The position numbers and the translations under genes were made by a program. A DNA stretch of 37,633 nt from the NCBI GenBank assembly GCA_002457605.1, contig NTJT01000010.1:1-37633 (forward strand). Direction: 5' to 3'. The notes under the pieces were generated by a model, which saw only the letters and a list, made by a program, of their open reading frames with translations, ran no database searches and was not told the DNA's origin. Each line of letters begins with the position of its first letter. Position 1 is the stretch's first letter. Source of the stretch: Marine Group II euryarchaeote MED-G34 (GTDB lineage Archaea; Thermoplasmatota; Poseidoniia; Poseidoniales; Thalassarchaeaceae). Positions 1 to 37,633 of the stretch are shown piece after piece.

Positions 1-315
1 TCTCGACCTAGGATGCCATACTCGATCGGCCTTCTTCACAGCATACCTACGATAGAAGCTGGTTCTGAAAGAGCCGTGCTCCCAATCATCCCGGGGCAAG
101 TTCCGGATCCGAACTTGCACTTCGACGGATGCAGGTTCCACCCTAGATGCCCCTTCGCCGATGAGAAGTGCATCTCGACCCCTCCGCCGATGTTGGAGGT
201 GGAACCAGGGCACTTCGCTGCCTGCCACCACACAGATCGGACAAATAACGTCTCACAGGTGCAAACCGCATTCGATAGGTTCGCTGCTGAATACGAGTTG
301 GAAGGAGCTGTCTGA
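1..315 (+). CDS. Di/oligopeptide ABC transporter ATP-binding protein (DppD/OppD-like), C-terminal fragment, truncated by window start
   Basis: Frame 1 is open from base 1 to TGA 313-315. It contains the oligopeptide-transporter C-terminal motif (GCRFHPRCPFADEKC...H.AACH) seen in OppD/DppD and sits directly before a second such ATPase. Confidence 0.85.
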   Translation, partial: SRPRMPYSIGLLHSIPTIEAGSERAVLPIIPGQVPDPNLHFDGCRFHPRCPFADEKCISTPPPMLEVEPGHFAACHHTDRTNNVSQVQTAFDRFAAEYELEGAV

Positions 316-316
316 G

Positions 317-1384
317 ATGACCGAGGAGAGCAGGGACGGGGAGATCCTCATTGAGGTCAAGGGCATGAAGAAGTGGTTCCCGATTAAGGGGGGCATGTTC
401 TCCGGCGTCAAGACCTATGTCAGGGCTGTAGATGGGGTTGACCTGCAAATCAAGCGAGGCGAAACGTTGGGGATCGTCGGCGAGTCGGGTTGCGGCAAGA
501 CTACGCTGGGCAGGGTTTTGCTAGGCTTGATACCGATTACTGATGGCTCAGTCCTCTATGGTGGCGAGGATATCAGGACAATTCCAGACAGGGAGCTCAG
601 GAGGAGGATGCAAATCGTCTTCCAAGACCCGGGAGGCTCGATGAACCCTAGGATGTCCGTCAGGTCCATCGTCGGAGAGCCACTACAGGTTAACAGATTG
701 GCTGAGGGCGCTGAACTGACTCAGAAGGTGGCTGACGTGCTTGACTCGGTGGGACTCAAGCGCGAGCACATGAATCGCTTCCCACACGAGTTCTCGGGCG
801 GACAGAAGCAGAGACTCGCATTGGCCAGATCACTCTCACTTGACCCCGAGTTCATCCTCCTGGATGAGCCAACCAGCGCCCTCGACGTCTCGGTGCAGGC
901 TCAAGTGCTAAACCTGCTAGAGGAGATTCAGGAGAAGCACGGCCTCACCTTCGTCTTCATCACCCACGCCTTGAACGTGGTGAATCACATCAGCGACAGG
1001 GTGGCTGTGATGTATCTGGGCAAGATCGTCGAGATCGCCAATACCGCAGACCTGTTCGACAAGCCAGCGCACCCCTACACCCATGCCCTAATGTCCGCGA
1101 TTCCGGAACCGTCCCTCGAGAAGGCCTCTAGAGAGAGGATTGTGCTGAGCGGCGATGTCCCGAGTCCAGCCGACCCTCCTCCTGGGTGTGGGTTCCACAC
1201 TCGCTGCCCGATTGCCGTGGAGGGGCTGTGCGATGTAGAGGAACCACCTCTAGAGATCACCGATTCCGATAGCCACAGGGTGGCCTGTCACTTCCCACTA
1301 GGCCCTGGGATGAAACTCCCGGTCCTAGAAGATACCAAGATTCGCCCTGAAGATGACGACGAGCCGGCCACAATCGTACTCTGA
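317..1384 (+). CDS. Di/oligopeptide ABC transporter ATP-binding protein (DppF/OppF-like)
   Basis: Walker A GESGCGKTT, signature SGGQKQRLALARSL, Walker B ILLDEPTSALD, and C-terminal CGFHTRCPIA motif. ATG at 317 directly follows the upstream stop; the ORF-track start at 161 is an upstream extension. Confidence 0.93.
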   Translation: MTEESRDGEILIEVKGMKKWFPIKGGMFSGVKTYVRAVDGVDLQIKRGETLGIVGESGCGKTTLGRVLLGLIPITDGSVLYGGEDIRTIPDRELRRRMQIVFQDPGGSMNPRMSVRSIVGEPLQVNRLAEGAELTQKVADVLDSVGLKREHMNRFPHEFSGGQKQRLALARSLSLDPEFILLDEPTSALDVSVQAQVLNLLEEIQEKHGLTFVFITHALNVVNHISDRVAVMYLGKIVEIANTADLFDKPAHPYTHALMSAIPEPSLEKASRERIVLSGDVPSPADPPPGCGFHTRCPIAVEGLCDVEEPPLEITDSDSHRVACHFPLGPGMKLPVLEDTKIRPEDDDEPATIVL

Positions 1385-1393
1385 GGGATAATT

Positions 1394-1765
1394 ATGGAAG
1401 AGAACGAAGTTGAATCAGAACGACTCGAAAACCCTCCTCCTATGTTCGACAAGAAGGAGGAGGCCGAAGCTGCCTTCTGGAGGCTGAAGAAGGCCTCTGA
1501 TAAGAGCAGAGAGGAGAGGGTAAAGCGAGTTCTGGCTCAGGAGAGCGAGGGGATTCTGACTACGCTCGGCAGAGTGGTGTACATTTCGGCGTGCATATTG
1601 TTTGATGGCTTGGTGCTGATGGAAATCCCAGTTAGCATGGGCAAGACCCTAGTTGCTTGGACTCTCTATACTGTCCTGCTGGTAGTTGCAATCAAGTTAC
1701 AGTACAATCTCTATGAGAAGTGGTTCGACGTCGATATCAGTGAGATGGATTTTGATCAGCAGTGA
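1394..1765 (+). CDS. Hypothetical small membrane protein (charged N-terminus, two predicted TM segments)
   Basis: 123-aa ORF with hydrophobic stretches VVYISACILFDGLVLMEIPV and LVAWTLYTVLLVVAI. Co-oriented with the ABC genes. Confidence 0.6.
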   Translation: MEENEVESERLENPPPMFDKKEEAEAAFWRLKKASDKSREERVKRVLAQESEGILTTLGRVVYISACILFDGLVLMEIPVSMGKTLVAWTLYTVLLVVAIKLQYNLYEKWFDVDISEMDFDQQ

Positions 1766-2987
1766 TTGGGAAGTGCTCAGTGTCTATCCTTTCGAACCGC
1801 CTGAATGAGGGAACAATCAGCCCAGCAGTTGTTGTCAGTACCATGAACGCCACTGCAATCGAGTAGGTCGTCAAGACGTTGGTTGCTTCAATCATCGCAC
1901 CCCCTAGAATAGGGGCAAATGGAATGAATATCAGTGAGCCTATGGCATCTAGGGAGTTCACCCTACCTCTGAGATGCTGGTCGACGCTGTCGGACATTGT
2001 AGTTCTCCAAATCACCCCCAAGGTCCCGCCCAGCACGCCTTCAAGTAAGACGAAGACAAGTATTGCCCAGAATGGAATCGGCATTGCCCACATCAGCATA
2101 CACCATGCTATTCCACCGATGAAAATGTAGAACACTTTACCTCTAATCTCCTTAGGTATGGGCCGGATTCCACCGAGAATGGATCCTATCATGGCTCCTA
2201 ATGCACCCACCGCGCCGAACAGCCCGTATTCATTAGCCCCGAGTCCCTTATTCTCGACGATGAACGGGACCCCTATCTCGATGGCAGAGTCTCCTATGTG
2301 CCATATCATGAACATCAGTATCCCTGCGAACAGCCACGGTTGAGTCTTGACGAAGGCCCATGCCTCGACCACTTCTTCCCGAAGGTCCCCGACTTCTTCC
2401 TCCCGAACCACCGGGACTTCTGATATCGTCCACAAAATCACTCCGCTAAACAAGAACGTGACGACATCTATCAGAAGACAGATCTCTATTCCCCATAGTC
2501 CCACGGTGAAGCCTCCTATTAGGGGCCCTAGCATCCACGCAGTAGTCATTGCAACTCCCCTCAAGGCGTTGGCCTGAGGGAGCAGATCCTCCTCGACGAG
2601 ATCGGGCACTAAGGCCCCTATTGCAGGTATGGAGAATGCCGTGGCTCCACCTGTGAGAAAGGTCACCACGAGCAATGTTTTGATTTCGTCGAAGCCGGCC
2701 AGAAGCGCAATTATGCCTAGGCTTACGAGTACTGCCTGTGACAGGTCCGCCATCAGGGCGACGGTCCTGCGAGGCATCCTGTCTACCACCATCCCGCCAT
2801 AGAGTAGGAGGGGCAGGTGGCCGAGGAAGTAGGCAGTCCAGATGAGCCCGAATGCCTTGGGTCCACCAATCTGAGCAACTGTCCAACTCATCCCGATGAT
2901 GAAGATTGAGCTGCCCATCATATTGACACCGTTACCGATGAGTAAACGGCGGAACTCGGGGATGCCCCATGCATCTCTCATACTCAT
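1737..2987 (-). CDS. MFS transporter (enterobactin-exporter/EntS-like permease)
   Basis: 416 aa, about 12 hydrophobic segments; MFS-like motifs DRMPRRTVALMADL and SDSVDQHLRGRVNSLD. Confidence 0.88.
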   Translation of the reverse strand: MSMRDAWGIPEFRRLLIGNGVNMMGSSIFIIGMSWTVAQIGGPKAFGLIWTAYFLGHLPLLLYGGMVVDRMPRRTVALMADLSQAVLVSLGIIALLAGFDEIKTLLVVTFLTGGATAFSIPAIGALVPDLVEEDLLPQANALRGVAMTTAWMLGPLIGGFTVGLWGIEICLLIDVVTFLFSGVILWTISEVPVVREEEVGDLREEVVEAWAFVKTQPWLFAGILMFMIWHIGDSAIEIGVPFIVENKGLGANEYGLFGAVGALGAMIGSILGGIRPIPKEIRGKVFYIFIGGIAWCMLMWAMPIPFWAILVFVLLEGVLGGTLGVIWRTTMSDSVDQHLRGRVNSLDAIGSLIFIPFAPILGGAMIEATNVLTTYSIAVAFMVLTTTAGLIVPSFRRFERIDTEHFPITADQNPSH

Positions 2988-3079
2988 GAATCAATGGCAA
3001 GATTCAGGCCATTTCAACGTGCCTCAGGATGACTGGCAGATGGTGCAGATGAACGCTTGGACAAAGATGAACGAGACCA

Positions 3080-3150
3080 CAAATCATAGATATTAAAATT
3101 TATCAATATATTGTAATATTTTGTTCATACGTTCAATAATTAAGTATTAT
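3080..3150. promoter_or_regulatory. AT-rich divergent promoter region between MFS and glutamate synthase operon
   Basis: Strongly AT-rich tract (agatattaaaatttatcaatatattgtaatattttg) in an otherwise GC-richer sequence, between divergent genes. Fits archaeal BRE/TATA elements, exact sites not assigned. Confidence 0.4.
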
Positions 3151-3246
3151 TGTGGATATAAGCACAGGATTGCATCAAATGAATATACAAACGACCGAAT
3201 GATTATAGCACTCCCTCGCACACCTGCACGTATCCGGGGGAGCATT

Positions 3247-4770
3247 ATGTTAGAATCAGCGACGCATGTTGGTCTGCAAGCTACCGATGGCCCGCTGACA
3301 ATAGACCAGTTCGGTGCCGAATCGGCCCGGATAGGGAGGAGTATAGCCGATGAATATCACCGCTACCACATCGAGACCGAAGAGGTCGATGATGCCGACC
3401 CGCTGCCACACAGGTTCCTCGTAAAGGTCGGTAAGGTCGGGCTGGCTAAGCTCATTGGCAAGGAGGCCCTGAAGTACTTCGGACAGTTCGACGTTATCCT
3501 CGCTAGACCCTGCACCTACGGCGTGTTCTCGGGACCTGTGGGTGGCTTCGTCCCGAGACCAAAGTTGTGCGTTGGCTGTCTCAGGTGCGAAGTCCAGCAC
3601 CCCGAATTCGTGAAGGTTCTACCCAACCCGGATCTGCTCACACTGGGAGATTCCTACACGACTCCCGGTCATATCACGGCCATTGATGAGGAAGCTAAGA
3701 AGGGAATGGTTCCGGTGCGCGGGCAAGGGTACAGAGGACGCTTCGGTGGACCCGGTTTCGATGGCATGCTGACAGACATGTCAGAGATTGTGCGCCCTAG
3801 TAGGGACGGAATCCACGGGCGCGAGCTGATTGGCACAGCGGTGGATATCGGTAGCAAGCCGATGCACCTGTCTTTCGATTCCAATGGGAAACTATCTGGG
3901 AGCATACCTGAGATGTTCACAATTCAGGTCCCGTTTATTTTTGACCTCCCGCCGGGCGACCTCGGCACACCGCAGTTGGCTAGTGTGGTTGATTCAACCA
4001 GTAGGCGAATAGACACTCTGGCATGCTTAGATGCCCACACTGTGGCAAGATTGGGGCTGGACGCACCCAACATCGTCCCGGTACTCGACAACACTGAGGC
4101 ATCTCGGGTCTCAGAGTTTCCAAACGCGAGGCTGATTGAGCTGCGATCATCACCTGACCGACCGTGGGGCTGGGACGCTGCTGGTTTTGATATCGCCACC
4201 GAGGCCACCGACGCGATGATTGGAATCCGAATACACTTCGAAGAGGGCTGGCAGAATCGGATGACTCAGGCAGTCGAGTCCGGAGTCAAGGTGATTCACC
4301 TGCTCGCGGATCTGCACGGCCGCGGATCCGACGACACCTTCGTCACTGAACTGTTCAAGGAGGCCCACATGCTTCTCATTGAGCAGGGTCGCCGGGACAC
4401 CGTCACCCTATTTGGCGGCGGAGGTATTGTCGGAGCTGACCATGTCCCCAAGGCTATCATCAGTGGACTCGACGCAGTCACACTCGATCTGCCGGTGCTG
4501 TTCGCCCTACAGGGCCGCTCTAATGGCTCGCTCAGGCAGCGAAAACAGGTCGCTGGGACGCTGCCGAGGCATTTGGATCAGGATTGGGCGGAGCAGAGGC
4601 TCACCAACCTGTGTGGCTCATGGAGGGACCAACTGTTGGAGATACTCGGAGCGATGGGAATTCGCGAGGTTCGCAGACTGAGAGGAGAGTTTGGCCGCTC
4701 GATGATAGTCAAGCACCTAGAGGACGAGGCCTTCGAGGGAATCGCAGGCTATGTAGGAGGTGATTGCTGA
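3247..4770 (+). CDS. Glutamate synthase-related FMN-barrel-like protein with a CxxCxxC motif; paralog of the next gene
   Basis: ATG 3247 (MLESATHVGL...) is more plausible than the ORF-track start at 3121. The C-terminal half aligns by eye with the downstream GltB2-like protein (VKVIHLLADLHGRGSDD / VTLFGGGGIVGADHVPKAIISGLDAVTLDLP; QDWAEQRLTNLCGSWRDQLLEILGAMGIREVRRLRGE). Confidence 0.75.
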   Translation: MLESATHVGLQATDGPLTIDQFGAESARIGRSIADEYHRYHIETEEVDDADPLPHRFLVKVGKVGLAKLIGKEALKYFGQFDVILARPCTYGVFSGPVGGFVPRPKLCVGCLRCEVQHPEFVKVLPNPDLLTLGDSYTTPGHITAIDEEAKKGMVPVRGQGYRGRFGGPGFDGMLTDMSEIVRPSRDGIHGRELIGTAVDIGSKPMHLSFDSNGKLSGSIPEMFTIQVPFIFDLPPGDLGTPQLASVVDSTSRRIDTLACLDAHTVARLGLDAPNIVPVLDNTEASRVSEFPNARLIELRSSPDRPWGWDAAGFDIATEATDAMIGIRIHFEEGWQNRMTQAVESGVKVIHLLADLHGRGSDDTFVTELFKEAHMLLIEQGRRDTVTLFGGGGIVGADHVPKAIISGLDAVTLDLPVLFALQGRSNGSLRQRKQVAGTLPRHLDQDWAEQRLTNLCGSWRDQLLEILGAMGIREVRRLRGEFGRSMIVKHLEDEAFEGIAGYVGGDC

Positions 4771-6125
4771 TGGCCGTGCTCCAGGATATAGTCGACGCTT
4801 ACCAAGGTAAGATCGTGAAGCCCAGCGAGACTCTGATCCACAAGACCACCCACCTGCTGCAGGACGGGATGAACATGAGGGCGTTCGGCGAATACGAAAA
4901 GCCAAAGGCGCTCGGAGATGCTCGATGGACTGACGAACTTATCCTCTCGACCTGGTACATGGCTGAGACCGGGGAGGTTCCTGATAATCTGAACTTCAAG
5001 ACAGGAAAGAGCGACGGTGGTTTTGACAGACTCGATTTCCAGTTTCTGCCAGAGAGTGATTGGCTGGAACACTCAGAAGCCATTGACACCAAGTTGCCGC
5101 TGAACCGCCGTGGTGACGAGAAGAACAAGATTGAGATTGACATACCCTGGTATGGCGGGGGGATGTCGTATGGTTCTGTTTCAGTCAACGTGATGATGTC
5201 AAGGGCGAAGAACGCCAGACAATGGAATTCATTCATGTCTACGGGCGAGGGAGGATACCCGCCTGAGTTGTATGAGGTCAAGGAGAATGTCATCACTCAG
5301 GTAGCAACGGGATACTTTGGCGTTGAGGAGGAGACCATTCAAGCCGCCCCCATTATCGAATTCAAGTACGCGCAGGGCGCCAAACCGGGTCTCGGAGGAC
5401 ACCTGCTCGCAGCCAAGGCAGGAGAAGAGGTTGCAAAGTTACGCGGCTCGGTCCCATTTGTCAGCCTGTTCAGCCCATTTCCCTTCCACTCCACATATTC
5501 TGTCGAGGACCACTCAAAGCACCTCGATTGGATAGAGACAGTCAATCCGAAGGCAATACTCTCTGTCAAGGTCAGCACTCCTCATGATGTAGACATGGTC
5601 GCAGTCGGCTCGTACTACGCAGGTGCACACATAATTCACCTCGACGGTGGTTACGGCGGTACCGGGGCGGCACCTGAGATTGCCAAGAAGAATATCGCCA
5701 TGCCCATTGAATTGGCCATACCAAAAGTCCACAAGTTCCTACAGAAGGAAGGGGTCCGCGACAAGGTCACCATCATCGCGAGCGGAGGAGTCAGGACGGC
5801 TGACGACATCGCCAAGGCAATCGCTCTCGGTGCCGACGGCTGCGTATTGGGGACCACTGATCTGGTTGGCATGGGGTGCACCCGGTGCTCAAATTGTGAA
5901 GGTGGCCCGTCTGGACGCGGCTGCCCTTGGGGCCTCACCACCACTGATATCGAGTTGCAGGAGTGGGTGCAGCAGGACTGGGGCGCCAAGAGACTCGACA
6001 ACTTGTATACGGCAATGCAGTGGAGGCTGCGCGATATCCTTCGCAAGTTAGGCCTGAGTAACGTCCGCGAGTTGAGGGGCAGGACTGATTTGCTGAAGTA
6101 CATCGGCAAGGAGGCAGGTGAATGA
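4764..6125 (+). CDS. Glutamate synthase central / FMN-binding domain protein (GltB2/MgsC-like)
   Basis: GGGMSYGSVSVNVMMSRA, STGEGGYPPELY, HLDGGYGGTGAAPEIAKKN, IIASGGVRTADDIAKAIALGADGCVLGT, Fe-S-type CTRCSNCEGGPSGRGCPWG. Overlaps the upstream gene by 7 nt. Confidence 0.9.
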   Translation: MLMAVLQDIVDAYQGKIVKPSETLIHKTTHLLQDGMNMRAFGEYEKPKALGDARWTDELILSTWYMAETGEVPDNLNFKTGKSDGGFDRLDFQFLPESDWLEHSEAIDTKLPLNRRGDEKNKIEIDIPWYGGGMSYGSVSVNVMMSRAKNARQWNSFMSTGEGGYPPELYEVKENVITQVATGYFGVEEETIQAAPIIEFKYAQGAKPGLGGHLLAAKAGEEVAKLRGSVPFVSLFSPFPFHSTYSVEDHSKHLDWIETVNPKAILSVKVSTPHDVDMVAVGSYYAGAHIIHLDGGYGGTGAAPEIAKKNIAMPIELAIPKVHKFLQKEGVRDKVTIIASGGVRTADDIAKAIALGADGCVLGTTDLVGMGCTRCSNCEGGPSGRGCPWGLTTTDIELQEWVQQDWGAKRLDNLYTAMQWRLRDILRKLGLSNVRELRGRTDLLKYIGKEAGE

Positions 6126-8701
6126 TTGATCCTTCAAAGATAATTCAGGCCCGCCGCGAGATGACGGCGAGTCACCCGAAATTCGAGCGCCGTGATGAGG
6201 ACGCCGCCGAGGGAGGATGCGGAGTCGTTGGACTGGCTTCGGAGATTCCTGTGGCGGGCCGCCATCTGTTTGACTCGCTTGAGCAGATGAGGAACCGAGG
6301 AAACGGTAAGGGCGGCGGAGTGGCCATGGTGGGGCTGGACCCTGAGCAGTTCGGAGTCACTGCATCGATTCTGGCCGACTCATACCTCTATGCTGTTGCC
6401 TACCTAGACTCCAGAGTTCGTGATGCAGTCGAAGAGACCTTCATCCATTCTAATTTCCATGTCGACCACATCCACGAGATGCCAGCCCTAGAGACATGGG
6501 AAAATGATCTCCCTGCGCTTGACACCCGTCCGCCCGACGTCGTGTGCTACTTTGTCAGGCCACGTGAGGACGTTCTCGACGAGTTCATCTCTGTCAATCT
6601 GCAAGACACTATCGACCCGAACGACAGGGAGGCCGCCTCCGAGGAATTTGTTTTCCACACCACCCATTCTCTAAACGTCGAGTTCTATGCTAAAGACGGA
6701 AGGACAGATGCCTTCGTGCTGAGTCATGGCAGGGATCTCCTGATCCTCAAAATAGTAGGTTACGCCGAAGATGTGATTCGCTTCTACTGCCTCGATGACG
6801 TGACCGCCCACGTCTGGATTGGACACCATCGTTATCCTACCCGAGGGAGGGTGACGCATCCTGGGGGGGCCCACCCGTTCGGACAGGGCATAGACTGCGC
6901 GCTGGTGCACAACGGTGACTTCTCGAATTACGTCTCTGTAAAGGACTACCTTGCACAGAGAGGGATGGAGCCGCTATTCTTCACAGACACCGAGGTTGGA
7001 GCACTGGCATTTGACCTACATCGCCGAGTCTACGGATACAGTATGGAGCACGTCATAGAGAGCCTAGCGCCCACAAGTGAGCTCGACTACGTGATGCTAC
7101 CGGAGGACAAGCAAGAGGTATACTCTGCCATTCAGAGGACGCATATTCACGGAAGTCCCGACGGCCCATGGTTCTTCATCATCGCACAGTCCGAAGGAAC
7201 TACTCACAGGCTGATTGGAATCACCGATACCAGCATGCTCAGGCCCCAGGTCTTCGCCTACCAGCGTGGCGAGGTCGGGATAGCATTCTGTGGCTCGGAA
7301 AAACAGGTCATAGACGCGGTGCTCGATAGCCTCGCCTCAGAGGATAAGAGGTTCTGGCGTCGCGCTGATGAGTACTGGAACGCTAGAGGCGGTTCCTATA
7401 CTGACGGCGGGGCTTTCCTATTCGATGTCAGACCGACCGAAGATGGCGGCAAGGAATTAGTCATGACGAACAAGTTCGGAGATGTGGTGGACACCCATCC
7501 ATCGGGTGGGCACGGAGTGGCAGATGCCGCTGAAGAGTCACCACTGGAAATCGACAAAATGGATTCGGAACTCGCTTACTTATCAGTTCTAGAGGCACTC
7601 CCTCACATGGGATGGCCAGAGGCTCTTGCGACCCTTGAAGCCATTGAGTCAAACGCTTTGTCAGCAGGACGCGAATGGGCTTGGAATCTCCTAAGCAAGC
7701 TTCTAGACAGGAGGTATGACACTGGTTCGTTGAGGCGAAGCCGATGGCTCGACTCAGTAGAGGCATCTCTTATCAGGACTATTTCGGCGGCGAGGCACCA
7801 GCCTTGCGACAGTTTCGTCGGACAGGTTACTCTCGGACATCATCCTACTCCAGTTTCAGATACTCAGAGGATTGTTGTCGATGCGAGACCATACCCTCCA
7901 GAGGGCACCGACTCTCTAGCACTCGAGCTAGTTGCCCTTCACAAGGCAGGATGGAAACGCTTCGTCCTGTTGCACTGTAGAGGCCATCGTTTCATCGGTA
8001 ATGGCTTCGGCCCAAGCACCTCAGACGTCGAGATAGATGTTCTGGGGGCTGTTGGTGACTATCTTGGCAGTGGCAGTGATGGAATGAGGATAACAATGCA
8101 CGGCAACGCACAGGATCAAGTCGCCCAGATTCACAAGTCAGGGGAACTTGTCGTCCACGGCGACGTTGGCCAGTGCTACGGTTACGGTTCCAAGGGAGGC
8201 AGACTGTTCGTCCTCGGTAACGCTGCTGGAAGGCCGATGATTAACGCCGTGGGTAGTCCCAAGGTTGTCATCAACGGCACGGCTCTAGACTATCTGGCTG
8301 AGTCTTTCATGGCAGGAGATCCGCTTGAAGGAGGGGGGTTTGTCATTATCAATGGGATGAGATTCGACCAGCGAGGGGAGATGTCAGCACTGGAGACTCC
8401 GTATCCTGGTGGAAACCTGTTCTCTCTGGCCAGTGGAGGGGCGATTTACATCCGCGACCCACATAAGCGACTCTCGGACTCACAACTCAATGGTGGTGCC
8501 TTCACCGAGATGAAAGATGAGGACTGGGTCGTCGTCGAACCTATGTTGCAGCGAAACGAGGAGCACTTTGGTATCCCTATGCAGAGACTGCTTACAGTCG
8601 AAGGCGAACTCGTCAGCCCGGCTGAGGTGTATCGAAAAATAATCCCTGTGAAGTCGAAGACTCTGCATGCTGAGGCAGCATGGGCAGGTCACGTCGACTG
8701 A
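6122..8701 (+). CDS. Glutamate synthase: class II glutamine amidotransferase domain fused to GXGXG (GltB C-terminal-like) domain
   Basis: Propeptide then CGVVGLASE; HHRYPTRGRVTHPGGAHPF...ALVHNGDFSNY GATase motifs; C-terminal GQCYGYGSKGGRLFVLGNAAGRPMINAVGSPKVVINGTALDYLAE beta-helix domain. ATGA overlap with upstream gene. Confidence 0.9.
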   Translation: MIDPSKIIQARREMTASHPKFERRDEDAAEGGCGVVGLASEIPVAGRHLFDSLEQMRNRGNGKGGGVAMVGLDPEQFGVTASILADSYLYAVAYLDSRVRDAVEETFIHSNFHVDHIHEMPALETWENDLPALDTRPPDVVCYFVRPREDVLDEFISVNLQDTIDPNDREAASEEFVFHTTHSLNVEFYAKDGRTDAFVLSHGRDLLILKIVGYAEDVIRFYCLDDVTAHVWIGHHRYPTRGRVTHPGGAHPFGQGIDCALVHNGDFSNYVSVKDYLAQRGMEPLFFTDTEVGALAFDLHRRVYGYSMEHVIESLAPTSELDYVMLPEDKQEVYSAIQRTHIHGSPDGPWFFIIAQSEGTTHRLIGITDTSMLRPQVFAYQRGEVGIAFCGSEKQVIDAVLDSLASEDKRFWRRADEYWNARGGSYTDGGAFLFDVRPTEDGGKELVMTNKFGDVVDTHPSGGHGVADAAEESPLEIDKMDSELAYLSVLEALPHMGWPEALATLEAIESNALSAGREWAWNLLSKLLDRRYDTGSLRRSRWLDSVEASLIRTISAARHQPCDSFVGQVTLGHHPTPVSDTQRIVVDARPYPPEGTDSLALELVALHKAGWKRFVLLHCRGHRFIGNGFGPSTSDVEIDVLGAVGDYLGSGSDGMRITMHGNAQDQVAQIHKSGELVVHGDVGQCYGYGSKGGRLFVLGNAAGRPMINAVGSPKVVINGTALDYLAESFMAGDPLEGGGFVIINGMRFDQRGEMSALETPYPGGNLFSLASGGAIYIRDPHKRLSDSQLNGGAFTEMKDEDWVVVEPMLQRNEEHFGIPMQRLLTVEGELVSPAEVYRKIIPVKSKTLHAEAAWAGHVD

Positions 8702-9624
8702 GAGACCAGTTCCACTACTTCTTCGGCGCATCCCCATGAGAGGGTTACTCCAGCACCGCCGTGACCGTAGTTATGGAACACCTTCCTCCCATCTATGGTC
8801 TCGACCTCCAGTCTGACTTCGCTACGAGACGGTCGCAGGCCGACCGCCCCACCAATTATCTTGGAGCGATCCAACTCTGGCCACAGTGCCTCCACCTTTT
8901 CTAGAATGAGGGCGTTGTCCTCAGACCTGATATCCATCCCCCAGTCGTCAACTTGAGCAGTCCCTCCGAGGACGGTGACGTCGCTACGAGGGATCGTGTA
9001 GGTCAGAGTCTCTGGCTGCTGATCAAAGTGCCCGATACCTGGATCTTGATCGAGGAAAATGACCTGCCCCCGTGCCGGCCTTACCTCGTTATCCTGGCAC
9101 AGCTTTCTAGCACCCAATCCCACGCAGTTGACCACCACTTCACCAGGAACCTTGCTGAGGTCTTCTACGAAGGACTGCCTGAATGTGCCTCCAAGGGATT
9201 CGACCCTAGAGCGTAGCCATGGCATGTACAGGTGCATCTCGATGACTGGCGCTCTGAACTGCCAACCGAAGACATACCCTTCGGGTATATCTCCTCGGTC
9301 CAAAATATCGAAGGCAGCTATGTTATTCCCCCATGCTGGCGGCTCGACCTCTTGCCTGAGATACTCTCTCCCATCTCTCATTCGAACTCCTGATTCAGGA
9401 TTCTCCGTGGCCAGCCTTTCTAGCTCCGCATAGGTCACTAGGCCCCACGTATCTGCTCTGTCAGCAGGGGCGGTAAGGAATGGATACCATATCGCCGCAG
9501 CAACATCTGAGACTGTATCGGGACTGAATCTATCGGAGACGACTTCCACATCATACCCTTCTTCAAGCAGTCTAACTGCACATGAGAGCCCAGACACGCC
9601 TGCCCCTACCACTGTGCAGTGCAT
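8689..9624 (-). CDS. FAD-dependent D-amino-acid oxidase-like protein
   Basis: N-terminal VVGAGVSGLSCAVRLLEEGYDVEVV Rossmann; VNCVGLGARKL; C-terminal LRPSRSEVRLE...HNYGHGGAGVTLSWGCA, resembling the DAAO signature. Start placed at MHCTVV; the ORF track extends to 9645. Confidence 0.85.
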   Translation of the reverse strand: MHCTVVGAGVSGLSCAVRLLEEGYDVEVVSDRFSPDTVSDVAAAIWYPFLTAPADRADTWGLVTYAELERLATENPESGVRMRDGREYLRQEVEPPAWGNNIAAFDILDRGDIPEGYVFGWQFRAPVIEMHLYMPWLRSRVESLGGTFRQSFVEDLSKVPGEVVVNCVGLGARKLCQDNEVRPARGQVIFLDQDPGIGHFDQQPETLTYTIPRSDVTVLGGTAQVDDWGMDIRSEDNALILEKVEALWPELDRSKIIGGAVGLRPSRSEVRLEVETIDGRKVFHNYGHGGAGVTLSWGCAEEVVELVSQST

Positions 9625-9689
9625 GACTCGCGATAGCCGCACCACTCATGATAGCGTCGGCTAACATGTTCCCATCTCGGGGCAACCTC

Positions 9690-9911
9690 ATGAGCAGTAC
9701 CCTCTCTGGATCGCACGGTGATGCAGTGCCCAAGGTGAAGCGACCCAAGAAGGGCTGGTTCAAGCCTGACAAGAAGAAGCCTCGCAGGGGTCCACGTGTC
9801 AAGGCGAGCGAGAAGGGTTTGCCACCGTGTCCGGCGTGTGGTAAGTGGAGTATGCAGAGGGACAACACGAAGAGCGAGCTGTACTGTGGTGCATGCGGCG
9901 CAATCATGTGA
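9690..9911 (+). CDS. Small basic zinc-ribbon protein
   Basis: KVKRPKKGWFKPDKKKPRRGPRVKASEKGLPPCPACGKWSMQRDNTKSELYCGACGAIM: Lys/Arg-rich N-terminus plus two CxxC knuckles. Confidence 0.6.
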   Translation: MSSTLSGSHGDAVPKVKRPKKGWFKPDKKKPRRGPRVKASEKGLPPCPACGKWSMQRDNTKSELYCGACGAIM

Positions 9912-10013
9912 GCGACATTCCATACGCCGCCCCCTCCTCGACTACCTGCCGCAGTGATGAGGAACCGCACCGGGTGCTTCGGGCGCCGCGAGTGATGGGC
10001 GATCTGAGCGGCA

Positions 10014-10778
10014 CTACAAATAAGTCACAACTAGTGCAAGCATATTCCACATCATGTGACAAGCAATAGATGGCAACAGACTACCGGTTCTCATTCTAAT
10101 CCATCCGTATATGATTCCGCCCATGAAGGCCGAACCGATGACGAAAGGGTCGACATGAACTAAACCAAACAAAATAGAGCTCCATATTATAGATGTCCAA
10201 TCTCCATGTTTCCTGTTGATTGCATCAAGTAGATATCCACGGAAAAATAACTCCTCTGCAATCGGAGTTACAATTGCAACTGATAGAAACAAGAAAGCGA
10301 TGTCAATAGAATTTGATCCCCAATCAGTACCCAAGTCAGTATTGGGAGATGGCTCACCAAGAATCTCAATCCATACTACAGCGTAAATTAAATTTAGAAT
10401 AAAATCGATGATTGTGACCACGATTGGGATTGCCAATAATAGGGCCGCAACTCTCTTCACTGAACCGAATCTCAGCATCTCCTTAATCCGCTCCAAACTA
10501 CCATCGACATAGATGAATAGGAGTACGAGAGGAATCAGAATGATTTCTACCAATAGTGAGGATATTGAAAATGCCAAACCATCGGACAGACCTGCCCAAT
10601 AAAAGGCAAACCAAAGCGCCAAAGTACCAACAATTGTCAGTAGCCACCATACTATGAGAAATGTCATGATTATTAGCCACGAGACCCAGGTTTTATCACT
10701 GGCACCGACGGATTTTTGTTTGATAGATAAGTCAGTAGCAACTCCTTGAAATGAGCCATTATAGGACTCATCCTCCAT
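10014..10778 (-). CDS. CPBP family (CAAX protease-like) intramembrane metalloprotease
   Basis: EELFFRGYLLDAI, SSILFGLVHVDPF, IACHMMWN motifs in a multi-TM protein. Confidence 0.88.
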   Translation of the reverse strand: MEDESYNGSFQGVATDLSIKQKSVGASDKTWVSWLIIMTFLIVWWLLTIVGTLALWFAFYWAGLSDGLAFSISSLLVEIILIPLVLLFIYVDGSLERIKEMLRFGSVKRVAALLLAIPIVVTIIDFILNLIYAVVWIEILGEPSPNTDLGTDWGSNSIDIAFLFLSVAIVTPIAEELFFRGYLLDAINRKHGDWTSIIWSSILFGLVHVDPFVIGSAFMGGIIYGWIRMRTGSLLPSIACHMMWNMLALVVTYL

Positions 10779-10854
10779 ATAGTGGGGGAGTGGATTAGGA
10801 CCCTTGAATCTTCGTGGTAATACAATGATGTATGGCTCAGGTTTACTGAATACC

Positions 10855-10874
10855 TCCGTTCCGATAGGAACGGA
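10855..10874. promoter_or_regulatory. Hairpin/inverted repeat TCCGTTCC-GATA-GGAACGGA
   Basis: 8-bp perfect stem between divergent genes, 55 nt before the DUF92 start. Confidence 0.6.
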
Positions 10875-10929
10875 CTTCTCACAAGGGAATCCTTCATGAC
10901 CGCCGCATAAGGCAGCATGAACGAGCAGA

Positions 10930-11679
10930 ATGGTGGATGTAGCGACCTATTTTTCCGACGACCAGATGATTTCCATCATTCTAGTCTCCACACTGCTGCT
11001 AGTATCCAAGCTTCGTGACATGCTCGACTTGAGCGGACTGCTCGCTGCCATGGTGGTCGGGCTCACCGTATCGCTGCTAGGGCACTGGACCTGGCTGGTA
11101 ATCCTCGTGCTCTTCCTCTTCGTCGGCTCCATGGCGACTAAGTGGCGCTTTGAGGAGAAGCGGGCATTAGCGATACAGGAGTCCAACGAGGGAGCAAGGG
11201 GTTGGCGTAATGTGATGGCGAATGGCGCGGCGGCCTCGTTGGTCGCGATTATGAGTTGGTTTGGAGAGGGAGATTGGTACTACCTAGCCGTAACATGCAG
11301 TGTCTCAGTGGCGCTGTCCGATACCCTAGCCTCGGAGATAGGCAGCCTCGATTTGAGGACTCGAAGTATCATCACCCTAGAAGCAGTTCCACCCGGAACC
11401 AATGGAGGAATGTCTCCGACAGGCACGGTGGCAGCGTTACTTGGAGCCCTGATTATCGCAGGAGGGGCAGTCTTGCTTGCTCCTGTCTTCGGCGAGTCCA
11501 TGAGCGCCATCAGCATCTTCGTCACAGTTACAATTGTAGGGTGGTTAGGTTGCCAAGTCGACTCGGTACTCGGAGAACTTCTCGAGAATAAGGGGTACAT
11601 TGGAAAGCACACAGTGAACTTCCTAGCAACTCTTTCAGGGGTTGCAATGGCCGTTGTTGTGGCTTTCAGGATTCTGTAA
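10930..11679 (+). CDS. DUF92 family integral membrane protein (TMEM19 / VTE6-like)
   Basis: SDTLASEIGSL...RSIITLEAVPPGTNGGMSPTGTVAALLGA, characteristic of DUF92, plus several TM segments. Confidence 0.85.
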   Translation: MVDVATYFSDDQMISIILVSTLLLVSKLRDMLDLSGLLAAMVVGLTVSLLGHWTWLVILVLFLFVGSMATKWRFEEKRALAIQESNEGARGWRNVMANGAAASLVAIMSWFGEGDWYYLAVTCSVSVALSDTLASEIGSLDLRTRSIITLEAVPPGTNGGMSPTGTVAALLGALIIAGGAVLLAPVFGESMSAISIFVTVTIVGWLGCQVDSVLGELLENKGYIGKHTVNFLATLSGVAMAVVVAFRIL

Positions 11680-11723
11680 CATCAAGACGTGGGGTTTCTA
11701 CTATACAGTATGGAGACAAGGCC

Positions 11724-14060
11724 ATGGGAGAAGGAGCAAACGCGTCTAGGACCGGTGTCCTAATTGCTCTGGCCCTGCTCCTAGTGATGACTTCTGCTGT
11801 ATCGATGGCGAATGCCCAGAATATCGAGGAGACTGAAGGGCCCGGAATTAACTGGGACCTCCCTGACAGTCACATGCTGTACCTGAAGGGAACCGAGGAA
11901 CAGCCGTTTCTAGATCGTAACTGGACCACGAACACTGGTCAGCCCTTGGGTAAGGCCGAGTTCACCAGAACCAGTTCCTCCCTTAACCCCAACCTCATCG
12001 ACATCCAATCCGCTCCTCTGGCAGAGTCGTTCAGGTTCGGAGGCAACATCACAGTGCGGCTGTTCGCATCTCTGGACTCGACCAATGACGGCTGCAGACT
12101 CACCAACGTGCTGCCTGGGGCTGCGGGTGCCGAGACCTCATTTTCTGTGACTTTGTCACTCGGTAGTAATGTGGTTCTAGATAACGTTCAGACCAATTCA
12201 CTGCCGATGGAGGAGTCATACCTCTCGGCCCACGAATTCACCGTACAAGCGTCCGATGTCAATGTCTCACTTTCATCGGGCGACCTCATCTCCTTGCAAG
12301 TTGACGTGCAGCACGACTGCTTGCAGCAGGGAGTGCTGTGGTGGGGAACCTATGACGCGACCTCGGGAATCATCTTCGATGGAGAGGTTATCGATCCGCA
12401 GCTGGACTACAGCATCGATTCTAACCGGATGGTAAGAGTCGAGTTCACACCGATATCACCCTGGGGCCCAGGGGACTTCGATGGCCAAGTACTCGAAATC
12501 GTCGGGCCACTAGACTGGGATGAGATGGTCCACGGCTTTGGAAAAGAGGATCAGCGGATGGAACATTTCGAGGCCCCTCATGGGACGAGGACTGGAGAGG
12601 CCAACAGGACGATTTTCACATGGTCTTCAGAGAAGCCACTCATCCCAGGGAGGTACATGATTGACGCCTGTTTCACAGTCACTGACCAAGATCCCGGGGA
12701 ATTGTGCGATGCAGTAGGTGTGCTGCGCTTTGAGGTCCCAGAAGATTCCAAGCCAATGTTGGCTTCGATGTGGGCTGCGGTTGTGGTTCCACTGGGCATA
12801 ATTGCATGGATTGGGGCCTCTATGAGAGAGGCTATGCTGCCTATACAGACCTATGCAATATTGCTTCTGCTCGCAATCACTGCACTCGGTCCCGCTATGT
12901 ACTTGCCCGACATCGATAGCAACGCTCCTAGGGAAGAGGGTGCGGCCCCCTCGTTTGCACTACTTTCTCATGATGGCGAATTGGTCAAACTTTCCGATTT
13001 GATATCAGGACACGACGCTGTCGTGGCTGGGCTGTTTCGAACCGGATCTCCCAATGCAATCAGGCAGTTTGATGATTTCAGAGGGGCGCAAATCATCAGT
13101 GACTCGGACATCGCCTTCATCCAGATTGCCACGGGAGAGGGGATTCAATCTGTCGATCTAGACACTTATTCATTGACTCTTAACGAGACATGGCCACTAC
13201 TGATGGACGAGGCCGATGCTGCAGTGGGCAAATCTTTCCCTAGCGGTGCTACCGACGCTGTTATTGTAATCGATTCAGCTGGTTTCGTCACAGATTGGCA
13301 GCCCGGTACTATGTCGGCGCTGGAGATAGACGAGGCCGTATCTTCGGCGTCTAGGGGCTCGGGGAACCACCCATTATCTCTGTTCTCAATCATAGTTGGT
13401 ACGGCATTGCTGCCAATGGTGGTTCTCGCTATGCCAAGGGACAGGAATCCCAAGGAGCCCGATGAACTACTATTCCCAGGTGCGGGTTCATTCATGACTG
13501 CAGTGGCCGCAGCCATCGGCTTCGGAATATGGGCACTTCCCGTGGCCTTGATGGCAGCATTCGGATTCGGAGCCTTCTGGATCTGGATTGAACTGCTGCT
13601 TGCATTGATTATGGTGTATCACGGCCTCTCCGTCCTCCTACGTGGTAGGATTCCTGAGGTTGAACATCTAGTCACAGTGGCGTACTTGCGGTTACCTGAT
13701 GGATTACGTGCATGGCGAGACCGAGCCAGTTTCGCCGAAGATGCCTATCTGGGCCTATGGCTAGCTTGGTTACTATGGCTACGAAACCCGGCATTGATTC
13801 CCCAAGGAGTGGGCGCTGTGGCCCGCTCGGACCTATTGGGCATCCCATTATCTGTCTTGGCCATGCTGGCCTTCCTCGTCGCGGCCGGTGTCATTGTCAA
13901 TCTCGCGCGCTTCATCGCCTTAGCACCCGGAAAACTCTCACGGGTGTTCGGCTGGCTGAGCGCGGGCATACGCCCGCGCGCGTGGGGGCTGGCGACAGCA
14001 ATCCTAGGGGCTTGGGTCGCACTCGCTCTTCTAGTGGGGCCAATTCTGGGCTCAATGTGA
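11724..14060 (+). CDS. Secreted/membrane protein: signal peptide, extracytoplasmic region, cysteine-less thioredoxin-like domain, multi-TM C-terminus
   Basis: N-terminal signal peptide (VLIALALLLVMTSAVSMANAQ); APSFALLSHDGELVKLSDLISGHDAVVAGLFRTGSPNAIRQFDDF...AVIVIDSAGFVTDW is thioredoxin/AhpC-TlpA-like but lacks the active-site cysteines; several TM segments follow. Confidence 0.65.
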   Translation: MGEGANASRTGVLIALALLLVMTSAVSMANAQNIEETEGPGINWDLPDSHMLYLKGTEEQPFLDRNWTTNTGQPLGKAEFTRTSSSLNPNLIDIQSAPLAESFRFGGNITVRLFASLDSTNDGCRLTNVLPGAAGAETSFSVTLSLGSNVVLDNVQTNSLPMEESYLSAHEFTVQASDVNVSLSSGDLISLQVDVQHDCLQQGVLWWGTYDATSGIIFDGEVIDPQLDYSIDSNRMVRVEFTPISPWGPGDFDGQVLEIVGPLDWDEMVHGFGKEDQRMEHFEAPHGTRTGEANRTIFTWSSEKPLIPGRYMIDACFTVTDQDPGELCDAVGVLRFEVPEDSKPMLASMWAAVVVPLGIIAWIGASMREAMLPIQTYAILLLLAITALGPAMYLPDIDSNAPREEGAAPSFALLSHDGELVKLSDLISGHDAVVAGLFRTGSPNAIRQFDDFRGAQIISDSDIAFIQIATGEGIQSVDLDTYSLTLNETWPLLMDEADAAVGKSFPSGATDAVIVIDSAGFVTDWQPGTMSALEIDEAVSSASRGSGNHPLSLFSIIVGTALLPMVVLAMPRDRNPKEPDELLFPGAGSFMTAVAAAIGFGIWALPVALMAAFGFGAFWIWIELLLALIMVYHGLSVLLRGRIPEVEHLVTVAYLRLPDGLRAWRDRASFAEDAYLGLWLAWLLWLRNPALIPQGVGAVARSDLLGIPLSVLAMLAFLVAAGVIVNLARFIALAPGKLSRVFGWLSAGIRPRAWGLATAILGAWVALALLVGPILGSM

Positions 14061-14161
14061 GTCTCTAATGATTCGTCAACTCACTAGAGAGTGCCTTCCA
14101 CATGGTTATCCAACTACCGAGATTATCATAAGAGCGAGGCCCTAGGACGATGCACTCCTTA

Positions 14162-14350
14162 GGGGGTATAGTATAACCTGGTAGTACCGCGGGCTCCAGT
14201 TGCACGGGAATGACGACAAGTGGTTTTTCTGATGGCTTTGATGACCAACTGGAGCACCGACCTGTCGCAACCCGAGAGCGTGCGCTTTCCGGGTGCACGC
14301 TAGGCGGAAGACACCCGCTGATCTGGGTTCAAATCCCAGTGCCCCCACCA
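14162..14350 (+). tRNA. tRNA-Trp (anticodon CCA at 14196-14198), with a 113-nt intron at 14200-14312 after position 37 and encoded CCA
   Basis: Acceptor GGGGGTA (14162-14168)/TGCCCCC (14340-14346); D stem GTAT/GTAC; anticodon stem GCGGG (14189-14193)/CCCGC (14314-14318); T arm CTGGG-TTCAAAT-CCCAG (14323-14339); discriminator A; CCA 14348-14350. Intron at the canonical archaeal tRNA-Trp site. Confidence 0.93.
14210..14260 (+). ncRNA. Box C/D guide RNA within the tRNA-Trp intron, predicted to direct 2'-O-methylation of C34
   Basis: Box C ATGACGA (14210-14216), D' CTGA (14229-14232), C' TGATGA (14239-14244), D variant CCGA (14257-14260). D guide CAACTGGAGC (14246-14255) is perfectly complementary to GCTCCAGTTG (14193-14202); the nucleotide 5 upstream of box D pairs with C34. 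Confidence 0.82.
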
Positions 14351-14409
14351 TTTCGGCATCTGCGTACAGCATTTCGAGCAACTCTGGCATAGGTTGGGTT
14401 GAAGGACTT

Positions 14410-14422
14410 CGCGTATTACGCG
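14410..14422. repeat. Perfect palindrome CGCGTA-T-TACGCG
   Basis: 13-nt inverted repeat ending 7 nt before the subtilase ATG. Confidence 0.6.
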
Positions 14423-14429
14423 TGACCCG

Positions 14430-16565
14430 ATGGACACCAAGGCACTCAACGCCGTCCTATGCGCTTTCTTACTGGTCCCACTAGCCGGGAGCGTAGCCCC
14501 TCCTCCTCTGTCCGAAATAGACAGCGAGGGGCTGCAACTGATGGGGCAAGGTCAGCAGACTACGGTTCCTGAACAAGTTGCCGTCAGTTGGGCCAACCCC
14601 GGGCCGTGGTGGGAATGGACTTCACTAGACATCGACAGGAATGGGATTCATGACTCCCTTCAAGAAAAATCTGGCATGGTGTGGGTTGGACTTTCATATT
14701 CCCGAGAAGTCACTATGTCTGATCATGAGGTGTTGAAATCCATGGGTTTCGAGGTTAAGATGGAGGCACACTCGGTTGACGCTGTTCTTCTAGGGCAAGT
14801 GAAATCTTCAGATTTGACAATTCTATCTCAGGTCGAAGGCGTCGTAATGGTCGAAGGATATGGTACAATCGAACTTTTCGGAGATATTCAGACTCCAGCG
14901 GTCAAGGCTAGAAATTCTACACTATACCCCGGAGCCTGGGACTTAGGAGTTACCGGCAGAGGAGTCAACATAGCCTTGACAGACACCGGAGTTGACAATG
15001 AGCATCCGGGCCTAGTTGGCAAATTTGTAGCTGGATACGACGCTGTTTGCTACAACCCAACCGACCCAAATTGCGTACTCGCAGGTTTTGGATTCAGGCC
15101 CACTGACGGTACTTTCGACCCAGACGATGGAAATCAGCACGGAACTGCATGCATGGGCATGGCTAGCGCAACCGGAATCGAGCCCGACGGAAGTCAATCT
15201 AACTTCACAGGCTCAGCACCAGATGCCAAACTAGTGGATGTACGTATAGGGACTGACTTAGGGGCGGGACCATTCGAAAACTACCTCCTAGAACAGGAAT
15301 TTTATGAATCGGCTATGAACGGTATTCAATGGATAATAGATCACAAGGACGATGCTTGGCAGGGCGCTTCGGAGGAGGATTATGGCATAGACATTATTTC
15401 TCTCTCATGGGGGATAACTAGTCACGAAACAGGAGGATCCGATGGTACCGATATGCATAGCAGGATTCTCGATGAGGCCATGGAGGAAGGAGTCACTGTT
15501 TCGGTTGCAGCAGGTAACTCCGGACCAGATAATGATGGACTAAGTGGAATGGGTTCTTCTTCGCTTTCAGTTACAGTCGGGGCTACTGATGATATGAACA
15601 CAATTGACCGTTCAGATGACACGGTTGCCAGCTATTCCAGTAGAGGCCCTAGGAGGGACAATGGCGATGGAAACCCTCTGGATGAGCTAAAGCCAGAAAT
15701 CAGCGCCCCAGGCACCAATATCATACAAGCCGAGGGTTGTGTGACAAGCGACGGGTGTAACAACTTCATCGGGGGCGACGCGTCTCAGAACACCTACACC
15801 GGCCGCGGCAGCGGAACCTCCTACGCTACTCCGGCGGTTTCTGGAGTCATCGCTTTAGTCATCGAGGCCAATGGCAATCTCACCCCTCTGCAGATTAAGG
15901 AAGTACTCAAGCAGACCGCGGAGCGCAGGGGTGAGCCCAGTGCCCCAGAAGTCGATCCCTACTGGAATCGCGACTTCGGATGGGGAATGGTCGACGCACG
16001 TGCAGCTGTCTCCCTCGCCCTTCATCTCGATGAGACCGGGCAGACCGAAGCAGTGGATGCCAGTCTCCAGAACCATCTGCTGAATCTAATCGATTCGAAT
16101 GGAACAATCAACGTCACCGGACACGCTTGGGGCCAACTCGGCAGCATTGAGGGAGTAGAGTTCAGAATCGACGGAGGAGAATGGCAGGATGCAACGTACT
16201 CCGCTGTTCCCGGAGAGATTGGCGCTCTTACACCTTTCATGTGGCATGTGATTCTAAATCCGACCAAACTCAGCGAGGGCAGCCATCAGATTGAGGTCAG
16301 AGCGATGGCTGAAGGCGCCTTCTCACTCCCTGTCCTAGTGACAGTGCACGGCACCGCTGGCAGCGCCACCGACTTCTCAGTTCCACCCATCGTCATTGTC
16401 GGCATCCTCGTCGTATTCGTGATTTGGGTAGCCTCTCTGGCTTTAGTTCGACTTCGCTCGGATGGCGAGATTGACAGCCTAATCTCAAGATTGAGGAAGG
16501 AGGATGATTCAGTCGTTGATGAAGTACTCGAAGCTGAATTAATCCCCGAACAGGGGCCTGAATAG
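14430..16565 (+). CDS. Secreted, membrane-anchored subtilisin-like serine protease (S8)
   Basis: Signal peptide; Asp motif VNIALTDTGVDNEHPGL; His motif DDGNQHGTACMGMASA; Ser motif GRGSGTSYATPAVSGVIAL; C-terminal TM helix. Confidence 0.95.
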   Translation: MDTKALNAVLCAFLLVPLAGSVAPPPLSEIDSEGLQLMGQGQQTTVPEQVAVSWANPGPWWEWTSLDIDRNGIHDSLQEKSGMVWVGLSYSREVTMSDHEVLKSMGFEVKMEAHSVDAVLLGQVKSSDLTILSQVEGVVMVEGYGTIELFGDIQTPAVKARNSTLYPGAWDLGVTGRGVNIALTDTGVDNEHPGLVGKFVAGYDAVCYNPTDPNCVLAGFGFRPTDGTFDPDDGNQHGTACMGMASATGIEPDGSQSNFTGSAPDAKLVDVRIGTDLGAGPFENYLLEQEFYESAMNGIQWIIDHKDDAWQGASEEDYGIDIISLSWGITSHETGGSDGTDMHSRILDEAMEEGVTVSVAAGNSGPDNDGLSGMGSSSLSVTVGATDDMNTIDRSDDTVASYSSRGPRRDNGDGNPLDELKPEISAPGTNIIQAEGCVTSDGCNNFIGGDASQNTYTGRGSGTSYATPAVSGVIALVIEANGNLTPLQIKEVLKQTAERRGEPSAPEVDPYWNRDFGWGMVDARAAVSLALHLDETGQTEAVDASLQNHLLNLIDSNGTINVTGHAWGQLGSIEGVEFRIDGGEWQDATYSAVPGEIGALTPFMWHVILNPTKLSEGSHQIEVRAMAEGAFSLPVLVTVHGTAGSATDFSVPPIVIVGILVVFVIWVASLALVRLRSDGEIDSLISRLRKEDDSVVDEVLEAELIPEQGPE

Positions 16566-16582
16566 CGAATCCGTAGGATTCG
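16566..16582. promoter_or_regulatory. Hairpin/inverted repeat CGAATCC-GTA-GGATTCG
   Basis: 7-bp perfect stem directly after the subtilase stop, 40 nt before the aminotransferase ATG. Confidence 0.6.
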
Positions 16583-16622
16583 AAGCGCCTTGTTCAAAGC
16601 CTAGAACTCTCGTCCGCAGGCC

Positions 16623-17771
16623 ATGGTGAGGTTCTCCGAGCGTGCGAATAGCATCCGTCCGACAGGAGTTCGCAGGATGTTTGACATGGCAGGGGATGAT
16701 GCCATTCAGTTCGGCTTGGGCGAACCCGACTTCCAACCTCCTCCGATTGCTATTGAGGCTTTTACCAAGGCGATGGAAGATGGTAGGAACAAGTACACCA
16801 CTACTGCCGGACTACCAGATTTGAGGGCGAAAATAGCCGAGATGTGGCATCACCTCGTCCCCAGTTTGGACGAATCCAACGTCTGTATCACGATGAGCGG
16901 AACCAATGGTCTCCTCGACATCTTCCTAGCTCTGGTCCAGCCAGGGGACAATGTACTCTTGCCAGAGCCATACTTCCCACTGTATCCTCCAGATGTAGTA
17001 ATCTGCGGTGGTGAGCCCAATCTGTATCCTTGCACCTTTGAGAACGGCTTCGTGCCAACCATAGAGGATCTGCAGAGCAGAGTCGACGAGAACACCGTAG
17101 CCATACTGTACAACTTCCCGAGTAATCCAACTGGGGGTAACGTCAATGAGTCACAGAGGGATGAACTGGTCACCTTCGCTATGGAGAACGACCTCTGGAT
17201 AATCACCGATGAAGTCTACGATCGTATCGTATACGACGGACCCCACGTCTCATTCCTTGGAGCGGGTTATGACAAGGTGATTATGGTACAGTCATTCTCC
17301 AAGACTTTCGCTATGACTGGATGGAGAATTGGATATCTGTTGTCTCCCGATGCTCAAGCAATGTCGCAACTGACTAAGATGCAATACTACGTAACTGCGT
17401 GCAGTAACGATGCAATGCAACACGCTGTCCTTGAGGCCCTCGTGAATGCTCCGGATTACCCGGAGGAGATGTGCTCAGAGTTCAAGGATAGGCGCGACTT
17501 GGTATGCGAACGACTCAATGCGATGCCCGGCGTCTCCTGCCACGTCCCCACCGGAGCGTTCTACGTGTTCCCCAAGGTGGATATCCCAGGGATGAACAGT
17601 GAGGAGATTTCAATGGCGCTGCTTGAGGGAGGAGTGCTATGCTCACCAGGTACGGCCTTCGGTGAGCTGGGCGAGGGCCACCTCCGTTTCGCCTACACTA
17701 TCTGTAGGGAAGATATCGACAAGGGCATGGATCGGGTCGAAGCAGTGTTGGCTGAGCTGAGGGGAGATTGA
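16623..17771 (+). CDS. Class I/II PLP-dependent aminotransferase (aspartate aminotransferase-like)
   Basis: LGEPDFQPP, NFPSNPTGG, ITDEVYDRIVYDG, SFSKTFAMTGWRIGYL (PLP lysine), HLRFAYTICREDI. Confidence 0.93.
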   Translation: MVRFSERANSIRPTGVRRMFDMAGDDAIQFGLGEPDFQPPPIAIEAFTKAMEDGRNKYTTTAGLPDLRAKIAEMWHHLVPSLDESNVCITMSGTNGLLDIFLALVQPGDNVLLPEPYFPLYPPDVVICGGEPNLYPCTFENGFVPTIEDLQSRVDENTVAILYNFPSNPTGGNVNESQRDELVTFAMENDLWIITDEVYDRIVYDGPHVSFLGAGYDKVIMVQSFSKTFAMTGWRIGYLLSPDAQAMSQLTKMQYYVTACSNDAMQHAVLEALVNAPDYPEEMCSEFKDRRDLVCERLNAMPGVSCHVPTGAFYVFPKVDIPGMNSEEISMALLEGGVLCSPGTAFGELGEGHLRFAYTICREDIDKGMDRVEAVLAELRGD

Positions 17772-17776
17772 TTCCA

Positions 17777-17995
17777 ATGACTCCCCTCGCATCCTTTGCA
17801 CTCTTCCTCACATCATTATTTATCGGGAGCGAGGCTTCTAGGATAGAGCCTAGAATATATCCACCAGCCATTTTGTTCACCTCTCTCGCTTCCTTGTCTC
17901 TGCTTGGCCCCACATCAATAGGATTCGGACTGTGTATGGGCTCGGGATGGGTGCTGTTGAACCAAGTTGCAGACCGATCTTTCCCTCTGCAGTAA
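17777..17995 (+). CDS. Small hypothetical hydrophobic protein
   Basis: ATG 6 nt after the aminotransferase stop; hydrophobic segments. Ends directly at the convergent gene's stop. Confidence 0.4.
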   Translation: MTPLASFALFLTSLFIGSEASRIEPRIYPPAILFTSLASLSLLGPTSIGFGLCMGSGWVLLNQVADRSFPLQ

Positions 17996-19078
17996 TCAGT
18001 CATCGAAGAGTCTGAATGGCAAGTCAATCATTCTACTCTCCTCCTCGTCCCCCTCTGCCTCTCCCTCGGACTCATCCGGTATCGGGGCATCATATATCGG
18101 AGAGACTTCGGTTTCTTCGTCTTCATCAGGTGCCTCCAGTAGGTCCATCTGTAGATTCTCAAGCTCACTTCCCTGACCCTTCATCCAATTTGGCATGTCG
18201 TGAGTCCCCCCTAGTACGGACAGGGTAGTGAAGGTCGCCATTGGTAGCACTGATATCGCCACTAGGAAGTCAATGACTGCAGTCTCTGGAACTACCGCAT
18301 CAGGAACTACCGCATGCAGAAGAACAGTTTCCAACTGAACCTCGTTCCACTGTGTTACATCGACGTCCAGCCAGCCTAGGGAAGCAGCTAGAAAAGTCCT
18401 AGCGATAATCCAGAAGAGCAGTATAGGGAGTACCCATGAGAACCGCGAGATTTTCCACAACACGCTCCTAAACATCGCTGCGTAAGATACGAGTCCACTG
18501 GACACAACCGGCTGAATCCTTACTGCCATCCACAGCGCTATCATGTACCCCGCCATGCCCAATTCGAATGCCCGATCTGGCTTGACTATCTCTTCGGGCA
18601 CGCCCTCCATGATTAACAGAGGGATGGCAATCAGCAGGACCTGCATCGGGACAGCCAGCAACTGCAACCCTCCGTGAACCGCTATCAAATCCTGTCCCTC
18701 TCCGTTTGTCTTCTCGTGGACGAGTCTCGCCATCCTTCCGTAAGGGCTCGCCTGGAGGGCTAGCCTCGCCCGATCTATGAGCTCTGGATCACCGGCTCTT
18801 CTACTGAGGCCTAGGATTGGCACCCAGCCTCCTTTGTCAGCGACTGAAGCTGGCCTGTAACCACCGAAGAACAGAGCTAGGAGGAGTGACAAGAATCCGT
18901 ACAGCAGTCCTGCGACGACAATCCAGTAGACCAGTTCGGTGCGAACGGCGATTGAGAAGTTACCCTGATCTACCTCAAGCAGATAGGTCAAGGAGAACCC
19001 CACGATAGGAACCAGAGTGACTTGCAACACGACCACTATGTAGAGGACGAACCTCTGATACAGATCCTCTACGGCCAC
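17996..19078 (-). CDS. Hypothetical multi-TM membrane protein with acidic C-terminal tail
   Basis: 360 aa with about 6 hydrophobic segments and tail EAPDEDEETEVSPIYDAPIPDESEGEAEGDEEESRM. Confidence 0.75.
   Translation of the reverse strand: MAVEDLYQRFVLYIVVVLQVTLVPIVGFSLTYLLEVDQGNFSIAVRTELVYWIVVAGLLYGFLSLLLALFFGGYRPASVADKGGWVPILGLSRRAGDPELIDRARLALQASPYGRMARLVHEKTNGEGQDLIAVHGGLQLLAVPMQVLLIAIPLLIMEGVPEEIVKPDRAFELGMAGYMIALWMAVRIQPVVSSGLVSYAAMFRSVLWKISRFSWVLPILLFWIIARTFLAASLGWLDVDVTQWNEVQLETVLLHAVVPDAVVPETAVIDFLVAISVLPMATFTTLSVLGGTHDMPNWMKGQGSELENLQMDLLEAPDEDEETEVSPIYDAPIPDESEGEAEGDEEESRMIDLPFRLFDD
18288..18315 (-). repeat. Short in-frame tandem duplication (about 15 bp unit GGAACTACCGCATCA)
   Basis: ggaactaccgcatca-ggaactaccgcat; encodes VVPDA-VVPET in the membrane protein. 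Confidence 0.8.
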
Positions 19079-19178
19079 ACCCTACACGCCTCACCAAGTC
19101 ACCATAAGCCCTTCATTGGGGTCGAACCATCTTCGGGCGGTTAGAGAGGCGTCTGAGAGTCACCATTCCTCTACGCAT

Positions 19179-19193
19179 CCGCCCTACGGGCGG
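19179..19193. promoter_or_regulatory. Hairpin/inverted repeat CCGCCC-TAC-GGGCGG
   Basis: 6-bp perfect stem, 53 nt before the surface-protein ATG. Confidence 0.6.
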
Positions 19194-19246
19194 CGAACGT
19201 TGCTAGCGAACCTTCATACACGTATGTAGAACCGAAGATTCGTCAC

Positions 19247-22200
19247 ATGCGTAGCCTGCCTCCCTTCTTTCTGGTGTCTTTACTGCTCGTCATGAGCATG
19301 GCCCCTTTGGCTGCAAACTCAGTGATGCTTCCAACTGCCGAGGAACGTGCAGCCACTCCAAAGGCACTGATTGACTTCGAAGTCACCTCTATCGAGCTCG
19401 GCGACTCTCTGACTGCATCCCTGCAGTGGGACCAGCCGGACAACTCCACACTAGAATACGTCCTCCGGGACGAGTCCGTTTTGGTGAGTATCACATTCAC
19501 TCAGGCTGGCACATCAAGCCAGCCTGCCTACGCCGAGGGTTGGATGCAGGTCTGGCATCCCGTCGGATTCCTGATGGAGGAACACTATGTCAACATGACA
19601 CTGTCTGGCCTGCAGTCTACCACCGAGACATTCTACTGGACTCCGAGCGCTGCTCACAGTGCTATTGATGAAGAGGGTAATCTCTACGGCGGAATCATAC
19701 TGCGTGGCACCATTGATGGTGGACTCGCTGATGACAATGAGGACAACAACGAGTTCGATAGAGAAGTACCGGTGGCAGTCTGGAAGGACCCTATGGACAA
19801 TGGATTCTGTGGGGATGTGGACGGCGATCAGGTCGTCGACTGCACCAACCAACTCAGCGCCAACGAACCGACATGGGTCGGAGCCGGATATGATTCGGAC
19901 GGAACTCTTTCATCGGACCCTGACTACTACGGGCACTGGAGGATGGAGAATGCCTCCAGCGACGAGGGCGAGATGCACTGGAGGGTATCGGCACCGGGCT
20001 CAGACTACGCCAGCAACAGACATGACCGGCTCTGGTGGGGCTGGTTCACTCCGTTCGACAACTGCGACGATCCAGGACATGGGCTCAAGTACGGGACTCT
20101 AGACTCAGCAGTCTCGGCACTGTACGGCAACAATTTCTGCAAGATTAGAGTACGGTCGTTCGATTTCATATCAATGCACTTGGTGACTGCCGCATGGGGG
20201 GAGATGGCTGCCGGCGACACCATCAGAATAGAGGCCGACGCCGGAGGATCTTTGGAGCATTACAACTACTCTGCACAAAACCTCTCGAAGAACCACGGCG
20301 ACTGGTCACGATTGGTCTGGAACATGACCGACATACATCCCAACGCCGACTACACTCTCGCCTTCAGATTTGATTCTGACAGCTCCTTAGCGAACCAGGG
20401 CATCCATCTGGACTCTTTCTTGATGTTCGGATTTGAGAAGGTTGCAGAGTACACCCTCGACGTCGATTGCGACGATCCGTTGCCCAACGCCTACATGGTG
20501 GTGCCCGACGATTCTAGGCCACCTTCTCTATTCTGCAAAATCAAGAACAATGGGTACGTCGACATCACTCTCCGCTTGTACACTGAAGTCTCCAATCAGA
20601 CTTGGATGAATGGTTACCCCCTAAGGATTGACTCCAACAACAGGTTCGACCACGACAACTACGTTGTCTCTGAGGTCATCAGCGCCCTCGATACAATGAA
20701 CACGTGGTTCAATCTCAGTATTCCCGAGGGCGCCAGTGTCGAGGAGTTGGACTGGTTTGTCTGGATTAACGATGGGACCACTAATCTCTCCAAGGTGTAC
20801 ATCGAACTACCCGTATCGGTCATTGCCGCGTACTCGATCTCCCTAGATCAGAAGGCCCTTGCAAATCCAGCTGCGGTGCTGTATCCAGGGACTACTGGGG
20901 ATGTGGCGATGGTGATGAAGAACACCGGGAACCAGATAGCGACCTGGAATCTAGGCGCTACCTTCGGTGATAGCCGTTGGGGCGATGAGAACTTGATTTG
21001 GCACGATGCCAACGGTTCGGTGGTGACCAGCCTCGCGATGAACATCACCGATGAGTTCGAACTCACAGCAACTGTCATCGTACCCGATGAGATATCACCG
21101 GGCACCTATGCGATAACTCTGCTTGCAAGCGGCAGACCTCCTGCCAATTTCGTAGCCGACTGGACGATATACATCGAGGTCCCGGTATTCCACGACCTAG
21201 TGCTCGAGCCAGAGACCACAGAGATGATGGCCTCTGCCGACGGCTTCCTAAGGCTAATCGAGGTCAGGATGGTTAACAATGGGAACTCAGAGGAGGCATT
21301 CGATCTATCTCTACTGTCGGACTGGAAACTTGGCGTTTCTCTAAATGCGGAGCAGAGCCTTGGGATAGATCCATTCGGGGGGGACAGCACCGTTTTACTG
21401 CTGCTGCCGATGCCTTATGGGATTACCAATGAGACCTATGAGATATGGATAATCGCAGCCAGTCAGGATGACTCGGGCTACCAATCGAGCGTAAGGATTC
21501 TGCTCACAGTCCCTGTTACCAATCTGGTCGAAGTCGAAGACCTTGATATGACAGAGGAGGTGTTCAGGGGAGGGGACGATGCTAGGACTGTTAACTGGGA
21601 AATCTGGAACAACGGCAACGTCAACGACGCTTTCACTATCGATTTTGATACCAGTCACCCAGACGTCTGGGTTCAGGCGACTGGACTAACCAATGGGAGG
21701 ACTCCGTATATTCCAGCAGGTTCGTCACTAAACCTCACCGTGCGCTATTCGTTCGACTTTTCCGCCTCTGGGGAGCGCGACATCACCCTAACCGCATCCA
21801 GCGTTGAGGCTGCTAGTGATGGACTCACAGTAAGTGGTAGTGGAAATGCCGAGTTCATTGTTGGCACACAAGGCTTCTTCCAGATTCTAGCGCCCACACC
21901 ACTGGAGATAGTGGAGAGCGGGGATGACTACGCTCTTGTTTACACAGTGGTCAACCTATATCCCGATGACCAACTCCTGAGGGCCGACATTGACAGGAAC
22001 TCTGACATCTTCTTCAACATCTTCGATGCTCGCGTGGATACGGGCGACAGGGACTTTGTACTACTCGCCAATGAGTCTAGGACCATCACCGTCTGGCTTA
22101 CGGTGACCGATGACAACCTAGAGAATCTCCTAGAGAACGAAATGACCTTCGGAATAGTACTCGAGGTCGACGGTGACAGGGACAAGGTCTCGATGAACGG

Positions 22201-22753
22201 GTCTGTAATCATGTACAAGCTGAATCCCATTGAAACTGGAGTCGACGTCGAGGAGACAGCTTGGTGGGCCGGTAATATCCTGTTCCTCCTCATCGGACTG
22301 GGAGTCGTGGTCGCGGTTCTAGTGGCCTCGCTCAGGATATTCAAGAGTGCGACCGCTCCAATGGAGGAGATCTCTACCCTAGATACCTACGAAATGACCG
22401 TAGATGGTAGCGGCTGGGGAGATCAAGACGGAATCCCAAACGCTCCAGAACTTCCTGCAGACGACGAGGTGGCTAATTCAATGTACGGAGGTGCAAAGGA
22501 AATCTTTGAACAGCCTCCGGAGATGCCCCCTCCTCCTTCCGTAGAGCCTGAACCCGAGCCTGAGCCTGAACCCGAGCCCGAGCCTGAACCCGAGCCCGAG
22601 CCTGAGCCTGAACCCGAGCCTGAACCCGAGCCTTCGTTTGAACTTCCTCCAGGAGTGCCACCGATTCCAGAGAATGGCCTTCCTGAGGGATGGTCACAAG
22701 AGCAGTGGATTCACTACGGTCAGCGCTGGTTAGATCAACAGAACAGCGAATAA
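19247..22753 (+). CDS. Large secreted/surface protein with CARDB/NEW3-like beta domains, C-terminal TM and EP-repeat cytoplasmic tail
   Basis: Signal peptide FFLVSLLLVMSMAPLAANS; repeated N-x-G-N-x-x-x-A-F/W beta-domain motifs (VNNGNSEEAFDLSLL, WNNGNVNDAFTIDF); TM NILFLLIGLGVVVAVLVASLRIF; tail with (EP)n and GLPEGWSQEQWIHYGQRWLDQQ. Confidence 0.82.
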   Translation: MRSLPPFFLVSLLLVMSMAPLAANSVMLPTAEERAATPKALIDFEVTSIELGDSLTASLQWDQPDNSTLEYVLRDESVLVSITFTQAGTSSQPAYAEGWMQVWHPVGFLMEEHYVNMTLSGLQSTTETFYWTPSAAHSAIDEEGNLYGGIILRGTIDGGLADDNEDNNEFDREVPVAVWKDPMDNGFCGDVDGDQVVDCTNQLSANEPTWVGAGYDSDGTLSSDPDYYGHWRMENASSDEGEMHWRVSAPGSDYASNRHDRLWWGWFTPFDNCDDPGHGLKYGTLDSAVSALYGNNFCKIRVRSFDFISMHLVTAAWGEMAAGDTIRIEADAGGSLEHYNYSAQNLSKNHGDWSRLVWNMTDIHPNADYTLAFRFDSDSSLANQGIHLDSFLMFGFEKVAEYTLDVDCDDPLPNAYMVVPDDSRPPSLFCKIKNNGYVDITLRLYTEVSNQTWMNGYPLRIDSNNRFDHDNYVVSEVISALDTMNTWFNLSIPEGASVEELDWFVWINDGTTNLSKVYIELPVSVIAAYSISLDQKALANPAAVLYPGTTGDVAMVMKNTGNQIATWNLGATFGDSRWGDENLIWHDANGSVVTSLAMNITDEFELTATVIVPDEISPGTYAITLLASGRPPANFVADWTIYIEVPVFHDLVLEPETTEMMASADGFLRLIEVRMVNNGNSEEAFDLSLLSDWKLGVSLNAEQSLGIDPFGGDSTVLLLLPMPYGITNETYEIWIIAASQDDSGYQSSVRILLTVPVTNLVEVEDLDMTEEVFRGGDDARTVNWEIWNNGNVNDAFTIDFDTSHPDVWVQATGLTNGRTPYIPAGSSLNLTVRYSFDFSASGERDITLTASSVEAASDGLTVSGSGNAEFIVGTQGFFQILAPTPLEIVESGDDYALVYTVVNLYPDDQLLRADIDRNSDIFFNIFDARVDTGDRDFVLLANESRTITVWLTVTDDNLENLLENEMTFGIVLEVDGDRDKVSMNGSVIMYKLNPIETGVDVEETAWWAGNILFLLIGLGVVVAVLVASLRIFKSATAPMEEISTLDTYEMTVDGSGWGDQDGIPNAPELPADDEVANSMYGGAKEIFEQPPEMPPPPSVEPEPEPEPEPEPEPEPEPEPEPEPEPEPEPSFELPPGVPPIPENGLPEGWSQEQWIHYGQRWLDQQNSE
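22544..22633 (+). repeat. GAGCCT/GAACCC/GAGCCC hexanucleotide-class repeat encoding about 15 Glu-Pro dipeptides
   Basis: Direct reading of gagcctgaacccgagcctgagcct... Confidence 0.95.
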
Positions 22754-22836
22754 GTGTCCTGACACACACCCGCACACGCCCGTGCGAGGCCTTATGACCC
22801 CCCTATTGGTCGCCGGATTCCGGAGTGTGATTTCCT

Positions 22837-24453
22837 ATGTACAGCGGTCAACAACCTATTTTCATCCTTAAGGAAGGCACAGAGCGTACCAGTGGGCGCT
22901 CGGCGCAGAGTAACAACATCGCTGCTGCCAAGGCAGTGGCAGACTCAGTGCGTTCTACTCTAGGTCCGAAGGGCATGGATAAGATGCTAGTAGACAGCAT
23001 GGGTGACGTAGTCATCACCAATGACGGTGCTACCATTCTCAAGGAGATGGATATAGAGCACCCTGCGGCGAAGATGATCATAGAAATCGCCAAGACTCAG
23101 GAGCAGCACTGCTACGATGGCACCACAAGTGCTGTTGTAATCGCAGGAGAGCTGCTGAAGCGCAGCGAGGATTTAGTCGAGCAGAATGTCCATCCAACAG
23201 TAATCTGTGAGGGCTTCAGACTCGCCTCCGACAAGGCTTCAGAACTCATCGAGGCTCATTCCATCGCTGTAAATCAAGATATGCTGGAAGAGGTGGCTAA
23301 GACTGCACTCACGGGCAAGAGTGCAGGCGCAGTCAAGGAGTTCCTCGCAGATATTTCGGTCAGAGCAGTCCTCTCTGTAGCCCAAGATGCAGACGGCGAG
23401 ATAGTGGTTGACCTCGATGACATCAAGGTGCAGAAGAAGCAGGGTGGATCGATTAAGGATAGCTCTCTAGTTGATGGCATCATCCTCGATAAGGAACGTG
23501 TCCATAGTGGCATGCCGCGCAGCGTGACTGATGCAAAGGTCGCCCTAATCAACTCGGCCATCGAGGTCAAGAAAACTGAGGTAGACGCTAAGATTCAGAT
23601 TACCGACCCGAGCATGCTCTCACAGTTCCTTGATGAGGAGGAGCAATACCTCAAGTCCCTAGTGGAGAAGATCCAGGCCTCTGGAGCCAGTGTAATCATA
23701 TGTCAGAAGGGCATTGATGACATGGCCCAGCACTACATGGCAAAGGCTGGATTGTTCGCCATTCGCCGAGCCAAGAAGAGCGATATGGAGGCCCTTTCAA
23801 AGGCCACTGGAGGTAGGATTGTGACCAACATAGACGATCTGTCATCCGATGATTTAGGTAACGCTTCGAAGGTCGAGGAGCGCAAGATAGGCGAGTCAGA
23901 TATGGTCTTCGTCACTGGTTGCCCCGACGCTAAGAGCGTCTCGGTACTACTCAGAGGTGGAACCGAGCACGTGGTCGATGAAGTTCGCCGAGCCTTCGAT
24001 GATGCTGTTGGCGTAGTCGCTGTGGCTCACGAGGACGGAGTAGTCCTGACCGGAGGTGGCTCGGTCGCCGCCGCGATAAGCCGTGACCTACGTTCTTACG
24101 CCGAGGGAATCGGAGGAAGAGAGCAGATGGCTATCGAGGCATTTTCAGGGGCCCTTGAGGTAATTCCTCGGACTCTCGCTGAGAACGCTGGACTTGATCC
24201 AGTCAACACCATCATTGACCTCAGGAAGGCACACTCGGAGGGCAAGTCGCACTTCGGGGTCAATGTCTACGAAGGCGGAGTTGTCGACATGAGTGAGGCA
24301 CAAGTCTTCGAGCCCAGCAGAGTCGTGGAGCAGGCTATCCAAAGCGCCTCTGAAACCGCAGTTATGATTCTGAGAATCGACGACGTGATATCTAGCCGAG
24401 CAGGCTCCCCTATGCCAGAAGGTGGCGAGTTCGACGGCATGGGTATGATGTGA
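22837..24453 (+). CDS. ths: Thermosome subunit (group II chaperonin)
   Basis: [56 protein letters not shown], and C-terminal region ending [10 protein letters not shown]. Confidence 0.97.
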
Positions 24454-24468
24454 GGCCTAGGGTAGAAT

Positions 24469-24483
24469 ACGGCCTACGGCCGT
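24469..24483. promoter_or_regulatory. Hairpin/inverted repeat ACGGCC-TAC-GGCCGT
   Basis: 6-bp perfect stem, 15 nt after the thermosome stop and about 71 nt before the next ATG. Confidence 0.6.
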
Positions 24484-24554
24484 AGACCTCGGTTGCACTA
24501 GATTCAATAATCGTGTCAGGGTGCCCAGACTGCCGATAGGCACGAGTGGACTTC

Positions 24555-26525
24555 ATGACGATATTCAGCGTCTTCATCGATGATGGCTGCATCGTCTGCG
24601 ATGCCTGCGAGGAAGCGGCTCCAGACATCTTCGAGGTCACCGAAGACACCTGCTTCATCAAGCCCAATGTTAGACTCGATGGTGGCTACGACCGCAACGT
24701 TACCAAATCTGGACTCAAGCCGGATGTAGTATCTTCTCTCTCAGACGATATCTTCGATGCCGCAGACGCCTGCCCGGTCGATGTCATCATCGTAGTTGAG
24801 GGCACTGGAGAGGAAGTACCCGAGGTAGAGGATGAAGCAGTTTCTCAGCCAGAGGCGGAGATAGTCTCCGAGGAGCCCGTGGAGATAACAGGTGACGACC
24901 TTGAGTCCCTTCTGACTATGGGGGACCGGACGATGAGCATCCTATTCGGCTCGCAGTCAGGAAACTCCGAGGAACTGGCTGCCAAATTCGCGAAGCGGGC
25001 CACCGACTACGGTCTCGACGCAACTGTGCACGATATGGATGGATTCGACCTGTCCTCTCTGCCGGGGATGAAGAGAGTCCTAATCATCTGCTCGACTTGG
25101 GGCGAGGGCGAAATGCCCGACAACGCCGAAGAACTGTGGCTGCAAGCAAGTGCAGACTCAGCACCCAATCTGTCGAATGTTAACTTCTCAATCCTTGCTC
25201 TCGGCGATACCAGCTACGAGTTCTACTGCCAGTCTGGTATGGACTGGGACGACCGACTGCAGCAATTGGGAGCGACTCGCCTACTCGACCGCGTTGACTG
25301 TGATGTGGATTACGACTCTTCTGCTGAAGCTTGGGCCATCGATGCACTTGCAGTGATGGCCGCAGTCGACGGTACCGGCCAGTTCCATGAAGATCAGTTA
25401 GACGCAATCAAGGATCGAGTCAGCGGCGCAGCAGCAGCGGGAGCGGCCGGTGAAGACGGCTTCACCGTTCCTGAGACTGCTGCAGAAGTCATTCAAGCTG
25501 AGATTAGCATATTCAGGTACGATCCTGTCAGTGCCACCGCGGGCAAGGACACCTGGGTCTGTGCCTTGCCCGGTCACATGTCAGTGCTCGAGTCATTGAG
25601 GGCGCTGAAGGAGACTCATGATGGCACCCTTACTTTCAGAGACGGCCCCAGCGATGACCCAGCCACTGCGATATCAGTCAATGGTAGGTTGATTCTACCC
25701 GGTAGTGTCAGACTTGATTCAGTAGCCCCTATCCGAGACGGTGGACTGAGGTTGCGCATAGAGCCCCTGCCATCTTTCGATGTCGTCCGAGACTTAGTTG
25801 TGGATCACTGGTCTCTCGAGAGAGGCAGAGAGTTCTCCAAGCCGTGGATGGTGGCAGCCACTAGGGAAGGTGCCGATACAGCTCAGGGTGTATTGGGGAC
25901 CATGGACCCATCGACTGCAGACATGCTGCATTCGATTACCGACTTTTGCAGCGCTCCACTGCTGCATTCTTGCTCTGATGCCACCCCTCATTCAGAGGAA
26001 TATCTCGGCCCCGCAGTCCTAGCACGAATCTGGGCACGCATTAACGACCCACGCTCTTCAGAATCTAGCATAACTGCGATGCAAGATATATTGGATTCTA
26101 ATGGGGGGATAAAGGCCGAGACCGACCTCGCTTCGATTCGCCGACAGAATGGCTCGGCGAGAATCATTGCTGACGCACTCCTCGACGCGCGGACCTCGAC
26201 TTTGAGCAGAGGTTCATTCAACGGCCGCCATGGCAAGCATGTCTGGTGGTACAGCTGGTCTGTGAAGAGCAGCGGTAGAGTAAATGACACCGTAATCTAC
26301 AGACAGGTTCTCGGTCCTATGGGGCTGCTCGGAAACTTGTTCTCAGGGGTGACTGCCCGCATGGTGTTCGGATTCACCAGGACCGGTGGCAATGTATTCA
26401 ACGGCATGTTGGGAATGTTGGCCCCACCTGCCGGTATCGGAAAGATGCCGAAGCAGTTCAATTCCTCTGTTGACGACCACCACGAGGTCGTCGCGATATT
26501 CAACGAAGTGGATGGTAGGTTCTGA
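24555..26525 (+). CDS. Ferredoxin-flavodoxin-(cysteine-depleted SdhB/FrdB-like) fusion protein
   Basis: N-terminal ferredoxin CIVCDACEEAAPDIF...ACPVDVI; flavodoxin ILFGSQSGNSEELAAKFA...STWGEGEMPDNAEELW...LALGDTSYEFYC; then SdhB-like ISIFRYDPVSA...SVLESLRALKETHDGTLTFRDG...SVNGRLILPG...IEPLPSFDVVRDLVVDH...EEYLGPAVLARIWARINDPR. A GTG at 24546 is an alternative start. Confidence 0.82.
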   Translation: MTIFSVFIDDGCIVCDACEEAAPDIFEVTEDTCFIKPNVRLDGGYDRNVTKSGLKPDVVSSLSDDIFDAADACPVDVIIVVEGTGEEVPEVEDEAVSQPEAEIVSEEPVEITGDDLESLLTMGDRTMSILFGSQSGNSEELAAKFAKRATDYGLDATVHDMDGFDLSSLPGMKRVLIICSTWGEGEMPDNAEELWLQASADSAPNLSNVNFSILALGDTSYEFYCQSGMDWDDRLQQLGATRLLDRVDCDVDYDSSAEAWAIDALAVMAAVDGTGQFHEDQLDAIKDRVSGAAAAGAAGEDGFTVPETAAEVIQAEISIFRYDPVSATAGKDTWVCALPGHMSVLESLRALKETHDGTLTFRDGPSDDPATAISVNGRLILPGSVRLDSVAPIRDGGLRLRIEPLPSFDVVRDLVVDHWSLERGREFSKPWMVAATREGADTAQGVLGTMDPSTADMLHSITDFCSAPLLHSCSDATPHSEEYLGPAVLARIWARINDPRSSESSITAMQDILDSNGGIKAETDLASIRRQNGSARIIADALLDARTSTLSRGSFNGRHGKHVWWYSWSVKSSGRVNDTVIYRQVLGPMGLLGNLFSGVTARMVFGFTRTGGNVFNGMLGMLAPPAGIGKMPKQFNSSVDDHHEVVAIFNEVDGRF

Positions 26526-27385
26526 TGCCACTGAAGTACGCTTATCATCCTGGTAATGTGGCCCACAGCAGCGCTACTGAGGTGGCTGAGACGATGGAAC
26601 CAGTCGCCCAATCACTGGGCATTGAACTGGTCCCGATGAGTGGTGCTACCAGTTGTGGAGCCGGGATAATCAGACAGGCCAGCAGGCGTTTGCAGTTGAC
26701 CCTCAATGCTCGCACCTTTGCAATGGCAGAGGAAATCGGTCTCGATATCATCACACCGTGTGCAGCCACAGCTGGGAACCTGCATGAGGATCTCTCCGCT
26801 CTCAAACAGAATCCCAATCTTCTTGGAGAGGTGAACGAGGTCCTTGAGAGGACCTGCGGCAGGAGATTCTCAGGGGGAGTCGAGGTCCACCATCTCCTAC
26901 ACGTGATAGTGGATGAGGTCGGCCTTGAGAAACTCGAGGCCGCGATACTGAATCCCATCGACTTCGATGTCGCTGCATTCTACGGTCCGAACATACAGCA
27001 GGCCGGAGCCTGTGGGGGCGATGACGTCCACGATCCGGACTACCTCGAACAGGTCATCGATGCCATTGGGGGGAAGCCGGTACAGTGGGAGGGGCGCACA
27101 CAGAGCGTAGGAGTTCCAGGGCTGTTATCTGAAGAGCCGACGGTGCTGCGGCAGGCTGCTGCAGTGCTCCATGAGGCCAAATCTGAGGGAGCAGAACTCA
27201 TTGTAAGTGCTTGTAATCTCTCGCACAGCGTCCTCGATATCTACCAGGGCAAGGCTTCGAGGTCGACCGGACTTGCTACCAATATACCAGTTATCCATCT
27301 AACAGAGATGCTTTCTTTCTCCATGGGCCATCACAACACTAGGCTGGCACAGCTGAGGACTAGGATTGCAGTCATCGGCGACTGA
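26525..27385 (+). CDS. HdrB/CCG-domain-like protein lacking most canonical Fe-S cysteines
   Basis: HdrB-like scaffold: YHPGN..., LGIELVPMSGATSCGAG, IITPCAATAGNL, EVHHLLHVIVDEVG, AAFYGP, DYLEQVIDAIGGKPVQWEGRTQSVG, HEAKSEGAELIVSACNLSHSVLDIYQ, IPVIHLTEMLSFSMG. Overlaps upstream stop (TGATG). Confidence 0.82.
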   Translation: MPLKYAYHPGNVAHSSATEVAETMEPVAQSLGIELVPMSGATSCGAGIIRQASRRLQLTLNARTFAMAEEIGLDIITPCAATAGNLHEDLSALKQNPNLLGEVNEVLERTCGRRFSGGVEVHHLLHVIVDEVGLEKLEAAILNPIDFDVAAFYGPNIQQAGACGGDDVHDPDYLEQVIDAIGGKPVQWEGRTQSVGVPGLLSEEPTVLRQAAAVLHEAKSEGAELIVSACNLSHSVLDIYQGKASRSTGLATNIPVIHLTEMLSFSMGHHNTRLAQLRTRIAVIGD

Positions 27386-29176
27386 CTAAGTATCCTGCTC
27401 AAGGCCATTTTCGGGGTCGATGACGGACTCAACTCCAAACTGTTCCAACCCGGCCTGTCCCTTTGCCCTGAATGTGTCCGGAGGGAGTGTAGGAGGTTCA
27501 CTACTTTCCTGTACTGTGGTGACGTCCGACTCGGTAATTTCTATCCGATGTATCTGGCGTTGACCGGAGACGAATTCCGAGGCAGATATGGTACCGTCAC
27601 CTGAATCAATCTGGAATCTATCTAGGTTGGAGAGATCCGTGTGAGGGCTACGGTGGAGTTTCCTGCGAACCCTGTGCACGGCTCGCTGCATGAATTCCTC
27701 CCTCCTTTCGGAGGACGCCATAGCTCCCTCGTCGCGCGTGTCCTCGGCTATCAGAACAACAACCTCTCCCTCTCGGTGCCTACCGGTCCTACCACGCCTC
27801 TGTATGGTGCGTATTTCACTGGACACCGGTTCGTAGAATATCACTAGGTCGGCGCTAGGGATGTCGAGCCCTTCCTCGCCTACCGAAGTCGCGACCAATA
27901 CATTCGCAGAACCCGATCTAAACTTATCCAGCCTCTCGATCTGCTGCTTGGGAGTCAGTCCTTCTCTGCCCGCACGGCTGGATTGGCCGACAAACTGTAT
28001 GGGACGGGCTCCATCCAACTTGTCTAGGGATTTCTCGACGGCTGCGACAGTATCTCTGAAGGTGGCGAACACTATGATGCGCGAATCTGAGTTCCTGCGA
28101 AGCCTCTCAGAGACGAGTCTTCGGACCGCGCTGACCTTGGTATGGATTTCCCCCATCTCGGTTAGACTCTTGCGTAGGCTCGAAACCCGTCCGTCCCTCA
28201 GGAAGTTTCGAGTTGATTTGTTCTGAGACTGTTCACTCCTTGAGAGCCGCTCAAGGAACTCGCTTGAGGCGGCGACGCCCTGACACAACAGGTGGTTGAT
28301 TAGGTGGTGCAGACGCATCGCTGTGGCAATTCTAGAAACCGATTGGTAGGCGCTGGATTCACCCCTAGAAATTGCCTGCTGGGCACGCTCCATTGCATTG
28401 GACAGCCCAGCATGGCTGATTGCACCGGGCATGACGTACCTGCCTAGTCTCCTCTCTCGGTCGACGATGCCGCTCTGCCACATGACTAGGGGCTCTGCGA
28501 GCTCTCTAATCTGATTTGGGACCCTGACCTTTACCTCTTGGATTTCCAATCCTGCTAGGTGCTGTGCCACCATCGCGTCGGCACCTGTCTTTAGATGGAT
28601 TCTACCTATCCCCAATCGGCTGCAGACTTCCTCGACCTGATTGGTCTTGGAACCCGGGCTCGCTGTAGTGGCTAGGACGAGCGGTTCGGTTGACTGTGAA
28701 AGATACAAGTCCCCGACTTGAGCCATCGCGTGATCTCCCGTCGAGTGATGCGCCTCATCGACAATGAGGAGAGAGCAGTCAGAGAGGTCCAAGACTCCTC
28801 GGGAGACATCGTTCCTGACAACCTGCGGGGTCGCTACTATGAGTCTGGACGAGCCCCAAAGAGCAGATCGCTTCGCGACCGGGTTCTGACCTGTCACGGA
28901 TATCGGATTGACTGAAGCATTGCTTGACAGCACGGACTCAATTCCACGCAGGTGCTGTTCTACTAGAGCGACGGTCGGAGCAATCATCAGGATCCAGCCG
29001 TCACTGCTCTCTAATCGGTCGGCGATTACCATCCATGCGACCACCGTCTTACCAGCAGCGGTTGGCAGAACGAGCATCATCGATCCGGAAAGTGCCTCAT
29101 CTGTAGCCTCGAGCTGGTAAGCACGGGCCTCAATTAGCCCCGGCGTGAGGCTCGGATGAAGAATTCCGTGCTGCAT
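27386..29176 (-). CDS. Hef/Mph1-like superfamily 2 helicase, no ERCC4 nuclease domain
   Basis: ARAYQLEATDEAL; motif I LPTAAGKTVVAWMV; DEAH motif IVDEAHHS; LATTASPG; motif V-VI ATSVGEEGLDIPSADLVIFYEPV...RRGRTGRH. The C-terminus shows no recognisable nuclease or HhH motif. Confidence 0.88.
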   Translation of the reverse strand: MQHGILHPSLTPGLIEARAYQLEATDEALSGSMMLVLPTAAGKTVVAWMVIADRLESSDGWILMIAPTVALVEQHLRGIESVLSSNASVNPISVTGQNPVAKRSALWGSSRLIVATPQVVRNDVSRGVLDLSDCSLLIVDEAHHSTGDHAMAQVGDLYLSQSTEPLVLATTASPGSKTNQVEEVCSRLGIGRIHLKTGADAMVAQHLAGLEIQEVKVRVPNQIRELAEPLVMWQSGIVDRERRLGRYVMPGAISHAGLSNAMERAQQAISRGESSAYQSVSRIATAMRLHHLINHLLCQGVAASSEFLERLSRSEQSQNKSTRNFLRDGRVSSLRKSLTEMGEIHTKVSAVRRLVSERLRRNSDSRIIVFATFRDTVAAVEKSLDKLDGARPIQFVGQSSRAGREGLTPKQQIERLDKFRSGSANVLVATSVGEEGLDIPSADLVIFYEPVSSEIRTIQRRGRTGRHREGEVVVLIAEDTRDEGAMASSERREEFMQRAVHRVRRKLHRSPHTDLSNLDRFQIDSGDGTISASEFVSGQRQIHRIEITESDVTTVQESSEPPTLPPDTFRAKGQAGLEQFGVESVIDPENGLEQDT

Positions 29177-29235
29177 GGACCCGCATCTTGGAAGTCAGGG
29201 TTCAAAATCGTTGCACAATCCTAGGATTATCCTTA

Positions 29236-29250
29236 CACCCCGTAGGGGTG
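29236..29250. promoter_or_regulatory. Hairpin/inverted repeat CACCCC-GTA-GGGGTG
   Basis: 6-bp perfect stem, 59 nt upstream of the helicase start, in the helicase/L3 divergent region. Confidence 0.6.
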
Positions 29251-29312
29251 GTGCATCTTCTTCCCCGATTTGTTCAAATAGGGTATGTTAGTCGCAAGGC
29301 CGCTCACTACGT

Positions 29313-29398
29313 GAGGAACCAGACACCAAAAGGCACTGCTGAAGCACCCTACATGCCCGACCCGCACTCGCGACTCGGGCTCGGTGTCACGGTTCCTC
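29313..29398 (+). ncRNA. Structured RNA element / 5' leader upstream of the ribosomal-protein operon
   Basis: GAGGAACC-a-GACACC (29313-29327) pairs with GGTGTC-ac-GGTTCCTC (29383-29398); internal stem GCCCGA (29355-29360)/TCGGGC (29375-29380). Confidence 0.55.
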
Positions 29399-29467
29399 CT
29401 TGACGAAGTGGGCCCGGCAGACGGCCGCTAAGCGGTCTGATGACGGTAAACACTTGGAGGAATTGAA

Positions 29468-30544
29468 ATGGCCGACCGCAGCAAACCCCGCCGTGGTAGC
29501 ATGGGCTATAGCCCTCGTAAGAGGGCAAATCGCCAGTATGGCAGAATCAGTTCTTGGCCTGAGTCAGACTCTTCTGAAATTAGGGTACAGGGATTTGCCG
29601 GCTGGAAGGCCGGTATGACCCACCTCTTAGTTCGTGACAACAATCCTAACTCTCCATCGGCCCGACAAGAGGTCCGCAAGGCCGTGACAGTCATCGAGGC
29701 GCCTCCAATGAGCGTGCTGGCTGTCCGGGGTTACAGAATGACTCCCTACGGCATGCAGACTGCTGGTGAGGCCTGGTCCAATTCGGACAATGGTCCAGAG
29801 GGCCTGTCTCCCCGCTTGGCTAACCAGAGCCGCGGTGAGCGTGACGCCGAAGAGGGCCGCAAACCCTCCAAGCGTGCTGGACGTATTCCATCTAGGGGAG
29901 AAGGCTCGCCGGATGCAGCTCTTGAGGCCTTGCGCGAGGCCGACCTCTGCGAAGTCAGACTCATCGTTTCTACACAGCCCGCTCTGGTCAAGAGTGTGTC
30001 CACCAAGACTCCTGAGATCATGGAGGTCGCTCTAGCAGGCGGAGATAACTCATCCAAACTGGACTGGGCAGAGGAGAGGCTAGGAGGTACAATATCTCTG
30101 GATGACGTTTACGAGACAGGTCAAGAAATCGATGTGGTCGGCGTCACCAAGGGCAAGGGTTGGCAGGGCTCAATCAAGAGATGGGGAATCAAACTACTCT
30201 CGCACAAGAACAGCAAGCGCAGGCGGCAGGGCGGCAATATGGGAGACTTCGGTACCCGGTATGTTCGCAAGACCATACGTCAGGCGGGTCAAGTCGGCTA
30301 CCACAACCGTACAGAATTGAACAAGCGTATCCTGAGGGTCTCAAACCCGGAGGAGTCCGATATCACTCCTGCTGGTGGTTTCCTCAAATATGGTGAGGTC
30401 ACCAACCCGTACATGATTATTCAGGGCAGTCTACCCGGGCCTTCCAAGCGAATGCTGAGGTTCCGAGATGCCATTCGTCCAAGGCCGGCTAAGCCCGAGG
30501 TCGACATCACTTACGTGAGCACTTCGAGCAAGCAGGGAGCGTGA
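29468..30544 (+). CDS. rpl3: Ribosomal protein uL3
   Basis: FAGWKAGMTHLLVRD; DVVGVTKGKGWQGSIKRWGIK; GQVGYHNRTELNKRIL; strong SD GGAGG upstream. Confidence 0.97.
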   Translation: MADRSKPRRGSMGYSPRKRANRQYGRISSWPESDSSEIRVQGFAGWKAGMTHLLVRDNNPNSPSARQEVRKAVTVIEAPPMSVLAVRGYRMTPYGMQTAGEAWSNSDNGPEGLSPRLANQSRGERDAEEGRKPSKRAGRIPSRGEGSPDAALEALREADLCEVRLIVSTQPALVKSVSTKTPEIMEVALAGGDNSSKLDWAEERLGGTISLDDVYETGQEIDVVGVTKGKGWQGSIKRWGIKLLSHKNSKRRRQGGNMGDFGTRYVRKTIRQAGQVGYHNRTELNKRILRVSNPEESDITPAGGFLKYGEVTNPYMIIQGSLPGPSKRMLRFRDAIRPRPAKPEVDITYVSTSSKQGA

Positions 30545-30548
30545 TACC

Positions 30549-31427
30549 ATGAAGATGAAGGCATACAATCTGGTCAATTCCGTAGAGCAGGAAGAGCTCG
30601 ATGCCGGACTTCTGGCTGAGTACTATTCCGTAGAAGCCAACGATGGCAAGAGCATAACTCTGCCCTCGGCATTCTCTTCCGATGTTCGTGAGGATCTCAT
30701 CCGCTCGACCGTACTAGCTTCTCGGGCTAATCGCCGACAGCCGTATGGTCACCGTGAGCACGATGGCAAGAGGGCTCCGCAGCCCGGTATGAAACACTCA
30801 GTAGAGTGGTGGGGCAAGGGGCGCGGCGTATCGAGAATCATGCGCAAGACAGGTCAGCGTACAGGAGCCCAGAACCCTCACACTCGTGGCGGCCGAAGGG
30901 CACATGGTCCGCTGGTGGCAAAGGATTGGTCTCAGAAGATTAACTCGAAGCAGCGCCGAATGGCCCGTGACTCCGCCATCGCTGCTACTGCTGATGCCGA
31001 ATCAGTAGCCGCGCGCGGTCATAGATTCGACGACGGTGTGCGCTTCCCGGTAATCATCGACGGATACGTCGAGTCACGCAACGACTCGGAGGAGAAGTAC
31101 GAGATTGAATCCATCCCTCTGCAATACTCGACACGCAAGTTCGTAGCCATGATGGAAGGACTCGGCCTAGGAGCTGACCTTGAGAGGGCAAAGAGTGGTA
31201 GGAACATTCGTGCTGGAAAGGGCAAGATGAGGGGTCGACGGTACAGAACTCCCAAGAGCATACTACTCGTAGTTTCCAATCGGGACGGCCTCCACAAGGC
31301 GGCCCGAAATGTCCCTGGTGTGGATGCAGTATCTACCAAGGATTTGTCCGCCGAGGACTTAGCTCCCGGTGGTGATGCCGGACGTCTGACTGTGTGGACG
31401 AAGGCTGCGATAGAGGAACTGGAGTGA
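30549..31427 (+). CDS. rpl4: Ribosomal protein uL4
   Basis: Position after L3; RQPYGHREHDGKRAPQPGMKHSVEWWGKGRG; GPLVAKDWSQKINSKQRRMARDSAIAAT. Confidence 0.96.
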   Translation: MKMKAYNLVNSVEQEELDAGLLAEYYSVEANDGKSITLPSAFSSDVREDLIRSTVLASRANRRQPYGHREHDGKRAPQPGMKHSVEWWGKGRGVSRIMRKTGQRTGAQNPHTRGGRRAHGPLVAKDWSQKINSKQRRMARDSAIAATADAESVAARGHRFDDGVRFPVIIDGYVESRNDSEEKYEIESIPLQYSTRKFVAMMEGLGLGADLERAKSGRNIRAGKGKMRGRRYRTPKSILLVVSNRDGLHKAARNVPGVDAVSTKDLSAEDLAPGGDAGRLTVWTKAAIEELE

Positions 31428-31431
31428 TTCG

Positions 31432-31722
31432 ATGACTGACCCGTATGATATCATCATCATGCCCTGGATTACCGAGAAGACGCTCGAGGCACGCCGCGTT
31501 GCAGACGAGGAGAGCGGCTACAAGGAGAACAACAACAGGATCGAGTTCATTGTGCATAAGGACGCAACGAAGAAACAGATTCGAGAAGCCGTCGAGCAGA
31601 TGTTCGATGTCAAGGTTCGTAAGGTGAACACCAGATTTACGATGACCGGCAAGCACGCCAGTGTGCGCCTTGCCGAAGGTTACGATGCAGAGGAGGCCGC
31701 GCTCAAACTGGGCGCGTTCTGA
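31432..31722 (+). CDS. rpl23: Ribosomal protein uL23
   Basis: MPWITEKTLEA...NNRIEFIVHKDATKKQIREAVEQMFDVKVRKVNT. Confidence 0.96.
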   Translation: MTDPYDIIIMPWITEKTLEARRVADEESGYKENNNRIEFIVHKDATKKQIREAVEQMFDVKVRKVNTRFTMTGKHASVRLAEGYDAEEAALKLGAF

Positions 31723-31735
31723 ACGAGGTGAAGAT

Positions 31736-32461
31736 ATGGGTAAGCGCACACGTTCACAACGCCGCGGTTCGAGCCCCAAGAACAAGGTCTCGAGCCACCG
31801 CTTCCCCGCGTCCAACAGAATTCCTCGTGTCAACGATGAGATTGGTGAGGTGGTGGATTTGGTTCATAGTCCCGCTCACACCGCTCCTTTGGCCAAGATT
31901 AAGTTCGCTGACGGAAGTATTGGTCACATCGCTGCGCCTGAGGGCATCTCAGTGGGACAGAACCTATCATTTGGAGACAACGTGTCTCTGAGGCCGGGCA
32001 ATGTTACCAAGCTCTCTCAGATTCCCGAGGGAACTCCGATATGCAACATCGAAGCCCGTCCTGGGGACGGCGGCAAGTTCGCTCGCTCGGGGGGCAATTC
32101 TGCTACTCTCGAGGCGAGGATAGATGAAAGGGTCCGCGTACGTCTACCGAGCGGACGCGTCAAGGATTTGCCAGCAAACTGCCGTGCTACCATCGGTGTT
32201 TTGTCGGGCCATGGAAGGACTGAGAAGCCGCTGATGAAGGCTGGCGCTGCTCACTACCGCGCCAAGGCGCGCGGTAAACTCTACCCGACTGTAAGCGGAG
32301 TGGCGATGAACCCAGTCGATCACCCTCATGGCGGTGGCAACCACCAGGCCGTGCACGGCCCGAGTTCGGTGAGCCGGAATGCCCCTCCGGGCAAGAAGGT
32401 CGGAAACATCGCACCGCGTCGGACTGGACGCGGAAGAGTAAGGGAACAGGAGACTGATTAG
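31736..32461 (+). CDS. rpl2: Ribosomal protein uL2
   Basis: MGKRTRSQRRG; ATIGVLSGHGRTEKPLMKAG; GVAMNPVDHPHGGGNHQ. SD gaggtgaag precedes ATG 31736. Confidence 0.97.
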   Translation: MGKRTRSQRRGSSPKNKVSSHRFPASNRIPRVNDEIGEVVDLVHSPAHTAPLAKIKFADGSIGHIAAPEGISVGQNLSFGDNVSLRPGNVTKLSQIPEGTPICNIEARPGDGGKFARSGGNSATLEARIDERVRVRLPSGRVKDLPANCRATIGVLSGHGRTEKPLMKAGAAHYRAKARGKLYPTVSGVAMNPVDHPHGGGNHQAVHGPSSVSRNAPPGKKVGNIAPRRTGRGRVREQETD

Positions 32462-32462
32462 A

Positions 32463-32963
32463 ATGGCTCGCCGCAGGTCGAAGAAAGTATTCCGCTCGCC
32501 CAAGTTGGCGAGGCGTCAGGCTCGTAAGCGACGTTCGATGATTTCCGAGCGCCGCAAGAAGGAGTTCCTCTGGCGTGGTTACAACATGGAACAACTCCTT
32601 GAGTTACCTCTGTACCCTCCTGAGGATGATATGGAAGCTATTTGCATAGCCACTCTGATGCCCTCACGCGCAAAGCGTTCACTCTCGCGCGGACTCAATC
32701 TGGAGTGCCAGAATCTACTCGAGAGCATCCGCTCCAATGACGGCAAGGTCGTCAGAACTCACTGCCGCGGCATGTACATCCTTCCCGAGATGGTCGGGAC
32801 GACAGTCGGAATCCACAACGGCAAGGACTTCGTCAGAGTCGAGATAGTTCCAGAGATGATCGGTCACGCGCTGGGCGAGTTCGCCCATACGCGCAAGTCG
32901 GTCACGCACACCGGCCCTGGTGTCGGAGCAACCCGTTCGTCACAGCACGTGGCACTGAAGTGA
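32463..32963 (+). CDS. rps19: Ribosomal protein uS19
   Basis: REKEF-like SERRKKEFLWRGYN; TTVGIHNGKDFVRVEIVPEMIGHALGEFAHTRKSVTHTGPG. Confidence 0.96.
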   Translation: MARRRSKKVFRSPKLARRQARKRRSMISERRKKEFLWRGYNMEQLLELPLYPPEDDMEAICIATLMPSRAKRSLSRGLNLECQNLLESIRSNDGKVVRTHCRGMYILPEMVGTTVGIHNGKDFVRVEIVPEMIGHALGEFAHTRKSVTHTGPGVGATRSSQHVALK

Positions 32964-32970
32964 GGTGAGA

Positions 32971-33498
32971 ATGATGAGCAGGAGAGCAGGTCAACCACAG
33001 TCCGGATACACCCAGTTGCTAGAGGGTTCCAACCTAGTCTCCGCTCGCGCAGTCAACGTAGACTGCCACCACAAGCACTGCTACCACATCGCAAAGGCAA
33101 TTCGCGGCATGAATGCCGCAGACGCAGTAGGGTACCTTGAGGATGTCATCGCTAAGAAGCGAGCCATTCCCTACACCCGTCGCTCCCGCAGGGGTCGCGG
33201 CGGCAATACGATGGCAGGGCATCGAAAGGGCAAGATGGGTCCTGGAAAGTATCCGAACAAGGCATCGAAGGTGTTCATCAAGCTCATCAACAGCGCCATG
33301 GACAACGCGCGTCAGCGCTTCGACACTCTCGATGCTGAGGACATGATGATTACGCACGTAGCTGCACACCGCGGCCAAGTTGCTACCAACTGGCGCCCTC
33401 GAGCAATGGGGCGCGCCACACCCAGCAACCACTACCAAGTCAATCTCGAGATTTTCCTCGAGCATTTCGGTGCTGGAGAGGGAGAGGACGTATTCTGA
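32971..33498 (+). CDS. rpl22: Ribosomal protein uL22
   Basis: CYHIAKAIRGMNAADAVGYLEDVIAKKRAIPY...GNTMAGHRKGKMGPGKYPNKASKVFIKLINSAMDNA. Confidence 0.95.
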   Translation: MMSRRAGQPQSGYTQLLEGSNLVSARAVNVDCHHKHCYHIAKAIRGMNAADAVGYLEDVIAKKRAIPYTRRSRRGRGGNTMAGHRKGKMGPGKYPNKASKVFIKLINSAMDNARQRFDTLDAEDMMITHVAAHRGQVATNWRPRAMGRATPSNHYQVNLEIFLEHFGAGEGEDVF

Positions 33499-33507
33499 GG
33501 TGATTAT

Positions 33508-34284
33508 GTGAAGCAGCAGAGTACCATAAGGACCCTCATCGGCCGCAATGTCGAGCGACAGCTCGTCCGCGAGTTCTTGCTGAGGGAGACCGAGCGTGCT
33601 GGTTTTGGCGGCCTGACTTTCAACCGCACTCCAGATGGTACTAAGATTAGTCTACGGGCAGAACAGGTCGGTCGCGTAATTGGTCGCCGAGGTAAGGTCA
33701 TCCACGAACTTGGCAACCGCTTGAAGAACGACTTCTTCCTAGACCGTCCTCACCTTGACGTCGAAGAGGTCACTGAACCCCGCCTCAATGCTCAGATAAT
33801 GGCCAGTCGTATGTCTAGCTCCCTTGAGCGTGGTTGGTTCTTCCGCCGCGCTGGACATGGCACTGCTCAGCAGATAATGGATGCAGGCGCGCGTGGATGT
33901 CTAGTCATCCTCAGTGGTAAAATCACAGGTGCCCGCCACCGAGTCGAGAAGTTCCAGCAGGGACACATCAAATTCTGCGGTGAGACCGCCCTTGAGTTCA
34001 TGGACACCGGTTTTTCGACCGCTGTCAAGAAGTTGGGTACGATTGGCTGCACAGTCAAGATAATGCGACCTGATGCCAAACTACCGCACGAGATAATCAT
34101 CACCGAGCGCGCCGATTCAGGCCTACCACCTCTGGCCGAGGTTGCTATCTTCGAAGTCTCCGACGAGGAGGCCGACGAGGAACTGTCTGCCACTATCGAG
34201 GAGCCCAAGGCCGACGCCGAGGGTGTGGTCGATTCGGTTGTCGACATGATGGCTGGAATTGAGCAGACGAAGGAGGAGGAGTAA
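33508..34284 (+). CDS. rps3: Ribosomal protein uS3 (GTG start)
   Basis: KH domain RAEQVGRVIGRRGKVIHELGNRL; GARGCLVILSGKITGARHRVEKFQQGHIKFCGE. The overlapping ATG at 33506 is followed directly by TGA, so GTG 33508 is used. Confidence 0.95.
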   Translation: MKQQSTIRTLIGRNVERQLVREFLLRETERAGFGGLTFNRTPDGTKISLRAEQVGRVIGRRGKVIHELGNRLKNDFFLDRPHLDVEEVTEPRLNAQIMASRMSSSLERGWFFRRAGHGTAQQIMDAGARGCLVILSGKITGARHRVEKFQQGHIKFCGETALEFMDTGFSTAVKKLGTIGCTVKIMRPDAKLPHEIIITERADSGLPPLAEVAIFEVSDEEADEELSATIEEPKADAEGVVDSVVDMMAGIEQTKEEE

Positions 34285-34485
34285 ATGTCGCATATCAGAT
34301 CAAGGGACATCGAGACGATGAGTCCGGAGAAGCGAGAGGAAATGCTGGAGGAACTCCGCGAGGAATTACTGCAGCTCCGCGCTCAACTAGCTCTGGGAGG
34401 CTCAGTATCAAACTCAGGAGCATACAAGCAGACGCGTAGGAGCATAGCGCGGATGCTGACTCGTATCAATCAGAAGCAGGAGTAG
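34285..34485 (+). CDS. rpl29: Ribosomal protein uL29
   Basis: LEELREELLQLRAQLALGGSVSNSGAYKQTRRSIARMLTRINQKQE. Confidence 0.95.
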   Translation: MSHIRSRDIETMSPEKREEMLEELREELLQLRAQLALGGSVSNSGAYKQTRRSIARMLTRINQKQE

Positions 34486-34490
34486 GGTAG

Positions 34491-34790
34491 ATGGCTGGGA
34501 TATGCAACTTATGTGGACTACCGGATGAACTGTGCATATGCCAAGAAATAGCGAAGGAACAGCAGAAGGCGACAATTTCAGTAGTAAGGAGGAGGTACGG
34601 AAAAATGGTCACAATCGTCGAGGGAATAGAGGACACTGCCATCGATCTGGGGCAACTCGCCAAGATTCTCAAGGGCGCGTGCGCGAGCGGCGGCACCGTC
34701 AAAGGACGAACCATAGAACTGCAAGGAGATCACAAGAAGAGGGCTGCCAAGGTGCTCGAGCAGAATGGATACCAGGTGGAGGTGCGCTAG
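34491..34790 (+). CDS. Translation initiation factor aIF1 (SUI1)
   Basis: Zn-knuckle CNLCGLPDELCIC; RRRYGKMVTIVEGIED...AKILKGACASGGTVKGRTIELQGDHKKRAAKVLEQNGY. Confidence 0.95.
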   Translation: MAGICNLCGLPDELCICQEIAKEQQKATISVVRRRYGKMVTIVEGIEDTAIDLGQLAKILKGACASGGTVKGRTIELQGDHKKRAAKVLEQNGYQVEVR

Positions 34791-35048
34791 ATGGGAGATT
34801 TGATGCACATGCCATGGTTGTCCCGCACCATTACGGTGGTTGGTTCGCCGGACCCTTCTCTGGTCGGCCTCAGAGGTACCGTATTAGACGAGACTCGCAG
34901 AACCATACGCGTCCTTACCGAGAACGGACGCGTCCGACTCGCGAAGGATGTCATCACATTCACTATCGATTCAGGGAGGGTTATCGACGGCTCAGCCGTG
35001 ACACAACGCCCCGAGGATCGAATCAACCGCAGGTACAGGGGGCACTGA
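34791..35048 (+). CDS. RNase P protein component 1 (Rpp29/Pop4)
   Basis: GLRGTVLDETRRTIRVLTENGRVRLAKDVITFTI and conserved operon position. Confidence 0.93.
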   Translation: MGDLMHMPWLSRTITVVGSPDPSLVGLRGTVLDETRRTIRVLTENGRVRLAKDVITFTIDSGRVIDGSAVTQRPEDRINRRYRGH

Positions 35049-35049
35049 G

Positions 35050-35382
35050 ATGAGGGATATCGGTGTAGACGTCAGAACCCCTGAGGGAGAGTGGGACGGC
35101 AGTGATAACTGCCCCTTCTTTGGCAGCCTGAGGGTGCGCGGTCAGATTATCGAGTGCACCGTGTCTGCATTGGGGATGACCGATTCCATCGTAGTTGAGA
35201 GGGAGACCTCGCGCTACATGAAGAAGTACGAGCGCTATGAGAAGCGCACCCGACGCTACGCCGCCCATTTGCCTACTTGCATAGGCGGCGTTAGTAGGGG
35301 CGACAGGGTCCGCATCATGGAGTGCAGACCACTGTCGAAGACCGTCAAGTTCTGCGTCATCGAGAAGGAGGCGTCTGAATGA
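35050..35382 (+). CDS. rps17: Ribosomal protein uS17
   Basis: GSLRVRGQIIECTVSALGMTDSIVVERETSRYMKKYERYEKRTRRYAAHLPTCIGGVSRGDRVRIMECRPLSKTVKFCV. Confidence 0.96.
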   Translation: MRDIGVDVRTPEGEWDGSDNCPFFGSLRVRGQIIECTVSALGMTDSIVVERETSRYMKKYERYEKRTRRYAAHLPTCIGGVSRGDRVRIMECRPLSKTVKFCVIEKEASE

Positions 35383-35777
35383 GAGGAATAGCCGGACGCG
35401 TCACATCGGGCCTGCCCACGCAGGCACGCCTAGACTGCGTGGACAACACTGGCGCGAAGGTCGTGCAACTGATTACCGTCCTGAAGAAGGGCGGCGTGGC
35501 ACGCCGCTACCCTGCCGCTGGAGTGGGCGACATGATTCGCGTCACCGTAAGGCGCGGTACTCCGGAAACACGTCGCCAGATATTCGATGCCGTCATCGTT
35601 CGACAGGCACGCCCATTCAGGCGTGTCGACGGAACTTGGGTCCAGTTCGAGGACAATGCATGCGTGATTACGAATAGACGCGGTGAGGTGCAGGGCTCCG
35701 ATATCAAAGGCCCTGTAAGTCGAGAGGCGGCCGAGCGGTGGCCGCGAATAGCTGCCACTGCGAAGCAGATAGTGTGA
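35379..35777 (+). CDS. rpl14: Ribosomal protein uL14
   Basis: RLDCVDNTGAKVVQLITVL...GVGDMIRVTVRRGTPETRRQIFDAVIVRQARPFRRVDGTWVQFEDNACVI. Confidence 0.96.
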   Translation: MRGIAGRVTSGLPTQARLDCVDNTGAKVVQLITVLKKGGVARRYPAAGVGDMIRVTVRRGTPETRRQIFDAVIVRQARPFRRVDGTWVQFEDNACVITNRRGEVQGSDIKGPVSREAAERWPRIAATAKQIV

Positions 35778-35787
35778 GGTGAGAAGA

Positions 35788-36225
35788 ATGGTGAGCAAGA
35801 ATCCCGGAAAGCAGCGTCGAACAAGCAGCAAGGCTGCCTTGCATGTCCAGCGCAAGCGACTACGAGCTCGCCTGTTGACTGATGATCCAGAACTGCAGGC
35901 CATCCGAACCGTCACTGTGCGAGTGGGAGACGAGGTCGAGGTATTACGCGGCGACTTCGGCAATCCAAACAGTGTCAAGCCGGACTCAAGCGGCAAGCGC
36001 CTAGGTCAATCTAGGGGCCGCGCCGGAACCAAGGCCAAGGTGGCCGGTGTGGATACCGAGAGGGGAATGGTATTCGTTGACGGAATCACCTCCTCCACTG
36101 CTGACGGCAAGGAAGAGGGCATTCCAATCAGGCCCTCAAACCTTGTAGTAACCTCTCTGTTTGAGGGCGATCCGTTGAGAATCAAGAGACTGATGGAGAG
36201 GTCAGGAGGTGACATCGATGAGTAG
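35788..36225 (+). CDS. rpl24: Ribosomal protein uL24
   Basis: VRVGDEVEVLRGDFG (KOW); AKVAGVDTERGMVFVDGI. Confidence 0.95.
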   Translation: MVSKNPGKQRRTSSKAALHVQRKRLRARLLTDDPELQAIRTVTVRVGDEVEVLRGDFGNPNSVKPDSSGKRLGQSRGRAGTKAKVAGVDTERGMVFVDGITSSTADGKEEGIPIRPSNLVVTSLFEGDPLRIKRLMERSGGDIDE

Positions 36226-36913
36226 GAGCCACATCAAGCGCCTGGTCATGCCACGCAGTTGGCCTCTGCCTCGCAAGTCCTCCATTTGGGTGCAGAAGCC
36301 CAACCCCGGAGGTCACTCCATCGAGAACTGCATGCCACTAGCTCTCGTCCTGCGCGACGTCCTTGGTGTTGCACACACCCGACGCGAGGCCAAGCGTATC
36401 CTGCATTCTCGCCAAGTCATGGTAGATGGTCGCATCGAGACCGACGATGGCCGAGGAGTTGGTTTGATGGACGTTCTATCGGTAGGCGAGAAGAACTTCC
36501 GCTGTGTACTTGACACCAACGGCAAGCTGCGATACCGCCCTATTCCAAAGAATACGGTCGGCAGCAAGATCTGCCGTGTAACTGGCAAGACTACTATTCG
36601 AGGTGCGAAGACACAGTTGCACCTGCACGACGGCAGGAACCTGCTGATGGACGACGCTTCGGCCTACAAGAGCGGCGACAGCGTCGTCATCTCCCTTCCG
36701 GACCAACAGATTACCTCTCACCTTCCTTTCACTGAAGGTGCTCAGTCATACCTGACGGGTGGCAGCCACATTGGCGAGATTGCTACAGTTCGTGGACACG
36801 ATGTCAAACGCTCTTCCAAGGCGAACGAGGTCCAGTTCGACGATTTCCTGACCATTGCAGACTATGTCTTCATCATCGGCTCTGAGTCAGACATTCCGGG
36901 GGCTGAATCATGA
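36218..36913 (+). CDS. rps4e: Ribosomal protein eS4
   Basis: HIKRLVMPRSWPLPRKSSIWVQKPNPGGHSIENCMPLALVLRDVLGVAHTRREAKRILHSRQVMVDGR. Confidence 0.96.
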   Translation: MSRSHIKRLVMPRSWPLPRKSSIWVQKPNPGGHSIENCMPLALVLRDVLGVAHTRREAKRILHSRQVMVDGRIETDDGRGVGLMDVLSVGEKNFRCVLDTNGKLRYRPIPKNTVGSKICRVTGKTTIRGAKTQLHLHDGRNLLMDDASAYKSGDSVVISLPDQQITSHLPFTEGAQSYLTGGSHIGEIATVRGHDVKRSSKANEVQFDDFLTIADYVFIIGSESDIPGAES

Positions 36914-37633
36914 GTGAGGAGGCCAATGTGATGCTGGCTCCTTCCATCATCAAGGTAACCATCAACATCGGTGTCGGCGAGGGCGGCCAGAGGCTACAAC
37001 TCGCCGAAAGGGTCCTCGAGGTCCTCACTGGCATGAAACCCGTGCGCACCTTGGCTACTCAGACCAACCGCGACCTCGGCACACGCAGAGGTTCTCCAAT
37101 AGGATGCAAGGTCACCATCCGTGGCGAAGAGGAAATCAAGAAGTTCCTCAAAGACGCATTTTGGGTCCGCCAAAACACACTTCCTTCTTACAACTTTGAC
37201 TCTTCGGGAAACTTGTCCTTTGGAATTTCCGACTACACAGACTTCCCAGGTCAGAAATATGATCCAGACATAGGAATTTTTGGAATGGACGTCAATGTAG
37301 TCCTGGAAAGGCCCGGTCACAGAGTCTCCAGAAGGAGGCAGCAGTCAAGAAAAGTTTCTGCCAGCCATCGTGTTGGTCCAGAAGAATCCAGAGCATGGTT
37401 CTCGAAAATCTACAATTTGAAGATAGTCGGAGATGGGGAGGAAGAGGAAGATGAAGATGACGAAATTGATGTCCCCGTTGATGAACTTCCAGATATCATC
37501 AAGCAAGCCGTTGAAGCTGCTGTACCTGGCGGCGATATAACAGAAGCCGAACTTGAGATGGAAGATGGCCAGCAAGTCTACGAGGTAACCGTCGAAAAAG
37601 ACGGCCAGGAGTTTGAGGTTGAAGTTTCCAAGG
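36910..37633 (+). CDS. rpl5: Ribosomal protein uL5 with C-terminal acidic linker and PepSY-like domain (truncated by window end)
   Basis: Open from ATG 36910 to the window end, so absent from the ORF track. L5 motifs: KVTINIGVGEGGQRLQLAERVLEVLTGMKPVRTLATQTN, FGISDYTDFPGQKYDPDIGIFGMDVNVVLERPGHRVSRRR. Then GDGEEEEDEDDEIDVPVDELPDIIKQAVEAAVPGGDITEAELEMEDGQQVYEVTVEKDGQEFEVEVSK. Confidence 0.93.
   Translation, partial: MSEEANVMLAPSIIKVTINIGVGEGGQRLQLAERVLEVLTGMKPVRTLATQTNRDLGTRRGSPIGCKVTIRGEEEIKKFLKDAFWVRQNTLPSYNFDSSGNLSFGISDYTDFPGQKYDPDIGIFGMDVNVVLERPGHRVSRRRQQSRKVSASHRVGPEESRAWFSKIYNLKIVGDGEEEEDEDDEIDVPVDELPDIIKQAVEAAVPGGDITEAELEMEDGQQVYEVTVEKDGQEFEVEVSK

Follow-up and report, generated by a model that had tools for sequence, protein, structure and literature searches.

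The window (the whole stretch of 37,633 nucleotides analysed here, a contig of a 1.03-Mb Marine Group II draft genome that is 66% complete) contains two adjacent genes for relatives of the complex II proteins SdhB and SdhE in which the cluster cysteines of SdhB are all gone and those of SdhE mostly gone, and in which the SdhB relative is fused at its N-terminus to ferredoxin and flavodoxin modules that have been exchanged many times among its homologs. We propose, with moderate confidence, that these proteins, here called SdhB' and SdhE', make up a complex-II-derived, largely iron-free platform with tethered, exchangeable one-electron carriers, and that this platform seats a divergent SdhA-like protein, SdhA', encoded elsewhere.

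Gene 1 (24555..26525, forward strand; 656 aa) begins with the ATG at 24555, with an alternative GTG start at 24546, and its stop codon (26523-26525) shares 1 nt with the ATG of gene 2 (26525..27385, forward strand; 286 aa), to which it is translationally coupled. A thermosome gene lies upstream of the pair and a helicase gene downstream, and no gene for a catalytic SdhA is present in the operon. Elsewhere in the window, positions 19247-22753 encode a protein of 1168 aa that has a signal-like stretch at its N-terminus and, towards its C-terminus, a long Pro-Glu repeat. The initial annotation had read gene 1 as a ferredoxin and a flavodoxin joined to an SdhB region and gene 2 as built on the HdrB/CCG scaffold, and both readings are borne out. 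For gene 1 the matches to all three parts are significant (Pfam Fer4_13, 1.1e-6; Flavodoxin_1, 2.4e-30; Fer2_3, 1.6e-8; NCBIfam SdhB, 6.6e-15; the SdhB chain of a solved structure, 2.7e-14), and gene 2 matches CCG in Pfam (2e-9) and both HdrB (8e-39) and MFR SdhE (1.4e-32) in NCBIfam. The AlphaFold2 model of gene 2 (pLDDT 91) has HdrB chains as its best PDB matches (TM 0.87-0.89), giving an HdrB/SdhE fold. Modelling was of less help with gene 1, for which the ferredoxin, the flavodoxin and part of the SdhB helical domain were modelled well and the beta-grasp domain and C-terminus poorly; the SdhB homology over these last parts is one of sequence matches. An alternative assignment of gene 2 to the Asp/Glu racemases (Pfam E 0.009) was rejected, its structural matches being weak (E of at least 3.6e-3, query TM of at most 0.36) next to those with HdrB.

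As a ligand reference for SdhB we used six cluster-bearing homologs from another family of the same phylum (f6), in which 12 cysteines are conserved. None of the 12 is kept in the window: the four [2Fe-2S] ligand positions of the beta-grasp domain (Fer2_3; 25488..25793, forward strand) and the eight ligand positions of the other two cluster sites, in the helical domain (25902..26213, forward strand), are all occupied by residues other than cysteine, and over 110 distinct homologs a cysteine was seen at these positions in 2 of 1320 cells. The C-terminal extension that follows (..LNE..LV.Q..; 26214..26522, forward strand) is common to the f6 SdhB, and it carries an order-specific insert with an invariant RM..GFTR.G that is absent from the f6 proteins. 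Gene 2 keeps three of its 10 CCG ligand cysteines (C44, C79 and C230), confirming the earlier count of three of about 10, and the residue replacements that had been quoted for both proteins are all correct. The ligand positions read N11 S43 C44 C79 T82 in the first CCG domain (CCG1; 26525..26944, forward strand) and P155 S194 V195 C230 S233 in the second (26960..27382, forward strand). That the cysteine loss would prove to be conserved among homologs holds for SdhB' and for the second CCG site, at which four of the five ligands are lost order-wide with C230 as the exception, but not for CCG1, where 18 of 110 copies have the full set (C C C C C) and one further copy reads CCCSC. Among the copies that have lost CCG1, one clade has NSCCT and another NSD/NGD-C-S/A; on the tree, whose root is uncertain owing to a long outgroup branch, this pattern fits two losses, with C11N and C43S arising in parallel.

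The two N-terminal modules of gene 1 retain their cofactor sites, the ferredoxin (Fer4_13; 24555..24803, forward strand) its ligands C12 C15 C18 ... C73 and the CysJ-type FMN flavodoxin (24921..25379, forward strand) its phosphate, W and Y loops. The ferredoxin-flavodoxin head had been described as intact, which is true of its sites, but it is variable among homologs and not a fixed feature of the protein. Our survey of 110 complete, distinct copies found the architectures Fd-Fld (63), Fld-Fld (36), Fld (10) and Fd (one, L103, the only copy with a ferredoxin and without a flavodoxin); the ferredoxin module is absent from 46 of the 110, 36 of which have a second flavodoxin and 10 a flavodoxin alone. 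Parsimony calls for at least 15 changes in the presence of the ferredoxin and at least 21 in architecture. In the copies L116 and L119 the SdhB' bodies are separated by a dN of 0.019 and the heads are different, with about 87% nucleotide identity on either side of the exchanged segment. The N-terminal flavodoxin requires at least five changes on the starred branches of the tree and is in places common to different genera; its distribution suggests several duplications plus recombination. Since the ferredoxin may be swapped for a second flavodoxin and either module may be absent, we regard the head as drawn from a set of exchangeable carriers. All 19 copies that keep CCG1 (the 18 complete copies and CCCSC) are Fd-Fld, and the ferredoxin is absent only where CCG1 has been lost; the chance of all 15 head changes falling in the CCG1-lost part of the tree is 0.015 if changes are proportional to branch length, a rough value from one tree. 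One copy from the second family of the order (L111; genome G445, f2 genus g16) is CCG1-lost and Fld-Fld and looks like a gene replacement; two others of the same genus (L072, L073) are CCG1-intact and Fd-Fld.

Are the fused modules the only carriers of their kind in the cell? The fused flavodoxin is the sole Flavodoxin_1 domain found in most of nine genomes checked, including the 66% complete genome of the window, and no Flavodoxin_1 match was found in the genome of the Fd-only copy L103 (G110; 91% complete). That the fused ferredoxin might be the sole ferredoxin was considered and rejected: free dicluster ferredoxin-like proteins, their domains in small frames, occur in all genomes checked, and the fused one is therefore not the cell's only ferredoxin. 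On contig C31 of genome G000 (~27670-29180), a long frame of 939 aa with Fer4_7 and two CCG matches precedes one of 113 aa that contains a dicluster ferredoxin domain.

The state of these heads bears on whether SdhB'-SdhE' takes part in redox chemistry at all. With no cluster ligand left in SdhB' and few in SdhE', and with neither a membrane anchor nor a catalytic partner gene adjoining the pair, the two proteins might have become a non-redox structural or regulatory unit, such as a redox or iron sensor, whose ferredoxin and flavodoxin merely report the redox state. We think this rather unlikely, however, as 139 of 145 flavodoxin domains keep the FMN loops and 63 of 64 matches the ferredoxin ligands, and the heads, instead of being lost, have been swapped between two carriers that match in function, in keeping with electron transfer. 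A second possibility concerns the body, which could still bind a metal or other cofactor through non-cysteine ligands (S474, E522, S194, S233, C79 and C230) and so remain an electron relay. S474 (25974-25976) and E522 (26118-26120), both on the forward strand and in the SdhB helical domain, are invariant replacements found in 110 of 110 copies, and among the aligned copies of SdhE' S194 and C230 are each present in 109 of 109 and C79 in 108 of 109. Against such a relay, which we regard as distinctly improbable, the other 10 of the 12 SdhB' ligand positions are variable, many being hydrophobic or small (F, V, I, L, A, P, G), and the second CCG site has a single cysteine. The invariant S474 and E522 could be the marks of a new site rather than of a passive platform.

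If the pair is a platform, for what is it a platform? A separate canonical sdhB had been suggested as something to look for, and a canonical SdhA-SdhB was indeed found on another contig of the genome, as has been reported for Marine Group II generally (PMC6336850). Searching the same genome for SdhA-type C-terminal domains also yielded SdhA', a second, divergent SdhA-like protein (L067:1549-3009, contig C4 of G000; also L231-L275). Its gene is not linked to the pair, and the protein is conserved in f1, the family of the window, and in f2, the two families of the order, with no match of comparable strength outside the order. In 45 copies of SdhA', the common residues at the relevant positions do not include the FAD-linking His, the HxMGG active-site His or the GANRLGG catalytic Arg; the glycines of the FAD fold are largely retained. 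Crown copies from f1 have lost the C-terminal tail as well. The dN/dS of SdhA' is 0.07-0.17. In a sample of 15 genomes, the distances of SdhA' and SdhB' covary beyond two control genes, thermosome and helicase (partial r 0.76, permutation p 0.001), whereas the neighbouring genes SdhB' and SdhE' covary more weakly (0.46). SdhA' probably belongs with SdhB'-SdhE' as a third degenerate subunit, judging from these sequence comparisons; it is the best partner candidate for the platform, which probably serves it. The place of SdhA' in the SdhA tree, including a place beside the f6 SdhA, is uncertain because the branches are long. Its neighbourhood recurs in both families, with a large predicted protein upstream, a HIT protein, an acyltransferase and DUF2299, and may hint at lipid chemistry, although as a lead only. 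The pair might alternatively dock the canonical SdhA, encoded elsewhere, and serve canonical succinate dehydrogenase as another module for electron transfer, in keeping with the SdhB homology of gene 1 and the presence of canonical SdhA and SdhB in the genome. This we find very doubtful, as the canonical SdhA gene adjoins a cluster-bearing SdhB of its own and it is the separate SdhA' that covaries with SdhB'.

Gene 2 is present in 129 of 150 genomes of f1, including all 14 of those at least 90% complete. Gene 1 is conserved in f1 and f2 alike: almost every genome sampled from the two families has its SdhB' part, three f2 genomes being listed without it. In f3, the remaining family of the class, eight genomes were sampled and the SdhB' part was found in none. 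Both genes have a dN/dS of 0.013-0.082 over 16 sister pairs, and the pair is under strong purifying selection. The initial view that these are not pseudogenes, which rested on intact frames and coupling, is strengthened by the order-wide pattern in 110 homologs, which also speaks against chance, and by these ratios, which exclude pseudogenes. Decay or an assembly error in a single genome, for which the draft state of the genome and nothing more can be cited, is refuted by conservation across the order in independent assemblies and by the same dN/dS, and may be dismissed. Two Marine Group II-type copies (L134, L158) are on contigs titled Deltaproteobacteria and Chloroflexi, records that are probably mislabelled.

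According to the reading we prefer, that of a platform seating SdhA', an SdhB and an SdhE that once belonged to an sdhABE-type complex, of the succinate/fumarate or thiol:fumarate oxidoreductase class, would have become a nearly iron-free docking platform, giving up their own [2Fe-2S], [4Fe-4S], [3Fe-4S] and CCG clusters; the replacement, tethered to the N-terminus of SdhB', would be either a [4Fe-4S] ferredoxin or an FMN flavodoxin, or else a tandem of such modules. The catalytically altered SdhA', presumably binding FAD, would still be seated there in one three-protein complex, and the tethered carrier would exchange electrons directly with this FAD, or with a platform-bound partner enzyme, by swinging of the domain as in CysJ and cytochrome P450 reductase instead of through a cluster chain. 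The tethered carriers have intact sites and can stand in for one another, and the relay that they would formerly have fed has been lost; a docking platform whose swinging one-electron carrier meets a flavoprotein or other enzyme directly seems the simplest reading, and the two options first put forward, electrons entering through the ferredoxin-FMN unit or the body serving as a scaffold, still appear to be the best family of explanations. The 2-oxoacid:ferredoxin oxidoreductase would be a candidate electron donor, because the POR_N family is present in 12 of 12 genomes checked. A sulfite reductase partner, an idea from the CysJ-like flavodoxin and a published automatic annotation, was rejected, as no NIR_SIR domain was found in 12 genomes. 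It is possible, although we advance this only tentatively, that SdhA'-SdhB'-SdhE' is a whole complex II paralog turned diflavin-like reductase, in which SdhA' has given up succinate chemistry and kept its FAD for another substrate, the Fe-S chain has been discarded, and the exchangeable ferredoxin or flavodoxin swings between the SdhA' FAD and an outside partner, sparing iron in the open ocean.

Marine Group II are among the commonest archaeal groups of the ocean, and Fe-S chains are usually regarded as the reason for the existence of complex-II-like modules. Here, in a very abundant archaeal order, strong selection has preserved a complex II scaffold beyond the loss of its Fe-S chain. Replacement of ferredoxin by flavodoxin is classically a physiological response to iron stress between free proteins; in this order a single fusion gene records such replacement again and again. 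The evolution of iron economy, and the role of a redox scaffold without its cofactors, can be tested directly on naturally occurring sister pairs whose main difference is the carrier head. A study of Marine Group II gene order (PMC6741140) shows genes that by their order are gene 2 and gene 1, under automatic names; ligand loss, fusion and carrier exchange are not reported in its account of those genes. No paper on ligand loss, carrier exchange or SdhA' in this system was found in the open-licence literature, and we consider as new the repeated exchange of the N-terminal carrier and the unlinked, order-wide SdhA' without FAD-linking and active-site residues.

How does the pair compare with known systems? 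In f6 the best outside matches to both genes adjoin each other, after sdhA (L213, L218, L211); this sdhA carries the FAD-linking motif, and the SdhB keeps every cluster cysteine. Because these cluster-bearing relatives form an sdhA-sdhB-sdhE operon, the window pair most likely descended from an sdhABE-type complex II. The TfrB-like pair of the initial annotation needs correcting: TfrB is a single fused chain bearing its clusters, and the nearest cluster-bearing relative is the two-gene SdhB-SdhE of an sdhABE operon. With the f6 complex the pair shares the position of SdhE directly after SdhB, as in sdhABE (type E) complexes, the C-terminal extension of SdhB and the best HdrB/SdhE match outside the order; it differs in having no adjacent sdhA, in the loss of 12 of 12 SdhB and most CCG ligands, and in the ferredoxin or flavodoxin fused to SdhB. 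The sdhABE class is that of the Wolinella/Campylobacter SdhABE, the 8-methylmenaquinol:fumarate reductase (PMC2680327). TfrAB of methanogens (thiol:fumarate reductase; NCBIfam PRK06259) likewise has SdhB and CCG modules together, whereas the window has two genes and has lost the clusters. HdrB of heterodisulfide reductase (5odc, 8rvu, 7bkb) has the fold of gene 2 (TM 0.87-0.89, ~28% identity), but the window protein has no complete non-cubane cluster site, and HdrA and HdrC are not adjacent. Finally, the diflavin reductases CysJ and cytochrome P450 reductase resemble gene 1 in using a tethered CysJ-type FMN domain as a carrier; in gene 1, unlike in these enzymes, the FMN domain is found alone, without an FNR/NADPH (FAD/NADPH) domain, and gene 1 could be diflavin-like in its working only if SdhA' supplies the FAD.
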